Position numbers and translations under genes: made by a program | Shown here: piece after piece, positions 1 through 64,000 of the stretch | Position numbering within the stretch: position 1 is the first letter of the stretch | Layout of the letters: each line of letters begins with the position of its first letter | Notes under the pieces: generated by a model | The model's database searches: none | Seen by the model: the letters and a program-made list of their open reading frames with translations, nothing else | Told to the model about the DNA's origin: nothing | Source of the DNA: Nitrospinaceae bacterium | GTDB lineage: Bacteria; Nitrospinota; Nitrospinia; Nitrospinales; Nitrospinaceae | Reading direction: 5' to 3' | DNA length: 64,000 bases | NCBI GenBank assembly: GCA_029261535.1 | Contig: JAJDBF010000010.1 | Coordinates: 1-64,000 of the forward strand

Positions 1-142
1 CATCATGGACCGACTCAATCACAGACCAAGAAAAACGCTTGGGTATAAGACACCACATGAACTATTCTGCAAAAAGAAACCACCACTAACCGTTGCACTT
101 CAAACTTGAATCCACCTTTTTTTCAATTCCGTGAATTGCATT
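1..142. other. Window edge, no gene seen
   Basis: This stretch lies downstream of the minus-strand histidine kinase gene. I see no supported reading frame, RNA gene or clear terminator hairpin in it; a short A/T-rich stretch follows the kinase stop codon. Confidence 0.5.
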
Positions 143-2791
143 TTATTTCCCGGAGAAAGCTTGCGCTTTCTTGCTCATCATGCGGTCAATGGTGTCCAGA
201 AAAATTGGAATGTCGATAGGCTTGACAATGTAATCTGTAAAACCTGCGGTCATTGCCTTTTTAATGTCGTTTTTCATGGCATTTGCGCTGATGGCAATGA
301 CAGGGATACTGGAGGTTTTTGGATTGTTTTTGAGGATCTTGAACGCATCTATCCCATCCATCCCTGGCAGGTTGATATCCATTAAAATTAGATCCGGTTG
401 ATGGTTGATCGCACTCTCAATTCCCAACGGACCATCAGGAGCTGATAGTAGCGTGGTATTTTCCCTGGTCATGAGGCACTGTTTGACCATTTCAAGGTTG
501 GCAGGGTTGTCCTCTACATAAAGAATAATGAAAAGTTTGGTATCGGTTTGGGACAAAGCCGATTGGAAAACTTGTTGTGATGCCGATTCCCTATCATGCA
601 AATTCTGGTGTGCCTGACAAAGAGGTAACTCAATATAGAAGCAACTCCCTTCCCCCAATGCTGTCTCGAAATCGATACGCCCCTTCATCAATCCAATTAG
701 GTTTTTGGAAATGCTAAGGCCGATACCTGTTCCTTCAATGCCTTCATGAATCACCCCTAACCTGTTAAAGGCTTCAAACACCCCAGCCAGCTTGTCATCG
801 GGGATCCCGTTTCCTGTGTCAGAAACCGAGATTCTCAAATAGTTATCGAAAACCTTCTCCAATCCAACCTCAATTGAACCATTTTTTTTGTTGTACTTGA
901 TTGCGTTGGAGATCAAATTGAGGATCACCTGTTTTAAGCGAGTACGGTCTGCCAGAATAGTCAAGTTTGAAATTTCGCTTTTAGTGTAGTTCACCTGGAT
1001 ATTCTGCTCCTCTGCCAGAGGGCTGGTCAATAACATTACATCATCCAGTAAAGGCCCAATTTCGAGTGACTCTATTGACATGCTCACATGCCCTGACTCA
1101 ATACTTGCCAAATCAAGAATCTCATTGATGAGTGTTAAAAGATGTTTTCCCGAATTGGAAATTCTATTGATATTTTCCACTTGAACGGGGGTCATGGCCT
1201 TTGGGTCAAGTTGCAACAGTTGGGAAAACCCCAGGATGGCATTCAAGGGTGTTCTTAGTTCATGACTCATACTGGAGAGAAACCTTGACTTGGCGAGGTT
1301 GGCTTTTTCGGCTTCTTCTTTTGCCAAAATGAGCTTTTTTTCTGCAAGCTTTCTCTCCGTTAAGTTTTGTATTACCGCAAAGAATATTGTCTCAGAGTCT
1401 TGTCTCAGGATGTGCAGATGGACTTCCGCCGGATATTCTGTGCCATCTTTACATCGGCATACAGTTTCAAAACGCTGACTGTCTTCTTTGTCCTGGCGCA
1501 AAGGTTTTATTAAAGTACAAAGACCTTCAAGGGACAGGCTTGGGTTAATGTCTATCGGAGTTTTCTCAGATAACTCTTCCATCGTGTAACCCAACATATC
1601 TAGTGCGGCCTGGTTTGCCATGAGAAATTTGAAGTTGGTACTATCAAAAAACAAAATTTCATTAGAAGTAGAATTTACTGTTATTTTAAATTTGTTTAAC
1701 TCGGCCTCGGTTTTTTTTCGCTCAGAAATATCCCGTAGCGTGCCGATGAAAACAACTTTGGTCGTACGGACCCGCATCACCGACACACCTAACTCCAATG
1801 GGAATGTTGAACCATCCTTTCTCAGCCCTGTTACTTCCCGCTCCATACCGATGATTTTTGAATGGCCTGTTTTTAAATACTCCTGAAGATAATCATCATG
1901 TTCACTGCTATAAGGTTCCGGCATCAGCATCTTGATATTTTTGCCAATGACCTCATTATTTGAATAGCCAAATAATTGCCTGGCGGCAGGGTTATAGGTT
2001 TCTATGGTGCCTCCCGAGGTGATCGTAATCAAACCATCCACGACATTGTCAGTGACCTTTTTAAGGTAGTCTTCTTTTTCCTGAATAACCTGAGTGGCTC
2101 TTATGAGCTCTGCTGTTTTATCTGAGACCAAGCTCTCCAATTGGGCATTAATTGCCTCATTTTTTTTGAAGATCCCAGTGATTCCCAAAGAAATTAAAAT
2201 TAAGGCGGATAACCCAGAGTAAAATATAATGGAATAAAATGGTTTTTGAATTTCAGTTAAGTCAATCTTTGCCACTATTCCAAAATTCAGGATTTTAATG
2301 GGAGCGTAGGCGGCTAAAACCATCTCGCCCCGATAGTCCAAAGCTTGAATGATTCCCATTTCTCCATTCAAAGCTTTACGCATAGGTTCTGCAAAGTCAG
2401 ATTGTGCTGGGATGAAATCAGGCAGGTCTGCTGTTACGTGTCTCCGGTCCAATAAAAACACAATTTTTTCATCTTCCAACTTGGCAAAAAGATACTCTCC
2501 CGTATCCCCAAAATTAAAACCCTCCTTTTGAGCCGATTCAATTTGCGAAAGAGTTGCCTGGGTTGACCCTCCCGCTACATCATTCGAACTGAATTCTGCG
2601 TCAAATCGGGCGACAGATTCGATAATCTGCTTTTGGCTGGTTACCAGATCGGTGAGGTGATTCGACTGACGCTGGAGCGCATTTTGATAGAGTAAGTATA
2701 TCGATAAAATCAGAATGGTGAGTATACTGCCAGAAAACACCACGATCTGGACATACACATTCGAACTAAAATTTTTATTATCAGCTAGCAT
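143..2791 (-). CDS. Hybrid sensor histidine kinase (sensor, PAS, PAS, HisKA, HATPase, REC)
   Basis: Membrane-bound hybrid histidine kinase of 882 residues. A first membrane segment (about 14-36) and a second (about 187-207) enclose a periplasmic sensor region of about 150 residues. Two PAS domains follow (about 245-355 and 368-478), the first with the FixL-like signature ending in RKDGSTFPLE. The HisKA H-box SHELRTPLNAIL puts the phospho-acceptor at H510. The ATPase domain (about 605-725) shows the N-box around NLISNAIKYN and the G boxes DTGNGIP and GTGIGLSI. A C-terminal receiver domain (about 753-875) has its phospho-acceptor Asp at D805 in LILMDINLPG and the conserved Lys at K857. The position matching the FixL heme histidine is Lys, so heme binding is unlikely. 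No partner regulator is adjacent; the output is unknown. Confidence 0.95.
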   Translation of the reverse strand: MLADNKNFSSNVYVQIVVFSGSILTILILSIYLLYQNALQRQSNHLTDLVTSQKQIIESVARFDAEFSSNDVAGGSTQATLSQIESAQKEGFNFGDTGEYLFAKLEDEKIVFLLDRRHVTADLPDFIPAQSDFAEPMRKALNGEMGIIQALDYRGEMVLAAYAPIKILNFGIVAKIDLTEIQKPFYSIIFYSGLSALILISLGITGIFKKNEAINAQLESLVSDKTAELIRATQVIQEKEDYLKKVTDNVVDGLITITSGGTIETYNPAARQLFGYSNNEVIGKNIKMLMPEPYSSEHDDYLQEYLKTGHSKIIGMEREVTGLRKDGSTFPLELGVSVMRVRTTKVVFIGTLRDISERKKTEAELNKFKITVNSTSNEILFFDSTNFKFLMANQAALDMLGYTMEELSEKTPIDINPSLSLEGLCTLIKPLRQDKEDSQRFETVCRCKDGTEYPAEVHLHILRQDSETIFFAVIQNLTERKLAEKKLILAKEEAEKANLAKSRFLSSMSHELRTPLNAILGFSQLLQLDPKAMTPVQVENINRISNSGKHLLTLINEILDLASIESGHVSMSIESLEIGPLLDDVMLLTSPLAEEQNIQVNYTKSEISNLTILADRTRLKQVILNLISNAIKYNKKNGSIEVGLEKVFDNYLRISVSDTGNGIPDDKLAGVFEAFNRLGVIHEGIEGTGIGLSISKNLIGLMKGRIDFETALGEGSCFYIELPLCQAHQNLHDRESASQQVFQSALSQTDTKLFIILYVEDNPANLEMVKQCLMTRENTTLLSAPDGPLGIESAINHQPDLILMDINLPGMDGIDAFKILKNNPKTSSIPVIAISANAMKNDIKKAMTAGFTDYIVKPIDIPIFLDTIDRMMSKKAQAFSGK

Positions 2792-2972
2792 CTTTAACTC
2801 GGCATTTTAGAAATATTCTGATACAAAATATTGCTAAAAATGGGCTATAAAAAGGGAACCCATTCCTTAAAGATTAAGGCTTATTATTTGATTTGTCTTG
2901 TAGTTTTTTTTTAGCTCCTGAATGTTTTTTTAAGCGTCATTTCATCATTAAATTCAGAATAAAACAGTTGAG

Positions 2973-3695
2973 TTAAAGTGCCCCGATCGCTTTTCTCTGC
3001 ATTTTGATGAGGTCCTTGATCCCTTGATCCGCTAATTTAAGCATAGAAGTGAGGTCCTTGTTGCTGAACGGGTCGCGCTCGGCGGTCCCCTGTAATTCAA
3101 TAAACTTGCCTTCTCCGGTGCGAACCACGTTGAAATCCACGCTGGCGGTGGAGTCTTCGTCATAATTTAGGTCGAGGATATGCTTGCCTTCGTAAATACC
3201 AACACTGGTGGCGGCGACAAAATCACGGATCGGTGTCGCCTTGAGGACTTTTTTCTTTTTGAGCTCTTTCAATGCAAGACAAAGGGCGACAAAGGCACCC
3301 GTGATGGAGGCCGTGCGGGTTCCGCCATCGGCTTGCAGGACATCGCAGTCGATCCATACCGTGCGTTCGCCGAGGTTTTCCAGATCGACAACAGTCCTCA
3401 GTGATCGCCCGATCAATCGCTGGATTTCCTGGGTGCGCCCACTAACTTTTCCCTTGCTGGATTCCCGGGTCATGCGTGTGTGCGTGGAACGGGGCAACAT
3501 GGAATACTCCGCCGTGACCCAACCTTGACCTTTGCCACGGAGAAATGACGGTACCTTGTCCTCCACACTGGCGGTGCACTGGACATGAGTATTGCCGACT
3601 TGAATGAGCACTGAGCCTTCGGCGTACCTGTTGACATTTTTCTTGATGGTGACCGGACGCATCTGATCCAGTGCCCGTTTGTCTGGACGTTCCAT
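2973..3695 (-). CDS. rph: Ribonuclease PH
   Basis: Phosphorolytic 3'-5' exoribonuclease that trims tRNA 3' ends, using phosphate and releasing nucleoside diphosphates. The protein is 240 residues from the chosen start, the usual family length, and begins [15 protein letters not shown]. Family hallmarks include [26 protein letters not shown]-type residues written here as [12 protein letters not shown], and the [18 protein letters not shown] block. An in-frame ATG 21 bases further upstream exists, but the ATG at 3695 has a good ribosome binding site (AGGAG, 6 bases upstream), so I use that. The gene stands alone, divergent from the bactofilin-TPR gene. Confidence 0.95.
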
Positions 3696-3885
3696 GGAGT
3701 TCTCCTGATGAGGCAATTTGTGATAATTTTATTGAGAATAAGGGGCGTACACTAGCAGGTTGAACTGCTGGAATCAATGATTCAGGCTCTTTGCCTGTAA
3801 ATTTTTTAACACACTCAATTATTTGCCATTATAATGATTTCAGGAAGTTAAGGTTTGAATTCCTCTAAAATTATTCGGACAATTT

Positions 3886-5907
3886 GTGGACTCTTATTTT
3901 CAAAGCGGCGTCAAATTGGTTGGGACCTTGAAGGTAAAGGGCACCGTCCATTTTGAGGGTGAAATTGAAGGCGAAATCATTGCCACCGATCACCTCATTA
4001 TCGGAGCTAAAGGTCGTGTCGAAGGAGATATCAAGACCTTTGATATCACCAACCTTGGCTGGGTAACGGGAAATATTGTGGCTGAGCACAAGGTATCTCT
4101 GGCCAGTGGCAGTCGCCTGGAGGGGGATATCCTGACCCACCATCTGGTCGTCGAGGAAGGCAGTCGCTTTGAAGGCAGTTGCCAGATGCGCGAAGGGGCC
4201 GGAACCCGTGAGACCACTGTGCCTGCCTCGGCACTGGCTCAATCCGTCTCTATTCAGGAGAGTCTGGTCGATGAAATAAATGAAACAGCAGGTCCCAGCC
4301 CCCTGGCAGATGTCCCGAAAAGAAAACCACGCCGATTAAGCAGACCCGTTGCCGCCGCTGTTATTTTTATTTTGATTGGTGCTGGGTGGCACTACTACCC
4401 AAAATACTTTGGTGAATCCATTGAACTGCATATCAATCGCGGCCAGACCCTCATGGCACAGAAACGATACTCCGATGCGGAAATGGAATTCCGCAAAGCA
4501 CTAAAGATTTCACGTAATAATTCAAAGGTTTATGCAGGCTTAGGTGATGTTTACCTTCAAAAGAAAGAGTACAACGAAGCGCTTACTCAATTTCAACGAT
4601 CCATTGAACTCGAACCTTCAACCACGTCCAACCATATTAAACTGGCCAAGGCCTACACCGCCAAGGGAAAGTTTAACGAAGCCGTGAAGGTGTATCAGGC
4701 GGCGTTGGATCTGGACCCCAAAAACCATTTAGCCTTTTTCGATATGGGGCAATTGCGGTTGAAGGAAGGCAAAGTCGAGGAAGGCATCGGGCACCTGAAA
4801 ATGGCGGCCAAGTTAAAGCCGGATTTTTATCAAGCTTTCAAGATTTTGGCCCTGTTGTATTCTGAGGAAGGCAAACTCGAACTGGCATTGGATCAGGTTT
4901 CCCAGGCGATCAAGGCCAAGGACGATGAACCCGATCTGTTTTTGCTCCAGGGGGAATTGCTGATCAAGGCAGGTAAAGAAAAGGAAGCGGTCAAGGCCTT
5001 CAAACGAGTCACTGAATTGTATCCGCAAAATTTCAAGGCGCAATTAAAGCTCGCTGACTGGTATTTTGAAACAGGTGCGCTGGATCAATCGCTGGTGTCT
5101 TATCAACTGGCAGAAAAATTAAAGCCGCAGGACCCACGAGTGCAGGCGCGTCTTGGAAAGATATATCTCGATCGAAATGATTCTGAAAATGCACTGGTAG
5201 CTTTTGTCAAGGCTGTCAAGCTGGACCCTAAGTTTGCTGACGGGCATTATCAGGTTGGTAAGCTTCAGGCCTCTGAAAATAATCTGGAAGATGCCAGAGT
5301 ATCTCTTGAAACGGCGCTTGCCCTGAATGATTTGCTGGCACCCGCTCATTATGAATTGAGCCGGGTGCTCTTCATGCAAAGGCAATTTAATGAGGCCCTC
5401 AAGCACATCAAACTTGCGACAAAACTCGATTCAAAGTCGATGGATTTCAAATTACAAAATGCAAGGACGCTGGTTGAAGTCAAGCAATACGATCCCGCAG
5501 TTAAGCTACTTGCAACCCTGGTCCGAAACCAACCGGACAACGGCCCGGCTCAATTTGAGCTGTGCAACGCTTATAGGAAAAAAGGATATTATACGGTCGC
5601 TATCCGTTATTGCGAGAAGAGTCTGAAGTTGATGACCAAAGATATTGATGCCATGAACCTCCTGGCTTGGTTGTATGCCAAAAAGAAAGTCAAACTGAAT
5701 AAAGGTTTGACCCTTTCGCAAAAAACGATAAAAGCTTTTCCTAAAAAGCCGGAATATTTAGAAACCCTGTCTCAAATTTATTTTGCAAAGGGGAAAAAAG
5801 ATCAAGCCGTTGAAATGATTTCCAAAGCGATTGAAATCGCTCCCAACTCTAAATATTATAAACAGCAGTTATGGAAGTTCAAAAATGTAGCGGCACCTGC
5901 CGGTTAA
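3886..5907 (+). CDS. Bactofilin-TM-TPR fusion protein
   Basis: Protein of 673 residues combining three parts. Residues about 6-101 are a bactofilin (DUF583) beta-helix, with repeated short strands such as GTVHFEGEIEGEIIA and GRVEGDIK. A basic linker and one membrane segment (about 153-170) follow. From about 185 to the end are many tetratricopeptide repeats, for example LYSEEGKLELALDQVSQAIK. Bactofilins polymerise into cytoskeletal scaffolds. With the bactofilin cytoplasmic, the TPR part would be periplasmic, which is unusual. The start is GTG with no clear Shine-Dalgarno; the protein begins directly at the beta-helix, so it is likely close to correct. It converges on the antiporter gene, the stop codons lying almost back to back. 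Confidence 0.85.
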   Translation: MDSYFQSGVKLVGTLKVKGTVHFEGEIEGEIIATDHLIIGAKGRVEGDIKTFDITNLGWVTGNIVAEHKVSLASGSRLEGDILTHHLVVEEGSRFEGSCQMREGAGTRETTVPASALAQSVSIQESLVDEINETAGPSPLADVPKRKPRRLSRPVAAAVIFILIGAGWHYYPKYFGESIELHINRGQTLMAQKRYSDAEMEFRKALKISRNNSKVYAGLGDVYLQKKEYNEALTQFQRSIELEPSTTSNHIKLAKAYTAKGKFNEAVKVYQAALDLDPKNHLAFFDMGQLRLKEGKVEEGIGHLKMAAKLKPDFYQAFKILALLYSEEGKLELALDQVSQAIKAKDDEPDLFLLQGELLIKAGKEKEAVKAFKRVTELYPQNFKAQLKLADWYFETGALDQSLVSYQLAEKLKPQDPRVQARLGKIYLDRNDSENALVAFVKAVKLDPKFADGHYQVGKLQASENNLEDARVSLETALALNDLLAPAHYELSRVLFMQRQFNEALKHIKLATKLDSKSMDFKLQNARTLVEVKQYDPAVKLLATLVRNQPDNGPAQFELCNAYRKKGYYTVAIRYCEKSLKLMTKDIDAMNLLAWLYAKKKVKLNKGLTLSQKTIKAFPKKPEYLETLSQIYFAKGKKDQAVEMISKAIEIAPNSKYYKQQLWKFKNVAAPAG

Positions 5908-5925
5908 TTGCTACGCCCAACCGGC
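5899..5925. terminator. Inverted repeat spanning two convergent stop codons
   Basis: A perfect 7-base inverted repeat, GCCGGTT (5899-5905) and AACCGGC (5919-5925), with a 13-base loop. It covers the ends of the bactofilin-TPR gene and the antiporter gene, which converge here. No T-run follows on either strand, so it may be a bidirectional RNA-end hairpin rather than a full intrinsic terminator. Confidence 0.45.
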
Positions 5926-6852
5926 CGATTTAATTCCAATATAAATAACATAGCCCGACAGCAGGAAGATACCGTCCCGCTTTTTCAAATCGCTTCCCAT
6001 ACGTATCAGGGCGATCAGTGCCAGTGTGAACCCGGCGCAATAAAGCAAATCCATTTTAATTGGGGACACGATTTCCAGCGGCTGGATCATCGATGCCGCG
6101 CCCAGGACCATGGTGATATTAAAAATATTACTGCCGAATACATTGCCCAGTGCCATTTCGCCGTGTCCCTTAAGGGCGGAGAGGGTGGCCGAGACTATTT
6201 CAGGAAGGCTGGTTCCAACAGCTACTATAGTGATCCCGATCAACCACTCACTAATGCCATAGGCACGCGCAATATTTACTGCTCCCTCTACCATCCAATG
6301 AGCACCGAGGATCAGTGCGGCTAATCCACCAAGGATCAAGCCAATCTGGACCCAAACTCCTGCATCTGGGAAATAACTTGTTTCCCCTTCGATATCTGCC
6401 ATTCCATCTTCTTTGGAAGAAAGTGCGCGATACACATAAAGTAAGATGCAGGTGAATAGAATCATGCCTTCCACCCGACTCAAAACCTGGTTCCAGGTCA
6501 GAAGGACCAATAATCCGGTGGCGATCAAAAGAGGAGGCGTTTCTTTTTTCAGTCGACGCGGATCGATAGTGACGGGGGCCAACAAGGCAGTTATGCCCAG
6601 GACCAGGCCAATATTAGCGATATTACTACCGACCACGTTGCCAAGAGAAACTTCGGGTGCTCCGTTTAGCGTGGCCAGCAGGCTGACGCACAATTCGGGT
6701 GCAGAGGTTCCGAATCCCATGATAGTGGCCCCAATGGTGAACGGGGACAACTTGAAGTATTGAGCGATTCGGACACTGCCGGAGATTAAAAAGTCGCCAC
6801 CGTAGAACAGCAATCCAAGGCCAAGGAATATGAGCGATAGGTCAAACCACAT
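5911..6852 (-). CDS. Calcium/sodium antiporter, CaCA family (YrbG-like)
   Basis: Inner-membrane cation/Ca2+ exchanger of 313 residues, the usual size for bacterial YrbG/MJ0091-type exchangers, with about ten membrane segments. The two inverted alpha repeats that form the ion site are clear: GFGTSAPELCVSLLATLNG followed by NVVGSNIANIGLVLG in the first half, and AVGTSLPEIVSATLSALKG followed by NVFGSNIFNITMVLG in the second. A cytoplasmic loop in the middle is acidic. The start codon is ATG; the gene is monocistronic. The ion pair (Na+/Ca2+, or K+/H+ participation) cannot be told from sequence. Confidence 0.93.
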   Translation of the reverse strand: MWFDLSLIFLGLGLLFYGGDFLISGSVRIAQYFKLSPFTIGATIMGFGTSAPELCVSLLATLNGAPEVSLGNVVGSNIANIGLVLGITALLAPVTIDPRRLKKETPPLLIATGLLVLLTWNQVLSRVEGMILFTCILLYVYRALSSKEDGMADIEGETSYFPDAGVWVQIGLILGGLAALILGAHWMVEGAVNIARAYGISEWLIGITIVAVGTSLPEIVSATLSALKGHGEMALGNVFGSNIFNITMVLGAASMIQPLEIVSPIKMDLLYCAGFTLALIALIRMGSDLKKRDGIFLLSGYVIYIGIKSAGWA

Positions 6853-7058
6853 GGGTTGTCAGGATCCGAGGCGCAACAGAAGGACGTTGACGGCGGTTGA
6901 TTGGATGGCGGTTAAAGCAGAAACTTTATCAGGTTATTCCGAAAATTGATAGAGGCCCATTCAGAATCATAAGGGACTCAATGGACGCTACTTTCCTCAG
7001 TGGCAGAAGGAGAACAGCGTGCATTTTTGTGAATTCACGAGAGGGGTGCAAAATAAAA
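6853..7058. other. Intergenic region upstream of the antiporter
   Basis: About 200 bases between the start of the antiporter gene and the terminator of the His-rich protein gene. It must hold the antiporter promoter on the minus strand. I see no convincing gene here; a 70-codon plus-strand frame has no family resemblance. Confidence 0.4.
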
Positions 7059-7084
7059 CCCCGAAGTTCATCAGAACTCCGGGG
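7059..7084 (-). terminator. Rho-independent terminator of the His-rich protein gene
   Basis: Read on the minus strand, an 11-base stem (CCCCGGAGTTC pairing with GAACTTCGGGG, one G-U pair) has a TGAT loop and is followed at once by TTTTATTTT. It lies about 35 bases after the stop of the small secreted His-rich protein gene. Confidence 0.88.
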
Positions 7085-7118
7085 CTCTTCATATTATTTG
7101 AGAGGATGAAAACTAAAC

Positions 7119-7451
7119 CTAGTGACGACCGGACCGGTCATCGTGACCACTTTTCATGCCACCACTGCCTTCTTCCTGATGGCCCATTTTTTCACTTTTA
7201 TGTTTGTCATAATCATCATCGTGACCCATCCCGGCCTTTTTTGCGTCGCTACCTTCAGCTTTGTGACCCTTACGGTATTCTGATCCGCCGGAATGCTTTT
7301 CCATTTTAGAAGAACCGCTTCCTTCTTCCATATGGGACTTGTTCTTATCGTGTCCTTTGCCTTTGTGATCATCGTCGTGGGCCATTGCTGATCCGGCGAA
7401 AAAGAAAATGGACAACATTACGGTTCCAAGCGCGATACCTGCTTTTCTCAT
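7119..7451 (-). CDS. Secreted His/Lys/Asp/Gly-rich small protein, possible metal binder
   Basis: Protein of 110 residues with a classical signal peptide (MRKAGIALGTVMLSIFFFAGSAMA, cleavage probably after AMA). The mature part is very low in complexity: His, Asp, Lys, Gly, Ser, Glu and Met dominate, with clusters such as HDDDHKGKGHDK and MGHDDDYDKHK. It would be unfolded alone and could bind Cu, Ni, Zn or Ca in the periplasm. A strong Shine-Dalgarno (AAGGAG) precedes ATG and its own strong terminator follows, so it is a real single-gene unit. I do not recognise a named family; metal binding is inferred from composition only. Confidence 0.8.
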   Translation of the reverse strand: MRKAGIALGTVMLSIFFFAGSAMAHDDDHKGKGHDKNKSHMEEGSGSSKMEKHSGGSEYRKGHKAEGSDAKKAGMGHDDDYDKHKSEKMGHQEEGSGGMKSGHDDRSGRH

Positions 7452-7634
7452 TGTATTCTCCTTAAAGGGGGGTTGTGCAGGGGGCTTTGCAGGCGATCGC
7501 CGACATAAGCCGATATTGTTTTATAGGTGTCGTCTTGAACCAGAATATCTTACATGAGGAGTGAAATAACAGAAAAAAAACAGGTATACAAAAGAATTAT
7601 TGATGCCCGTTTATTGGCTGTTTTTTGTAAAAAA

Positions 7635-8468
7635 TCAGCCCTTTTTTGTGTAGAAAACGAATGAATTCTTGTAACCTGCCTTGGATAAACCGGACCGTGC
7701 GCCCTGGGCCTCCGTTGAAGTTGAAAAACCACCTAACTTCACCACGTTAATGGTTTTGCTATTGACCTTTTTTGTTCCCAGGGTGGGGGTGAAGCCAGCC
7801 TTTTTCAATTTGTCAGCGAGGCGGCGGGCATTCGCTTTGCTCGAAAATGCACCCACCTGAACAAAGTATCCATTGGGAAATACGGCACCAAGGGCTACAG
7901 GTGCTTTAAGATCGCGTGCCGGGGGCAGGTTCATGGCCTTAAGGGTCGTGCCGACAGCGCCTGTTTTGCTAGAATCTTTTAAACCGTTTTCAGAAAAACT
8001 GATGGGTGCTTTTTTTGCTTTAGGTTTTGGTGTGGAAGATTTTACAATTTTGGCTGGTTTCGCCGGGTTTTTTGAAGCAGGTTTAATGGCCGGGGTTACC
8101 GGAGTTTTGGCAACCGGTTTGATCTCCGGTACTTTACTGTCCAGCTTGGTTCCACCATTCAATGGAAGTGGCAACGGCTTGGGCGGAACTTTTGTCGTCA
8201 GTTTTGCTACTTGATTTTTATCTGCCGCAATGTCCATTTTGGAAATACCGGATTGGGATTGAATGCCATAATAGAGAAAAACCAGTAAACTGATTGCCAC
8301 GCCAGCGATGGCAACGATTTTCGTGTTTTTGGCACGGACCTTTCGCTCTGCTTCGATTTCCGCTTCAATTTCGGCGTCTTCGATTAAATCGTCGATGCGT
8401 TTGGTGTAGCGAATGGCAGGCTCTTCGGTGGTGGCTTCCGGTTTTTCCAAGGTTAGATTGATGGACAT
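7635..8468 (-). CDS. SPOR-domain inner-membrane protein
   Basis: Bitopic membrane protein of 277 residues. A charged cytoplasmic N-terminus (about 1-50, acidic with repeated Glu/Ala) precedes one membrane segment (about 51-68, IVAIAGVAISLLVFLYYGI). A long Pro/Lys-rich periplasmic linker (about 95-170) leads to a C-terminal SPOR domain (about 196-277, beginning GYFVQVGAFSSKANARRLAD). SPOR domains bind denuded glycan strands of septal peptidoglycan, so a role at the division site or in cell-wall remodelling is likely, as for FtsN or DedD. The linker composition fits a spacer through the wall. It is divergent from pyrD. Confidence 0.85.
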   Translation of the reverse strand: MSINLTLEKPEATTEEPAIRYTKRIDDLIEDAEIEAEIEAERKVRAKNTKIVAIAGVAISLLVFLYYGIQSQSGISKMDIAADKNQVAKLTTKVPPKPLPLPLNGGTKLDSKVPEIKPVAKTPVTPAIKPASKNPAKPAKIVKSSTPKPKAKKAPISFSENGLKDSSKTGAVGTTLKAMNLPPARDLKAPVALGAVFPNGYFVQVGAFSSKANARRLADKLKKAGFTPTLGTKKVNSKTINVVKLGGFSTSTEAQGARSGLSKAGYKNSFVFYTKKG

Positions 8469-8737
8469 GGCATTACCCAGTGATGGAGGTTGTTAATCCT
8501 TTTGGCAGTTTCAGACTGATACTGAAACCCATTGAATTCCAAGGGATTATAAATTTTTTGGTTCAGGTTTATTCAGGCCCCTGTTTTTAAACATCTGTTT
8601 TTACTTACGTTAGAAAAATCAAAATATAACTGTTTGATTTCTTTGACATTATATTTTTTTAAAAAACAGGTGTCAAGTCTAAGTATTTGTAGTTTAATAA
8701 GTTTTTGGCTTTTGGCCATTTTTTCAAAGGGCATTTT
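8469..8737. other. Divergent promoter region between SPOR gene and pyrD
   Basis: About 270 bases, strongly A/T-rich in its second half. It contains a perfect TTGACA (8643-8648) and a matching TGTCAA (8672-8677), which could be a -35 element or an inverted-repeat operator. I cannot assign a convincing -10 box for either direction. Confidence 0.35.
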
Positions 8738-9655
8738 ATGGGTTTTTCCATCAATAATCCCGATCTCTCCGTGAAGATGGGTAATTTTTCCCTTAAGAAT
8801 CCTGTAGTTGCGGCATCTGGAACTTTTGGCTACGGGCTTGAGTTTGCACCATTCATTGACTTGAATGCCTTGGGAGGATTTTCCACAAAAGGTCTCTCCT
8901 TACGGCCCAAACTGGGCAACCCGGTACCCCGTGTGGTCGAAACTGAAGGCGGAATGCTCAATGCGATTGGGCTGGAGAATGTGGGGCTGGAGAAATTTGT
9001 CAGTGATAAATTACCGCTCATCCATAAATATGAATGTCGGTTGATTTGTAATTTTTTCGGTAACACCGTGTCTGAGTATGTGGGGATGGCTGAGGCGTTG
9101 TCGAAGGAAGACCGTGTCGATGCTCTGGAAATGAATATTTCCTGTCCCAATGTAAAAGAAGGCGGACATCAATTCAGTTCAAAACCGGCATTGGTTGAAG
9201 AAGTAGTTGGAGCGGTCCGAAAAGCCACTGAGAAATTTCTGATCGTAAAGCTCTCGCCCAATGTGACGGACATCACAGAGACTGCGCGATTCGCAGAGCT
9301 TGCCGGGGCGGATGCCTTGTCGCTCACCAATACTTTTGTTGGTATGGTCATGGACATCAACACGCGGCAACCTTGGCTCGCTAACCATACTGGTGGTTTA
9401 TCCGGACCGGCGATCAAACCCGTTTCCCTGCAAATGGTTTATCAAACGGTAAGAGCGGTCAAAATTCCTGTCTTTGGGATCGGTGGTATTCGTTCGGCTG
9501 ATGATGCGTTGGAGTATTTGATGGCCGGTGCCAGTGCGGTGCAGGTGGGAACAGAAAACTTTTTCGACCCCTGCGCGACTATCAAGATAATTGACGGCAT
9601 TCGCGATTGGTGCATCCAGAACGGTGTGAAATCATTGTCGGAGTTGAAGCCGTAG
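8738..9655 (+). CDS. pyrD: Dihydroorotate dehydrogenase, class 1B catalytic subunit
   Basis: Oxidises dihydroorotate to orotate in pyrimidine synthesis, using FMN. The protein is 305 residues from the ATG at 8738, which has AAAGGG seven bases upstream; an upstream in-frame TTG at 8705 has no such site. Landmarks are NPVVAASGTFGYG near the N-terminus, the catalytic Cys in MNISCPNVKEGG, the FMN-phosphate region GIGGIRSADDALEYLMAGAS, and GTENFFDP near the end. Class 1B enzymes normally pair with PyrK, which carries FAD and a 2Fe-2S cluster; no pyrK is adjacent, so it would have to be encoded elsewhere. The cytosolic gene converges on alr. Confidence 0.93.
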   Translation: MGFSINNPDLSVKMGNFSLKNPVVAASGTFGYGLEFAPFIDLNALGGFSTKGLSLRPKLGNPVPRVVETEGGMLNAIGLENVGLEKFVSDKLPLIHKYECRLICNFFGNTVSEYVGMAEALSKEDRVDALEMNISCPNVKEGGHQFSSKPALVEEVVGAVRKATEKFLIVKLSPNVTDITETARFAELAGADALSLTNTFVGMVMDINTRQPWLANHTGGLSGPAIKPVSLQMVYQTVRAVKIPVFGIGGIRSADDALEYLMAGASAVQVGTENFFDPCATIKIIDGIRDWCIQNGVKSLSELKP

Positions 9656-9670
9656 AGAGCTTGCCCGGTA

Positions 9671-10846
9671 TCAGATGTAAACTCGCGGGACCCGCTTGCC
9701 GATGCAACACATGATCTCGTAGGGAACAGTATTTCCCTGCACTGCCAGTTCTTCGATTCGGATGGTTTCCTTGCCCTGCGTCCCGAACAAAACCACTTCG
9801 TCACCCTCGCGGACGGAGGGAACTTCAGTGACATCGATCAGGCAGAGGTCCATGCAAATGGAACCTACTTGCGGTGCTCGTGCCCCCCTCACCAATACTT
9901 CTATTTTACCGGACAAACTTCTCTGCAGACCATCGGCATAACCCACCGGCAGGGTGGCGATCCGACTTTGCTTGCGCGTGGTGAACTGTCTACCATAACT
10001 CAATGCCGACCCAACCGGGATTTCATTGATATTGATGATTCGGGTTTTCCATTGCATCACCGGCTGGAATCCTGTTTTTTGTTGTTCCAATACTTTTCTG
10101 TAGGGTTCTAGATCTGGCGAGGTGAGAGCACCGTAAAGCAAAATTCCGGGCCGTACCAGATTGAACTGACTCTCGGGAAATTTTAGCAGGGCCGAGCTGT
10201 TAGCGGCGTGAATTTTTGGAATCGAACCTTTACTGGACACCAATTTGCCAATGACGTTTTCGAATTCCTGTAATTGTTTTCGCGTGAAATCAGGCACGGC
10301 CTCGTCTGCTGTTGAAAAATGAGTGAACAGCGAATCGATGCGCAGGGTTTTCAGAGAGCGCACCTGTTCGATGAAGTCTATCGCCTGGTCGGGGGAAACA
10401 CCCAGGCGACTCATACCGGTGTTGATTTTGATATGGACACCCACCCGGGTATTTAATTTTTCTGCGCGGATGGCAAGCGTCTTCGCAAGTTCCAGAGTGC
10501 AGAGCGTGGTGGTCAGGTTGTGCCGAATCAGATCATCGATCTCCTCTGGGAAAATACCGCCAAGCACTTGAATGGGCACCTGGATTCCCTGTTCTCTAAG
10601 AAGAATGCCTTCTTCGATTATCCCGATTCCAAGTGCATCAACACCTTCCTCGACAAGAGCTGTGGCGCACGGGATAACGCCATGACCATAGGCATCGGCT
10701 TTCACCACGGCCATGGTTTCGACACCCGGCTTGAGCAGTTCCCGCATGGATTTAAAATTTTTGCGCAGAGTTGAAATATTTATTTCGGCCACAGTGGCAC
10801 GGTGAAGTCCCATTTGACTGGATGCTGAATTTAAGGTGAGGTCCAA
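9671..10846 (-). CDS. alr: Alanine racemase
   Basis: PLP enzyme interconverting L- and D-alanine for peptidoglycan precursors. Residues about 15-250 form the TIM barrel, with the PLP lysine in MAVVKADAYGHG; the C-terminal beta domain carries the second catalytic tyrosine in ALSYGRQFTT and the DCLIDVT-like block (MDLCLIDVTEVP). At 391 residues from a TTG start with GAGG upstream it is slightly long; an in-frame ATG at 10813 gives 380 residues but has no Shine-Dalgarno. The start is therefore uncertain. It follows the DUF1566 gene by 47 bases on the same strand and may be co-transcribed with it. Confidence 0.93.
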   Translation of the reverse strand: MDLTLNSASSQMGLHRATVAEINISTLRKNFKSMRELLKPGVETMAVVKADAYGHGVIPCATALVEEGVDALGIGIIEEGILLREQGIQVPIQVLGGIFPEEIDDLIRHNLTTTLCTLELAKTLAIRAEKLNTRVGVHIKINTGMSRLGVSPDQAIDFIEQVRSLKTLRIDSLFTHFSTADEAVPDFTRKQLQEFENVIGKLVSSKGSIPKIHAANSSALLKFPESQFNLVRPGILLYGALTSPDLEPYRKVLEQQKTGFQPVMQWKTRIININEIPVGSALSYGRQFTTRKQSRIATLPVGYADGLQRSLSGKIEVLVRGARAPQVGSICMDLCLIDVTEVPSVREGDEVVLFGTQGKETIRIEELAVQGNTVPYEIMCCIGKRVPRVYI

Positions 10847-10893
10847 AACAGGGTCCTCGCAAGTTGAAAGGAAATTGACAGGGCTGGCCGGGA

Positions 10894-11367
10894 TTATTCC
10901 CTGCGACTGCGTCCGGATGAGGAAACGCGATTCGCGACTTTGGCTTTGCCGGTGGAACGGACCGCGCGGGCAGACATGGTGGATTCATCCTTGGCCGTTT
11001 TGCGGATCAGGTAGCCTCGGTCGCTGTAAAAATTATAGGCCATGGCATTGATGCCATTTTCCTCCTGACACCAGAAAGTTGATCCACAGCCTTCCGGGAA
11101 AATAAAATCGATATGGACGATATCGCCATTGTAATCCGTGTTCTTTGAATCGTGGTCGTACAGGTTGCGGCACTCCTGATTTTTAGGGAGACGCCAGTCT
11201 TCGTGTCCGCCAAATTTCTGTTCATTCAACCAGGCGGTATATTTATTGGCCCCTTTCCAATTACACCAACGGCCTCGCATGAGGTAGCTGTCTTCTTTGC
11301 ACCACATCAACTTGTATCGGGCATCGCTGATGGTGCCGTTATCATTGTCTGTAAAACGCTCAGCCAT
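10894..11367 (-). CDS. DUF1566 (Lcl C-terminal-like) protein
   Basis: Protein of 157 residues that is nearly all one DUF1566/Lcl domain. It opens with RFTDNDNGTISDARYKLMW, the typical family start, and contains WRLPKNQECRNLYDH, matching the WRLPT..EL block, and later FWCQEENGIN. The domain is found in secreted and surface proteins of the C-type lectin-like fold, but no signal peptide is visible here. The C-terminus is basic (SSSGRSRRE). Six cysteines in a short protein is notable. Function unknown; it lies just upstream of alr. Confidence 0.75.
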   Translation of the reverse strand: MAERFTDNDNGTISDARYKLMWCKEDSYLMRGRWCNWKGANKYTAWLNEQKFGGHEDWRLPKNQECRNLYDHDSKNTDYNGDIVHIDFIFPEGCGSTFWCQEENGINAMAYNFYSDRGYLIRKTAKDESTMSARAVRSTGKAKVANRVSSSGRSRRE

Positions 11368-11658
11368 ATCGGGTTGATTTAGGGATGGGAGTTTACCTGG
11401 GGCCTAGTTAGCAGGGCCTTGATAATTCCTATAAAATACCCTATCAGCACCACAGAGTTCAAACCTATTTTGAATCCGGGAAGGGGCAGGCCACGACCAT
11501 GGATTGTCGTTCGATTTCTCATCAAGATTTTTCTTGTGTAAATCCATAGAAAAACCCCGGGTTCGGATTGGATGGCCGGGCGAGATGTGATAACTATAAG
11601 TTTCTTTTAAACCGGATTTTGCAGTCGAATTTAATCTTTTACCTGACAGGAACCATTC
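11368..11658. other. Intergenic region, divergent promoters
   Basis: About 290 bases between the divergent DUF1566 gene and the small acidic protein gene. A CCCGG/CCGGG inverted repeat (11556-11580), followed by TTTTT on the minus strand, looks like a terminator but no minus-strand gene ends just before it. I see no supported gene. Confidence 0.35.
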
Positions 11659-11952
11659 ATGGCAAAAATAGAAATAAAGAGTTTCTTTTTTGATCTGATT
11701 CATTGCAAGGACAAGTTACTGCTGACCTTTGACAAGTGGGACGAAGAATATGGCGAGGACCCCCGTGGGCCTTTGGTGGCTGGTATCAGGGAGTGCCCCG
11801 ATGAGGATCTGATTAATCTGCTGATTAATATTCAGCGCATGGCCACCGGCTTTGGTCAAATCAAGGAATTGATGGACGCGGCGGAGCAGGCAGAAGTTGA
11901 TGCGCAACATGAAATTGTTGATGCCGATAGCGACGATGACGATGATTTCTAA
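11659..11952 (+). CDS. Small acidic protein of unknown function
   Basis: Cytosolic-looking protein of 97 residues with no signal or membrane segment. It has an N-terminal FFFDLIHCKDKLLLTFDKWDEEYGEDPRGPLVAGIREC stretch broken by predicted helices, then an amphipathic helical middle and an Asp-only tail (DSDDDDDF). ATG has AGGA seven bases upstream. The next gene (FGE-type lipoprotein) starts six bases after the stop, so the two are very probably one transcript. I do not recognise the family. Confidence 0.65.
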   Translation: MAKIEIKSFFFDLIHCKDKLLLTFDKWDEEYGEDPRGPLVAGIRECPDEDLINLLINIQRMATGFGQIKELMDAAEQAEVDAQHEIVDADSDDDDDF

Positions 11953-11958
11953 ACCGGC

Positions 11959-12840
11959 ATGATTCCTTTGACGCGAATTATTATAAGAATATTTATGACG
12001 GGGGTGCTTCTATTTCTGATGCTCCCAGGGTGCTCCTCCGACAGGGAGGGAAGCGGTGATAAGCCGCAATTGCTGGCACCCGCTCTGGTTTCAGAAAAAG
12101 ATGGCAAGGCGATGGTGCTGGTTCCCGCCGGTGAATTTTTGATGGGAACTGATAAAGTGGATACGGAAAATACCCATCTGAAAATTGGCACCGTCAAACC
12201 TCTGTATCTTGATCAAAAGCCTCAGCAGGCAATTCATGTCGATCCTTTTTATATCGACAAGTTTGAAGTGACCAACCGCGAATACAAGCAATTTCTTTTA
12301 GCCACTCTGTATCATGATCGTCCCTCCAACTGGCAAGGCGATGATTATCCGCCGCAATTGGCGGACCATCCGGTAACCAATGTTACCTGGGGGGAAGCCA
12401 TGGCCTACGCTCTCTGGGCGGGCAAGACGCTACCGACCGAGAGGCAATGGGAAAAAGCCGCGAGAGGGGAGGATGGCCGTTTGTATCCCTGGGGCAGTCA
12501 ATATCAGAAAGGGATATCAAACATGGGGCTGGAGGGGAGAAAGGACTCGGCGAAGGTTGGTAGTTATCCTCAAGATGTCAGCCCTTACGGTGCCCTTGAT
12601 ATGGGAGGTAACGTCATGGAGTGGACCCGCAGTTGGTACCGACCTTATGCCGGCAGTGACTATCGAAATAAAAAAATGGGACAGCGGCTTAAGGTATTGC
12701 GGGGCAACGGATTCCAGAAAGGCGGGCACTATTTTTTGGAGGCGTATCGATATGTATTTCACCGGACCGAGGCCGACCCGGATGAATTTTATGAAAATGT
12801 CGGGTTTCGCTGTGTCCTGGAGGTCAAGGATTTGGGATGA
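11959..12840 (+). CDS. FGE/SUMF1-domain lipoprotein
   Basis: Probable lipoprotein of 293 residues: a hydrophobic N-terminus ends in the lipobox-like MLPGC at about residue 25. The rest is a formylglycine-generating-enzyme-sulfatase domain (C-type lectin-like fold): MVLVPAGEFLMGTD, FYIDKFEVTNREYKQF, HPVTNVTWGEAMAYALWAGKTLPTERQWEKAA (split here for length: the block runs from about residue 137), YPWG, and GGNVMEWT, ending in VGFRCV. These match SUMF1/EgtB/PvdO relatives. The copper-binding cysteine pair of true formylglycine-generating enzymes is not apparent, so it is more likely a structural or binding protein than a sulfatase activator. Confidence 0.85.
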   Translation: MIPLTRIIIRIFMTGVLLFLMLPGCSSDREGSGDKPQLLAPALVSEKDGKAMVLVPAGEFLMGTDKVDTENTHLKIGTVKPLYLDQKPQQAIHVDPFYIDKFEVTNREYKQFLLATLYHDRPSNWQGDDYPPQLADHPVTNVTWGEAMAYALWAGKTLPTERQWEKAARGEDGRLYPWGSQYQKGISNMGLEGRKDSAKVGSYPQDVSPYGALDMGGNVMEWTRSWYRPYAGSDYRNKKMGQRLKVLRGNGFQKGGHYFLEAYRYVFHRTEADPDEFYENVGFRCVLEVKDLG

Positions 12841-12873
12841 GCCAGGTCAAGGAGATAGAAACCTTAAAGACGG

Positions 12874-13725
12874 TCAATCGAATATAGTATTTTTTACATC
12901 AGCACCTTTGGTGTTAGCTTTGGCGTGATTGGAATCGATGAAGTAGGCATTTTTTAGATTAGAACCGGACAGGTTGGTTCCGTGAAGATTGGCTTCGAGT
13001 AAAAACGCATTTTCCAGATTCGCCCCTTCCAGATTGGCGTAGGTCAGGTCGGCTCCTTCAAAGTTTGTTTCTACCATCTTGGCCCCTTTGCAGAAAGCGT
13101 CTTTGAATTCACAGCCAATGAGAATGGCATTCGATAAATCCGCATCGTTGAGTGTGCTCGAGTTAAAGTCGGAGTATTTCAAGGTCGAGCCTTTGAGGTC
13201 GATACCCTCCATCCTGGAAAAGCTGAAATCGGCGCCACGGGCATTTAGCCCCGTCATCTGGCATTTTTCCACTTCAATCGATTTTGCGAAAACGTACATC
13301 ATACGGGCAAAGGCAAAATCGGTTTCGATGATTTTGGAATGGTACAGGTTCGAATGATTCAGGTTGCAACCCCGAAGGTCACACATTCGTAATGTTGAGC
13401 CGGAGAATATGGACTTCTCAAGATTGGAGTTGCGGAAGCTACAGTTCACGAGCATGGCATCTTCAAAGTTTGAATTGCGTAAGTCGGTATTTGCGAAATT
13501 CACATTCTTCAACCTTGCATTGCGAAATGTCGTGTTATGCAGGTTGGCTTCAGAGAAATTGATGTCGGTCAATTCGGCGTTATCGAAGGTGATCTCATTT
13601 AGAACCGCGAATATAAACGAGGTCCCACTCAGGCTGATTCCAGTCAGGTCGTACTCGTGAAAATTGACCCCATCCTGAGTGGGGTTTTTCAGGGCCTGAT
13701 TGAGAACTTCTTCGACCTGGGACAT
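12874..13725 (-). CDS. Pentapeptide-repeat protein
   Basis: Protein of 283 residues that is almost wholly pentapeptide repeats (A-D/N-L-X-X pattern), e.g. FEGADLTYANLEGANLENA, from about residue 20 to the end. Such proteins fold as a right-handed quadrilateral beta-helix. No signal peptide or membrane segment is seen. It is the last gene of a four-gene operon; its ATG overlaps the stop of the MotA-like gene by one base (TAATG), which implies translational coupling. Some members mimic DNA and protect gyrase, but the tight link to a motor-type ion channel suggests instead a scaffold role. Function unknown. Confidence 0.85.
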   Translation of the reverse strand: MSQVEEVLNQALKNPTQDGVNFHEYDLTGISLSGTSFIFAVLNEITFDNAELTDINFSEANLHNTTFRNARLKNVNFANTDLRNSNFEDAMLVNCSFRNSNLEKSIFSGSTLRMCDLRGCNLNHSNLYHSKIIETDFAFARMMYVFAKSIEVEKCQMTGLNARGADFSFSRMEGIDLKGSTLKYSDFNSSTLNDADLSNAILIGCEFKDAFCKGAKMVETNFEGADLTYANLEGANLENAFLLEANLHGTNLSGSNLKNAYFIDSNHAKANTKGADVKNTIFD

Positions 13726-14549
13726 TATTTCTGGTGGTCTGGTGGAAGCAGGGCGTTCATGCTTCGCCGGATTTTTTGAGGATTGACCCGATCATGAATC
13801 CCCATGACCCCGACGCGGATGGCCTTCAGTAGCATAGTCTCGTTTTCTGTGCGGGTGTTCAGTTTGGCTACCAGGGGGATAATGAGCAAGTTGGCCAACA
13901 TGATGCCATAAAAAGTTGTGATAAGGGCGGTGGCGAGCCCGGAGCCAATCTGGCTTGGATCTTCAAGTTTAGAGAGCATCTGGATCAATCCAATGAGGGT
14001 GCCGGCCATTCCAAAAACGGGGGCCTGCACCGCCATGAATCGGAGGATTTTCTGCCCACCGTTGTGTCTCTCTACCAGAGCTTGCATTTCACGTTCCATG
14101 ATTTCCTGAATTTCTCGGGTATTGTAGCCATCGACAATCATGGAAACGCCGGACCTGAGAAAACGGTTGTTGAGAAATTCTTCTTCAGATTCCAGCCGCT
14201 TCATCCCGCCGGTCCGGTATTTGGAGGACAGAGCCATGATGACATCCACGTAATCGGCGGGTTTATGGACATCCGGTTTGTAAGCATTGATAATGACGGG
14301 AATCATCCCCAGGATTTTTTGTGAAGAAAACGCGATAAATGCAGTGGTGACGGTTCCTCCAAAAACAATGAGGCCCGACGGAATACTCCAGAACAGCCCC
14401 ACATCTCCCTGGTATAGGATGGCTCCAAAAATAAGCAGGAAGCCGAACAGAGTCCCAAGAATGGTCCCCATGTCCACAACATTTTGCTGTGGTGTGGCAT
14501 CAATCGCCTGTTGGCTGAGTTCTTCCTGAGTTTTGATGGCGGTGGCCAT
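13725..14549 (-). CDS. motA: MotA/PomA-type stator channel subunit
   Basis: Inner-membrane proton- or sodium-channel subunit of 274 residues, MotA/ExbB family. Four membrane segments are visible: about 26-46, 52-72, 172-192 and 205-225 in the PVFGMAGTLIGLIQML and LATALITTFYGIMLANLLIIPLV region. The first pair carries FGGTVTTAFIAF, matching the PomA/MotA pattern. The cytoplasmic loop is MotA-like, including RFLRSGVSMIVDGYNTREIQ. A good Shine-Dalgarno (GGAG) precedes ATG. The MotB-like partner is two genes upstream, with a class I adenylate cyclase between. No flagellar genes are in view, so use as a flagellar stator is possible but not shown. Confidence 0.9.
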   Translation of the reverse strand: MATAIKTQEELSQQAIDATPQQNVVDMGTILGTLFGFLLIFGAILYQGDVGLFWSIPSGLIVFGGTVTTAFIAFSSQKILGMIPVIINAYKPDVHKPADYVDVIMALSSKYRTGGMKRLESEEEFLNNRFLRSGVSMIVDGYNTREIQEIMEREMQALVERHNGGQKILRFMAVQAPVFGMAGTLIGLIQMLSKLEDPSQIGSGLATALITTFYGIMLANLLIIPLVAKLNTRTENETMLLKAIRVGVMGIHDRVNPQKIRRSMNALLPPDHQK

Positions 14550-14583
14550 TGAGCTCCAAAGTTAAGTTAGGCGTTGAGCCTAG

Positions 14584-16665
14584 TCATGTCTTTAACCCGG
14601 TTGAGCGATCCCGTGTACGAACCCGTAGAGACTTTAAAATATAACTAGTTAGCCAAGAGAGGCCCAGTACATCTCTGCGGCTACCGGGGATAAAAACCTT
14701 AAGGAAATCTTCCCGGTCGGCTTCAATTTCCCGGACTTGCGGACCCAGCTCTTTAATGACCCGATGCATGCAGTTGAGGCCGCCATAGTTTTTGCAGAAC
14801 AATTCCCCCCAGGATGTGAGGTAAATCGCTGTCACCCTTTTTAACCTGCCCACTCTATTATTGATGAATTCGCTGTATTCAACCGGTGTCTGGCATTCCT
14901 TTATATTCCCCTTGAGAACTTCTATTGGAATTGGGTTTCCAAAATCAAGAATCATAAAGAACTGTTTAATATAAGCGTCAATGAGTAGCTGTTCATTAGG
15001 GATATTAGCAACATCGACCTGCGAGAGATAGCTGGATAACTCTTGCAGAATACTCCTCAGGTCAAAATCCTTGATGGATTGTTGCTGTTCAGACCTCAAG
15101 AGCAGAACGGTTTCTGGTTTGAATAGATTGTTGAAACAAGTGAAAGCCAGCAAAAAAGGCAACGTTGTGGCTTTTTTGATGATATTTTCTTTGGGAATCT
15201 GCTCCAGGAAAGCCCGAGATTTTCCTCGAATCAGAAACCATTCCCCTTTATCTCTGGGGTCCTTCTGATTGAAAAGAAATGTGAGTTCCTTTTCCCCTGT
15301 TTCTCCATCAATGAGAGCAAACAGGCTTTCTACTTTGCTGTTGGATTTGCTAAAAAAACTGAATAATTTTCGACCCAGAAGATGAGTGTCTCGCTCCGTG
15401 ATGAGCGATTTTCCTTCTTCCAGCATTTTATTTTTTTCAGAAATCATTTTGTAGGAGTTCACCAGAATTTTATTGATCCTGTCACCCAGTGCCACCTTTT
15501 GCATCATTTGCCAGTTGATATAATTATTGAGGTGATCCAAACGGGTTCCGGGCCAGTCCCATTTCTTGATGAGGTCAACCAGAATGCGTTTTTTCTGATC
15601 CCGGTTTCTGCGATCCAGGTCATCAGTCGTGACCTGGGTTCCAACTTTTATATAAAAAGCAGTGCGCAGGGCATCCAGTTCATTGAATCCTTTTTCTTCC
15701 TTGAAAAATGCTTCTGATCTTAAAAACAGGGCAAGATAAGGATCGATTTCTTCAAACGACTCCTGGGAAAAAACCTGCTTTTTAATATCGTGGCACAGCA
15801 GGTGAAACCGGGTTTCGCGAAACATGTACTCCTCAAGCAGTCCCATTTTGATGAGTGTCTTGAACGGGGACTTGAAAGACTTGATCAATGCCCAGATGGA
15901 ACCTCCAAAAAACTCTCCCTCAGAAATATCCTCCACATTACCGATGTCGACAAACTCATCCGGGTTGAGCAAGGTCTGGTGATTCCGAATAATATTACAG
16001 GCTTCATCGTACTGGAGGTCAGAGGTTTCCAGTGGCATGATCCACCAAAAAGGAATTTTGCCGGCGACGATAACCAGGGACCGGTACATTTCTTCCTTCA
16101 GCAGTTTGGCCAGGGCTGACCCGGTACTCTCACTGTCACTTTCCCCAAAAATATTCTGTTTGACTTCCTCGATATCGTTAACAAAAAAATGGATTTCAAG
16201 GCGGTATTGTTCCCAGACCCATTCTTCAATACGGCACAATTTTTTTGAGAACAGGTCGAGTTGTTCTTTAGAGACATCATCCTTGTGAACCAGCAAGGTA
16301 TAGTCCAAATCAGATTTCTGGGTGTGTGCGATGGATCCGATACTTCCCATCAAAAGAACAGTTTGAATAAAGGGCTTGAGTTCGGCATTGCGCCGGATAA
16401 TTTTTTCGGGAAACAATTCCTCGGCGGTGAACATTATCTCCGGCGTGAGAACGTAATTGGAGATTCCCTGTGGCACGTTACCGGAAAGATAACCGGGCAA
16501 TCCCTCTTGATTAGAGTGAAGAAGCCTTGGGATGAGGGTGAAAACGCGTCTGTCCTGAAAAGCCAGAATTTCATTTATCCGGTCCAGTTTGAATCGGTTA
16601 TACCGGATAAATAACTGTCGATTAGTAAACAGCTGATTTGAAAGACTGGACTTTCCTTCCGTCAT
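14584..16665 (-). CDS. Class I adenylate cyclase (CyaA-like)
   Basis: Predicted to make cAMP from ATP in the cytoplasm. The N-terminal part aligns by eye to E. coli CyaA: residues 40-70 include FTLIPRLLHSNQEGLPGYL and GNVPQGISNY; the nucleotidyltransferase core has LLMGSIGSIAHTQKSDLDY (about 104-122), where G107-S108 and the D119/D121 pair match the catalytic GS...SDLD motif. Later parts (EIHFFVNDIEEVKQNIFGES, EEMYRSLVIVAGKIPFWWIMP) also match. At 693 residues it is shorter than the about 848 of E. coli, mainly at the C-terminus, where the regulatory region lies. It sits 34 bases upstream of motA and 91 downstream of the motB-like gene. No Crp-type regulator is nearby. Confidence 0.88.
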   Translation of the reverse strand: MTEGKSSLSNQLFTNRQLFIRYNRFKLDRINEILAFQDRRVFTLIPRLLHSNQEGLPGYLSGNVPQGISNYVLTPEIMFTAEELFPEKIIRRNAELKPFIQTVLLMGSIGSIAHTQKSDLDYTLLVHKDDVSKEQLDLFSKKLCRIEEWVWEQYRLEIHFFVNDIEEVKQNIFGESDSESTGSALAKLLKEEMYRSLVIVAGKIPFWWIMPLETSDLQYDEACNIIRNHQTLLNPDEFVDIGNVEDISEGEFFGGSIWALIKSFKSPFKTLIKMGLLEEYMFRETRFHLLCHDIKKQVFSQESFEEIDPYLALFLRSEAFFKEEKGFNELDALRTAFYIKVGTQVTTDDLDRRNRDQKKRILVDLIKKWDWPGTRLDHLNNYINWQMMQKVALGDRINKILVNSYKMISEKNKMLEEGKSLITERDTHLLGRKLFSFFSKSNSKVESLFALIDGETGEKELTFLFNQKDPRDKGEWFLIRGKSRAFLEQIPKENIIKKATTLPFLLAFTCFNNLFKPETVLLLRSEQQQSIKDFDLRSILQELSSYLSQVDVANIPNEQLLIDAYIKQFFMILDFGNPIPIEVLKGNIKECQTPVEYSEFINNRVGRLKRVTAIYLTSWGELFCKNYGGLNCMHRVIKELGPQVREIEADREDFLKVFIPGSRRDVLGLSWLTSYILKSLRVRTRDRSTGLKT

Positions 16666-16756
16666 AAGGACCCCGCGTAATGTGAATGTTTTGATTATAA
16701 AGGGAGAGTCAGGAAATCGACAATTTAAAAATCCGGGAAAGCGGAAGGGAGAGACG

Positions 16757-18331
16757 TCATTTTTCTTCCGCTTCTTTTAAAGCCTCCAGTTCAGCGGGTG
16801 TTTTGCCAAAAGCCTGGCTGGCTTTCTTGATTCGGTCCGCCCCGATTTTTAATCCCTGCTTGCCCGCCTCTTCCTTCACCACATCCTTGTCCTTGACCAG
16901 AACAACTTCCACCCGGCGGTTTTGAGCGCGAGCGTCATCGCCTTTTGAGTTATCGATTTTGGGGCGGAATTCGCCAAATCCCGTTACCGCCACTTTTTCC
17001 GGAGGAATATTGAGCTTGTCGATCATAACCCGCGCCACACGTGCGGCCCGGGCGGCGGATAATTCCCAATTGGAGGCATAAACACCGCCACCGCGCAAAG
17101 GCACGTCATCGGTATGTCCCTGCACCATGACTTCTTTTAATCCTTCCAGGTATTGGTCGCCAATGGCGCCAATGATTTTGACATCCGCGCCTTCGACTAG
17201 TGTGGCCGACCCCGGAGAGAAAAATTCATCGGATTTTAGAGCGATATGAAGGGTGGCTCGGTTCCCGGGAATAAAAGTTTCATAGCGCGCCTGATGCTTT
17301 TCAGATTCCTTCTTTATCCAACTCAGCATCTCCCATTCTTTCTGAGTCAGGTAATAGTTTTTTCTGTCGATTCTGACTTTGCGGTCCTGCCAGGATGAAG
17401 TGACATCGAACAGTTTTTGCGCGTCGATGCGAGAGACGGACACCATCAGGATGAATACCGCCAGTAGCAGGGTGATCATGTCCGAATAAGTAATGAGAAA
17501 GCCTTCCAGGCCGGAAGAAAATTCGGCGGTTGCCTGCGCCCGACTTTCAACACCCATACGATGTTCCATTTTTTCTGATTTGTCCTTTTCCTCATTAATA
17601 GACATTTTCATTTCGAGCTGGGCGATGTAGTCCTGAAGCTTATCGAGCTCAGTGACCATTTTCTTTCTTTCTTCCAACAGTTCGTTGAGTTCCATTTTCA
17701 AGTCAAGAATAATTTCAGAGGGCAACATACCTTCCTCGCCCGGCTCAACACTTCCATAGAGCATTTTCTCGTAATTTTCGATCAAATCATCTTTCTCGCG
17801 TAACAGCCGTTCGATTTCCTTGGTGGGCTTGCCGGATCGTTTGGACAAGTCGGCCTTCAATTGACCAATTTGAGTGTTTAAACCCTCAAGATTGTCCTGA
17901 TCTTTACGCAGACGTTTAAGCTCTTTGAGCAGGAGAGATTTGTCCTTTTGATTTTTATCGTTGACCAGCCTTTCTTCCTGGATACGTTCCTTGAGATGGG
18001 TTTCCCGTTCTTTTAGGCGCTCGAATTTTTCCAGAAGAGCTGGGTCCTGGGCGATGGCTTCGGGGGTAGGTTCTTCTACGACTTTAACAGGTTCCTTTTT
18101 ACCGGAATGGCGAGCAATACGAGCCGCCCACGCCTGCGACTGGGCTTCCCTGATTTGCTCGTCCTTGGACTCAATATCCTTAAACATTTCCTGAATTTTT
18201 TTTCTATTCAGGGTGAGGATGGCCTGGATCTTCTCGTTGAGTTGAAACTTTTCTTTTTCCAGCCTCTTCAGCTCATTCGATTTGATCTTTAACCGCTCTT
18301 TAACGAGCTGTATGTTCTCTGATGTATCCAT
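16757..18331 (-). CDS. MotB/OmpA-type protein with long N-terminal coiled coil
   Basis: Protein of 524 residues. Residues about 5-260 are charged coiled coil with a short Pro-rich break near 75-97. A single membrane segment (about 278-299) reads FLITYSDMITLLLAVFILMV and keeps the essential MotB ion-path aspartate, D284. The periplasmic part holds an OmpA/MotB peptidoglycan-binding domain (about 355-480) with VMVQGHTDDVPLRGGGVYAS, NWELSAARAARVARVMID and FGEFRP. In ordinary MotB only a few dozen residues precede the membrane segment, so about 277 residues of cytoplasmic coiled coil is exceptional. It is the first gene of the operon with a class I adenylate cyclase, MotA and a pentapeptide protein. 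Confidence 0.9.
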   Translation of the reverse strand: MDTSENIQLVKERLKIKSNELKRLEKEKFQLNEKIQAILTLNRKKIQEMFKDIESKDEQIREAQSQAWAARIARHSGKKEPVKVVEEPTPEAIAQDPALLEKFERLKERETHLKERIQEERLVNDKNQKDKSLLLKELKRLRKDQDNLEGLNTQIGQLKADLSKRSGKPTKEIERLLREKDDLIENYEKMLYGSVEPGEEGMLPSEIILDLKMELNELLEERKKMVTELDKLQDYIAQLEMKMSINEEKDKSEKMEHRMGVESRAQATAEFSSGLEGFLITYSDMITLLLAVFILMVSVSRIDAQKLFDVTSSWQDRKVRIDRKNYYLTQKEWEMLSWIKKESEKHQARYETFIPGNRATLHIALKSDEFFSPGSATLVEGADVKIIGAIGDQYLEGLKEVMVQGHTDDVPLRGGGVYASNWELSAARAARVARVMIDKLNIPPEKVAVTGFGEFRPKIDNSKGDDARAQNRRVEVVLVKDKDVVKEEAGKQGLKIGADRIKKASQAFGKTPAELEALKEAEEK

Positions 18332-18531
18332 AAGTGATTTGGTCCCGTTCCCTACATATCGGTTGGAAAGGTTAAGATAATTATATTAAAATCAATGGTT
18401 GAAGGGTATATTGTCTGAACGGACGGCCTGAAACAACCGGGTCACCCCTCGCCTGGCCTGAAACTCCTTAGCCTCTTTAGTTTTGTTTTGCGCCAATTCA
18501 CCAAACCACGATATTCGCCATTATCTCACTT
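18332..18531. promoter_or_regulatory. Divergent promoter region
   Basis: About 200 bases between the start of the MotB-like operon (minus) and the MFS transporter gene (plus). It is A/T-rich near 18375-18400 (TTAAGATAATTATATTAA), a likely place for the operon promoter, but I cannot assign boxes with confidence. Confidence 0.35.
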
Positions 18532-20025
18532 TTGGTCCGTTATTTGGAAAATCACTCTCCTGTATTGAAGTCCAAGTTTTTCTGGATCGGCATCCTGTAC
18601 TTTGCCGAAGGTTTTCCTTTGGGAGTTTTTTATGATGTGTTCCCGGTCCATTTCCGGCAACAGGGAGTGGACCTCTGGAAAATTGGTTTCATGAGCCTAC
18701 TCGGGTTGTCCTGGACCCTTAAATTTCTGTGGGCACCTGCAATCGATTATTTCCGCCACCACCGTAAATGGATTTTTGGCATGGACCTGCTCATGGGTGG
18801 GGTCCTCCTGTTTTTTGCCCTGTGGCTGGATTTTGGCCCTTGGGTCTGGGTGGCTATTGGTCTTTTTACTTTGTTTTCCGCGACCAGCGATATCGCCATT
18901 GATGCCTACACCATTGAGATGCTGGATAAAAATGAACTGGGTATGGCCAATGGTCTGCGTAACGGGTTTTATCGCGTTGGCATGTTGGCGGCAGGTTTCA
19001 TTTTGATTTTAAGTGACTCACTCGGCTGGGCCATGACCTACATGGCAGGAGCCGGAATCCTGGCCTGTTGTGGTGTGGCCTGCCTCCTCGCACCGCCGGA
19101 GAAACAAATTGAAACCCAATCCGGAATTTCCTTGCGCGATGAATGGCACAATCTCACTCGACATCCACTTGCCGTTTTAGGTGTTTATTTGGTGTTTTTG
19201 GGAGTCCTCCGGCTGGTGGATTTAAAATCAGGGTTCCTTGGGGCCAGTTCCTACCTCTGGTCCTTTTTGTTGTTGTCCGGGGGGATAATATATGGTGCGG
19301 TTGTTATCAAGCGTGCTCCTGCCAAAAATCAAAAGAAGCAAGATAGTGCCTCCCGGCTAAGCGAAGGTCCCATGTTCGGTGCCATGTTCGAGCTGTTGCA
19401 ACGCCCGCATATTATCCCGGTGATACTCTTTATTTTGATATTCAAACTAGCTGACACCTCGATGGGGTTTATGGTCAAACCCTTCTGGGTAGATGCAGGA
19501 TTTTCTGCTTCGCAGATTGGTTTGGTCTCGGTCCAGTTAGGACTTGGTCTTTCCATCGCGGGTGGGTTGGCAGGAGGCTGGTACACCGACCGGGTGGGAA
19601 TATTTCGAGCGGTCTGGGTTCTGGGTTTATGGCAGGCTCTTTCAAATTTGGGGTATGCCTACGCCGCCTCGGTCATTCCTTTGGCGGATACCGGGATCGC
19701 GTTGAGTGCCGATTCCAAGCTATTGATGTACGGTGCCAGCGTGATTGAATCCTTTACCGGTGGGCTGGGCTCGGCGGCTTTCCTTGCTTTCCTGATGGCC
19801 ATTGTAAATAAACGCCGCTCGGCGGCTGAGTACGCTTTGCTGTCTTCCATTTTCGCTTTCAGCCGATCCGTGGCGGGATGGGCAGGTGGCTTTGGAGCTC
19901 ATGCCATGGGGTATGGTCCCTATTTTTTATTGACCTTTTTCCTGGCCTTCCCGGCCTACCTGTTGCTCCCTTGGGTAAAAAAAATGCTGGCCTATCAAGA
20001 GGGAGGGCAGGGTGAAACAGGATAG
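18532..20025 (+). CDS. MFS transporter, AmpG-like
   Basis: Inner-membrane transporter of 497 residues with about 12 membrane segments. The first block, FWIGILYFAEGFPLGVFYDV then WKIGFMSLLGLSWTLKFLWAP, is typical of AmpG-type permeases, which import muropeptides for recycling, and their relatives. FSATSDIAIDAYTIEML and GLRNGFYRVGMLAAG match the second motif region. A cytoplasmic loop between segments six and seven is basic. The start is uncertain: the frame opens with TTG at 18532 and has no clear Shine-Dalgarno. Its substrate cannot be deduced; no AmpD-like enzyme is adjacent. It overlaps the following esterase gene by 14 bases. Confidence 0.85.
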   Translation: MVRYLENHSPVLKSKFFWIGILYFAEGFPLGVFYDVFPVHFRQQGVDLWKIGFMSLLGLSWTLKFLWAPAIDYFRHHRKWIFGMDLLMGGVLLFFALWLDFGPWVWVAIGLFTLFSATSDIAIDAYTIEMLDKNELGMANGLRNGFYRVGMLAAGFILILSDSLGWAMTYMAGAGILACCGVACLLAPPEKQIETQSGISLRDEWHNLTRHPLAVLGVYLVFLGVLRLVDLKSGFLGASSYLWSFLLLSGGIIYGAVVIKRAPAKNQKKQDSASRLSEGPMFGAMFELLQRPHIIPVILFILIFKLADTSMGFMVKPFWVDAGFSASQIGLVSVQLGLGLSIAGGLAGGWYTDRVGIFRAVWVLGLWQALSNLGYAYAASVIPLADTGIALSADSKLLMYGASVIESFTGGLGSAAFLAFLMAIVNKRRSAAEYALLSSIFAFSRSVAGWAGGFGAHAMGYGPYFLLTFFLAFPAYLLLPWVKKMLAYQEGGQGETG

Positions 20026-20668
20026 CGTCATTATCTATTTACATGGTTTTGCCTCCAGTCCCCATTCGAAGAAGGCAGTTTTGTTTCGTGAAGAATTTTC
20101 TCGCCAGGGAATACAATTGATAATTCCTGATTTAGAAGGAGGCGATTTTAGAAACCTGACCATCTCCAGGCAAATGGGTATTATCCGAAATACAATCTAT
20201 CAAAATCCGTCATCGAAATATGGTTTGATTGGAAGCAGTATGGGGGGCTATCTGGCATTGCTGACTGCTCAGGGACAACCGCTGGTGAACGCATTGTTTT
20301 TAATGTGCCCGGGAATTAACTTTGTCACCCGCTGGAAAAAAAAACTGGAATTGGAAAATCCAAAAATGAAATCAATTCCGGGGTTGATTCAGGTTTTTAA
20401 TTATCGTTACAATAAAATAGTGGACTTGAATAGTAATTTGTTTGAGGATGCTAAAGGGTGGGAGCAAGTATTGCTGGAAAGGCAAATTTCGGCGCACCTG
20501 ATCCATGGTGTTCTGGATGAAGTCGTTCCGATTGAAGAATCGAGATTATACCGGGCAAAAAATTCCAGTGCAGAATTAGTGGAACTTGATTCCGATCACG
20601 GGTTATTATCTCACGCTCACTGGATTGCCAGAGAAGCTCTTATATATTTCAAACGTCAGGGGTATTGA
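20012..20668 (+). CDS. YqiA-like alpha/beta hydrolase (esterase)
   Basis: Small cytosolic alpha/beta-hydrolase of 218 residues, of the UPF0227/YqiA type. It begins IIYLHGFASSPHSKKA, the oxyanion-hole region typical of that family. The nucleophile is S76 in LIGSSMGGYLAL, an Asp candidate lies in GVLDEVVPIEES, and the His lies in ELDSDHGLLSHAHW. GTG start at 20012 is preceded by a strong GGAGGG and overlaps the MFS gene by 14 bases, so it is co-translated with it. The natural substrate is unknown; the family is known for short acyl ester hydrolysis. Confidence 0.85.
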   Translation: MKQDSVIIYLHGFASSPHSKKAVLFREEFSRQGIQLIIPDLEGGDFRNLTISRQMGIIRNTIYQNPSSKYGLIGSSMGGYLALLTAQGQPLVNALFLMCPGINFVTRWKKKLELENPKMKSIPGLIQVFNYRYNKIVDLNSNLFEDAKGWEQVLLERQISAHLIHGVLDEVVPIEESRLYRAKNSSAELVELDSDHGLLSHAHWIAREALIYFKRQGY

Positions 20669-20677
20669 AAAAAGATT

Positions 20678-21397
20678 ATGGTAATTACTAGCAACTATAC
20701 AAACAGGCGGGAATTTTCAATTGTTGCCGTAGATGATGATCCGGATTTTCTGGACTCTCTTGTCCAGGATATACGGGGCGACGGGTTTAAATTGTCTGTC
20801 GCCCATGATGGGGAAGCAGGTTTAAAACTCATTAAAAATATGAAACCCGATCTGGTTATCCTCGATGTCAATATGCCTTGTCTTAATGGACTGGAAGTTT
20901 GTAAACTGCTTCGCAATGATAAAAACTATTCTGATCTACCCATCATCCTTCTTTCCGGAAGAAACATGGAGATGGATCGAATCGGGGGCCTGGAAACGGG
21001 TGCGGATGATTATGTTTCCAAACCCTACAATTCCAGGGAACTTGTCCTCCGAATAAAAAGAATTCTTTGGCGTGCTTATGGCAGGAAATGCAACGAGGAG
21101 GTACTGAGCCTGGGCGAGCTACAGATTAACTTTGAAAACCACCAGGTTTGGGTGGATGATTACCCGGTAACTCTCACACGAACTGAATTTCGTCTGCTCT
21201 CAGAGTTACTGGATAATCCCGGCAGGGTGAAAAGTCGGGATTCCCTGCTGAATAAAGTCTGGGATCACACGGAGGACATTTTTTCCCGAACATTGGATAC
21301 TCATATACAGAGGTTGAGAAATAAATTGAAACAGGCGGGCCGGTACATTGAAACCGTACGCGGCATCGGCTACCGGTTTCGCATCGAAGACCATTGA
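20678..21397 (+). CDS. OmpR/PhoB-family response regulator
   Basis: DNA-binding response regulator of 239 residues. The receiver domain (about 14-125) has the acidic pocket DDD (19-21), phospho-acceptor D63 in LVILDVNMPCLNG, and K115 in DDYVSKPYN. The C-terminal winged helix (about 140-236) shows LTRTEFRLLSELLDNPGRVKSRDSLLNKVW and the recognition region RTLDTHIQRLRNKL, ending IETVRGIGYRF. It follows the esterase by nine bases and so may share the MFS-esterase transcript. No histidine kinase is adjacent; it is an orphan, and the hybrid kinase at the window start is not an obvious partner. Confidence 0.95.
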   Translation: MVITSNYTNRREFSIVAVDDDPDFLDSLVQDIRGDGFKLSVAHDGEAGLKLIKNMKPDLVILDVNMPCLNGLEVCKLLRNDKNYSDLPIILLSGRNMEMDRIGGLETGADDYVSKPYNSRELVLRIKRILWRAYGRKCNEEVLSLGELQINFENHQVWVDDYPVTLTRTEFRLLSELLDNPGRVKSRDSLLNKVWDHTEDIFSRTLDTHIQRLRNKLKQAGRYIETVRGIGYRFRIEDH

Positions 21398-21523
21398 CGC
21401 TCCGTTGATAGTTCCCGATACTTGCTGTTAAGTTCTTCCTGAACTCGAGCTTACCGGTTTTCGGTTGTGACATAACTGTAACCCAATCCACACATATTCT
21501 TTAGGCTTATTCGTTATTCTTTC

Positions 21524-21543
21524 TATATCAGAAAACTGATATA
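21524..21543. promoter_or_regulatory. Palindromic operator candidate upstream of the XRE regulator
   Basis: A perfect palindrome with 8-base arms, TATATCAG and CTGATATA, separated by AAAA. It lies 38 bases before the preferred start of the XRE-family regulator gene and overlaps the upstream alternative start. Perfect 8-base arms with a 4-base spacer are the usual size for an XRE dimer operator, so auto-regulation is a reasonable guess. A short RNA hairpin is the other reading. Confidence 0.5.
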
Positions 21544-21581
21544 TGGAGAACAGCCTAATGGAAATGGTAATGGAGGAAGTA

Positions 21582-22004
21582 ATGACTAATTCATCAAGCA
21601 CCTCAGAGAAAATTGATTCTGTAGGTGGCAGATTAAGAATGTGGCGTCATTCCAATATGCTTCGGCTGGTGGATTTGGCTGAATTGATCGGAGTTTCTCA
21701 AGGGTCTCTTTCTGACCTCGAGAATGATAAATCCCTGCCTTCAGCCGGGACACTCACCGGACTCTGTGTTCGGACCGATCTCAATATTTACTGGTTGTTG
21801 ACGGGTACCGGGCCAATCATCATCAAGGACCGCAAAGTTGAGGTGGATACTTCCAATGATGCCGCGTTTATGCAAATGATGCAGGACAAGGATCTTAGAA
21901 AAACGGTCAATCGTTTGGTGGAAGTTTACAAAAGAGGCACGGCTTCACAAAAGGCCATGCTCAAAGGGTTTCTCAGCGGAGTGGAACTCGACGTTTCAGG
22001 ATGA
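21582..22004 (+). CDS. XRE-family HTH transcription regulator
   Basis: Regulator of 140 residues from the preferred start. The N-terminal helix-turn-helix (about 14-70) reads GGRLRMWRHSNMLRLVDLAELIGVSQGSLSDLEND, the Cro/C1 pattern, with an SxGSLS recognition helix. The C-terminal half is a helical, probably dimerising part with a stretch resembling phage repressors without an S24 peptidase domain. Five in-frame ATG codons lie at 21543-21582; the last has GGAGGA six bases upstream, so I chose it. ATG at 21558 has GGAGA eight bases upstream and is the alternative. It converges on batE with a 15-base gap. Confidence 0.85.
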   Translation: MTNSSSTSEKIDSVGGRLRMWRHSNMLRLVDLAELIGVSQGSLSDLENDKSLPSAGTLTGLCVRTDLNIYWLLTGTGPIIIKDRKVEVDTSNDAAFMQMMQDKDLRKTVNRLVEVYKRGTASQKAMLKGFLSGVELDVSG

Positions 22005-22024
22005 ACTAAACGGGTGGGTTCATC
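22000..22024. terminator. Inverted repeat spanning convergent stop codons of XRE gene and batE
   Basis: A perfect 7-base inverted repeat, GATGAAC (22000-22006) and GTTCATC (22018-22024), with an 11-base loop, containing both stop codons. No T-run follows. It repeats the arrangement seen at 5899-5925. Confidence 0.4.
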
Positions 22025-22763
22025 TAAGAACGGTCTGTTCCAGAACCCACCCTGTTTTACTATCAGGAAGTTCAAGCTCAATCCACTCTCCCCTCCGGTC
22101 TACCACAGGCAATATCGCCCCGGCATGTAACTGCAGGATCACTTTGTCTGTTTTTTCTTCGCCGGAATAAACATCCACGTTGATTTCCTTCACCACCGCA
22201 ACCTCATAGCCGCTTTCCAACTGCCAACGGGCTCCCGTTGACAACGCTCCAAGGATTAGCACTCCCAGAAGGATTTGCCTTGCCTTGCTCAGGGATTCTC
22301 CGGACCGGACCAGCCTTAACCCATGGGTCATCCAGAAGAGCAAATTCAGTAAGCCCAAAGCTTGCAGGTGTTCCAGCAGAGTGTAGTCATGAAGCCAGAA
22401 CAGAATTGCGGATGCGGGTGATGTCTGCCGTCCATCCCAGATATCGACGGTTTTTCGCAAGGCTAATGACAGGTTGGCTTCAACATCTTCATCACGCGGA
22501 AGCTGTTTCTGCGCTTTCAGGTAATGTTGAATCGCCTTGGCGTAGTTGCCACTCCCAAACCAGGCATTTCCAAGGTTGTAGTGGAGGTGACCGTTGGTAG
22601 GGTTATTTTTCAGTAACCTCTGATAACCTTCGCGCGCCTCCTCAAGTCGTCCCTCTTCGTACGACCGGTTGGATTCAGCCAGCTCACGCAAAATTCCTGT
22701 GTCCGCCCAAGCGGTATCGCAAAATATGAACAGGACCAGAACGCTAAAAAATAATGCCTTCAT
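22020..22763 (-). CDS. batE: BatE-like protein (TPR, TM, SH3b)
   Basis: Last gene of the Bat operon, 247 residues. A signal peptide (about 1-20, ending AWA) is followed by TPRs (about 30-105: YQRLLKNNPTNGHLHYNLGNAWFGSG), then two membrane segments (about 125-150 and 165-182) and a C-terminal bacterial SH3 domain (about 190-245, with GEWIELELPDSKTGWV). TPR plus SH3b is the usual BatE make-up. Its ATG overlaps the batD stop (ATGA). The SH3b faces the periplasm and may bind peptidoglycan or partner Bat proteins. In Bacteroides, Bat proteins support oxygen tolerance, but their molecular action is not settled. Confidence 0.8.
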   Translation of the reverse strand: MKALFFSVLVLFIFCDTAWADTGILRELAESNRSYEEGRLEEAREGYQRLLKNNPTNGHLHYNLGNAWFGSGNYAKAIQHYLKAQKQLPRDEDVEANLSLALRKTVDIWDGRQTSPASAILFWLHDYTLLEHLQALGLLNLLFWMTHGLRLVRSGESLSKARQILLGVLILGALSTGARWQLESGYEVAVVKEINVDVYSGEEKTDKVILQLHAGAILPVVDRRGEWIELELPDSKTGWVLEQTVLR

Positions 22764-24556
22764 TCTTTGGCGTTCTCCAGTTTACTTAACAGACTGAGCG
22801 ATTCCACCACAAGATTGTCTTCATGCAAAAGATCTGAGGGTGCAAACTCCACTGTCTGACATTTACTCAGCAGGTCCAGCACGGTGGCTATATGCTCTTC
22901 AGCAAGAGTGACCCCTCGCAATCGATTGTCCACTTCCTCCGGAGTCAGAGCCGTTCCCTGAAATTCAAACCTGTCCCCCAGGTATTCCCTGAAGATCAGG
23001 GAAACCTCTCTCGCGTTGGATGAACCGGTCTCTTGATGTTGTTCTAGGTCCTTAAGGCGTTTACTGGCTTTGGAATAGGCTTTCTGCTTTCGAGCAAAAA
23101 CCTTGTCCTGCTTCATTTTGATACGGTTCCCATAAAAAGACTTGAAAAACATATAGCAAAACATGGGGATAAAAAGAATTCCTACCCAGAAACCGGGTGA
23201 AAGGAAAAGACTGCCCGCCCGATCAAACAAATCCTGTCGTGTGTGAATAGGCAAAAGTTCCGGACCGTTTAAATTTTGCGACAGAGGTCGGGGGGTGCTT
23301 TTTGTCAGGGAGTTTGCGGATGGCTGATGCGTTCCCGGTTTGACCGTCAGCGATGAGCTTTCAGTTGAAGCGGAACTGTAGGCCATTTTTTCAGTATCCC
23401 AAAAATTGATGGTGACCGAAGGCAGAGTCAGGTTGCCTGCGCTTGTCGGAATGAGGGCAAACACAAATGCTTTGGTTCCTTCGAGCAATCCATTAACCGT
23501 TTTTTCTTCGAGGACCGGCTGGTCTTTATATATTTTGAATTGCCCTGGCATCTCCTGCATATCAACCGTTGCCTCGGTCATGTCCGCATGGCCCTTAAGG
23601 GTCAGAATCCAGGTCGCCGTATCACCCGTAGTCAAAATATTTTGTTTGAGTTCCGAGTGAATGGAAACAGGCCCAACCAGATTGTTAAAACCTGTGGGTT
23701 GATTCTCTTCGGGAAATGGAAGGACCGTTATCTCAATGGGCCGGGTGCGAATGATTTTACGTTCAAAGTTTGCGCCATCAGAGAAAAATGGATTATCAAA
23801 CATTCCATTGGGGAGATGACCCGACCCGAAGGAGCGGCGCGACTCATGGCCTCGTTTGAGGACATCCATTTGAAAATTGGCTCCAGGGATTTTAAGAACG
23901 CCAGCTTGCAGGGGAAACAGGGCGTAATAAATTTCTGAAACATAGTAACGAGCTCCGTTGATAATTTTACCGGTCTCTGTAGGTTGTCCCAGCGGCACTC
24001 GGCGAAAATGCTCAAGCGGTGCGTCCAGGGAAAGATTGCGCACCTGCACCTTACGGTAAAAACGATACGTCAGAGTGATCTGCTCCTGCAGGTAGGCCGT
24101 TGTTTTGGAGACAATGACTTCCGCGAAAATATCTTTTTCTCCATCGGGCAGAGTGGAGGAGGGTGGATTGACTTCTACAGTGAGCGAGGGCGACACATAG
24201 CTTTTACCTTCCCGTATCAAGCGAACCCCGCCGATGACGAATGTGCCTTCATTATTCGGGAACAATAAGTAGCGGAACGTGACAGAGGAATTCATGACTC
24301 CGTTAATGATTTGCACGGAGGAGGAACTGCCTTGAAATTCAATTTTAAAATCAGGAAGAGGGGGTAGGGTGGGCTCTGCTGATTCTCGCACACCATTTAC
24401 TTTCACCGAGAGGGTCAGAGCGTCCTCCAGAGTTAGGTGGGTCCTGTCTATAGTTGTGGAGATGTTGACGGAAGCCAATGCCGGGGAGGCTAAAGACAAA
24501 ATTCCTAGCAGGGCCAGCAAGAGGAGCGGATAAAAATATTTTGCGGTGCGCTTCAC
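22760..24556 (-). CDS. batD: BatD (periplasmic Ig-like, C-terminal membrane anchor)
   Basis: Protein of 598 residues with a signal peptide (about 1-28) and then several beta-sandwich (Ig-like) units: VNISTTIDRTHLTLEDALTLSVKVNG opens the first and ITLTYRFYRKVQVRNLSLDA a later one. A membrane segment near 455-475 (LSPGFWVGILFIPMFCYMFF) is followed by a cytoplasmic helical tail containing LIFREYLGDRFEFQGTALTPEEVDNRLRG, the typical BatD C-terminal motif. It is flanked by batC and batE with 4-base overlaps (ATGA) at both ends, so the three are strictly coupled. Confidence 0.88.
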   Translation of the reverse strand: MKRTAKYFYPLLLLALLGILSLASPALASVNISTTIDRTHLTLEDALTLSVKVNGVRESAEPTLPPLPDFKIEFQGSSSSVQIINGVMNSSVTFRYLLFPNNEGTFVIGGVRLIREGKSYVSPSLTVEVNPPSSTLPDGEKDIFAEVIVSKTTAYLQEQITLTYRFYRKVQVRNLSLDAPLEHFRRVPLGQPTETGKIINGARYYVSEIYYALFPLQAGVLKIPGANFQMDVLKRGHESRRSFGSGHLPNGMFDNPFFSDGANFERKIIRTRPIEITVLPFPEENQPTGFNNLVGPVSIHSELKQNILTTGDTATWILTLKGHADMTEATVDMQEMPGQFKIYKDQPVLEEKTVNGLLEGTKAFVFALIPTSAGNLTLPSVTINFWDTEKMAYSSASTESSSLTVKPGTHQPSANSLTKSTPRPLSQNLNGPELLPIHTRQDLFDRAGSLFLSPGFWVGILFIPMFCYMFFKSFYGNRIKMKQDKVFARKQKAYSKASKRLKDLEQHQETGSSNAREVSLIFREYLGDRFEFQGTALTPEEVDNRLRGVTLAEEHIATVLDLLSKCQTVEFAPSDLLHEDNLVVESLSLLSKLENAKE

Positions 24557-25413
24557 CAGTCCTTGCCACCCTCAACAAACAGGTCCTTCATTTTCCCCTG
24601 AAGCTGGCGTCGGCTTATTTTTTTGAGGTCTTCATTCAGGGAGTTTAACCAGCGGTCGGCTTCCGCCTTGTTCATTGAAGTGATTTCATGCACCGCTTTT
24701 GCCATTTGTTGTTTCTTCGTGGCATCTCCATCTGCAGGCTGGTTATCTTCAGAAGTTTTTTTATCTCCTTCGGGCGTTTCCTGTTTGGTCTCGGTTTCGT
24801 TGGTTTGATCCGGGGCAGCGGCGTCCGGGTTTGATGAATCCTCTGGCTCTTTCGGATCGCCATCGGAATGCTCTGAATCATCTGGTGGGGAAGGGTTGAG
24901 TCCGCCTCGGCTGGGTTGCTGCTCTTTGTTCTTGTCGCCAGGGACAGGCGCACCGGATTGCTTTGCACGCTTCTGTTGTTTCCGGGCGTATTCAAGATTG
25001 AATTTTGAATCAACGTCTGTCGGATCCAGCTCCAGTGCTTTTTTGTAAAATTTGATCGCACGATCAACGTCTCCCATACGGTAGTAGGCGTTGCCGCGGT
25101 TATAGAGTGTCTTTTGTTTCATTGCAGAATCATTGAAGGCGGATTCTGCCGCCGTCAGAGTTTTCACGGCATTTTTATAATCCCCCAACTTGTAGTGGGT
25201 GTTGGCAAGGTTATAAAGTACGTCGGCATTTTCAGGATCGGACAACCGTGCCGCTTCAAAACTTTTCAGCGCACTCGTATAGTCTTCATGGTTGTAAAGA
25301 TCGATTCCATCCTCCGCCTCCGTATTGAAAGTCCCCGCATGAACGGGAGCCGACAGGACAGAAAGCAGGGCGATGCCCAGCAGAAATTTCGCGGATAAAG
25401 GATTGGCTGACAT
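24553..25413 (-). CDS. batC: BatC-like TPR protein
   Basis: Periplasmic TPR protein of 286 residues with a signal peptide (about 1-26, ending VHA). Three to four TPRs span about 35-150 (SFEAARLSDPENADVLYNLANTHYK, and AIKFYKKALELDPTDVDSKFNLEYARKQ). A low-complexity acidic stretch (about 155-235; Pro, Asp, Glu, Ser, Lys) then precedes a short helical tail with MNKAEADRWLNSLNEDLKKISRRQ, a pattern of BatC proteins. It starts 18 bases after the BI-1 gene and overlaps batD by four bases. Confidence 0.82.
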   Translation of the reverse strand: MSANPLSAKFLLGIALLSVLSAPVHAGTFNTEAEDGIDLYNHEDYTSALKSFEAARLSDPENADVLYNLANTHYKLGDYKNAVKTLTAAESAFNDSAMKQKTLYNRGNAYYRMGDVDRAIKFYKKALELDPTDVDSKFNLEYARKQQKRAKQSGAPVPGDKNKEQQPSRGGLNPSPPDDSEHSDGDPKEPEDSSNPDAAAPDQTNETETKQETPEGDKKTSEDNQPADGDATKKQQMAKAVHEITSMNKAEADRWLNSLNEDLKKISRRQLQGKMKDLFVEGGKDW

Positions 25414-25431
25414 GGTGACCGTCGATGCGCC

Positions 25432-26133
25432 CTAACGGCGATCTCCCATGATCCTGAGCAGGTGCAGGAACAGATTGATGAAGTCAAGGTAGAGGGTCAG
25501 TGCGCCGATGATGGCTTCCTTGGTGTCCTCTTCGGTACCTTCATTTCCCAGAATATTCATGCGCTTGATCTTTTGTGTGTCGTACACGGTGAGCCCGGCA
25601 AAAATCAGGACCCCGATGTAATTCAGGGCGCTGTCGAAGACGGCACTGGCGAAGAACATATTGGCAAAACGCGACAGGATCAAGCCGATCAATCCCATGA
25701 ACAAGAACTGGCCCATGCCACTCAAATCTTTTTTGGTGACGTAACCGTAGAGGCTGAGTGACCCGAACATACCGGCTGTGACAAAAAAGGTGATGGCAAT
25801 GGATGCGCTGGTGTAGACCAGAAAAATAAATGAAAAGGTCACTCCGGTCAGCCCGGCATATAGCATAAAAACCCCGGTGGCCTGGCTTGCCGACATTTTC
25901 TGAACCCAGCCGGAAAGATAAATCACCAGTCCAATTTGCACGACCATTAGAATAATTGGAACAGCTTTGTTGCTGAACACCAGGGCCGTGAGGGTTTCAC
26001 TGCTGGAAATATAAAATGCCATGATACCGGTGAGGGCAAGGCCTGCTCCCATCCAGTTATAAACGCGAACCATGAACCGTTGCTGTTCAGCGGCGATAGC
26101 ATCGGCACTCATAGAATGTGAAATGTTTTGCAT
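25432..26133 (-). CDS. Bax inhibitor-1 (BI-1/YccA) family membrane protein
   Basis: Integral membrane protein of 233 residues with about seven membrane segments, the BI-1/TMBIM fold. It starts MQNISHSMSADAIAAEQQRFM and shows VYNWMGAGLALTGIMAFYIS in segment one; the last part has FAGLTVYDTQKIKRM and ALTLYLDFINLFLHLLRIMG, the conserved YDTQ and LYLDFINLF motifs with acidic residues that form the pH/Ca2+ gate in the family. The ATG at 26133 has AAAGGAG six bases upstream, better than the upstream in-frame ATG at 26157. It sits inside the Bat operon, between batB and batC. Confidence 0.92.
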   Translation of the reverse strand: MQNISHSMSADAIAAEQQRFMVRVYNWMGAGLALTGIMAFYISSSETLTALVFSNKAVPIILMVVQIGLVIYLSGWVQKMSASQATGVFMLYAGLTGVTFSFIFLVYTSASIAITFFVTAGMFGSLSLYGYVTKKDLSGMGQFLFMGLIGLILSRFANMFFASAVFDSALNYIGVLIFAGLTVYDTQKIKRMNILGNEGTEEDTKEAIIGALTLYLDFINLFLHLLRIMGDRR

Positions 26134-26340
26134 TTTGGTCTCCTTTAAGAGGATCATCTATTTTTTCTTCCGATCGCGATGTCCTCTATAGAAAGGAAGC
26201 GTGTGATCTGCCGAAAAGATTGTTTTTGAATTGTGATTTGATTTTGAGAAATAGTTAAGGCACTACTAGTTCACTAGTTTACCAATAAAACGACCCGCAG
26301 GTGCAATCAAGTTTTAAACTGTTTTCCAGGCCGACATATA
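26134..26340 (-). promoter_or_regulatory. Gap within the Bat operon, possible internal promoter
   Basis: About 207 bases separate batB from the BI-1 gene, much more than any other gap in this cluster. Two ACTAGT palindromes lie at 26265-26270 and 26273-26278, two bases apart. A weak hairpin near the batB end (ACC/GGT arms with a TTTTATT tail on the minus strand) could be a partial terminator. This suggests BI-1-batC-batD-batE may also be transcribed on its own. Confidence 0.35.
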
Positions 26341-27330
26341 CTATCGCTCCCGGATACCACGCTCGACCATGAGAAATAACAGCCCGAGGGCGAGGAACCA
26401 TTGAAATTGTTCCTGCCATATCCTGCGGCGGTTGGTTTTGAGGTTTTTCCGTTGTACCCGTTGCTTGATGTCCTCAAGATAAATTTTTTCAAGATCAAGG
26501 TCGCCGGTGACGGAGCGGACAAAACTGCCGCCGGTTTCTTCTGCAATTTGTTTCAGGAGAGCCTCGTTCAAGCGAGACATCACAATATTTCCGCCAGCGT
26601 CCTTTTTGAATCCTCCACCAGAGGCCGGGTCCGGAACGGGAACAGCCTCTTCACTGCCAATGCCAATCACAAAAATTTTCACGCCTTCTTCTCGGGCCTC
26701 GCGTGCGGCAGTGAGGGCCATGCCGCTGTGATCTTCACCGTCGGTGATCAATATGAGTGCTTTCGATTTTTTCTCTTTTTTACTAAAGGCTTGAATTGAA
26801 GTACGGATGGCATGACCGAGGGCGGTGCCCTGTACCGGAATCAAGTCGACATCAAGTGCTGAAAGAAAAATCTCCGCCGCTGGGTAATCGAGAGTCAACG
26901 GGCATTGCACAAAGCTGGTTCCTGCAAAGGCGACCAGTCCAATGCGATCACCATTCAGTAAATGGATCAGGTCGGTGACCTTGTGCCTGGCACGCTCAAG
27001 CCTGCTGGGTTTAATGTCCTCAGCCAGCATGCTGGTAGAAACATCAAGGGCCACTATGATGTCTGCTCCACGTTGATGCATTTGCTCCAAGTGAAATCCC
27101 CAGCGCGGTTGAGCCATCGCCCCGGTGAGGTGAATCCAGGCGGTGATCCACCACAAGGCGCGGGAACGATGATGCGTCAGGCCGCGCCGGGAGACCAGTT
27201 TTTGAAACAGCGGCCAGTCGGCAAATTGACTTGCCAGCTGTTGTCTCCTTTGTCCGGCCCACCGGATAAAATAATAAAGAATCACAGCGAGCCATAACAG
27301 GTGCAGGAATTCGGGTTGCGAAAAATTCAT
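26341..27330 (-). CDS. batB: BatB (VWA-domain membrane protein)
   Basis: Von Willebrand factor A protein of 329 residues. A membrane segment near 8-25 and a second near the C-terminus (about 307-323) bracket a periplasmic VWA domain. The MIDAS metal site is read from DVSTS in IIVALDVSTSMLAED (about residue 96), the later T in FAGTSFVQCPLT, and D in LILITDGEDHSG. The arrangement (two terminal membrane helices around VWA) matches BatA/BatB. It overlaps the batA stop by one base and follows it as a paralogue. Confidence 0.9.
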   Translation of the reverse strand: MNFSQPEFLHLLWLAVILYYFIRWAGQRRQQLASQFADWPLFQKLVSRRGLTHHRSRALWWITAWIHLTGAMAQPRWGFHLEQMHQRGADIIVALDVSTSMLAEDIKPSRLERARHKVTDLIHLLNGDRIGLVAFAGTSFVQCPLTLDYPAAEIFLSALDVDLIPVQGTALGHAIRTSIQAFSKKEKKSKALILITDGEDHSGMALTAAREAREEGVKIFVIGIGSEEAVPVPDPASGGGFKKDAGGNIVMSRLNEALLKQIAEETGGSFVRSVTGDLDLEKIYLEDIKQRVQRKNLKTNRRRIWQEQFQWFLALGLLFLMVERGIRER

Positions 27331-28328
27331 CAGGGAATCCTCACCAGAACAAGGTTCACTAGTAAGGATTCGAGTAGCAGGAGCACCATCGCCGGGATCA
27401 GGAAATAAGGATATAACTCATTGAATTCGGAGTGATCGATCCAGCGTACCTCGGAGGTTTCCAGCTCATCAATGGTGGCGTAAATTTGTTTGAGAGAGTC
27501 GGCATCGGTGGCTTTGAAAAACTGACCTCCTGTGATCTCGGCGATCTGGCGCAAGGTGGTTTCATCGAGATAAGCCCTGGTCATCATGGATCGTGGGCCG
27601 AAGGGTGTGTCGACCGCGAAGGGGGCATTGCCGGTGGTGCCCATGCCGATCGTATAAATTTTTATCCCGTAAATTTTCGAGACTTCCGCCGCCTGCGCCG
27701 GTGTGATGTCTCCGGCATTGTTGCGGCCATCGGTCAGCAGAACGATCACTTTTGATTTGGAGGTCAGATCCTTCATCCGCTTGACCGAGATGCCGATGGC
27801 GGACCCAATCGCGGTGGCATCTCCGGCTATCCCAATGCTGAGTTTATCGAGAAACCCATGCAGAATACTATGGTCCAGTGTGAGTGGACATTGAGTGAAC
27901 GCCTCGGCACCAAATACCACCATCCCCATACGGTCGAACTCGCGCCCATCTATAAAGCGGGACACCACGCCTTTGACCGCGGTCAAGCGATCAATCGGTT
28001 CCCCGTGCCGCTCAAAATCCATGGCACGCATACTTCCTGAAGTGTCGATGGCAAGAATAATATCGACACCGGCGGATAGGATTTCGGTGCTTTTGCGTCC
28101 TTCCTGTGGTCGTGCTAAAGCGGTTACCAAAAGGAGGATAGCTAAACAACGTAGCAGAAGGGGGACCGCTGTGATAACTGCCGTACTGCGTGAGCGCAGG
28201 GACAAAAGGTCGGCAATGCTGGAAAACTGGAGGCGTGCCTGGCGTTTGCTCGAACTGTAGAATAAAACCAGCGGGATCAAAAGCAGTAGGGTAAATAACC
28301 AGGGGTCCTGAAATTGGAAGTAGGTCAT
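27330..28328 (-). CDS. batA: BatA (VWA-domain membrane protein)
   Basis: VWA protein of 332 residues and a paralogue of the next gene. Two N-terminal membrane segments (about 9-27 and 55-73), a VWA domain (about 87-270) and a C-terminal membrane segment (about 308-328). The MIDAS motif is DTSGS in IILAIDTSGSMRAMDFE; FGAEAFTQCPLTLDHS and VIVLLTDGRNNAGD supply the other metal ligands. ATG overlaps the stop of the preceding BatD-like gene by four bases. In related operons these proteins form a VWA pair with MoxR and DUF58 proteins. Confidence 0.92.
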   Translation of the reverse strand: MTYFQFQDPWLFTLLLLIPLVLFYSSSKRQARLQFSSIADLLSLRSRSTAVITAVPLLLRCLAILLLVTALARPQEGRKSTEILSAGVDIILAIDTSGSMRAMDFERHGEPIDRLTAVKGVVSRFIDGREFDRMGMVVFGAEAFTQCPLTLDHSILHGFLDKLSIGIAGDATAIGSAIGISVKRMKDLTSKSKVIVLLTDGRNNAGDITPAQAAEVSKIYGIKIYTIGMGTTGNAPFAVDTPFGPRSMMTRAYLDETTLRQIAEITGGQFFKATDADSLKQIYATIDELETSEVRWIDHSEFNELYPYFLIPAMVLLLLESLLVNLVLVRIP

Positions 28329-29356
28329 GCGGTCGGGTGAATCGCTTCCTGCCCGGTTGATACTTCCGGCTTTTCTGCCGGGGCAGTTTGCCGGATAAAA
28401 CTGCGGGCCGATTTCATCAGCCGAATGGCAGTGTCCGGGTCAACCTGAAGTTTGGCGAATTTGACCAGGTCTGTTTCGGTCAATATCCGACAGGCTTCTT
28501 CACGTTGTTTATTATCTAGTTGCGGCTGGTCACTGAGAGCACGCCCGATTTCTTCGGTGGTCCAGTCCAGTGCCGGAAATAAATAACGACAGCCGAGATA
28601 GCGTCGGAATATTTCCGAAAACTCAAAGTGGAGTTGCCGAATCTGTTGACGCGTGTGATAACCCTTTTCATACAAACGATCCAGTTCTCTGAGGGCCATT
28701 TCATGTGGCGGCAAGGCAGGCACTTGATGCACAACCGGCTGAACCATGTTTCGTTTCACCCACCAACTTGCGGCATACCCAATGAGACAGGACAATGCGA
28801 TAAAGGCGAGGGCAGGCGGGATATAGTTTTTCCAGGGCCAGGCGGAACCGACAATGGGTTTTATATTGCGGATGTCGCGTGGCTCGCCTTCAACAAATAA
28901 AACGGAACGGATGGTCACCAATGTATCCGGGCCTTTGGTTTCACCGGAATCAAATTCTCCAATGACATTGGGTTCTGAGTTTTTAAATTTAAGGACAGGA
29001 CTCGAAAGGGTGTGTGACCCAACCCGATCCGCCCGTAGCCGGTACCAGAACTCTTGTGTCAATTTACCATCGGCACGGATCGCAGGGGATGAGCCCTGGT
29101 CGACCAACTCGAACCCGACAAAATCACGGGAATGGGAAGGCGGGGTAAGGTTTATTTTCTCCGGGTAAGTGAGGGTGACCGAATAGGTTGCAAGATCACC
29201 CACCGTCAATTCCACTGGAGAAATATTAGTCTTTACCGAAATGGCGGATGTTGTTGAAGGGTCGGCAGAGACGGCAGGGCTTGTCACCGCCAGCCACTTC
29301 AAAAGAAAAATGATGCCGAGTGGAATTGGAAATATTTTTGCGCGTGGTAAATTCAT
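28325..29356 (-). CDS. BatD-like protein (Ig-like region, membrane anchor, helical tail)
   Basis: Protein of 343 residues from the ATG at 29356, whose ATGA overlaps the preceding stop. It has an N-terminal signal (about 10-32), a beta-sandwich region starting SVKTNISPVELTVGDLATYSVTLTY, a membrane segment (about 170-190, IPPALAFIALSCLIGYAASWW) and a helical cytoplasmic tail with EIFRRYLGCRYLFPALDWTTEEI, related to the same motif in BatD. It fits the DUF4381/BatD-like proteins that occur between DUF58 and VWA genes, and may be a short second BatD. The distinct role is unknown. Confidence 0.75.
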   Translation of the reverse strand: MNLPRAKIFPIPLGIIFLLKWLAVTSPAVSADPSTTSAISVKTNISPVELTVGDLATYSVTLTYPEKINLTPPSHSRDFVGFELVDQGSSPAIRADGKLTQEFWYRLRADRVGSHTLSSPVLKFKNSEPNVIGEFDSGETKGPDTLVTIRSVLFVEGEPRDIRNIKPIVGSAWPWKNYIPPALAFIALSCLIGYAASWWVKRNMVQPVVHQVPALPPHEMALRELDRLYEKGYHTRQQIRQLHFEFSEIFRRYLGCRYLFPALDWTTEEIGRALSDQPQLDNKQREEACRILTETDLVKFAKLQVDPDTAIRLMKSARSFIRQTAPAEKPEVSTGQEAIHPTA

Positions 29357-29892
29357 TTGTTGGGAGGCGATTGCAAACGGGTCAGGCAATGGTCAATATG
29401 TGATGTGAGTTCACCAGCCCAGGGTGCCTTGGCGAAGGCCACTTGAGACTGAAACAAGTAAACCAGTCCCTCGGAGCAGTTGTCCAGTTCAAGATATATT
29501 TTTCCTGCATCAAAAGAAACGCGGGCGCGAGTTTCCCGTCCGATACCGGGTTGGCTTAAAAATTTTTCATACTGCCCAATAGCCTGTTCGTGAAGACCAG
29601 CTTCATATAGCCTCTTGGCAACAGTGAGTGTCGCGTCAGCCTGCAAGTCTTTGTCTTTTGCTGGCTCCAATAATTTATTCACCAGTAGGGTCCCAAAAAC
29701 TCCGAAAATCAGGACGGTGAAAACACTGAATAAAATGATGCCTCTTTTCAGTCCAGGGCTTATACCCTCTGATGATGGCGACTCGTCCGTTACTTTTGCC
29801 TCGGAACCAAGGGGCGGCAGTACCGGATCGCTGGTGGCCTTTCCCGAAGGTGAGGATGGCGTATCTGTTGTCGCGGTTTCTTTTTGCGTCAA
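29353..29892 (-). CDS. Membrane protein with short TPR-like domain in the Bat operon
   Basis: Protein of 179 residues: a Ser/Pro/Thr-rich cytoplasmic N-terminus (about 1-45), one membrane segment (about 50-70, GIILFSVFTVLIFGVFGTLLV) and a helical tail with TPR-like repeats (LTVAKRLYEAGLHEQAIGQYEKF and RARVSFDAGKIYLELDNCSEG). No family name is recognised. Both ends overlap the neighbours by four bases, so it is a true member of the operon, and may hand the VWA proteins to the MoxR/DUF58 part. Confidence 0.65.
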   Translation of the reverse strand: MTQKETATTDTPSSPSGKATSDPVLPPLGSEAKVTDESPSSEGISPGLKRGIILFSVFTVLIFGVFGTLLVNKLLEPAKDKDLQADATLTVAKRLYEAGLHEQAIGQYEKFLSQPGIGRETRARVSFDAGKIYLELDNCSEGLVYLFQSQVAFAKAPWAGELTSHIDHCLTRLQSPPNK

Positions 29893-30851
29893 TGTTTTTT
29901 TTCTCGCAGTTTGAAGTATTGGATGATCGGATTGATAAGAGAGCCATCAGTTCGAATTTGAATAGTGTCGATACCCATAGCTCGCAGTTTTCGTTTTCGA
30001 TTTTGAAATGCCGTCTCTTTCATTTTTTCGTAGCGCAAGCGCAATGCCCGGTCGTTGGTATTGACCAGCACCGTTTCTCCGGTTTCGGCATCTTCCAAGT
30101 GTACCAGCCCCACCGGGGGCAGGGCTAATTCTCTGGGGTCGATGATATCAATCGCCACCAGATCATGCCTCTGTCGGGCAAGTTTTAGGGTGGTGTCGTA
30201 ATCCTCCGCCTGAAAATCCGAAATCAGAAATGCGATGCTTTTCTTTTTTTGGACGCGAAGCAGGTATTCAAGTGGCAGGGTGATGTCCGTCTGTCGCCCT
30301 TCCGGTTGGAAGTTGAGGATGGTGCGAATCAATCGCCAGATATGCGAGCGGCCCTTTTGCGGGACGATAAATTGTTCAATCTTATCCGAAAAAACAATCA
30401 TGCCGACTTTGTCATTATTCTTTATCGCCGCGTAAGCAAGGATCGATGCCACTTCCGCCGCCACCTCGTTTTTTCTTTTCCGGTGCGATCCAAATTGCCC
30501 CGAGGAACTGACATCGACCATCAGCATCATGGTCATCTCCCGCTCCTCGCGGAATTCTTTCACATAAGGATGCCCCATGCGGGCGGTGACATTCCATTCG
30601 ATGAGGCGGATATCATCGCCCGGCTCGTATTCACGCACCTCACGAAACTCCATACCCTGGCCTTTAAAAGCCGAAACATATTCACCAGCCATCATGTGAT
30701 TGACCAGGTGATTGGTTTTCACCTGGATTTCCTTGATGGTCTGGATCAACTCCGGCGACAACTGCCGCTCGACATTTGGGTCCGGGGCATTCGGGATGGG
30801 TGCCAGAGGATTCTGAAAAATTGATTTGAAGGATTTCCACATGAGAGACAA
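29889..30851 (-). CDS. DUF58 domain protein
   Basis: Protein of 320 residues of the DUF58 family, a degenerate VWA-like fold that always goes with MoxR ATPases. Typical residues: FKGQGMEFREVREYEPGDD, IRLIEWNVTARMGHPYVKEF and REEREMTMMLMVDVSSSGQF. Later, DIIDPRELALPPVGLVHLED carries the typical final block. No membrane segment is seen. It lies one base after moxR and overlaps the next gene by four bases. Confidence 0.93.
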   Translation of the reverse strand: MSLMWKSFKSIFQNPLAPIPNAPDPNVERQLSPELIQTIKEIQVKTNHLVNHMMAGEYVSAFKGQGMEFREVREYEPGDDIRLIEWNVTARMGHPYVKEFREEREMTMMLMVDVSSSGQFGSHRKRKNEVAAEVASILAYAAIKNNDKVGMIVFSDKIEQFIVPQKGRSHIWRLIRTILNFQPEGRQTDITLPLEYLLRVQKKKSIAFLISDFQAEDYDTTLKLARQRHDLVAIDIIDPRELALPPVGLVHLEDAETGETVLVNTNDRALRLRYEKMKETAFQNRKRKLRAMGIDTIQIRTDGSLINPIIQYFKLREKKH

Positions 30852-30852
30852 T

Positions 30853-31848
30853 CTAGGGGACTTCTACCGTGTCAAAAATTTGTTTGAGCAAATCATCGGA
30901 AGTCAGGTTCTCGGCCTCGGCTTCATAAGACAAAATAAGACGATGCCTGAGGACATCGAGCGCGATGGATTTTATATCTTGAGGAACGACATAACCGCGC
31001 GTCTGCATGAAGGCATAAGCCTTGGCAACACGGTTCAGAAAAATCGAAGCACGCGGTGATGCTCCGTACTGAATAAGCGGTGCCAACGATTTCAATCCAT
31101 GTTCCGCCGGGTTGCGCGTCGCTGTCACGAGATTGACAATATAATCCTGTAAATTTTCGTCAATATAAACCGCGTCAATCACCTCACGCGCCCTCACGAT
31201 TTGCGCCGGATCAACCACTGCCTGGATTTGAGGTTTATGGTTGGAAGAATTGCCCATCCTTTGCAGAATTTTCTTTTCCTCTTCTTTTGTGGGGTAGCCG
31301 ATTTTAAGCTTGAACATGAAGCGATCCACCTGCGCTTCCGGAAGCGGGTAAGTGCCTTCCTGATCGATAGGATTCTGAGTCGCCAGCACCATAAACGGTG
31401 AATTCAGTTTAAAGGTCTCACCACCGATGGTGATTTGCCGTTCCTCCATAGCCTCCAACAGGGCACTTTGAACCTTGGCCGGGGCGCGGTTGATTTCATC
31501 CGCCAAAACGATATTGGCAAACACCGGCCCCTTTTTCACGATGAACTCTTCTGTCCGTGGCTGGTATATCTGGGTGCCGATTAAATCTGCCGGGAGCAAA
31601 TCCGGCGTAAACTGGATGCGTTTAAAAGATGCGTGGATAGTCTCGGCCAGGGTCTTCACGGCGGTCGTTTTAGCGAGTCCGGGTACACCTTCGACCAGAA
31701 CGTGTTCCCCCGTGAGCATGCTGAGGACCAGACGCTCGACCAGATACTTCTGACCGACCACCACACGCTCCATTTCATGAAATATTTCCTGTATGAATCC
31801 GCTTTGCTCGCGGACCCGCTGTGTGAGAATCTCAATTTCCTGGGTCAT
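30853..31848 (-). CDS. moxR: MoxR-family AAA+ ATPase
   Basis: Cytosolic AAA+ ATPase of 331 residues, first gene of the Bat operon. Walker A reads EGVPGLAKTTAVK, Walker B VLADEINRAPAKVQSALLEAM, with sensor 1 in MVLATQNPIDQEGTYPLPEAQ and the arginine-bearing VDRFMFKL. The C-terminal lid contains GASPRASIFLNRVAKAYA. MoxR proteins act as chaperones for VWA partners. A hairpin (AAGGGC and GCCCTT, 31873-31891) lies 25 bases upstream in the leader. Confidence 0.95.
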   Translation of the reverse strand: MTQEIEILTQRVREQSGFIQEIFHEMERVVVGQKYLVERLVLSMLTGEHVLVEGVPGLAKTTAVKTLAETIHASFKRIQFTPDLLPADLIGTQIYQPRTEEFIVKKGPVFANIVLADEINRAPAKVQSALLEAMEERQITIGGETFKLNSPFMVLATQNPIDQEGTYPLPEAQVDRFMFKLKIGYPTKEEEKKILQRMGNSSNHKPQIQAVVDPAQIVRAREVIDAVYIDENLQDYIVNLVTATRNPAEHGLKSLAPLIQYGASPRASIFLNRVAKAYAFMQTRGYVVPQDIKSIALDVLRHRLILSYEAEAENLTSDDLLKQIFDTVEVP

Positions 31849-31872
31849 TTTAATTGTCTCGAAATTAACGAT

Positions 31873-31891
31873 AAGGGCTGAATCGGCCCTT
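31873..31891. other. Small hairpin in the leader of the Bat operon
   Basis: Perfect 6-base arms AAGGGC and GCCCTT with a 7-base loop. It lies just upstream of the moxR start, so it would be in the 5' leader on the minus strand. No T-run follows, so it is not an obvious terminator. Confidence 0.35.
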
Positions 31892-32118
31892 CGAGTTTAT
31901 TGGTGTGAAAATTAAACCTTTACAAAATACGACTATTTCCTAAAATACACCAGTCAAACACCACAATTTCCTTTCCACAGGGCCTCTGATATTTTGTAAA
32001 CTTAATTATCGGCAGGTAAACGGCCTTGTATAGTCTGGATATCCCTGAGCCCGTTGGGCCAAACTGCCGGAAGCGATTTCTTGGAAACGCACTCAACTTT
32101 AGAAAGACATTTATCATC

Positions 32119-33018
32119 ATGACAGAAGCCAGCACCGAAACCATTATTGAGCAGTCACTGAATATTGAAAATCAGGAACTGGATTTACGCGAAAAAGAAA
32201 TCGACGATGCCACCCTCAGCGAAATTCTCAAGAGCGACAAGCTGAAAGGGGTCACGGCGTTATTCCTGGAGTTTAATGATATCGGCGATGAGGGGGTTCA
32301 CGCTCTGGTTGACAGTGAGCACGCCCAACATATCACGGTACTCAATCTGTTCAAAAATGAAGTCACTGATTCGGGTGTCAAAACGATAGCCGGGTCGAAA
32401 AAATTTCTGGACCTTTCCGAACTTGTGATGAGCGACAATCAGGTCACGGCGGAGGGAGCCAAAGCCATCGCTGAATCTCCCATCATGGGCAACCTCGTGT
32501 CTCTTTGGTTGGGGGACGCGCTGGAAGATGAAGGGGTTCGTTATATTGCTGAATCAGAAATACTGACCCGTCTGAACCTGTTATCGCTGTATCGCAATAA
32601 TATTTCCAGCGCGGGTGCCAAAACTATTGCCAACTCCAAGAACCTGTCAAAACTGACCGAGCTCAACCTGAACTGGAATTATATTGAGACGGACGGTGCC
32701 ATCGCATTGGCCAATTCAGAGACTCTGCAAAATCTCGAACAGTTGACGATGACCTACAACCCGATTCGGAATGGCGGGGCGACAGCCTTGGCCAATTCAG
32801 AGATTTTACAGAATCTGACCTTACTTGATTTATACGAATGCGGCATCACCGATGAGGGAGCCAAAGCTCTGGCTAATTCTCCCTACCTGAAAAACCTTGA
32901 GTCACTGGTTTTGATCCACAACGATATCAGTCAGGAAGCTCAGGAGATGATTCTAAATTCGGAGCACCTCCCCAAATTGAAGCAGGCGGTCTTTCAAATG
33001 GGTGGTGTCCAGGAATAA
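32119..33018 (+). CDS. Leucine-rich-repeat protein (RI-like)
   Basis: Protein of 299 residues, wholly of ribonuclease-inhibitor-type leucine-rich repeats of about 25-28 residues, e.g. LLSLYRNNISSAGAKTIANSK and LLDLYECGITDEGAKALANSP. The ATG at 32119 starts MTEASTETIIEQSLN; the frame extends 93 bases upstream without a plausible signal. No signal peptide or membrane segment, so cytosolic. Such repeats usually bind proteins. It precedes the two propeller genes and resembles the secreted LRR protein at 42266-43066. Confidence 0.85.
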   Translation: MTEASTETIIEQSLNIENQELDLREKEIDDATLSEILKSDKLKGVTALFLEFNDIGDEGVHALVDSEHAQHITVLNLFKNEVTDSGVKTIAGSKKFLDLSELVMSDNQVTAEGAKAIAESPIMGNLVSLWLGDALEDEGVRYIAESEILTRLNLLSLYRNNISSAGAKTIANSKNLSKLTELNLNWNYIETDGAIALANSETLQNLEQLTMTYNPIRNGGATALANSEILQNLTLLDLYECGITDEGAKALANSPYLKNLESLVLIHNDISQEAQEMILNSEHLPKLKQAVFQMGGVQE

Positions 33019-33134
33019 CACCCATTCCACTTTCCTGATCTGATTGTCTTTCATGCCACCCTCATAGCAGTTATTATATTGAGTCCGCTCGCGAGACGGG
33101 CAAAATCTTATTAGCCTCTACCCTCCCACGCGAA

Positions 33135-33983
33135 ATGTTTACTGGTGCAAAACCTGACCTGATGGATATTTGCCCGCTTTCCAGCGATAGTATTTACGTC
33201 GTTGGCAAGGATGGGGTTCCCCAGCATTGGGACGGCGAGGACTGGACACCGGTCCGCACCAGCAATACCAATCCGCTGATGGGCATCTGGGCATCTGGAG
33301 AGGATAATATATATGCCGTCGGAATTGGCGGGGTCGTTCTCCATTACAACGGTAAGGAATGGACTCAGGTCGATACCGGCAATTATGACTCGTTGAATTC
33401 AGTTTATGGATTTGGCCCCGATCAATTGTTCATCTTTGGGGTGGGTGGACGGGTGTTGTTTTGGAACGGTAAGAGCTGGGAATACCGCGAGCCAAACACT
33501 ATTCACGACTTGTTCGGCTTCTGGGGCGAAGATATCAACCGCATGCACGCCGTTGGCGGCGAAGGCATCTACCGGTTTTACGATGGCAAGGAGTTCAAGC
33601 GCAAGGAAGAGCTGACCGAGGAGACTGTCTCCCTTTACGGAGTGTGGGGGGCCAGTAGTAACAGCGTCTACACCGTCGGCTCTTACGGGACCATCCTTCA
33701 TTTCGATGGCGAAGAATGGCAGAAAATGGAATCCGGTACCGAAGAATATTTGCTGAGTATCTGGGGCACCGCCGATGACAACATCTGGGTGGTGGGTGAT
33801 GAGGCAACGCTCCTGCATTTTGATGGAAAGCAATGGAATCGCGCCGATCCTGGCACCGATCAGTACCTGGCAAAAATCCATGGGCTCACAAAAGAGCACA
33901 TCTACATTTGTGGTGAAAACGGTACCGTGTTGCGGTGGGACGGTACCCAATGGAACGATATGTCCCTGCCGGATCAATATTAA
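33135..33983 (+). CDS. Beta-propeller repeat protein, first of a tandem pair
   Basis: Protein of 282 residues made of about seven repeats of about 41 residues, each with a pattern such as GIWASGEDNIYAVGIGG followed by VVLHYNGKEWTQVDTG: a Trp-Gly turn, an (I/V)Y-VG strand, then (L/V)-H-(F/Y)-(D/N)-G-K-W. It suggests a seven-bladed propeller without a signal peptide. The next gene (34011) has the same repeats, lies in the same frame and starts nine codons after this TAA stop, with no other stop between them. It may therefore be a recent split of one longer gene. Binding partner unknown. Confidence 0.8.
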   Translation: MFTGAKPDLMDICPLSSDSIYVVGKDGVPQHWDGEDWTPVRTSNTNPLMGIWASGEDNIYAVGIGGVVLHYNGKEWTQVDTGNYDSLNSVYGFGPDQLFIFGVGGRVLFWNGKSWEYREPNTIHDLFGFWGEDINRMHAVGGEGIYRFYDGKEFKRKEELTEETVSLYGVWGASSNSVYTVGSYGTILHFDGEEWQKMESGTEEYLLSIWGTADDNIWVVGDEATLLHFDGKQWNRADPGTDQYLAKIHGLTKEHIYICGENGTVLRWDGTQWNDMSLPDQY

Positions 33984-34010
33984 TTCCTGGCAAAACAAGG
34001 CGAAAAACTG

Positions 34011-34838
34011 ATGGCCAACCTGACTGAAAGTAATCTGCTCTCCATTTTTGGATTTGCCAGCGATGATGTGTTCATCGGCGGTGCCGAAGGTTGTGTCCTG
34101 CATTTCAATGGCAAGGACTGGACCACAATGGACACGGGAGGACGCTGGACGATCAAGGATATGTGGGGCCATGATCGGGAGAACCTTTACGCCGTCTGCA
34201 CCGATGGCAAAATTCTGCATTTCAATGGCACGGAATGGAAAATGATCGAGAGCGAAAATTTTCCTCCCATGCAAGGCATCTGGGGGTTGGGGCCGGATGA
34301 AATCTACGCCGTCTGCCGCCTCGGGAAAATTTCACGTTTCAATGGCACGGAATGGAAGTTCATGAGTTCTGGCACCAACAACGATGTTGCCAGCATCTGG
34401 GGTTGTGCAGAAGCCACCTATGCCGTGGGTGTCGATGGACTGGTGCTGAAACTGGAAGGCGATACTTGGAAGCGACTGACCTATAACTCGAACGAAGAGT
34501 TGTACGGCATTTATGGGTTTGGCCCGGAAAATATTTATTTTTGTGGATCGGATGGCGTGATCGTCCACTTTAATGGCGCTGAGTTTAAAGAAATGCCCAC
34601 CCGCACCATGGAATTCTTCCTTGATATCTGGGGGCCCAATGAAGACATGGTCTTCGCGGTGGGTGACCTCGGCATGATTATGTATCTGGATGGCGATCAA
34701 TGGACCCGCATCGAATCGAATACCGAGGAATACCTCACCGCTATCTGGGGAACGTCGGAAGATGATATTTATGCCGCCGGGGATCTGGGCCTTATCCTGC
34801 ACTGGGACGGCGAAGACTGGAAACAAATCACAGCCTGA
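34011..34838 (+). CDS. Beta-propeller repeat protein, second of a tandem pair
   Basis: Protein of 275 residues with about 6-7 repeats of the same kind as the gene before it, such as SIFGFASDDVFIGGAEG and CVLHFNGKDWTTMD, and AIWGTSEDDIYAAGDLG at the end. AAGG lies ten bases before its ATG, a weak binding site, so it may be translated on its own. It is followed by a strong terminator-like hairpin at 34948-34977 before trpE. Confidence 0.8.
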   Translation: MANLTESNLLSIFGFASDDVFIGGAEGCVLHFNGKDWTTMDTGGRWTIKDMWGHDRENLYAVCTDGKILHFNGTEWKMIESENFPPMQGIWGLGPDEIYAVCRLGKISRFNGTEWKFMSSGTNNDVASIWGCAEATYAVGVDGLVLKLEGDTWKRLTYNSNEELYGIYGFGPENIYFCGSDGVIVHFNGAEFKEMPTRTMEFFLDIWGPNEDMVFAVGDLGMIMYLDGDQWTRIESNTEEYLTAIWGTSEDDIYAAGDLGLILHWDGEDWKQITA

Positions 34839-34877
34839 TCCTGCCGTCCCCACCGGCCCCTTAACGCCGGGAAATCC

Positions 34878-34907
34878 TTGCCCTTCAACCTCCCTTCATG
34901 CTATGCT
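34878..34907 (+). promoter_or_regulatory. Possible trp operon promoter
   Basis: TTGCCC (34878-34883) and TATGCT (34902-34907), 18 bases apart, each matching four of six consensus bases. If real, transcription would start near 34914 and read through the hairpin at 34948-34977 before trpE. Weak evidence. Confidence 0.3.
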
Positions 34908-34947
34908 GTGTAGCTTAAACCCTTGATTTAACGGTCATTTATAGGGA

Positions 34948-34985
34948 CCTCCCAAGGTTGTACCCGGCCTTCGGAGGCTTTTTTT
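34948..34985 (+). terminator. Terminator or attenuator hairpin upstream of trpE
   Basis: CCTCCCAAGG (34948-34957) pairs with CCTTCGGAGG (34968-34977) with one mismatch and a ten-base loop, then CTTTTTTT (34978-34985). This is a clear intrinsic terminator. It lies 110 bases after the propeller gene and just before trpE, so it either ends that transcript or attenuates the trp operon. I found no Trp-rich leader peptide in the 110 bases. Confidence 0.8.
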
Positions 34986-34995
34986 AATTTTTACG

Positions 34996-36513
34996 ATGAA
35001 GGATGCCGATCCTTCCTTTTGTGCTGTCATGCTGTTCCCTACATTAGACGAATTCAAGGAAAAAGCCCGGCACGGGAATTTGATCCCTGTTTGCAAAGAG
35101 ATCATTGCCGATCTTGATACACCTGTGTCCGCTTACTTGAAAATCGGGCATGGGCCTTATTCCTTCCTGCTCGAAAGTATAGAAGGCGGCGAAAAGTGGG
35201 CACGCTACTGCTTCCTCGGCTGTAACCCTTCAACAGTTGTCCGTACAAAAGGCAACACGGTGACCATCGAGTCCGGTGGCAAAACTGAAACGCGCACTCT
35301 TGAAGGGGAATCACCCCTGTCGGCATTACGCAATATTTTGAAGGAATACGAACCTGTTGTAGACGACAGGTTGCCCCGTTTTTTTGGTGGAGCTGTCGGA
35401 TTCATCAGCTATGACATGGTGCGTTATTTTGAGGATTTACCGGATGCCACAGAGAATGATTTGGATTTGCCGGACTCGCTGTTTGTTATCACCGACACCC
35501 TTTTGATATTCGATAATGTTTCCCACACCATCAAGATTGTCTCCAACGCCCATACGGATGAGGGGGAAGTTGAGGATGTGTACCGGGAAACCCTCGAAAA
35601 AATAGAGAAACTGGAGCAGTTACTTCGCCAACCAACTCCGGAAATAAAAATGGCACCGGCGACCAACGCTCCGGCAACCTTTGAATCCAATTTCGAAAAA
35701 ACTGATTTTTTGAAAGCGGTCGACCGGATCAAAGAATACATCACCGAGGGTGATGCCATTCAGGTGGTGCTGGCGCAACGCTTGAAATTCAACATCAGTC
35801 AGGACCCGTTCACTGTTTATCGCGCTTTGCGGACGATCAATCCATCGCCGTATATGTACTATCTTAATTTTGGCGATGTGCAAATTGTCGGTTCATCGCC
35901 CGAGGTGCTGGTGCGCCTTGAAAATGGCCAGGTGGAAGTGAGACCCATTGCGGGAACCCGACCACGGGGTAAGGATGAAGCGGAGGATGTCAGCCTCGCT
36001 GAAGAATTATTACAGGATGAAAAGGAAATTGCAGAGCACATCATGCTGGTGGACCTCGGACGCAATGACCTCGGTCGCGTTTCCAAGACACATAGTGTGA
36101 ACGTCAATGAACAATTTACTGTTGAACGCTATTCCCATGTGATGCACATCGTATCGAATGTCCGCGGACAATTAAGCGACGGACTCGATAGTTTTGATGT
36201 GCTTGAAGCCACTTTCCCGGCGGGAACGCTCAGTGGCGCTCCTAAAATACGCGCGATGGAAATCATTGACGAACTGGAGCCGACGCGACGCGGCGTGTAT
36301 GGGGGAGCGGTCGGTTATATCAGTTTCAACGGCAACATGGACACCGCCATCGCGATCCGTACCCTTGTCATAAAAGGCAGAACCGCCTACCTCGGCGTGG
36401 GGGCTGGCATTGTCGCAGACTCCGTTCCCGAAAAAGAGTTTGAAGAAACCATGAACAAGGGCAAGGCCCTGCTCAAGGCCATAGAGCTTGCTGAAAAGGG
36501 GCTTCAGCCATGA
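34996..36513 (+). CDS. trpE: Anthranilate synthase component I
   Basis: Makes anthranilate from chorismate and ammonia, the first committed step of tryptophan synthesis. At 505 residues, it has the chorismate-enzyme core with [11 protein letters not shown]-like residues ([17 protein letters not shown]), [28 protein letters not shown], and [18 protein letters not shown]. The N-terminal LLES motif in [11 protein letters not shown] is the feedback site for tryptophan. The start is uncertain: ATG at 34996 lacks a Shine-Dalgarno, and ATG at 35029 is an alternative. trpG follows with a 4-base overlap. Confidence 0.97.
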
Positions 36514-37076
36514 TCCTCATGCTCGACAACTATGACTCCTTCACCTACAACCTGGTGCAGTATCTTGGGGAACTGGGTGCGGACATGCAGGTGTTTCGCA
36601 ATGACAAGGTCACACTTGAGGAAATTCAGAAAATGAAACCCGAAAAAATTGTGATTTCTCCGGGACCCTGCACTCCGGAAAAAGCGGGACTCTCAGTCGA
36701 TGTGGTGAAACAGTTTGCAGGCAAAGTGCCGATCCTTGGTGTATGCCTGGGGCACCAATCGGTGGCCTCCGCTTTCGGCGGTGAAATAATCAAAGCCTCG
36801 CGCATCATGCACGGAAAAACTTCAATGATTCACCATGATGATAAAACCATCTTCAAAGGATTGCCTCAACCCTTTCAGGCAACGCGCTATCACTCCCTGG
36901 TGGTGAAACGTGAAACTCTGCCCGATTGTTTTGAGGTGTCAGCCTGGACCGAACAGGATGAAATCATGGGCATCCGGCATAAAACACTGGCAGTAGAAGG
37001 TGTGCAGTTTCATCCAGAATCTATCCTGACCTTGCAGGGCAAAGACCTGTTAAAAAATTTTCTGGTGGGAGCCTGA
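36510..37076 (+). CDS. trpG: Anthranilate synthase component II (glutamine amidotransferase)
   Basis: Provides ammonia from glutamine to TrpE. 188 residues, class I glutamine amidotransferase: [16 protein letters not shown] at the start, the catalytic Cys in [16 protein letters not shown], and the His/Glu pair in [14 protein letters not shown] overlap with trpE gives coupling and equal amounts. Some such subunits also serve folate synthesis (PabA), but the context assigns TrpG. Confidence 0.95.
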
Positions 37077-37088
37077 GCGAAAATCACC

Positions 37089-38102
37089 ATGAAAGCTTTA
37101 TTACAAAAAGTAGTCGAAGGGCAGGACCTTTCGGAAGAAGAAATGAGGGTGGCGATGACCGGCATCATGGAAGGCACCGTGTCCCCGACAATTGTCGGAG
37201 CCTTTCTCACGGCTCTCAGGATGAAAGGGGAAACGGTTTCAGAAATCCTGGGGGCGGCGCGTGTTCTGCGCGACAAATCCGAAAAAATCGCTTGCCCAGA
37301 ATCACCTGCGGTCGATACCTGCGGTACCGGCGGCGATGGAGCCGATACATTTAATATTTCGACCACGTCTGCTTTTGTGGTGGCCGGTGCCGGGGTGCGT
37401 GTCGCCAAACACGGCAACCGCGCCGTGTCCAGCAAAGCGGGTAGTGCCGATGTTTTGTCAGCCCTCGGAGTCAAGCTCGACATCGATCGTTCGCGTGTGG
37501 AACAATGCCTCCGGGAAATCGGCATTGGTTTTTTGTTCGCACCATCATTTCATCCAGCGATGAAACATGCGGCCCCCATTCGTAAAGAACTTGGATTGAG
37601 AACTGTCTTCAATTTATTAGGGCCACTCACCAATCCGGCAGGGGTCCCGGCCCAGGTCATTGGTGTTTACGATGACAAATGGCGCGAGTCCATTGCCAAT
37701 GTGCTGAAAGGTTTAGGCTGTGAGCGCGCCATGGTGGTGCATGGTGAAGATGGCCTGGATGAAATCACACTGGCGGCTGATACCAGGGTGTCGGAATTAA
37801 AGGGCGGGAATATTTCCGAAGGGGTTATTGATCCAACTGAATTTGGATTTACCTACTGTTGCGAAGAGGATCTGGCAGGAGGGGATGCCGAGGCGAATGC
37901 AAAAATCCTGCGGGAAATTCTGGACGGTTCCGGTGGACCGCCACGGGATGTTATTCTGCTCAATGCAGGTGCGGCCATTTACACCAGCGGTGCTGTAGAA
38001 TCCCTGGAAGATGGCATTGCCAGCGCAAGGCAGTCCCTCAACTCCGGTTCAGCAAGACAAAAACTCAAAGATTTATGTCGACTGACCAATGCAGATAAGT
38101 GA
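37089..38102 (+). CDS. trpD: Anthranilate phosphoribosyltransferase
   Basis: Transfers phosphoribose from PRPP to anthranilate. 337 residues, with the PRPP loop in DTCGTGGDGADTFNISTTSAFVVAG (DTCGTGGDG), KHGNRAVSSKAGSADVLSALG for the substrate site, and FNLLGPLTNPAG. Starts 12 bases after trpG in the same operon. Confidence 0.97.
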   Translation: MKALLQKVVEGQDLSEEEMRVAMTGIMEGTVSPTIVGAFLTALRMKGETVSEILGAARVLRDKSEKIACPESPAVDTCGTGGDGADTFNISTTSAFVVAGAGVRVAKHGNRAVSSKAGSADVLSALGVKLDIDRSRVEQCLREIGIGFLFAPSFHPAMKHAAPIRKELGLRTVFNLLGPLTNPAGVPAQVIGVYDDKWRESIANVLKGLGCERAMVVHGEDGLDEITLAADTRVSELKGGNISEGVIDPTEFGFTYCCEEDLAGGDAEANAKILREILDGSGGPPRDVILLNAGAAIYTSGAVESLEDGIASARQSLNSGSARQKLKDLCRLTNADK

Positions 38103-38108
38103 AGAGTG

Positions 38109-38909
38109 ATGGCTAATATTCTCGATAAAATTTTTGCCGACAAAAAGGAGGAACTGGTAGGAACACAATCCAGTCGCCCTTTGTCTGAATTGAAAACCCG
38201 GATAAAAAGTCGGCACAAGCCCAAGCCAGTTATCCCGGCGTTACGCGATGGTAAAGGCTCGCGCATCATAGCCGAGATCAAACGGCGCACGCCTTTCAAG
38301 GGTGAGCTTGTCGAAAACTTCGATGCTGAGGCGATAGCCCGCGACTATGCGGATCACGGTGCGGCGGCTATTTCGATCCTGACGGAGTCCATTCATTTTG
38401 GAGGTGACCTTGATTATCTGGATCGCATTTCATTTGAGGTGTCGATTCCCATCATCCGCAAGGATTTTATTTTCGCGGAGTATCAGGTTTATGAAGCCCG
38501 CGCCTTTGGGGCCGATTTTTTTCTGTTGATTGCCACCTCGCTGGATAAAAATCAATTGTGCGATTTGAAAGCTCTGGGTGCGGAACTTGGAATGCCTGCA
38601 TTGATAGAAACTCATGATGAAGCCGACCTTGAAAAAGCATTTTATGCAGAATCAGATTTAATTGGAATCAACAATCGTGATCTGACTTCCGGCAAGACGG
38701 ACTTGAATATTACCCGGCGTTTGCTCAAAATGGTAAAAGCTACAGGCGACCCGACCCTTGTTTGCGAAAGTGGGATCAAGGGACGCGAAGAAATCGAAGA
38801 ATTCGAGAGGGCAGGGGTGCATTCGTTTTTGATCGGCGAGACACTCATGCGAGCCGAATCTATTCCGGACAAATTGTGCGAGTTATTGGGCCATGAAAAA
38901 ACCGCATAG
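38109..38909 (+). CDS. trpC: Indole-3-glycerol phosphate synthase
   Basis: Closes the indole ring from carboxyphenylamino-deoxyribulose phosphate, releasing CO2. The protein is 266 residues from the ATG at 38109 (a GTG codon directly precedes it). TIM-barrel residues: IAEIKRRTPFKGELVENFD, ILTESIHFGGDLDYLD, IRKDFIFAEYQVYEARAFGAD, IGINNRDLTSGKTDL, and VCESGIKGREEIE. It ends after the start of trpF, overlapping 17 bases. Confidence 0.96.
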   Translation: MANILDKIFADKKEELVGTQSSRPLSELKTRIKSRHKPKPVIPALRDGKGSRIIAEIKRRTPFKGELVENFDAEAIARDYADHGAAAISILTESIHFGGDLDYLDRISFEVSIPIIRKDFIFAEYQVYEARAFGADFFLLIATSLDKNQLCDLKALGAELGMPALIETHDEADLEKAFYAESDLIGINNRDLTSGKTDLNITRRLLKMVKATGDPTLVCESGIKGREEIEEFERAGVHSFLIGETLMRAESIPDKLCELLGHEKTA

Positions 38910-39528
38910 GGTAAAGGTCAAGGTTTGCGGGATGACCTGTGTTGATGACGCGCTGGCGGCAGTGGAACTGGGCGCGGATGCTGTTGGCTTCATCTTTTAT
39001 AAAAAGAGTCCACGCGCCGTGACGATCATTCAGGCAAAAAAGATTGTTAAGGAGTTGCCTCCGTTTGTTCATCGTGTTGGCGTGTTCGTCAATGAAAGCG
39101 TTGAACGTGTAAATGAAATTAAAGCTAAACTGGGGTTGGATGTTGCTCAGTTGCACGGTGATGAATCGCCCGCCATGTGCAGGAAAATAAAATCACGTGT
39201 CCTGAAAGCCATTCGGGTGAGCGACCGCTCTTCACTGTCTGATTTGGCCCGCTATAAAGTTGATGGATTTTTACTGGATGCGTTTCATCCCGGAGTCTAC
39301 GGCGGCACTGGTAAAGTGTTCGACTGGAAGTTGGCTAAGCAAGCCGGGAAGTTTGGCAGAGTCATTGTCGCGGGTGGATTGACCTCGGACAATGTAGTCA
39401 CTGCCATTAACAAATCGAAGCCGTACGGAGTCGATGTCTGTTCGGGAGTAGAAAAATCTCCGGGCGTTAAGGACATTAGAAAATTGCGCGCATTTTTAAA
39501 TGCAGTGCGCAGAGCCAATCAGGAGTAA
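38893..39528 (+). CDS. trpF: Phosphoribosylanthranilate isomerase
   Basis: Amadori isomerisation of phosphoribosylanthranilate. 211 residues, TIM barrel. KVCGMTCVDDALAAVELGADAVGFIF gives the catalytic Cys in KVCGMT; VGVFVNESVERV, VAQLHGDESP, FLLDAFHPGVYGGTGKVFDW and VIVAGGLTSDNV are the phosphate and catalytic Asp regions; VDVCSGVEKSPGVKD ends it. It is separate from trpC, unlike the fused enterobacterial form. Confidence 0.96.
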   Translation: MKKPHRVKVKVCGMTCVDDALAAVELGADAVGFIFYKKSPRAVTIIQAKKIVKELPPFVHRVGVFVNESVERVNEIKAKLGLDVAQLHGDESPAMCRKIKSRVLKAIRVSDRSSLSDLARYKVDGFLLDAFHPGVYGGTGKVFDWKLAKQAGKFGRVIVAGGLTSDNVVTAINKSKPYGVDVCSGVEKSPGVKDIRKLRAFLNAVRRANQE

Positions 39529-39531
39529 GTA

Positions 39532-40731
39532 ATGGCAACACCCATTTTACCGGATATACGAGGTCATTTTGGCCAGTTCGGCGGCAAATACGTTATCGAA
39601 ACTCTTATGCCTGCGTTGGAAGAGCTGGAAATTTTATACGATGAGGCTGTCAAAGACCCGGAGTTTATCAAGGAACTTGAATATTACCTGCGGCAGTATG
39701 TCGGCAGACCCTCGCCTTTGTATTTTGCGAAAAGCCTGACTGAGCAATTGGGCGGTGCCAAGATTTACCTGAAGCGGGAAGATCTCAACCACACTGGGGC
39801 GCATAAAATAAACAATACCATTGGCTCGGCCCTGCTCACCCTTCGCATGGGAAAGAAACGGGTGATAGCAGAAACCGGTGCCGGTCAGCATGGTGTGGCC
39901 AGTGCCACGGCGGCGGCATTGTTTGGTCTGGAGTGCGACGTGTTCATGGGCGAAGAAGACATGAAACGGCAAGCTCTGAATGTTTTTCGGATGGAATTGC
40001 TCGGTGCTCGTGTGATCCCGGTAACTTCTGGAACGCGTACTTTAAAAGACGCGACCAGTGAGGCGATCCGCAACTGGATCACCACTGTGGAAAGCACTCA
40101 CTATATAATCGGTTCGGTGGTCGGCCCGCATCCGTTTCCAAAAATTGTGCGCGATTTTCAACGCGTTATCGGCGATGAGGCACGCGAGCAGATTCAGGAG
40201 ATTGAAGGACGTTTGCCCGATGTCTGCGTCGCCTGTGTTGGCGGCGGCAGTAATGCCATGGGATTATTCTATCCCTTTCGTGAAGATGAATCGGTGCGAT
40301 TGATCGGAGTGGAAGCCGCTGGTCACGGTGTGGAAACAGACAAACACGGTGCCTCCCTGACTAAGGGGGATGTCGGAGTCCTGCACGGTATGAAAAGTTA
40401 TCTACTCTATGATGAAGACGGACAAATCAAAGAAGCCCACTCGATATCTGCGGGACTTGACTATCCGGGTGTGGGTTGCGAACACAGTCATTACAAGGAG
40501 TCGGGCCGGGCAGACTATGTCGCCATCACCGACAAGCAGGCATTGGAAGGTTTGAAATTATTGTCGCGCACCGAGGGAATCATCCCTGCACTTGAATCGG
40601 CGCATGCCATTTCCTATCTGGAGCAGTTGGCTCCTGAAATGGGCAAAGATCAAATCATCGTTGTTTGTCTTTCCGGACGCGGTGATAAAGATGTGCAACA
40701 GGTCGCAGATCTATTGAAAACTGACACATGA
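39532..40731 (+). CDS. trpB: Tryptophan synthase beta chain
   Basis: Joins indole and serine to tryptophan with PLP. 399 residues, class TrpB1. PLP lysine is in HTGAHKINN, the catalytic EAH-like region in [33 protein letters not shown] binds PLP phosphate, and the C-terminus has SGRGDKDV. Follows trpF by three bases and overlaps trpA by four. Confidence 0.97.
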
Positions 40732-41540
40732 AAATCAGGAAAACAGTGAGCCGAATAACAGAAACATTTGAACGATTAAAATCAGAGAATCAAAAAGCTC
40801 TGGTGGCGTTTATCACCGCCGGGGATCCGGATCTCCCGACCACACAGGAAATCTTTTCAGCCGTTGAAGAAGGTGGAGCCGATATCATTGAACTTGGCGT
40901 GCCTTTCTCTGATCCTCTGGCGGATGGTCCGGTGATTCAGGCTTCGGCGCAACGTGCGCTTAAATCAGGAACAACCCTTAAAAAAATTCTCACACTCGTT
41001 GGTGATATTCGAAAAAACTCTGAACTGCCGATTGTGTTGATGACCAGTTACAACCCGGTCTGGGTTTATGGTCCCAAGCAGTTTATTGAGGATGTAACCA
41101 ACGCTGGAGTGGACGGAATGATTATCCCGGACCTGCCGCCGGAGGAAGCGGGAGAATTTGAAACCGATTCAAAAGCGAGCCATCTGGACTTGATCTATTT
41201 GCTGGCACCGACCAGTACAGCGAAACGAATATCCTGGATTGGCGGCAAGAGCCGGGGCTTCATCTACTATGTGTCATTGACCGGGACAACCGGTGTACGA
41301 ACCGGATTGGCAGATGGTGTGAAAGAGAAAGTAAGTGCCATCAAAAAAGCCACTTCCCTGCCTGTTCTGATTGGTTTCGGCATATCCAGTCCGGACAACG
41401 CGAAACAAGCCTCAGCCATCAGCGATGGTGTCATCGTTGGCAGTGCTATTGTGCGACTTATAGAAAGTACTACCAATTCGCAAGACAGATTATGCAAGGT
41501 CAAAGAATTTGTCAGTCAAATGAAGCAGGCCTTGGCCTGA
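40728..41540 (+). CDS. trpA: Tryptophan synthase alpha chain
   Basis: Cleaves indole-3-glycerol phosphate to indole and glyceraldehyde-3-phosphate. 270 residues, TIM barrel: the catalytic Glu in [19 protein letters not shown], the catalytic Asp in [26 protein letters not shown] for the phosphate, and [12 protein letters not shown]. The ATGA overlap with trpB gives balanced synthesis of the complex. It ends the operon core; a glycosyltransferase gene follows after 12 bases. Confidence 0.97.
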
Positions 41541-41552
41541 TAGCGTTATTTA

Positions 41553-42236
41553 ATGCCACAAAAAATATCAATCATCATTCCCGCCTTCAATGAAGAGTCA
41601 TCCATAGGGCTTGTTCTCTCTGCCTTGCCCAAAGAAATCCTTCACGAAATAATCGTGGTCAACAATGCCTCGACAGACAACACAGTGGCTGTTGCGCGCG
41701 AGCATGGGGCACGAATTGTAGACGAATCGCGCCGTGGCTATGGCAGTGCCTGTCTAGCCGGAATCGCTCATTTGGATGATCCGGATATCGTGGTGTTTCT
41801 CGATGGGGATTTCAGTGACTACCCGGAAGAGATCATTAAATTACTTGAGCCCATTGAAGATGGGCAGGTCGACTTTGTTCTGGGCAGTCGAATGATCCTT
41901 GGTGAATCGAGGCAAGCCCTCCTGCCGCAGGCTCGTTATGGCAATCGATTGGCGGTTTTCCTGATCCGCCTGTTTTTCCGACAGCGTTATACCGATCTTG
42001 GCCCTTTTCGGGCGATCCGCTATGAGTCTCTGAAACGGCTGAAGATGCAGGATATCGACTTTGGCTGGACGGTCGAAATGCAGATCAAGGCCGTGCGGGA
42101 AAAACTCAGGATACTGGAAATCCCGGTCCGCTACCGCGAACGCGTGGGGATCTCCAAAATTACCGGGACGATTTCAGGGACGTTTCGAGCCGGGACAAAA
42201 ATCATATACACCATAATTAAATATTTGCTAATCTAG
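41553..42236 (+). CDS. Glycosyltransferase family 2 protein
   Basis: Cytosolic or membrane-associated GT-A enzyme of 227 residues, of the polyprenol-phosphate mannose/glucose synthase type. It begins ISIIIPAFNEESSIGLVLSALP, has VVNNASTDNTVAVAREHGA, and the metal-binding DGD in VVFLDGDFSDYPEE. The acceptor region has RYGNRLAVFLIRLFF and later YRERVGISKITGTISGTF. No membrane segment follows, as in the short DPM1-type form. Its start lies 12 bases after trpA, so it may be read from the trp transcript, though a biochemical link to tryptophan is not evident. Confidence 0.9.
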   Translation: MPQKISIIIPAFNEESSIGLVLSALPKEILHEIIVVNNASTDNTVAVAREHGARIVDESRRGYGSACLAGIAHLDDPDIVVFLDGDFSDYPEEIIKLLEPIEDGQVDFVLGSRMILGESRQALLPQARYGNRLAVFLIRLFFRQRYTDLGPFRAIRYESLKRLKMQDIDFGWTVEMQIKAVREKLRILEIPVRYRERVGISKITGTISGTFRAGTKIIYTIIKYLLI

Positions 42237-42265
42237 GTTGGTTGGAATCAATCTGGAGACAAGCT

Positions 42266-43066
42266 GTGGTTACGACGCGCCAAGGAATATCGGGTCCATT
42301 GTTGATTTTATTTATCGGGCTCTTTTTATTTGGAATGGCAGGATATGCCTCTGCCGTGGATGTTGTCAAACTGATCGACAGTCGTCTCAGTTCCGATGGC
42401 AAAACGCTCGACCTTAGCGGTGCCCGCATTGGTCCCAAGGGCACAAAAATACTAGTGAACGATCCCCGGCTGGTGAATGTCACCACGTTGCTTCTTCAGG
42501 GCAACCGCATTCAATACAAGGGGATGAAAATCCTCGCCGAATCTCCACACTTGGCCCAATTGGAGCACCTGGACCTCTTCGGAAATTTTTTGGGTGATCG
42601 GGGTATTCAGGCACTCACTCGCTCACCTTATATCAAAAATCTTGTCACACTGAAATTGTGGAAAAACGAAGTGGGGGAGGACGGGGTGCGTCTATTGTCC
42701 GAGTCACAACACTTTTCCCAATTAAAAACACTTTTACTCAGCGACAACCTCATTACACCGGAGGGTATCCGCTACCTCACGCAGTCGAGGGGATTCGAGA
42801 CTCTTGAGATACTGAGTTTGTTTCGCAACGAATTAGGCGATGAAGGGGCCACAGCTCTGGCCGAGGCAGAACATTTGAAGAGTGTGAGCAAGTTGTTTGT
42901 CGGACAAAATAATATAGGTGACGAGGGGGCTGTTGCCTTGATCAAGTCGGATAAATTCCCTAACCTGCAGGTGCTGGATATCAGTCAGAATTCACTCGGA
43001 GAAAAAACTCTGCGCGCGGTATTCAAATACAACCCTGATAGAAAACGACAAATAGTCACGCGTTGA
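42266..43066 (+). CDS. Secreted leucine-rich-repeat protein
   Basis: Exported protein of 266 residues: signal sequence (LLILFIGLFLFGMAGYASA) then ribonuclease-inhibitor-type repeats, e.g. LVTLKLWKNEVGEDGVRLLSES and LEILSLFRNELGDEGATALAEA. GTG at 42266 has GGAG seven bases upstream and is the best start; a TTG at 42242 opens the frame. It resembles the cytosolic LRR protein at 32119 but is exported. One base separates it from the following NHL gene, so both are co-expressed. Confidence 0.85.
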   Translation: MVTTRQGISGPLLILFIGLFLFGMAGYASAVDVVKLIDSRLSSDGKTLDLSGARIGPKGTKILVNDPRLVNVTTLLLQGNRIQYKGMKILAESPHLAQLEHLDLFGNFLGDRGIQALTRSPYIKNLVTLKLWKNEVGEDGVRLLSESQHFSQLKTLLLSDNLITPEGIRYLTQSRGFETLEILSLFRNELGDEGATALAEAEHLKSVSKLFVGQNNIGDEGAVALIKSDKFPNLQVLDISQNSLGEKTLRAVFKYNPDRKRQIVTR

Positions 43067-43067
43067 A

Positions 43068-45272
43068 ATGCCAAAACAAGTGAAGCACCTTACTCCATCC
43101 ACTTCTGTTCAAAAAAGACCGATGCGTCGGCCCATGCACCTGACTTGCACTATCCTCACTTTGCTTTGCTTTTTTGTCGGAGCCGTATCTCAGGCGGAGG
43201 CGACGTCCTACCCCTATCCCGAAATAGGCGATGGAAAATCAGCTATCAAAGTACCGCTCACTCTCGTGGACGGTGTGGCGGTCGACAAGAACGGCAATGT
43301 GTATTTGTCTCACCGTTCACAAAATCGTATCCGGAAAATTGACCTCGATGGAATAATCACCACCATTGCCGGAAATGGTTCCGCCGGGTTTGCCGGTGAT
43401 GGCGGACCGGCTCTAAAAGCGGCCCTAAATTTTCCCGCCGGACTCTGCATAGATTCCTCTGACAATCTATTTATTGCCGACAGAAACAACCACCGAATCC
43501 GCAAAGTTGACCCGCAGGGAATCATCACCACGGTTGCAGGCAACGGCACTCCTGAATGGACGGGTGATGGTGGATTCGCTGTCGAAGCTTCCCTGAATTT
43601 TCCGTCAGACATTGTCTGCAAAAACGGTGACGAACTGATATTTTCTGACCGTTCCAACAACCGTATTCGCAAGATTGATTCCAAGGGGATCATCACAACG
43701 ATTGCTGGTATGGGACCGCCGGAGTTTGGAGGCGATTATGGTTTGGCAAAAAACGCTCACCTGAAGTATCCCTTTGGTATAGAGATGGACGATCAGGGTA
43801 ATCTTTATATAGCAGACCGGGGCAACAACCGGATCCGCAAAGTACGCCCGGACAACACCATCATTACTGTCGCCGGTGACGGTAATCATTTTTTTTCTGG
43901 AGACTATGGGCCAGCCTCGCGCGCCAGCCTGGCCTATCCCACCGATGTGGTGATCGATGACGAGGGCAACCTTTACATTGCGGATCGCAATAACAATCGT
44001 ATCCGCCGGGTCGATCCTCAGGGAATCATCACAACCTTGATGGGCATCGGCGAATATGAATACAACGGGGATAACGAAGTGGCCTCGGAGACGACCCTGC
44101 ATTTGCCTTTCGTCTTGGCCATGGCACCGAACGATCGATTGATCGTCGTGGACCGATCCCATTTCAGGGTGCGTCAGGTCGATTTAAAAACTGGCAATGT
44201 CAAAACCATCGCCGGAAATGGCAAACCCTTGTTTAAAGGAGATGGCGGTCCCGGATTGGGTGCCAGTTTACGCTCACCCACCGGTATTGTGGTTGCGGGC
44301 GATGGCAATGTCATTTTTTCAGACAAGCAGAATCACCGCATTCGCCGGGTGGATACCAAGGGTTTTATCCACACGGTAGCCGGTACCGGCAAGCAGGGCA
44401 ATGAAGGCGATGGTGGACCGGCGGAGCGGGCCACTTTATTTTTACCTGCTGAAATGGCGCGGGACAAAGTCGGCAACTTGTATGTTGTGTCGCCTGTCGG
44501 GCGCGGCTCCATCATCAGAAAGATCAGTCTGGACGGCAAAATCACCATGTTTGCCGGAATGGGAGGACATGGCAACAAGGGTGATGGAGGCAAAGCCCAC
44601 GATGCCGCTTTTTCCATGCTAAAGGATATCACTCTCGACCCTGCCGGTAACATGTTTGTGGTGGATTACACCAACCGCAATATCCGCAAGATCACGCCTG
44701 ACGGCACCATCTCGACCATTGCGCCTGAAGCGATCAATAACCTTCCCGATCCGGAAGTGCATATCAATGGAATTGCTGTGGATAAAACAGGGAATGTCTT
44801 TTTTTCTGATTCAGGAAGCAGTAAAATCCGTAAAATTTCGCCTGCTGGCAAGATCACCACATTTGCAGGGAACGGAGATTTTGAGGACTCCGGCGATGGT
44901 GGACCGGCCATTGACGCGGGTATCCGCTCACCCGGTGGGTTACTGTTTGGGCCCGAAGGTGATCTGTACGTGATTGAGGAGACATCTAATCGTATTAGAA
45001 AAATCAATAAAGAGGGTATCATTCAGGCGGTAGCAGGACGTGGTTTGCCTGGGTATTCCGGAGATGGGGGTAGGGCCGTGACTGCCCTGCTCAAGGCTCC
45101 CTATCGGATGGCATTCGATGATGCGGGTAATTTGTATTTCACTGATCGGGACAACAACCGCATTCGTAAAATTGATAAAAATGGAATCATCACTTCCATT
45201 GCCGGCAATGAAAATATAGGCTGGATGCAGGATGGACTTGAAGTTAGAATCACCGTACATAATTTTCCCTGA
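43068..45272 (+). CDS. Secreted NHL-repeat (beta-propeller) protein
   Basis: Exported protein of 734 residues with a signal peptide (about 20-46, ending SQAEA). It has about twelve NHL repeats of about 54 residues, each like GNLYIADRNNNRIRRVDPQG, then IITTLMG or IITTIAGNG and a (G)GDGG stretch. Twelve would make two six-bladed propellers. It is probably periplasmic or on the cell surface, where NHL propellers bind proteins or glycans. It lies one base after the secreted LRR gene. Confidence 0.88.
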   Translation: MPKQVKHLTPSTSVQKRPMRRPMHLTCTILTLLCFFVGAVSQAEATSYPYPEIGDGKSAIKVPLTLVDGVAVDKNGNVYLSHRSQNRIRKIDLDGIITTIAGNGSAGFAGDGGPALKAALNFPAGLCIDSSDNLFIADRNNHRIRKVDPQGIITTVAGNGTPEWTGDGGFAVEASLNFPSDIVCKNGDELIFSDRSNNRIRKIDSKGIITTIAGMGPPEFGGDYGLAKNAHLKYPFGIEMDDQGNLYIADRGNNRIRKVRPDNTIITVAGDGNHFFSGDYGPASRASLAYPTDVVIDDEGNLYIADRNNNRIRRVDPQGIITTLMGIGEYEYNGDNEVASETTLHLPFVLAMAPNDRLIVVDRSHFRVRQVDLKTGNVKTIAGNGKPLFKGDGGPGLGASLRSPTGIVVAGDGNVIFSDKQNHRIRRVDTKGFIHTVAGTGKQGNEGDGGPAERATLFLPAEMARDKVGNLYVVSPVGRGSIIRKISLDGKITMFAGMGGHGNKGDGGKAHDAAFSMLKDITLDPAGNMFVVDYTNRNIRKITPDGTISTIAPEAINNLPDPEVHINGIAVDKTGNVFFSDSGSSKIRKISPAGKITTFAGNGDFEDSGDGGPAIDAGIRSPGGLLFGPEGDLYVIEETSNRIRKINKEGIIQAVAGRGLPGYSGDGGRAVTALLKAPYRMAFDDAGNLYFTDRDNNRIRKIDKNGIITSIAGNENIGWMQDGLEVRITVHNFP

Positions 45273-45280
45273 GTTTAAGG

Positions 45281-45298
45281 AGAGTTTTGCGTAACTCT
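45281..45298. repeat. Small hairpin after the NHL gene
   Basis: AGAGTT (45281-45286) and AACTCT (45293-45298) with a six-base loop. No T-run, so it is only a weak termination candidate for the NHL transcript. Confidence 0.25.
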
Positions 45299-45322
45299 AA
45301 AAGCAAAGTCCAAGGCGAGATT

Positions 45323-45420
45323 CTTCACTCTGCGGAGTTTATCCTGAACCTGTCGAAGGGCGTTGTTCAGAGTGACAGTTCGTTGATTTTATTTGTCACC
45401 CTGAGCTTGTCGAAGGGGGA
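45323..45420. repeat. Dispersed TCGAAGG-type intergenic repeat, two copies
   Basis: Two related copies, ATCCTGAACCTGTCGAAGGG (45341-45360) and CACCCTGAGCTTGTCGAAGGGG (45397-45418), plus flanking CACTCTG and CAGAGTGA that could fold back. This CCTGAGC-TTGTCGAAGG family is known as an abundant short intergenic repeat in many bacteria. It lies in the 273-base gap between NHL and proA. Confidence 0.6.
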
Positions 45421-45546
45421 CTTCCATTTTTCAGTCCCTCAAAAAGTACTTATGCAAAGCCCTTCTTGATAAAAGACTTGAAGGTTGATACTAACTCCGA
45501 TTTGCGGGAATTGTATTTTGTAAACTTTTTTAGTGGAAGGCAGTTG

Positions 45547-46863
45547 ATGTCCAATAAATCACTTGAAGAAATGGCTGAAAAGGCCAAAATGGCCTCGTTA
45601 ATATTGGCTGGAGTGAATGCCGATTTAAAAAATCAGGCCCTCTTGGCCATGGCCTCTGCGTTGGAAGCACATTCCAGTGAAATTCTGTCCGCCAACAGCC
45701 ACGATCTCGAATTCGCTAAAAAGGAAAACCTGGCAGGCCCACTGCTCGCCCGGCTGGCTCTCAATGAAAATAAAGTGGCTGGCATGGCGCAGGGGATTCG
45801 CTCGGTGGCTGGTCTGCCGGACCCGGTGGGTGAATGTCAGATGGCCATGGAACTGGACGAGGGCCTGACGCTGACGCGAGTGAGCTGTCCGCTCGGTGTT
45901 ATCGGGGCTATATTCGAATCGCGCCCGGATGCGGTACCGCAAATTTCTTCCCTCTGCCTGAAGTCCGGCAACGCCGTCATTTTAAAAGGCGGCACTGAAG
46001 CCCAACATTCAAACCGGATCATTGTCGAGCAGTTAAGAGAAGCCGTCAGTAAGGTTCCCGGTGTTCCGGTGGATGCCATTCAATTGATCGAAACACGGGA
46101 AGAGGTCGCCGAGATGCTCAAGCAGGACGAGTATATCAATCTGGTGGTGCCGCGTGGCAGTAACGCGTTTGTGCGTTATGTGCAGGACAACACAAGAATC
46201 CCGGTCCTCGGTCATTCTGAAGGCCTTTGTCATGTGTACATCGATGCTAAAGCCGACCCGGATAAGACTGTGGCCATTGTACTGGACTCCAAATTGCAAT
46301 ATCCGGCGGCCTGCAATGCGATGGAAACCTTGCTCATTCATTCCGAGGTGGCAACCCATCTGTTACCACGGCTGGTTGATGCCTTGCGGGAAAAGAATGT
46401 CGATCTCGTTGGATGCGCCCGCTCTTGCAGTCTTGTGCCAGGGTTGAACCGGGCCGACGATGCCGAATGGGATGCGGAGTATAACGATCTTAAGCTGGCG
46501 ATCAAGCTGGTGGATTCCATGGATGATGCCATTGCCCATATCAATCGCCATGGATCGGGCCATACCGATACTATCATCACCGAGGACACGCCAGCGGCTG
46601 ATCGTTTTATGAACGAAGTCGACTCGTCCAGCGTCATGCTGAATGCCTCGACACGGTTCGCTGATGGGTTTCGTTTTGGTTTGGGAGCAGAAATTGGTAT
46701 CAGCACCAACAAAACGCACGCACGTGGGCCGGTTGGCCTTGAGGGCCTCGTCATTTACAAGTATAAGCTGAAAGGACAGGGGCAGACCGTGGCAGAGTAC
46801 GCAAACTCTAATGGAAAATCCTTCACCCATAAAAAACTACCGCTTGTTCCAGGCGATGGGTGA
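45547..46863 (+). CDS. proA: Gamma-glutamyl phosphate reductase
   Basis: Reduces gamma-glutamyl phosphate to glutamate semialdehyde with NADPH in proline synthesis. 438 residues from ATG at 45547, which has GGAAGG six bases upstream. Family residues: LGVIGAIFESRPDAVPQISSLC, LKSGNAVILKGGTEAQHSN, catalytic Cys in KLQYPAACNAMETLLIHS, and RFADGFRFGLGAEIGISTNK near the C-terminus. No proB is adjacent. Its stop overlaps the next gene's start. Confidence 0.96.
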   Translation: MSNKSLEEMAEKAKMASLILAGVNADLKNQALLAMASALEAHSSEILSANSHDLEFAKKENLAGPLLARLALNENKVAGMAQGIRSVAGLPDPVGECQMAMELDEGLTLTRVSCPLGVIGAIFESRPDAVPQISSLCLKSGNAVILKGGTEAQHSNRIIVEQLREAVSKVPGVPVDAIQLIETREEVAEMLKQDEYINLVVPRGSNAFVRYVQDNTRIPVLGHSEGLCHVYIDAKADPDKTVAIVLDSKLQYPAACNAMETLLIHSEVATHLLPRLVDALREKNVDLVGCARSCSLVPGLNRADDAEWDAEYNDLKLAIKLVDSMDDAIAHINRHGSGHTDTIITEDTPAADRFMNEVDSSSVMLNASTRFADGFRFGLGAEIGISTNKTHARGPVGLEGLVIYKYKLKGQGQTVAEYANSNGKSFTHKKLPLVPGDG

Positions 46864-47771
46864 GTATGGGTAGCAAGAATGAAGATCCTGAAGCCCCGTT
46901 AGATTCTCTGGAGTCATCAAATCCCTCATCTGCATCAACACTTGCCATCCATCTCGATACCTCTCGTTTTGATCTGAGCTTTAAATCCTGGGGCCTGTTC
47001 AGTGTGTTGTTTTTGGCGACTGTCTGGACCACCTGGGCGCAAGGCGGGCCGTGGTTCTCTTTCTGTCTGATCCTTATTTTGACCGCCCATGAATTTGGTC
47101 ATTACTTCGCCTGTGTGAAAAATAACGTTGATGCCAGTCTGCCGAATTTTATTCCGGCTCCTACCATGTTTCTTGCCGGAACCTTCGGTGCATTTATCAG
47201 GATCAAAGAACCGATTCCCACTCGCAAAGCCCTGATGGAAATCGGGGCGGCCGGACCTCTTGCCGGATTTATCGTTGCCGTTCCGGTTCTGGTGCTTGGC
47301 GTTTCCTTGTCTGAAGTCCGGCCCGCTGTTGATGTTGGCGGCAACCACTCCTTTGGTCATTCCATACTGTCGATGGGGATCACGCAATTGCTTTTAGGAT
47401 CGCCAGAGCAAGAGGGAATGATGTTATCGATTCATCCGGCGGCATTCGCCGGTTGGTTCGGTTTATTTTTTACAGCAATGAATCTTCTTCCCCTCGGACA
47501 ACTCGATGGAGGCCATGTCATTTATTCCCTTTTCAAACCAAAGAGACATCTTCTTATTGGACGAATTTCTTTTCTCGGGTTAGGTGCGCTTGGGTTTATA
47601 TGGGTGGGATGGTGGATTTTTGCCGGGATGGTTCTGCTGATGGGGCTCCGTCACCCACCTCTTATCTATGAAAATGATGCCCTTGAGCCCCTCCATAAGT
47701 GGATGGGATATTGCTGTATTGCCATCTTTATTCTGACATTTATCCCGATCCCGCTCGCCTTGACCCATTAA
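46860..47771 (+). CDS. Site-2 protease (M50) family membrane metalloprotease
   Basis: Integral membrane zinc metalloprotease of 303 residues. The zinc motif HEFGH (H77, E78, H81) sits in LTAHEFGHYFACV in a membrane helix, and the second ligand motif, in LGQLDGGHVIYSLF, lies later; NFIPAPTMFLAGTFGAFIRIK matches the SpoIVFB/Rip1 middle region. About six membrane segments. A GTG start overlaps the proA stop (GTGA); ATG at 46866 is the alternative. No PDZ or CBS domain is seen, so it is the minimal type. Substrate unknown. Confidence 0.9.
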   Translation: MSMGSKNEDPEAPLDSLESSNPSSASTLAIHLDTSRFDLSFKSWGLFSVLFLATVWTTWAQGGPWFSFCLILILTAHEFGHYFACVKNNVDASLPNFIPAPTMFLAGTFGAFIRIKEPIPTRKALMEIGAAGPLAGFIVAVPVLVLGVSLSEVRPAVDVGGNHSFGHSILSMGITQLLLGSPEQEGMMLSIHPAAFAGWFGLFFTAMNLLPLGQLDGGHVIYSLFKPKRHLLIGRISFLGLGALGFIWVGWWIFAGMVLLMGLRHPPLIYENDALEPLHKWMGYCCIAIFILTFIPIPLALTH

Positions 47772-47798
47772 TTGAATAAACTATATATAAATCAATTA

Positions 47799-47910
47799 GT
47801 TATATGTTATTTGTCAAGATACTCCATAAAGAGTCGGCGTTCCGAAAGTCAGCCTGAAAAGCAGGCCTCCTTAAATAGAGTAAACACATAACCCTTTTAA
47901 AATTGGTTAT
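47799..47910 (+). ncRNA. Structured intergenic element, candidate RNA
   Basis: An 8-base stem with one mismatch, GTTATATG (47799-47806) and CACATAAC (47885-47892), encloses ACTC/GAGT and GCCTG/CAGGC hairpins. ATAACC (47888-47893) can pair instead with GGTTAT (47905-47910), giving a switch-like alternative. I could not match it to a known riboswitch class. It may also be the 3' leader of the M50 transcript. Confidence 0.3.
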
Positions 47911-47960
47911 TTACAGTATTAGCTCGGCGTTTTTCCAAGCTTGAATTTCCTATAATTATA

Positions 47961-47989
47961 TTGACAGGTTCAGGACCCTGTGATAAATT
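47961..47989 (+). promoter_or_regulatory. Sigma-70-type promoter for the TolC-like gene
   Basis: A perfect TTGACA (47961-47966) is followed 17 bases later by TAAATT (47984-47989), four of six matches. Transcription would start near 47996, giving a leader of about 165 bases that holds the inverted-end element. Confidence 0.65.
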
Positions 47990-48007
47990 CAAATCCATAC
48001 AGATTGT

Positions 48008-48127
48008 GGGTACTGGACAATTGCCTAAAAGTCAGGCATTTTCCAAAAAAGAGTACCAAAGGTAGGTTCACTTGCCTTTCTTGGTTGCCATCAAGATCTC
48101 TTTTCGGATTGTTCAGTACCCTTTTTT
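48008..48127 (+). other. Element with 14-base inverted ends and T-run: attenuator or MITE-like
   Basis: GGGTACTGGACAAT (48008-48021) pairs with ATTGTTCAGTACCC (48108-48121) with one G-U, and TTTTTT follows at 48122-48127. This is a strong intrinsic terminator with an 86-base insert. The 5' arm can instead pair through GGTACT with AGTACC inside the insert (near 48052), a mutually exclusive form; GCCT/AGGC (48023-48037) is another internal hairpin. Terminal inverted repeats of a MITE are the other reading; I see no clear target duplication. Confidence 0.6.
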
Positions 48128-48163
48128 GTTTCCATATTCCCCCTTTGATCCCCCTTCATTAAA

Positions 48164-49009
48164 ATGCCCAGCCGCAAATCCGCAGACAGTTTATTAAGCT
48201 TGTCTGGATCGGTCCTTTCTTATCTAAAAACCATCGGCCTATTTTCTCTGTTAGTCATTTTGCAGACGACAGGTGCTATTGCAGGTGGCCTGGACTCGGT
48301 AAAACCTCTTCCAGGTTTGAAGGATGCTATTCAAAGTGCAATCAAACAGCATTCGGCAACTGATAAAGTCCTTGCCGAGTATGAAGTCAGCAAATATTAT
48401 TACAAGTTATTGACCCGGCGCGAGCAGTTGGAAATTTCCGATGAAGTGAAAGGCCATTTTGAAACAGCCGTCACCAAGGCCAATGAAAGAATGGAATCAG
48501 AAGATGGAGAGGTGACGCAATCGGCTATCACCAAACTCAAACTGGGTTTATCTGGTACCAATAATGACATTTCCAATTTTAATGCGGATATACAAAAGGC
48601 GCGACTCCACCTTGAATATTGGTTGGGACACCCTGTGGACGAAATGGGAGAAGTGTCCGATGATGGCCTGATTGCTGTTAAATTCGCGCACAAAGACCTG
48701 GAGTCTTTTCAAAAGACACAGGGCACTCCAAAACCACTAAGCGGAGTATCCCGGTTGCAAGTGCTGGAGGCATTTATCGATGTCAATAAATCCAGAGAAA
48801 AGTATGACCTGGCACGGAAGACCCGGAGGCTGACCCGGGCCCTGCTGGTAACAGAAGTCGCAAATTATGATTTTGGAATCGGAGACGAAGGCGATTTATT
48901 TGAGGCCCTGATTATCTACACGAGAGTGTTGGTTGGCTACTATGATACGATTTACCAGTTTAATCTGTCTGTATTGGACCTGAAAAAACTCCTGACAGAA
49001 CTTCCCTGA
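48164..49009 (+). CDS. TolC-family-like outer-membrane efflux protein, short form
   Basis: Exported protein of 281 residues with a signal sequence (about 22-42, ending AIA). The mature part is mostly long helix with a TolC-like rhythm: AIQSAIKQHSATDKVLAEYEV, RLHLEYWLGHPVDE, and a C-terminal block EVANYDFGIGDEGDLFEALIIY then YDTIYQFNLSVLDLKKLL, which matches the end of TolC/OEP repeats. Full TolC proteins have about 420-490 residues, so this has little more than one of two repeats. It may work as a multimer or with a partner. It is preceded by the promoter and the inverted-end element. Confidence 0.65.
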   Translation: MPSRKSADSLLSLSGSVLSYLKTIGLFSLLVILQTTGAIAGGLDSVKPLPGLKDAIQSAIKQHSATDKVLAEYEVSKYYYKLLTRREQLEISDEVKGHFETAVTKANERMESEDGEVTQSAITKLKLGLSGTNNDISNFNADIQKARLHLEYWLGHPVDEMGEVSDDGLIAVKFAHKDLESFQKTQGTPKPLSGVSRLQVLEAFIDVNKSREKYDLARKTRRLTRALLVTEVANYDFGIGDEGDLFEALIIYTRVLVGYYDTIYQFNLSVLDLKKLLTELP

Positions 49010-49082
49010 GCTAACACCTTCTGATTTTTCTGTAGAATACGCCCGGCGCAGACCTTTGTTTTAGGGCTGGACGGCAGATGAC

Positions 49083-50270
49083 GTGGTGGTAGACTTATTC
49101 TCGTCAGCTCCTCAAAAGATATTTTTAGTTAAGGATAGCATTTTGGCCTTTCAAATAAGCCGGGAAGATCAACACTGGATCGCCCTCAATATGGTGGTGG
49201 GTATCGGCAAAACCCTGTTCTACCGTCTGATCAATCGTTTTAATTCCGCCGAAGCTGTTTTGAAGGCATCCAACCGGGACTTGATGCAAGTAGAGGGCAT
49301 AGGGAAAAAGACCGCCGATCAGATACGCGAGTTTGACCCGAATGCACGGATAGAGCGGGAGCAGGTATTGCTGGACAGACTGAACGCCGGTGTCCTGACC
49401 TTAAATAGTGAGGGCTACCCCGAAATACTGAAAACCATTTACGATCCGCCACCGGTTCTCTACTATCAGGGCACGATACCCAATACATTCCCCGTGTCGA
49501 TTGCGGTTGTGGGAACCCGGCTGGCCTCCAGCTATGGCAAAATTGTCACCCAGCGTCTATGTTCACAATTGGCACAGAAAGGCGTGACTCTGATCAGCGG
49601 AATGGCGCGGGGCATCGACACACAGGTACACCGCACCGCTCTGGATAACGGCGGCAAGACCGTTGCCGTATTTGGTTGCGGCCTCGATTACACTTATCCG
49701 CCGGAAAATAATAAATTGCGTGAGGAAATAATAGCAAACGGATGCGTCCTGTCCGAGTTTCCCATATCAACCAGACCCGACCGCAATAATTTTCCTGCAA
49801 GAAACCGGGTGATCTCGGGAATGTCGCTTGGAACCCTGGTGATCGAAGCAGGGGAAAAGAGTGGGGCCCTGATCACAGCCGATTTTTCCCTGGAACAGGG
49901 CCGCGAGGTTTTTGCTGTGCCGGGAAATATTACCTCCGAACAGTGCAGAGGCACCAACAATCTGATACGATGCGGGGCCAAAATGGTCACCAACGTGGAT
50001 TCCATCCTTGAGGAACTGCCGGTCGAAGCAATTCAGCAGTTATCCATCCATGGGCAATCCGCAAGAGAACCACAGGTACCATTAAATGACCGGGAAAAGA
50101 AATTAATGTCCCTTCTTGGCGGGGAAGAAAGCCAGATTGATGACCTGATCCAGAGCAGTGGGTTGTCTCCGGCAGAAGTTTCAGCTACTCTGGTGGAACT
50201 GGAACTAAAAAACCTGGTTCGCCAGACAGAAGGAAAGATGTTTATTAACACTCAAGCAGGAATATCCTGA
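49083..50270 (+). CDS. dprA: DNA processing protein DprA
   Basis: Loads RecA on incoming single-stranded DNA in natural transformation. 395 residues: an N-terminal helix-hairpin-helix region (LMQVEGIGKKTADQIREF), the Rossmann-like core with VVGTRLASSYGKIVTQRLC, ISGMARGIDTQVHRTALDNGG, CGLDYTYPPENNKLREEI, FPARNRVISGMSLGTLVIEAG, KSGALITA and FAVPGNI, and a C-terminal winged helix (about 325-390). The GTG start at 49083 is not certain; the family usually starts near ISREDQHWIALNMV. It precedes topA by six bases, a pair common in bacteria. Confidence 0.95.
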   Translation: MVVDLFSSAPQKIFLVKDSILAFQISREDQHWIALNMVVGIGKTLFYRLINRFNSAEAVLKASNRDLMQVEGIGKKTADQIREFDPNARIEREQVLLDRLNAGVLTLNSEGYPEILKTIYDPPPVLYYQGTIPNTFPVSIAVVGTRLASSYGKIVTQRLCSQLAQKGVTLISGMARGIDTQVHRTALDNGGKTVAVFGCGLDYTYPPENNKLREEIIANGCVLSEFPISTRPDRNNFPARNRVISGMSLGTLVIEAGEKSGALITADFSLEQGREVFAVPGNITSEQCRGTNNLIRCGAKMVTNVDSILEELPVEAIQQLSIHGQSAREPQVPLNDREKKLMSLLGGEESQIDDLIQSSGLSPAEVSATLVELELKNLVRQTEGKMFINTQAGIS

Positions 50271-50276
50271 GGTTGT

Positions 50277-52562
50277 ATGGGCAAGTCACTCCTTATTGTT
50301 GAGTCCCCTACCAAAGTGGACACGCTGAAGAAAATTGTCGGCAAAAATTTCATCATCAAGGCCTCTGTCGGGCATATCAAGGATTTGCCAAAGAAGGACC
50401 TGGGTGTTGATGTTGATAATGATTTTGCCCCCAAATACATAACCATACGCGGCAAGGGGAAGGTTCTCGCCGCTTTGAAGGCCGCCGCAAAAAAAGCCGA
50501 TGATGTTTATCTCGCGCCTGATCCGGATCGTGAAGGGGAAGCCATTGCCTATCATATTTTGAATGAAGTGGCACCCTTGGTGAAAGGTAAAATTTATCGG
50601 GTCATGTTCAATGAAATCACCAAGAAGGGTGTGCAGGAAGCGTTGGCCAACCCGACGGAACTCAATACCAACCGGGTCAATGCCCAGCAAGCGCGGCGCA
50701 TTCTCGACCGGTTAGTGGGATATAAAATCAGCCCGCTACTGTGGAAAAAAATCCATCGAGGCTTGAGTGCCGGGCGGGTACAGTCGGTCGCGCTTCGGAT
50801 GATCTGCGAGCGCGAGGAGGAGATCAAGGCTTTCAAGCAGGAAGAATACTGGAGTATTGAAGCTGAACTTGAAGGAAGCAAGCAACCTTCATTTTCCGCA
50901 AAATTGCTTAAAGTAGGAGAAGACAAGGCCGAGATTTCCAATCAGGAACAGGCAGAAAAATTGGTTGCCCTGACAAAAGGAAAGGAATTTAAACTATCGG
51001 ACATTGTCAAAAAAGAACGCAAGCGCAACCCCGTTGCCCCTTTTATTACCAGTTCCCTGCAACAGGAAGCGTCAAGGAAGCTCGGGTTTTCGCCCAAGAA
51101 AACGATGATGCTGGCCCAACGGTTGTACGAGGGGGTCAATTTCGAAGACAAGGGCAATGTTGGTTTGATCACTTATATGAGAACCGATGCCACCCGGCTT
51201 GCCGATGAAGCGGTGGAAGGCATCCGCGGATACATCGAAGAAAAATTTGGCAAGGAATATCTGCCAGCGAAACCCAACGTCTATAAAAGTAAAAAATCGG
51301 CTCAGGATGCGCATGAAGCTATCCGACCAACAGATGTCACCATCGAACCCAAATCGCTGAAGCCGAAACTTGAAAAAGACCTCTACCGACTATACAACCT
51401 GATCTGGGCGCGGGCGGTGTCCTGCCAGATGGTCCCGGCAAAACTCGACACCACCCAGTTTGATATTCATTGTGGCGATCTGGTATTCAGGGCCAATGGA
51501 TCGGTCATCAAATTTCATGGGTTCATGAAAGTGTATGTCGAGGAAGCGGAAGAGGGGACTTCGGGCAAGGACGCTAAAGAGGTTGAAGGCTCCAAAGGCA
51601 AGCCGGGCGATAAGGTCCTGCCCGATCTCAGCAAGGGCGAGTTGCTAAAACTCCTCAAGATTGATCCCGAACAACATTTCACGCAACCGCCTCCACGATT
51701 TTCTGAAGCCATGCTGGTCAAGGAACTGGAAGCTCGTGGGATCGGACGACCGAGTACCTACGCCTCGATTATCAGTGTGATCAAGGATCGCGATTATGTA
51801 CGCAATGAGGAAAAACGACTGTCTCCTACGGAACTTGGGATCATGGTCAGTGAAATGCTGGTCGAAAATTTCCCGGATATTCTGACTGAAAAATTCACTG
51901 CTCAACTGGAAGGCAATCTCGATCTCATTGAAGAGGGAAAATTAGAGTGGGTCGATGCCCTTCGGGATTTCTATGGTCCTTTTGAAAAAAACCTGGTTGA
52001 AGCTGAAAAGAAAATGAAGGACGTTAAAAGTCAGGTTGAGGAAACTGATGAAGTTTGCGAAAAATGCGATCAGCCGATGATTATCAAATGGGGCCGCTTC
52101 GGGAAATTCATGGCCTGCTCCGGTTATCCCGAATGCAAAAATACGCGGGAGGTCAAGAAGCCGGGACAGGAAGAGGACGGCGAAGCACCGCAGGAAGCCG
52201 AGGGTGAGTGCGATAAATGCGGCACCTCACTTGTGCTAAAAATGGGTCGGTTTGGAAAATTCCTGGCCTGTTCCAATTATCCCGAATGTAAATTCACCAA
52301 GCCTCTCAGTCTTGGTCTGGATTGCCCTGAAGAAACTTGCAAAGGCTATGTGACTTCACGCCGCTCCAAAAAGGGACGTACATTTTATGGGTGCAGTGCC
52401 TATCCCGATTGCTCTTTCGTATCCTGGGACAAACCGGTTCCAGAACCGTGCCCGGAAAAAGATTGTGACAGCACCTACATGGTTGAGAAGTACAAGAAAA
52501 ATGAAGGTGTCTCGATTATTTGCCCCAAATGTAAATTCAAAAAAACTGAAGAAGCCGCCTGA
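50277..52562 (+). CDS. topA: DNA topoisomerase I
   Basis: Type IA topoisomerase that relaxes negative supercoils. 761 residues. A Toprim domain at the N-terminus (SLLIVESPTKVDTLKKI, and acidic DPDRE in LAPDPDREGEAIAYHI), then the gate domains with the active-site tyrosine Y300 in LITYMRTDATRLADEAV. The tail carries four Cys-rich zinc ribbons (e.g. CEKCDQPMIIKWGRFGKFMAC, CDKCGTSLVLKMGRFGKFLAC). Typical domain order of TopA. dprA lies six bases before it. Confidence 0.97.
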   Translation: MGKSLLIVESPTKVDTLKKIVGKNFIIKASVGHIKDLPKKDLGVDVDNDFAPKYITIRGKGKVLAALKAAAKKADDVYLAPDPDREGEAIAYHILNEVAPLVKGKIYRVMFNEITKKGVQEALANPTELNTNRVNAQQARRILDRLVGYKISPLLWKKIHRGLSAGRVQSVALRMICEREEEIKAFKQEEYWSIEAELEGSKQPSFSAKLLKVGEDKAEISNQEQAEKLVALTKGKEFKLSDIVKKERKRNPVAPFITSSLQQEASRKLGFSPKKTMMLAQRLYEGVNFEDKGNVGLITYMRTDATRLADEAVEGIRGYIEEKFGKEYLPAKPNVYKSKKSAQDAHEAIRPTDVTIEPKSLKPKLEKDLYRLYNLIWARAVSCQMVPAKLDTTQFDIHCGDLVFRANGSVIKFHGFMKVYVEEAEEGTSGKDAKEVEGSKGKPGDKVLPDLSKGELLKLLKIDPEQHFTQPPPRFSEAMLVKELEARGIGRPSTYASIISVIKDRDYVRNEEKRLSPTELGIMVSEMLVENFPDILTEKFTAQLEGNLDLIEEGKLEWVDALRDFYGPFEKNLVEAEKKMKDVKSQVEETDEVCEKCDQPMIIKWGRFGKFMACSGYPECKNTREVKKPGQEEDGEAPQEAEGECDKCGTSLVLKMGRFGKFLACSNYPECKFTKPLSLGLDCPEETCKGYVTSRRSKKGRTFYGCSAYPDCSFVSWDKPVPEPCPEKDCDSTYMVEKYKKNEGVSIICPKCKFKKTEEAA

Positions 52563-52583
52563 CGGTAGACTCCGATCCTCACC

Positions 52584-53927
52584 ATGAATTCCTATCTCAC
52601 TGTTGTTGGAGCCGGGCTTGCAGGTTCTGAAGCCGCCTGGCAGGCGGCCGAGAGCGGTGTTTCCGTTGTCCTCTACGAAATGCGCCCGCATCATCCTACC
52701 CCTGTTCATAAAACAGGGGATTGTGCTGAATTGGTCTGTAGTAATTCCCTCGGCTCCATGAATGAAGCTTCCGCCCCTTTCCTTCTTAAACAAGAACTTC
52801 GTAATCTGAATTCGCTGGTGATCCGCTCTGCCGACCAGCATGCTGTTCCAGCCGGGGCGGCTTTAGCTGTTGATCGTGACTTGTTTTCTGCCCAGATCAC
52901 CCGCGCTCTTGAAAATCATCCCAACATCACATTTACAAGAGAAGAATTGCCCGTCATTCCTGAGGAAGGTCCGGTGGTTCTCGCAACCGGACCGCTAACG
53001 TCACCGGCATTGTCACAGGAAATTGCAACCCTGATGGGAGATGAGTATCTCTATTTTTATGACGCGCTGTCGCCAATAATTGATGCCAGCAGTATTGACA
53101 CCAGTAAAACATTTTTTGCTTCACGCTATGGCAAGGGAACGGCGGACTACCTGAACTGTGGCATGAGCCGGGAACAATACGATGCCTTTCTTGACGCATT
53201 GCTCAAAGCTGAAAAAGTCGCCTTGAAGGAATTTGAAAAACCGGTTTATTTTGAAGGGTGCATGCCGATAGAAGAGTTGGCCTCGCGCGGACACAAGACG
53301 CTGTCTTTCGGGCCGATGAAACCGGTCGGGCTGAATCATCCCGAAACCGGTGAGCGTTTTTATGCGGTGGTACAACTGCGCAAGGAAAATAAGGAAGGCA
53401 CGGCCTACAATATTGTCGGGTTTCAAACAAAACTCACTTATCCGGGACAAAAAGAAATTTTTCGAATGATCCCCGGACTGGAACATGCCGAATTTTTTCG
53501 CCACGGAGCCATCCACAGGAATACATACGTCAATGCCCCGGAACTTCTGGGGCCAGATTTTCAGGTTAAGGGTCGGCCCGGACTTTATTTCGCAGGTCAG
53601 ATTGTCGGCGTGGAGGGCTATGTCGAGTCCTGTGCGATGGGAGCCATGGCAGGCTTGTCCGGGGCCTGTCAGATATTAAACAAGCCCTTCCATTTGCCAC
53701 CACAGGAAACGGCTATAGGGGCATTATTGAAACATGTGCTGGTAAAAGGGAGGGGTAGTTTTCAGCCGATGAACATCAACTTCGGATTATTTACCGGCAA
53801 GGAAACCAGCATCCGCGATAAAAAGACGCGCAATTCAGCAATCATCAGCAGGGCACTTGAACTGCAAAAGAGTTGGCTGGAAGAGACGGGCAAGCTGAAC
53901 GGATGTTCTAAATCATCGGAAGGTTAA
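52584..53927 (+). CDS. trmFO: tRNA (uracil-5-)-methyltransferase TrmFO (folate/FAD)
   Basis: Methylates U54 of the tRNA T-loop using methylene-tetrahydrofolate and reduced FAD. 447 residues. FAD motif VVGAGLAGSEAAWQAAESGV at the start, then VLYEMRP and ELVCSNSLGS; later EGCMPIEELASRG, and IVGVEGYVESCAMGAMAG with FAD contacts. It starts 22 bases after topA; topA-trmFO pairs are common. It converges on the pilB-like gene. Confidence 0.96.
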   Translation: MNSYLTVVGAGLAGSEAAWQAAESGVSVVLYEMRPHHPTPVHKTGDCAELVCSNSLGSMNEASAPFLLKQELRNLNSLVIRSADQHAVPAGAALAVDRDLFSAQITRALENHPNITFTREELPVIPEEGPVVLATGPLTSPALSQEIATLMGDEYLYFYDALSPIIDASSIDTSKTFFASRYGKGTADYLNCGMSREQYDAFLDALLKAEKVALKEFEKPVYFEGCMPIEELASRGHKTLSFGPMKPVGLNHPETGERFYAVVQLRKENKEGTAYNIVGFQTKLTYPGQKEIFRMIPGLEHAEFFRHGAIHRNTYVNAPELLGPDFQVKGRPGLYFAGQIVGVEGYVESCAMGAMAGLSGACQILNKPFHLPPQETAIGALLKHVLVKGRGSFQPMNINFGLFTGKETSIRDKKTRNSAIISRALELQKSWLEETGKLNGCSKSSEG

Positions 53928-53978
53928 TTCTCACCAGAAAATGATTTTATAGGTGGTATGTTTTTCCGAAGTATATTG

Positions 53979-56819
53979 CTAGACGATACAAACTGCCATG
54001 ACCTGCTTCAGGTCGCAATCCCCTTTGAAAATTTTCATGATGCCATCCTGCTTGAGGGTGGTCATGCCATCGCCGATGGCCTGCTTTCTGAGCTCCTCAA
54101 CCAGGGACTGTTTCATGACCATGCGTTTGATCTCATCGGTCCCCTCCAGTAATTCATGGAGCCCGGTTCTTCCCGCATACCCTGTATTGCTACAGTGATC
54201 ACATCCCACGGGTTTTTTGAGAAGCAAGCTGTTGGAGTATTCGATCCCGACATTTCCCTTGAACTCTTCTTCACTGCCATACTCATGGACCAGCGTATCG
54301 TATTCATCGCGATCAGGATGATAATCCTCTTTACATTTTTTGCAAAGTGTTCGCACAAGACGCTGGGCCAAGATGAGCAAAAGCGCATCGGCGAAATTTA
54401 GTGGATTCATTCCCATGTCCAGCAGACGGGTGATGGTTTCGGGGGCGGAGTTTGTGTGCAGGGTACTGAATACAAGATGACCGGTGAGGGAAGCTTCAAG
54501 GCCAATGGAACAGGTATCCGCATCGCGCATTTCACCGACCATGATGACATCGGGATCGGCACGGAGAAAAGCTTTCATCGCCCGGGCAAAATTGAGCCCG
54601 ATCTTGGGATGCATCTGCACCTGGCGCAAACCACGTTGAGTGATTTCCACCGGATCCTCGGCAGTCCAGATTTTGCGTTCCGGTTTATTGATGTAGCCTA
54701 AAGTTGAGTGTAGCGTGGTGGTTTTACCCGACCCGGTGGGACCCACAACAAGAATGAGCCCGTAAGGTTTGGAAGCCATGCGCTGGATCAAATCCAGATT
54801 CTGAGGGGCAAAGTTCATTCCCTCAAGCGGAATCGGTTTACTGGCCGCGAGGATACGCAACACGGCATCTTCGTTACCACCAACGGTTGGGCAAGTCGCA
54901 ACGCGATATTCAATTTCCTTGCGCCCGTATTTCATTTTGATTTTACCGTCCTGCGGCATTCGCCGCTCGGCAATATCCAGTTTGGACATGATCTTGATAC
55001 GTGACAAGATGGCCTGTTTGTATAACGGCGGAATTTCCTGATAAATTTTACAGGTACCGTCCTTGCGGTAACGAACCACCATGTTGTCCTTACCCACTCC
55101 CGGTTCAAGATGGATATCTGATATTCCCTGGTCGTAAGCATCGATCAAAATTTTATTAACCAATTTGATGATGGTGTTATCCGCTTCATTGATGGCGTTG
55201 AAATCATCGGCATCTTCCGAGATCGTTTCAACACCATCGTCTTTTTCACTTTGCAATGCATCAAGCAGAGAAGACATCTCACCAATCCCGGCACCTTCTT
55301 CCGGCTCTTCATCAATTATATCGTCAGCCAAGGTTCCCGTCAGGAAATCGTGGATATCAGCCTTGAGAGAAACCCGAAACTCCAAATCATGTTTGGCGAA
55401 AATCAATTTGATACTTTGGATTTTATCCTGATTGAGAGGGTTATCGATGAGGATGACAACCTTTTTACCCTCTTTTGAAATCGGCACCCATGTGTTTTTT
55501 TGCAGAAAGTTGAGATTTAAACCTTCAAATAAAGAGGATGGAAGCACCGTTCCCTGCTCATATTCAACGTAGGAAACGCCATAAAAATTTTCCAGTGACG
55601 CTCCGAGGTCTTTCCTGGATATTTTTAGTTCGCCGAGCAACAGTTGTTCGATATCGATTTGGTTACGACGAGCCTTGCCGATAGCCTGATTGAGCTCGGT
55701 ATCGGACAGAATGCCGTGATTGAGCAGATAAGAAAACTTCGTCGGCTTTTGCTGAACAAATTTTGTCTGGTTGAAAAATGCCAGGCCGATCGTTTCTGCA
55801 ATTGAGATGGCATTTTTCTCATCAGCACTGCTGAAAGGAGCTCCGGCATTTTTGTTGACCAACTGCAGGACACCCATGAGTTTGTTCTTGTTCATCATGG
55901 GAACGACCAGCATGTTCTGCGTTTTAAAACCTGATTTTTTATCCCAGGAACTGTCGAATGAAAGCTCTGGATGAAAAGCCTGCAACTCTTTTTGATCGTA
56001 GACATTTTTTATAACGACTGACTTTTGCGCCATCGCCACACAGCCGGCAATACTTTGGGGTGCAATAGGCACCCGGATTTCATTAACCGTGTCTCCCGTT
56101 TTCATCTTGGAATATATTTCGTTTTTCGGGTGGTCCACAGCATAAATTGTCATTAACTGCGTTGAGAATAATTCCAGGATGGAGGGTTTCAATTCGATAA
56201 GGATTTCATCGACATTTTTGGCGGAATGAATCGCATTGACAATGGATACCATTTTTTCCTGCGTGTTTTCTCCCCCACTGGACCCGGCACCATTCCCCGC
56301 TTCGCCCAGTTTGGTGACCATCAATCCCAAAGGAACCGATAATTCTTTGGCCGTTTTAAGGTCCTCATCGGAAAACTTTCCGTCCCCTCGCTTGTTGATG
56401 ATTTGAATCACTCCCACCAGTTTTTTATTGTGGGCAAGAGGGGCGACGATAAGAGACTTTGTGGTGAAATTCGCCTGACCATCCAGTGCCGAGCCAAGGT
56501 CCATGTTGGGGTTGTACATGGCAAGTTCTGCCTTGGAATTCACGTCCGAAATATTGAGTGCCTTGCCACTGGTGACCACATGCCCCACAATAGTTTTTGG
56601 CGACAGGTCCAGCCGGATTTCCCCGATATCATTGCCTAAGTGGTTTCGGGACACCAGTTGCTTGGTAGAACGATCAAGAGAAAAAAGAATGAGTGCCTCG
56701 GAATCGAATAATTCCTTAAGGTCACTAATTATATTGGGCACCACTGTAGAAAGATCGCTGGCAGAGTTAATTTGGGAGGCCAGGGCTTTGACTTTTTCGC
56801 CCGTTGTCATGGTTGCCAT
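53979..56819 (-). CDS. GAF-GAF-MshEN-PilB/GspE ATPase
   Basis: Assembly ATPase of 946 residues with a long N-terminal extension. Two GAF domains (about 28-170 and 205-350; each with VAPLAHNKKLVGVIQIIN-like and VVPMMNKNKLMGVLQLVN signatures), then an MshEN/T2SSE N domain (about 363-495), an acidic linker, and the GspE/PilB catalytic part. Walker A GPTGSGKT (G693-T701), Walker B DPDVIMVGEMRD (755-766), His box SLTGHLVFSTLHTN, and zinc Cys pairs C826/C829 and C873/C876. It would power pilus extension or secretion, gated by GAF ligands. It lies alone here. Confidence 0.93.
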   Translation of the reverse strand: MATMTTGEKVKALASQINSASDLSTVVPNIISDLKELFDSEALILFSLDRSTKQLVSRNHLGNDIGEIRLDLSPKTIVGHVVTSGKALNISDVNSKAELAMYNPNMDLGSALDGQANFTTKSLIVAPLAHNKKLVGVIQIINKRGDGKFSDEDLKTAKELSVPLGLMVTKLGEAGNGAGSSGGENTQEKMVSIVNAIHSAKNVDEILIELKPSILELFSTQLMTIYAVDHPKNEIYSKMKTGDTVNEIRVPIAPQSIAGCVAMAQKSVVIKNVYDQKELQAFHPELSFDSSWDKKSGFKTQNMLVVPMMNKNKLMGVLQLVNKNAGAPFSSADEKNAISIAETIGLAFFNQTKFVQQKPTKFSYLLNHGILSDTELNQAIGKARRNQIDIEQLLLGELKISRKDLGASLENFYGVSYVEYEQGTVLPSSLFEGLNLNFLQKNTWVPISKEGKKVVILIDNPLNQDKIQSIKLIFAKHDLEFRVSLKADIHDFLTGTLADDIIDEEPEEGAGIGEMSSLLDALQSEKDDGVETISEDADDFNAINEADNTIIKLVNKILIDAYDQGISDIHLEPGVGKDNMVVRYRKDGTCKIYQEIPPLYKQAILSRIKIMSKLDIAERRMPQDGKIKMKYGRKEIEYRVATCPTVGGNEDAVLRILAASKPIPLEGMNFAPQNLDLIQRMASKPYGLILVVGPTGSGKTTTLHSTLGYINKPERKIWTAEDPVEITQRGLRQVQMHPKIGLNFARAMKAFLRADPDVIMVGEMRDADTCSIGLEASLTGHLVFSTLHTNSAPETITRLLDMGMNPLNFADALLLILAQRLVRTLCKKCKEDYHPDRDEYDTLVHEYGSEEEFKGNVGIEYSNSLLLKKPVGCDHCSNTGYAGRTGLHELLEGTDEIKRMVMKQSLVEELRKQAIGDGMTTLKQDGIMKIFKGDCDLKQVMAVCIV

Positions 56820-57042
56820 GTGGTGTCTCGCAAAATAGGGTGATCAAATTTATTTACACGTGGTAGTGGAACCCACTATCTTCACATTTCCGCATCATCA
56901 TCTTACTTATTTTGCCTTTTGTATTCAATGCCTTTTTGTCTTTTCGTGGGGTTAACCCTGATAAACCAAAAAGCTGATGACGGGATATTTCGAGGGATTA
57001 CTGAGGGAAAATTATTCCGGCCTGGCATTAAAAGATGGGGCG
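56820..57042. other. Intergenic region between the ATPase and parE
   Basis: About 220 bases between the start of the ATPase gene and the end of parE. It should hold the ATPase promoter on the minus strand. Nothing else is evident; the T-rich 56910-56945 stretch has no paired stem. Confidence 0.35.
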
Positions 57043-58932
57043 TTAAATATCCAAATCCTTGAAAAATGGGGCATTCTCCTTGATGAAAATAAAACGCGAG
57101 CCTGGGTCTTTGCCCATGAGGCGGTCAAAAAGATCGCTGGTTTTTTCTTGATCCTCAATTTGGACCTGGATCAAGGCACGGTTGGCCTTGCTCATGGTGG
57201 TCGATTTTAAATCCTCCGCCGGCATTTCTCCAAGCCCCTTAAACCGACCAATTTCGTGTTTTGCCCCATTGAGTTTTTTAACAATGGTATCTTTTTCCGC
57301 ATCATCAACTGCATAAAAAGACTTTTTCCCGGCATCAATCCGATAGAGTGGCGGCTGGGCAATGAAAAGATTACCATTTTCAATTAACTGGGGCATATAC
57401 CGGAAGAAAAAAGTTAACAGGAGAGTGCAAATATGGGCTCCATCCACATCGGCATCAGTCATCAAAATAACTTTTCCGTAACGGAGTTTACTGTAATCAT
57501 ATTTGGGTTCAATACCCGTGCCCAACGCTGATACAATATTTTTGATTTCCGTGTTGGCCAAAATCTTATCCAGAGTGGCTGTTTCAACATTGAGGATTTT
57601 ACCTCTGATCGGGAGGATGGCCTGGGTTTTTCGATCCCGGGCCTGTTTGCTGGAACCTCCCGCCGATTCTCCTTCACAAATAAACAATTCGGATTGATCC
57701 ATGATTGTAGATGCGCAATCCGAGAGTTTGCCCGGCAGATTCAATCGATGCGATATATTGGTTTTTCTCTGGACGGCCTCCTTTGCCTGCCTCGAGGCAA
57801 TGCGCGCCTGCGCGGCCAGTATCACGCGGTTAGCAACCAGATCGCCGGTCGTTTGGTGATCGAGCAGGAAATGTTCCAGCGAATGTTTGACAACAGACTC
57901 CACCTGCGACGCAATATCTGAATTAAGTCGGCCCTTGGTTTGCCCCTGGAACTCAACGTCTCCCTGCAAATAAACGCTGAGGATGGCGATTAATCCTTCC
58001 TTCACATCCTCACCGGTAATACCTGGGATGCCCTTGGGAAGCAGATTGCGCCGCTCAATGTAAGACTTGAGAGCGCGCGTCATCCCATTGCGAAATCCGG
58101 TTTCATGGGTTCCTCCATCAATGGTCCGGATGGCGTTGGCATAGGAAAAAATCTGTGACTCGGTGCTGGAGGTCCAGAGAAAGGCGATCTCCATTTTCAG
58201 TTTGTCGGCCTCTTTCTCGATGTAAAAAGGGTCGGACGACAGCGCAGGTTTCCCATCCGTAAGTTTTCTCAAATAATCGCGGATGCCTTCCGGGTACTGG
58301 AAAGTGTGACAGCTCTTTCCCTCTCTCACAATAATTTTGAGTCCTTGATTGAGGAAGGCTTTGGACTCCGCTTGTTCGAGGATCAGTTTTACGTTGAAAT
58401 CTGTTTTGCTGAAAATTTTCGGATCAGGACTGAATGATATGCGCGTTCCCTTGATCCGGGTTTTTGGCCCTTTTTTTAATTTGGTCGTGGGTTTTCCTTG
58501 CGAATACTCCTGTGTCCATTCGTGTCCATCGCGGAAGGAGGTTGCGGTCAAGGATTTTGAAAGAGCGCACACCACGGCCATACCAACTCCGTGCAATCCG
58601 CCAGAAACCTTATAAGACTCCTCATTGAATTTCCCACCCGAATGGAGAGTGGTGAATAAAATCTCCATCGCACTCTTTTTGGTTTTCTTGTACAGGTCAA
58701 TCGGCACCCCGCGACCATTATCTTTTATCGAAATTTCATTGGAAGCGGTGATATTGATTTCAATGATGGTGCAGTGCCCATTGAGGGCTTCATCCACCGA
58801 GTTGTCCAGAATTTCCCATACAAGATGATGCAATCCGGTGGACGAAGTGGAGCCGATGTACATACCGGGTCGACGCCGTACCGGCTCGAGTCCTTCGAGA
58901 ACCTGAATGTCTTTGGCTTTATAATTGGACAT
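57043..58932 (-). CDS. parE: DNA topoisomerase IV subunit B
   Basis: ATPase subunit that drives decatenation with ParC. 629 residues, the size of ParE and about 170 shorter than enterobacterial GyrB. GHKL ATPase region: YKAKDIQVLEGLEPVRRRPGMYIGS, EILDNSVDEALNGHC, KVSGGLHGVGMAVVCALS. Toprim: ELFICEGESAGGSSKQARDRKTQAILPIRGKILNVE (starting at about residue 410) and MTDADVDGAHICTLLLTFFFR, with the final GLGEMPAEDLKSTTM. It follows parC by five bases on the same transcript. Confidence 0.95.
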   Translation of the reverse strand: MSNYKAKDIQVLEGLEPVRRRPGMYIGSTSSTGLHHLVWEILDNSVDEALNGHCTIIEINITASNEISIKDNGRGVPIDLYKKTKKSAMEILFTTLHSGGKFNEESYKVSGGLHGVGMAVVCALSKSLTATSFRDGHEWTQEYSQGKPTTKLKKGPKTRIKGTRISFSPDPKIFSKTDFNVKLILEQAESKAFLNQGLKIIVREGKSCHTFQYPEGIRDYLRKLTDGKPALSSDPFYIEKEADKLKMEIAFLWTSSTESQIFSYANAIRTIDGGTHETGFRNGMTRALKSYIERRNLLPKGIPGITGEDVKEGLIAILSVYLQGDVEFQGQTKGRLNSDIASQVESVVKHSLEHFLLDHQTTGDLVANRVILAAQARIASRQAKEAVQRKTNISHRLNLPGKLSDCASTIMDQSELFICEGESAGGSSKQARDRKTQAILPIRGKILNVETATLDKILANTEIKNIVSALGTGIEPKYDYSKLRYGKVILMTDADVDGAHICTLLLTFFFRYMPQLIENGNLFIAQPPLYRIDAGKKSFYAVDDAEKDTIVKKLNGAKHEIGRFKGLGEMPAEDLKSTTMSKANRALIQVQIEDQEKTSDLFDRLMGKDPGSRFIFIKENAPFFKDLDI

Positions 58933-58937
58933 GAAAA

Positions 58938-61214
58938 TTAACCGAGCAATTCCTCTACTTTGTTGCGTTTAACAATGCCCACGCCCTGGCTTCCACGTTT
59001 GTACACAGGAACGCCAGACAGTTTGATCTCACTTTGTTTGCCATTGGACAACAGGAGAGTTACCTTGCCTTTTTTGGCAACACTTGCCACGCCAATCAGT
59101 TGGCTGTCACCGACATTGATCAGCTTGACACCCTTGCCGGTACCCGATAATTGAGCGATGGAATCGGGCTCGATCAACATGCCCTTGCCAGCGTAGGTGA
59201 TTAAAAACAGGTGCGACTTGGTGATCGGTACCACTGCTGTCAGTTTGTCCTCGCCCTTTAAAGTCAGGACTCGTTTTCCGGCGCGGGTTGTTTCGGCCAG
59301 ACTGTTCAGGGGAAAGCGGAATCCAAACCCGCCCGTACCTGCCAGCAACAATTCTGTTCCCGATTTAACGGGCGCCTCAAACAACAAGCTTTGCTGTTCA
59401 CCTTGACTTGTACTCTCTGACCGTGAAATATCTTCATTCAGGAGTGGGAACACTTTGATCACCCGCTCGCCGTCGCCAAATTTGAAAAGGCTCTGTACCG
59501 GTTCGCCAAATCCTGCTCGGGTATAAGGTAGATTGAATATTTTTTGAACATAGACCATTCCAAGAGAAGTGAACATTGCCAGGTGGTCGCGGGTATTAGC
59601 CTGCACGATGGCGAGAGAAGAGTCGTTTTCCTTGAATCGCAATGTGGACGGATCGTTCAGCGTCTTGAGTTTTCTCAGCCAGCCATTACGACTGAGGACC
59701 AGCACCACATCTTCGTGTTCGATAAAATCCTCGGCATTGAATGCGACCGGTTCTAAATTTGCTTTTAGACGAGTGCGACGTTTATCGCCAAACTTCTCTT
59801 TGATTTCTTCAAGCTCGCCTGATACTTCCTGCCAGATTTTTTTCTCCGATTTCAGGATTCCCTTGAGGCGTTTTTGTTCTTTTAATTTTTCTTTTTGTTC
59901 CTCCAGGATTTTGTCGATTTCGAGAGAAACCAACCGGAACAGAGGTATTTCAAGGATGGCACTGCTTTGTTCTTCATCAAGTTTGAATGTTTTCTGCAAT
60001 TTCTGATCCGCTTCCTTTTTCGACTTGGAAGAGCGGATAAGCTTCAGTGCCTTGTCCAGGTTGTTGAAGATGATGGCAAATGCCGCGAGCAGGTGCAGTC
60101 GCTTTTCAATCAATGCCAGTTCATAGTTCAGCCGACGTGTGACCACTTCCTTGCGGAAATCCAGAAAATGCAGACAGATTTCTTTTAATGACATGCGCAC
60201 CGGTTCACCGGTCGGTCTCAGACAATTAAAATTGATCTGGAAATTAGTTTCAAGGTCGGTGTGTTTGAACAGGTAGGCCATGACCTTTTCCGGTGCCACC
60301 GTTCCTTTTAACTCCAGAACCACCCGAATACGATGGTCACTTTCATCGCGCACATCGACAAGCCCAGGGACTTTTTTAGCGATGATGATATCGGCAATTT
60401 TTTCGATCATGCGTGACTTGTTGACGCTATAAGGAATGGCCGTCACAATGATCTGCGTTTTGCCTCTCGGTAACTCTTCGGTCTGCCATTCGCCGCGGGT
60501 TTTCAGGGCTCCCTGACCTTCGTCATAAGCCTTGCGAATTTCAGCTTTGGAGCTCAATAAAATGCCGCCCGTTGGAAAGTCGGGCCCCTTGATGTACTTC
60601 ATCAACTGGGTGGTCGTCAGGTCACGATCTTTAATCAGTGCCTTCAGTCCGTCCAGAGTTTCCGTCAGGTTATGGCTGGGGAAGGAGCAGGCCATGCCAA
60701 CAGCAATCCCGGAAGACCCGTTAATCAGGAGATTGGGAATGCGCGATGGCAGAACCAGGGGTTCCTTGAGCGTGTTGTCGTAATTGGCGCGGAAATCAAC
60801 GGTGTCCTTTTTAATATCATTTAAAATATAAGATGTAATCGGAGTCAATCGGCCTTCTGTGTAACGGTAAGCGGCAGGGGGATCGCCATCGAGGGAACCA
60901 AAATTACCTTTGCCGTCGACCAACGGATAGCGCATGGAAAAATCCTGCGCCATACGGACCATCGACTCATAGGTGGAAGCATCCCCATGAGGGTGGTACT
61001 TACCCAATACTTCACCGATGATTTTGGCAGATTTTACCGGCTTGGCATCACCGGATACCCCCATAGCGTGGATGGCGTACAGGATTCTTCGGTGAATAGG
61101 TTTAAGCCCATCGCGTACATCCGGCAGGGACCGGGAAACGATAGTTGACAGAGCATAGGTCAGAAACCTTGATTCAAGCTCGGTGTTAATGTCAGACGGT
61201 TTTTCTTTAGCCAT
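58938..61214 (-). CDS. parC: DNA topoisomerase IV subunit A
   Basis: DNA-cutting subunit of topoisomerase IV, 758 residues. The breakage domain has VRDGLKPIHRRILYAIHAMG and KYHPHGDASTYESMVRMAQ; the quinolone-region residue that is Ser in E. coli ParC (S80) is Ala here (A79), followed by Ser (S80). The catalytic tyrosine is Y118 in AAYRYTEGRLTP. The C-terminal beta-pinwheel repeats follow, e.g. RTRAGKRVLTLKGEDKL. It starts the parC-parE operon. Confidence 0.95.
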   Translation of the reverse strand: MAKEKPSDINTELESRFLTYALSTIVSRSLPDVRDGLKPIHRRILYAIHAMGVSGDAKPVKSAKIIGEVLGKYHPHGDASTYESMVRMAQDFSMRYPLVDGKGNFGSLDGDPPAAYRYTEGRLTPITSYILNDIKKDTVDFRANYDNTLKEPLVLPSRIPNLLINGSSGIAVGMACSFPSHNLTETLDGLKALIKDRDLTTTQLMKYIKGPDFPTGGILLSSKAEIRKAYDEGQGALKTRGEWQTEELPRGKTQIIVTAIPYSVNKSRMIEKIADIIIAKKVPGLVDVRDESDHRIRVVLELKGTVAPEKVMAYLFKHTDLETNFQINFNCLRPTGEPVRMSLKEICLHFLDFRKEVVTRRLNYELALIEKRLHLLAAFAIIFNNLDKALKLIRSSKSKKEADQKLQKTFKLDEEQSSAILEIPLFRLVSLEIDKILEEQKEKLKEQKRLKGILKSEKKIWQEVSGELEEIKEKFGDKRRTRLKANLEPVAFNAEDFIEHEDVVLVLSRNGWLRKLKTLNDPSTLRFKENDSSLAIVQANTRDHLAMFTSLGMVYVQKIFNLPYTRAGFGEPVQSLFKFGDGERVIKVFPLLNEDISRSESTSQGEQQSLLFEAPVKSGTELLLAGTGGFGFRFPLNSLAETTRAGKRVLTLKGEDKLTAVVPITKSHLFLITYAGKGMLIEPDSIAQLSGTGKGVKLINVGDSQLIGVASVAKKGKVTLLLSNGKQSEIKLSGVPVYKRGSQGVGIVKRNKVEELLG

Positions 61215-61686
61215 AGAGGGGGATAATTCGAGAATTGGGTATTTTTCGGGTGGTTATGAGTCAGATTGAATTAAAAAGCGGGTACCAGCAGGATATCGCG
61301 GAGTTCTGATTTGAAGATTGAACGCGAGGTTACTGAAAAAAGCTCAGGGTTTCAACGGCAGTAAACCGGAAATGCGCCGACTAAGTCTTTGATTTATCAC
61401 AAGGCCTGAATATTGTAAAGGTGAAAACCCCTGACCGTTGCGTATGGCAAACCAAGGCTAACACGAAACAGGGTTTCTTTGGTTGAATTTAAAAATTCAA
61501 AAATCTTTGGAAATTTCGTGGCATCCTAAATAGTAGGCCAAAAGTTTGGTCTAAAACGCTCTTTTTTTGGGAATATGCCTTGCCTTGGCCTCAATCACGT
61601 TTTATCTCAAAGAGGCGGGTTTTCAATTTAAAATATATTTTGGGACCTCTACTAATTCGATAGTTCCCATTCCGGAAACTCGTAGA

Positions 61687-61712
61687 CAGACCCTCTAAAA
61701 TCAGGGGGTCTG
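61687..61712 (+). ncRNA. Strong hairpin in the mrp leader
   Basis: CAGACCCTCT pairs with AGGGGGTCTG, ten base pairs with one G-U and a six-base AAAATC loop. No T-run follows. It looks like an RNA element in the leader of mrp, or a site in the divergent promoter region. It has the shape of an anticodon arm but no tRNA surrounds it. Confidence 0.4.
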
Positions 61713-61725
61713 CCAGCCGTGCGCA

Positions 61726-61751
61726 TTAAGAGCACGCATAGTAGCTCTTAA
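61726..61751 (+). repeat. Inverted repeat TTAAGAGC/GCTCTTAA in the mrp leader
   Basis: Perfect 8-base arms TTAAGAGC (61726-61733) and GCTCTTAA (61744-61751) with a ten-base spacer. GCG/CGC outside can extend it. It lies 14 bases after the previous hairpin and could be an operator or a second RNA hairpin. Confidence 0.4.
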
Positions 61752-61827
61752 CCTCGCGGTAAAATTACATTTTTAGAAGGAACCCTTTTTCCACTCCGGG
61801 TTCTGGATTTAGCTTAGGAGATTGTTG

Positions 61828-62925
61828 ATGACTGAACAGGAAATTCAAACCAGTGTCATGGCGGCTCTCAAAACCGTGATGGATCCTGATTTGCATAAAA
61901 ACATAGTCGATCTTGGTTTCATCAAGAACATGAAAATAGAAGGGGGAAGTGTTGCCTTCGATGTCGAGTTGACCACCCCGGCCTGCCCGGTAAAGGAACA
62001 ACTGAAAACGGAGTGCCAGGATAAAGTTGGAGCCATTGCAGGTGTCAGTAATGTTTCTGTCAATATGACGGCTAGTGTGCGTTCAACCGAACACTCCCAG
62101 CCGGTACTGACCACGGTAAAAAATATTATTGCCGTTGCCAGTGGCAAGGGGGGTGTTGGGAAGTCTACCGTCACGGTCAACCTGGCGTGCGCACTTTCCT
62201 TGACCGGCGCAAAAGTCGGCATCATGGACGGTGATATTTATGGACCCAGTATCCCCAAGATGCTGGGAATCCCGATCACGCCGCCTAAAGGTGGGGAAAA
62301 TAACAAAATATTTCCCCATGAAAAATATGGCATGAAAGTCATCTCCGCCGGGTTTCTCACGGAGGAAGGACAACCGTTGATGTTGCGCGGCCCCATGCTT
62401 GGCGGAATCATTCAGCAGTTTCTGCAAAATGTTGAATGGGGTGAGCTTGATTATCTTGTCATCGACCTGCCTCCGGGGACAGGCGATGTGCAGTTAACGC
62501 TCACACAAAAAGCACCGCTTTCCGGTGGCGTTATTGTCACCACGCCACAAGAGATCAGCCTGATTGATGCTGAAAAGGGAGTTAAAATGTTTCAGCAGGT
62601 CAAGGTGCCGGTGCTCGGTGTTGTCGAAAACATGAGTTGGTTTCAGACCGATGAGAGTGATAAAAAGTATTTCATCTTCGGACAGGGTGGTGGACAAAAA
62701 CTTGCTAACCAGTTTGATGCGCCGATGCTGGGACAAATTCCGATTATCCCAAAGATTGTTGAGGCAGGAGACAGCGGTCAACCCATCACCATTACTGATC
62801 CGGATTCCCCAGCAGGACTTGCTTACAGAAGCCTGGCTGAAAAGGTAGCGGCGCAGATCAGCATCAATCAGTTCAACAAAGAAGATAAAATTGATTCAGG
62901 CTTTGAGTTGGCTTGGGAAGGGTAG
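61828..62925 (+). CDS. Mrp/NBP35-type P-loop ATPase (Fe-S carrier)
   Basis: Iron-sulfur cluster carrier ATPase of 365 residues from ATG at 61828, which has AGGAG seven bases upstream. The N-terminal MIP18/DUF59 part (about 1-85, VMDPDLHKNIVDLGFIKNM) joins an ATPase core with the deviant Walker A GKGGVGKSTVTVNLA and DLPPGTGDVQLTL. Near the C-terminus ENMSWF is followed by QTDESDKKYFIFGQGGG, without the CxxC found in many Mrp proteins. A DUF971 gene follows at once. The long leader with hairpins precedes it. Confidence 0.92.
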   Translation: MTEQEIQTSVMAALKTVMDPDLHKNIVDLGFIKNMKIEGGSVAFDVELTTPACPVKEQLKTECQDKVGAIAGVSNVSVNMTASVRSTEHSQPVLTTVKNIIAVASGKGGVGKSTVTVNLACALSLTGAKVGIMDGDIYGPSIPKMLGIPITPPKGGENNKIFPHEKYGMKVISAGFLTEEGQPLMLRGPMLGGIIQQFLQNVEWGELDYLVIDLPPGTGDVQLTLTQKAPLSGGVIVTTPQEISLIDAEKGVKMFQQVKVPVLGVVENMSWFQTDESDKKYFIFGQGGGQKLANQFDAPMLGQIPIIPKIVEAGDSGQPITITDPDSPAGLAYRSLAEKVAAQISINQFNKEDKIDSGFELAWEG

Positions 62926-62936
62926 GGGAAATAAAT

Positions 62937-63314
62937 ATGGAAGAGAAAAACCCTTCGCCAGTAGAGCAACGCTATCAGGATAAAAAAGAATTGCGGAAGG
63001 ATCAGGAAGACGGACCGGCTCCGCGCAATATCAAGCAGATTGATCCCGAAACTTTGGGCATCACGTGGACGGATGACAAGGAATCTGTCTATCCTGTGAG
63101 AATGTTACGGGAGAGTTGCCCGTGCGCGCATTGCATCGACGAATGGACCGGGCAGAAGCGAATCAATCCGGGAGACATACCGGATACTATCCGGCCTCTC
63201 AAGATCAAGGCGGTAGGGCTTTATGCCCTGCAGTTCGATTGGAACGATGGTCACAGCACCGGGCTTTACCCCTATGCATTGCTGAGGAAGCTTGAAGGCA
63301 AGGAACCTCTTTAA
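62937..63314 (+). CDS. DUF971 (GBBH-like N-terminal domain) protein
   Basis: Cytosolic protein of 125 residues. It has the DUF971 core: ITWTDDKESVYPVRMLRESCPCAHCIDEWTG, with the Cys-x-Cys-x2-Cys cluster (CPCAHC), and YALQFDWNDGHSTGLYPYALLRKL, matching the N-terminal domain of gamma-butyrobetaine hydroxylase. ATG at 62937 with AGGGG upstream is used. A fused or neighbouring Mrp gene is typical, suggesting an Fe-S or metal role. A strong terminator follows. Confidence 0.88.
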   Translation: MEEKNPSPVEQRYQDKKELRKDQEDGPAPRNIKQIDPETLGITWTDDKESVYPVRMLRESCPCAHCIDEWTGQKRINPGDIPDTIRPLKIKAVGLYALQFDWNDGHSTGLYPYALLRKLEGKEPL

Positions 63315-63344
63315 GTCAGAATAGTTTTTTTACTGAAATAAAAA

Positions 63345-63380
63345 TAACTCCAGAAGGTTTCTCTCTGGAGTTATTTTTTT
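63345..63380 (+). terminator. Rho-independent terminator after the DUF971 gene
   Basis: ATAACTCCAGA (63345-63355) pairs with TCTGGAGTTAT (63365-63375) over 11 bases with a nine-base loop, followed by TTTTTT. It closes the mrp-DUF971 transcript about 30 bases after the stop. Confidence 0.92.
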
Positions 63381-63413
63381 GTCTGCATCACAAGTCTCTG
63401 AAATTTAAGGGGT

Positions 63414-63442
63414 TGACAAATAATAAAGGTCTGCTCAATATA
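63414..63442 (+). promoter_or_regulatory. Promoter of the terminal gene
   Basis: Perfect TTGACA (63414-63419), a 17-base spacer and CAATAT (63437-63442) as -10, three of six matches. It sits 68 bases before the start of the last gene, directly after the terminator, so that gene is a separate unit. Confidence 0.5.
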
Positions 63443-63509
63443 TGTTCTTGTCGGGTGGTTCTAATAATTGAAATCCTGAAATTTTGTCCTTTAGGGCTTG
63501 GAGGTGATT

Positions 63510-64000
63510 ATGGCGCGCGCACTATGGAATACAGCAAAAGAAATGGCCGATAACCCTTCTTTATGGCAACGAATCAAGCACTCAAAAAAAGCAGATCCTG
63601 CGCGTCGCTATCAGGGAGACTTGAAGCATGGTCACTATAAAAATCTAGCCAAGCGCATTGGCAGGGGGATCATGACCGATGGAGTGACCAAGCTAACGCA
63701 ATTCATTCCGATCCCGATAGTAAAAGATATTACCGAAAAAGTTTATGACAAAATGTCATCGTTCGCAGTCTCCATGGGTCATAAATATAATCTGAATCAT
63801 GCAAAAGATGTTGGCACCAAAACCAAGTTTATGATTAAGGACCTGGATGTGGGGGATCTGGACCGATACCGGTGGAAAATCACAGACTCGCTTCAAACTT
63901 TCAATAAACTTGCCACTTATGCAGTGAATAATTTAGAAAACACAGCCGCTATTTGTAATGACTGGGGAAAAGCCATGTCCAAATATTATTATGTAAGAAG
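63510..64000 (+). CDS. Unidentified protein, cut by the window end
   Basis: The frame opens with ATG at 63510 behind a strong GGAGGTGA, five bases upstream, and continues without a stop to the window end (163 complete codons). It starts MARALWNTAKEMADNPSLW and is rich in Lys, with IPIPIVKDITEKVYDKMSSF and later helical parts. No signal or membrane segment is seen in the visible part. I do not recognise a family; the C-terminus is missing. Its own promoter precedes it. Confidence 0.75.
   Translation, partial: MARALWNTAKEMADNPSLWQRIKHSKKADPARRYQGDLKHGHYKNLAKRIGRGIMTDGVTKLTQFIPIPIVKDITEKVYDKMSSFAVSMGHKYNLNHAKDVGTKTKFMIKDLDVGDLDRYRWKITDSLQTFNKLATYAVNNLENTAAICNDWGKAMSKYYYVR

Follow-up and report, generated by a model that had tools for sequence, protein, structure and literature searches.

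It has long been asked how load on the flagellum, or contact with a surface, is turned into a nucleotide signal. In Pseudomonas aeruginosa, stopping rotation on surfaces requires both cAMP and the MotAB stator (PMC6855561). Bd1971 of Bdellovibrio is an EAL phosphodiesterase activated by cAMP (PMC6717892), and in another case a class I cyclase raises sodium-driven motility (PMC13079933). These cases are precedents for a motility-linked cAMP module. Stators themselves are usually encoded by directly adjacent A and B genes (PMC12505986). For PomAB, the sodium-driven stator of Vibrio, PomA residues R88, E96 and D114 are indispensable for contact with FliG, and T158, T185 and T186 form the Na+ triad (PMC10374538). 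The anti-phage system Zorya (ZorAB; PMC11890865) likewise has at its core a MotAB-like motor, one that carries a long rod in the cytoplasm.

The locus described here lies in a 64,000-nucleotide stretch of DNA from a Nitrospinaceae bacterium (contig JAJDBF010000010.1), referred to as the window. It contains four minus-strand genes, and a candidate promoter inside the cluster.

16757..18331, minus strand: motB-like gene, B subunit of stator 1 (524 aa; Pfam MotB_plug 6e-12, OmpA 5e-13)
14584..16665, minus strand: class I adenylate cyclase (693 aa; Pfam Adenyl_cycl_N 1e-47, Adenylate_cycl 4e-62)
13725..14549, minus strand: motA-like gene, A subunit of stator 1 (274 aa; Pfam MotA_ExbB 3e-28)
12874..13725, minus strand: pentapeptide-repeat protein (283 aa; Pfam Pentapeptide 1e-46)
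16694..16723, minus strand: possible internal promoter before the cyclase (TTGTCG-18-TATAAT, 10/12 matches; weak evidence)

The gene order is motB-cyclase-motA-pentapeptide. The usual arrangement, motB directly downstream of motA, is not obligatory and is not found here. The motB-cyclase gap is 91 bases and the cyclase-motA gap 34 bases, and motA overlaps the pentapeptide gene by 1 base (-1). The coordinates, order and junctions in the initial annotation were reproduced, and Pfam agrees with all four identities that it had assigned. It also knew of no described system with this composition. Our literature search, with subscription papers outside its coverage, returned neither the four-gene composition nor a pentapeptide-cyclase fusion.

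Stator 1 is probably a real flagellar stator unit, with sodium-type ion use predicted, since the channel aspartate, the FliG-contact charges and the threonine triad are all kept. MotB1 comprises a cytoplasmic helical extension of ~255 residues, a transmembrane (TM) segment with D284, and an OmpA-type peptidoglycan-binding domain (PF00691, E 4.5e-13). D284, the channel aspartate, which the initial annotation had singled out as essential, is invariant across 26 orthologues. An AF2 model of MotB1 (pLDDT 70, pTM 0.32), which supports long helices and is silent on the dimer, has helices at 3-75, 97-165, 171-192 and 204-257, a TM helix at 266-299 and an OmpA fold at 358-481. The extension includes a conserved non-coil stretch at ~193-215 (GEEGMLPSEII; mean column identity 0.72). 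Among solved structures, PomA is the closest relative of MotA1. R88, E96 and D114 of PomA correspond to R112, E120 and D140 of the window MotA, and T158, T185 and T186 to T184, T211 and T212. Two lesser charges of PomA, K89 and R232, are not conserved (T113 and Q258). The genome also encodes a flagellum: a single cluster contains FliF, FliG, FliI and a rod protein. It has three MotB_plug matches and six MotA/ExbB matches, three of them paired with MotB genes. The presence of three MotB genes rules out the window stator as the flagellum's only one.

A MotAB-type motor beside a nucleotide cyclase could instead represent a Zorya-like or other anti-phage system with the cyclase as effector. MotB1 does match ZorB models, through its TM and OmpA parts, and Zorya, too, is built on a MotAB-like core whose cytoplasmic rod is long (PMC11890865). 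However, MotA, the cyclase and the pentapeptide protein match no defence model. The rod is here on the B subunit, not on A, the residues for FliG contact are kept in MotA, and the locus keeps one syntenic position instead of having a patchy distribution. A defence identity was therefore rejected, there being no tailed ZorA with effectors, and we regard this explanation as extremely improbable.

The cyclase belongs to class I, with both Pfam domains and the DxD motif (D119, D121). These two residues, together with G107 and S108, are invariant in 36 sequences. The catalytic residues are intact and cAMP synthesis is predicted. Compared with the Pfam model of the family, its C-terminal part is shorter (profile matched to 416 of 601), and a sequence search of the PDB with the class I cyclase found no solved relative. 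The pentapeptide protein is ~283 aa long in nearly all orthologues. A gyrase-protecting protein of the Qnr/MfpA type was considered for it and rejected, with scores far below curated cut-offs.

On Desulfobacterota-type contigs, pentapeptide repeats and class I cyclase occur fused in one polypeptide, and 22/22 scanned ORFs match both families. The fusions are usually ~1,290-1,320 aa and begin with a helical part, HEAT-scoring in 1/6 scanned. In a model of one fusion, a pentapeptide solenoid is joined to the cyclase by a helical linker; a Foldseek search with this model gave convincing matches to pentapeptide structures only. Their fusion supports a joint function well. Since pentapeptide repeats are information-poor, it is no proof that the two pentapeptide parts share descent. 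It points to an unrecognised partner of class I, the best-known class of bacterial cyclases. Examples from Desulfobacterota-type genomes include L231:5991-9860, L219:5964-9929 and L186:1122-5045, among others.

We compared 77 genomes of the phylum Nitrospinota, many of them incomplete MAGs. Close relatives of the cyclase (47-86% identical) are limited to one order, Nitrospinales. Cyclases of other Nitrospinota are ~31-35% identical and have unrelated neighbours; one of these, at L055:4634-10069, lies near V-type ATPase-subunit-like genes (by eye). The arrangement motB-cyclase-motA-pentapeptide recurs in four families of Nitrospinales. The co-occurrence expected by the initial annotation was borne out, with all four genes on one contig in 33 Nitrospinales loci, 32 in the same order and 1 rearranged. 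Median gaps are 116 bases (motB-cyclase), 27 bases (cyclase-motA) and 6 bases (motA-pentapeptide); one outlier of 400 bases (L073) is an ORF-picking artefact, and the pentapeptide gene adjoins motA there. In the rearranged locus (L033:6664-13253), the cyclase and pentapeptide gene are preceded by MotA together with a pair of divergent long MotB genes, so the association is kept despite rearrangement. Within Nitrospinales, the four genes are genuinely linked as a conserved cluster.

A similar MotA-cyclase-pentapeptide set at L034:1352-5619 has an IS3-like transposase as its neighbour; it could be a second copy or a contaminant. The variant MotA of G031/G043b, tested as an independently acquired stator, gave an AU p of 0.11. 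The G043 copy of this variant, which could be contamination, comes from a contig of 5.6 kb.

The stator is not a constant member of the cluster. In the genera g2, g3 and g15 and the genome G033, the cyclase and pentapeptide genes lie side by side with no adjacent motA or motB, which indicates that the cyclase does not require stator input. Both g2 and g3 belong to the same family as the window. On the cyclase tree the stator absences require at least 3 changes; g15 branches first, and the absence there may be ancestral. FliG and other MotB genes are kept in most genomes without the adjacent stator, so lacking the window-type stator does not amount to losing the flagellum. From these genera and the 22 fusions, the pentapeptide protein appears to be the oldest partner of the cyclase.

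The four genes could owe their position to accident, with stator genes landing around an old cyclase-pentapeptide pair and slow change in gene order keeping them there. The flanking genes (ampG-like, alpha/beta hydrolase, response regulator, FGE-like and alr) are as syntenic as the four genes, so conserved order alone is modest evidence, and the unrelated neighbours of outgroup Nitrospinota cyclases fit this explanation too. Intergenic gaps near zero on one strand and the link kept in the rearranged locus argue against it. The initial annotation had treated scattered homologues as a sign of an accidental link. Within Nitrospinales they are not dispersed, but outside the order the cyclase is alone or fused to pentapeptide repeats.

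Stators 2 and 3 of the same genome also bear on this question. Stator 2 (L146:8061-12970, contig C12) adjoins a cNMP-PAS-GGDEF-EAL protein and a PilZ protein, the former in the window's family and the latter across the order. The extensions of MotB1 and MotB2 are homologous (E 7e-23 to 5e-37 for 7/8 MotB2 sequences; shuffles 0.9 or worse). Stator 3 (L147:9006-11972, contig C25), whose MotB is short, lies next to a response regulator that carries an HD_5 (HD-GYP-like) domain, an arrangement conserved in the order. The genome has ~40 second-messenger genes among an estimated ~3,000. With such genes so few, chance placement of 3/3 stators beside them is unlikely, crudely 1e-4 for categories chosen post hoc. 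Taking both sides together, we think an accidental neighbourhood quite improbable. In G048, G049 (95% complete) and G060, FliG is found with no MotB_plug match, which reflects either gaps in the data or motors that have no recognised stator.

The same genome (G000, ~95% complete) has 15 cNMP-domain matches with the phosphate-binding arginine kept. They include three cNMP-PAS-GGDEF-EAL enzymes and two cNMP histidine kinases. A search for a CRP-type receptor found no HTH_Crp_2 match over cut-off in this genome. Judged from these domains, cAMP probably acts there through c-di-GMP enzymes rather than CRP. Elsewhere in the window, 53979-56819 encodes a PilB-like ATPase of GAF-MshEN-T2SSE architecture, its MshEN domain being of the c-di-GMP-binding type, and 3886-5907 encodes a protein that combines a bactofilin domain with a long array of TPRs.

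We infer that the four genes form one transcript. A TTGACA-18-TAAAAT-like site lies ~110 bases before motB in many genera. Sites with at least 10/12 matches precede motB in 64% of 28 gaps, compared with 10.5% in shuffles; these counts are consensus matching, not proof, and shared ancestry of the gaps inflates them. Such sites occur in 15% of motB-cyclase gaps versus 5% in shuffles, and the internal site is not conserved in position across the order. In the window region, promoter-like and terminator-like sites are no more numerous than in shuffles. The best site upstream of motB in the window genome has only 7/12 matches, against 10/12 before the cyclase, so the cyclase may have its own promoter there. 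The initial annotation had taken separate promoters as a mark of an accidental link. The best-conserved promoter-like site precedes motB and, as stated above, homologues are not dispersed within the order, so the refutation that it had proposed did not succeed.

A shared operon could also mean co-regulation only, raising motility and cAMP together without any stator protein contacting or gating the cyclase. The single conserved promoter-like site before motB fits this explanation, as do the several genera with cyclase but without stator. Presence of cyclase and FliG is associated within the order as well (46/4/6/8, p = 2e-4, relatedness and completeness uncontrolled). The cyclase being placed inside the motB-motA pair, and the MotB stretch conserved at ~193-215, hint, weakly, at more than timing. 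We consider co-regulation alone a genuine possibility, if a somewhat doubtful one.

The best explanation, to which we give even credence, is a motility-linked cAMP module that feeds into c-di-GMP control, and in which an accessory stator, probably sodium-type, is co-transcribed with a cyclase-pentapeptide pair. Its basis in the cluster is the order-wide linkage with tight junctions, the cyclase splitting motB from motA, motA lying between the cyclase and pentapeptide genes, the conserved promoter-like site before motB and the rearranged L033 locus. The encoded flagellum, intact stator and cyclase residues, cyclase-pentapeptide fusions, MotB1/MotB2 homology, stators 2 and 3 beside second-messenger genes, and cNMP domains without a CRP-type HTH point the same way. 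Cyclase-pentapeptide pairs without an adjacent stator and the high general synteny count against it. In the proposed module, the class I cyclase and pentapeptide protein would form the core, to which the accessory stator belongs in most lineages. The pentapeptide protein would scaffold or regulate the cyclase. Its cAMP would be read by cNMP-domain proteins, including the three cNMP-PAS-GGDEF-EAL enzymes, and not by CRP, and would set c-di-GMP and hence motility via PilZ proteins. Candidate routes from stator to cAMP are engagement, load or sodium flow acting through the MotB coil, or matched expression.

The gene cluster suggests, but does not prove, a link between motor state and cAMP signalling. 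In its most direct form, the MotB coil would carry the cyclase and its pentapeptide partner, and engagement, load or sodium flow would directly gate cAMP synthesis. The initial annotation had likewise suggested that ion flow or wall contact could set cAMP production, or that the coil could hold the cyclase at the membrane. We consider direct gating unlikely; if true, the flagellar motor unit would itself be a second-messenger source. With a cyclase inside a stator cluster, the conversion of load or surface contact into a nucleotide signal becomes open to a direct genetic test.

The module resembles several known systems in part. Zorya ZorAB likewise combines a MotAB-like motor and a long rod in the cytoplasm, but its rod is on ZorA rather than MotB and its effector is absent here. 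The window MotA is closest to PomA, and the channel aspartate, the R88/E96/D114 equivalents and the threonine triad of PomAB are kept. Unlike PomAB, the window stator lacks the K89 and R232 equivalents, has a 255-residue extension on MotB, and has its A and B genes split by a cyclase. The window cyclase shares both Pfam domains and the DxD motif with CyaA, the class I enzyme of enterobacteria. It differs in its shorter C-terminal part, its place in a stator cluster, its pentapeptide partner and a genome in which no HTH-type CRP was found. In P. aeruginosa, cAMP and one particular stator of the MotAB/MotCD pair also control the stop of rotation at surfaces; the link there runs via FlhF and FimV, and no stator operon with a cyclase is described. 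Bd1971 and the protein that neighbours stator 2 both combine a cNMP domain with a c-di-GMP enzyme. The stator 2 neighbour, whose cAMP binding is predicted, differs in adding PAS and GGDEF domains and in adjoining a stator.
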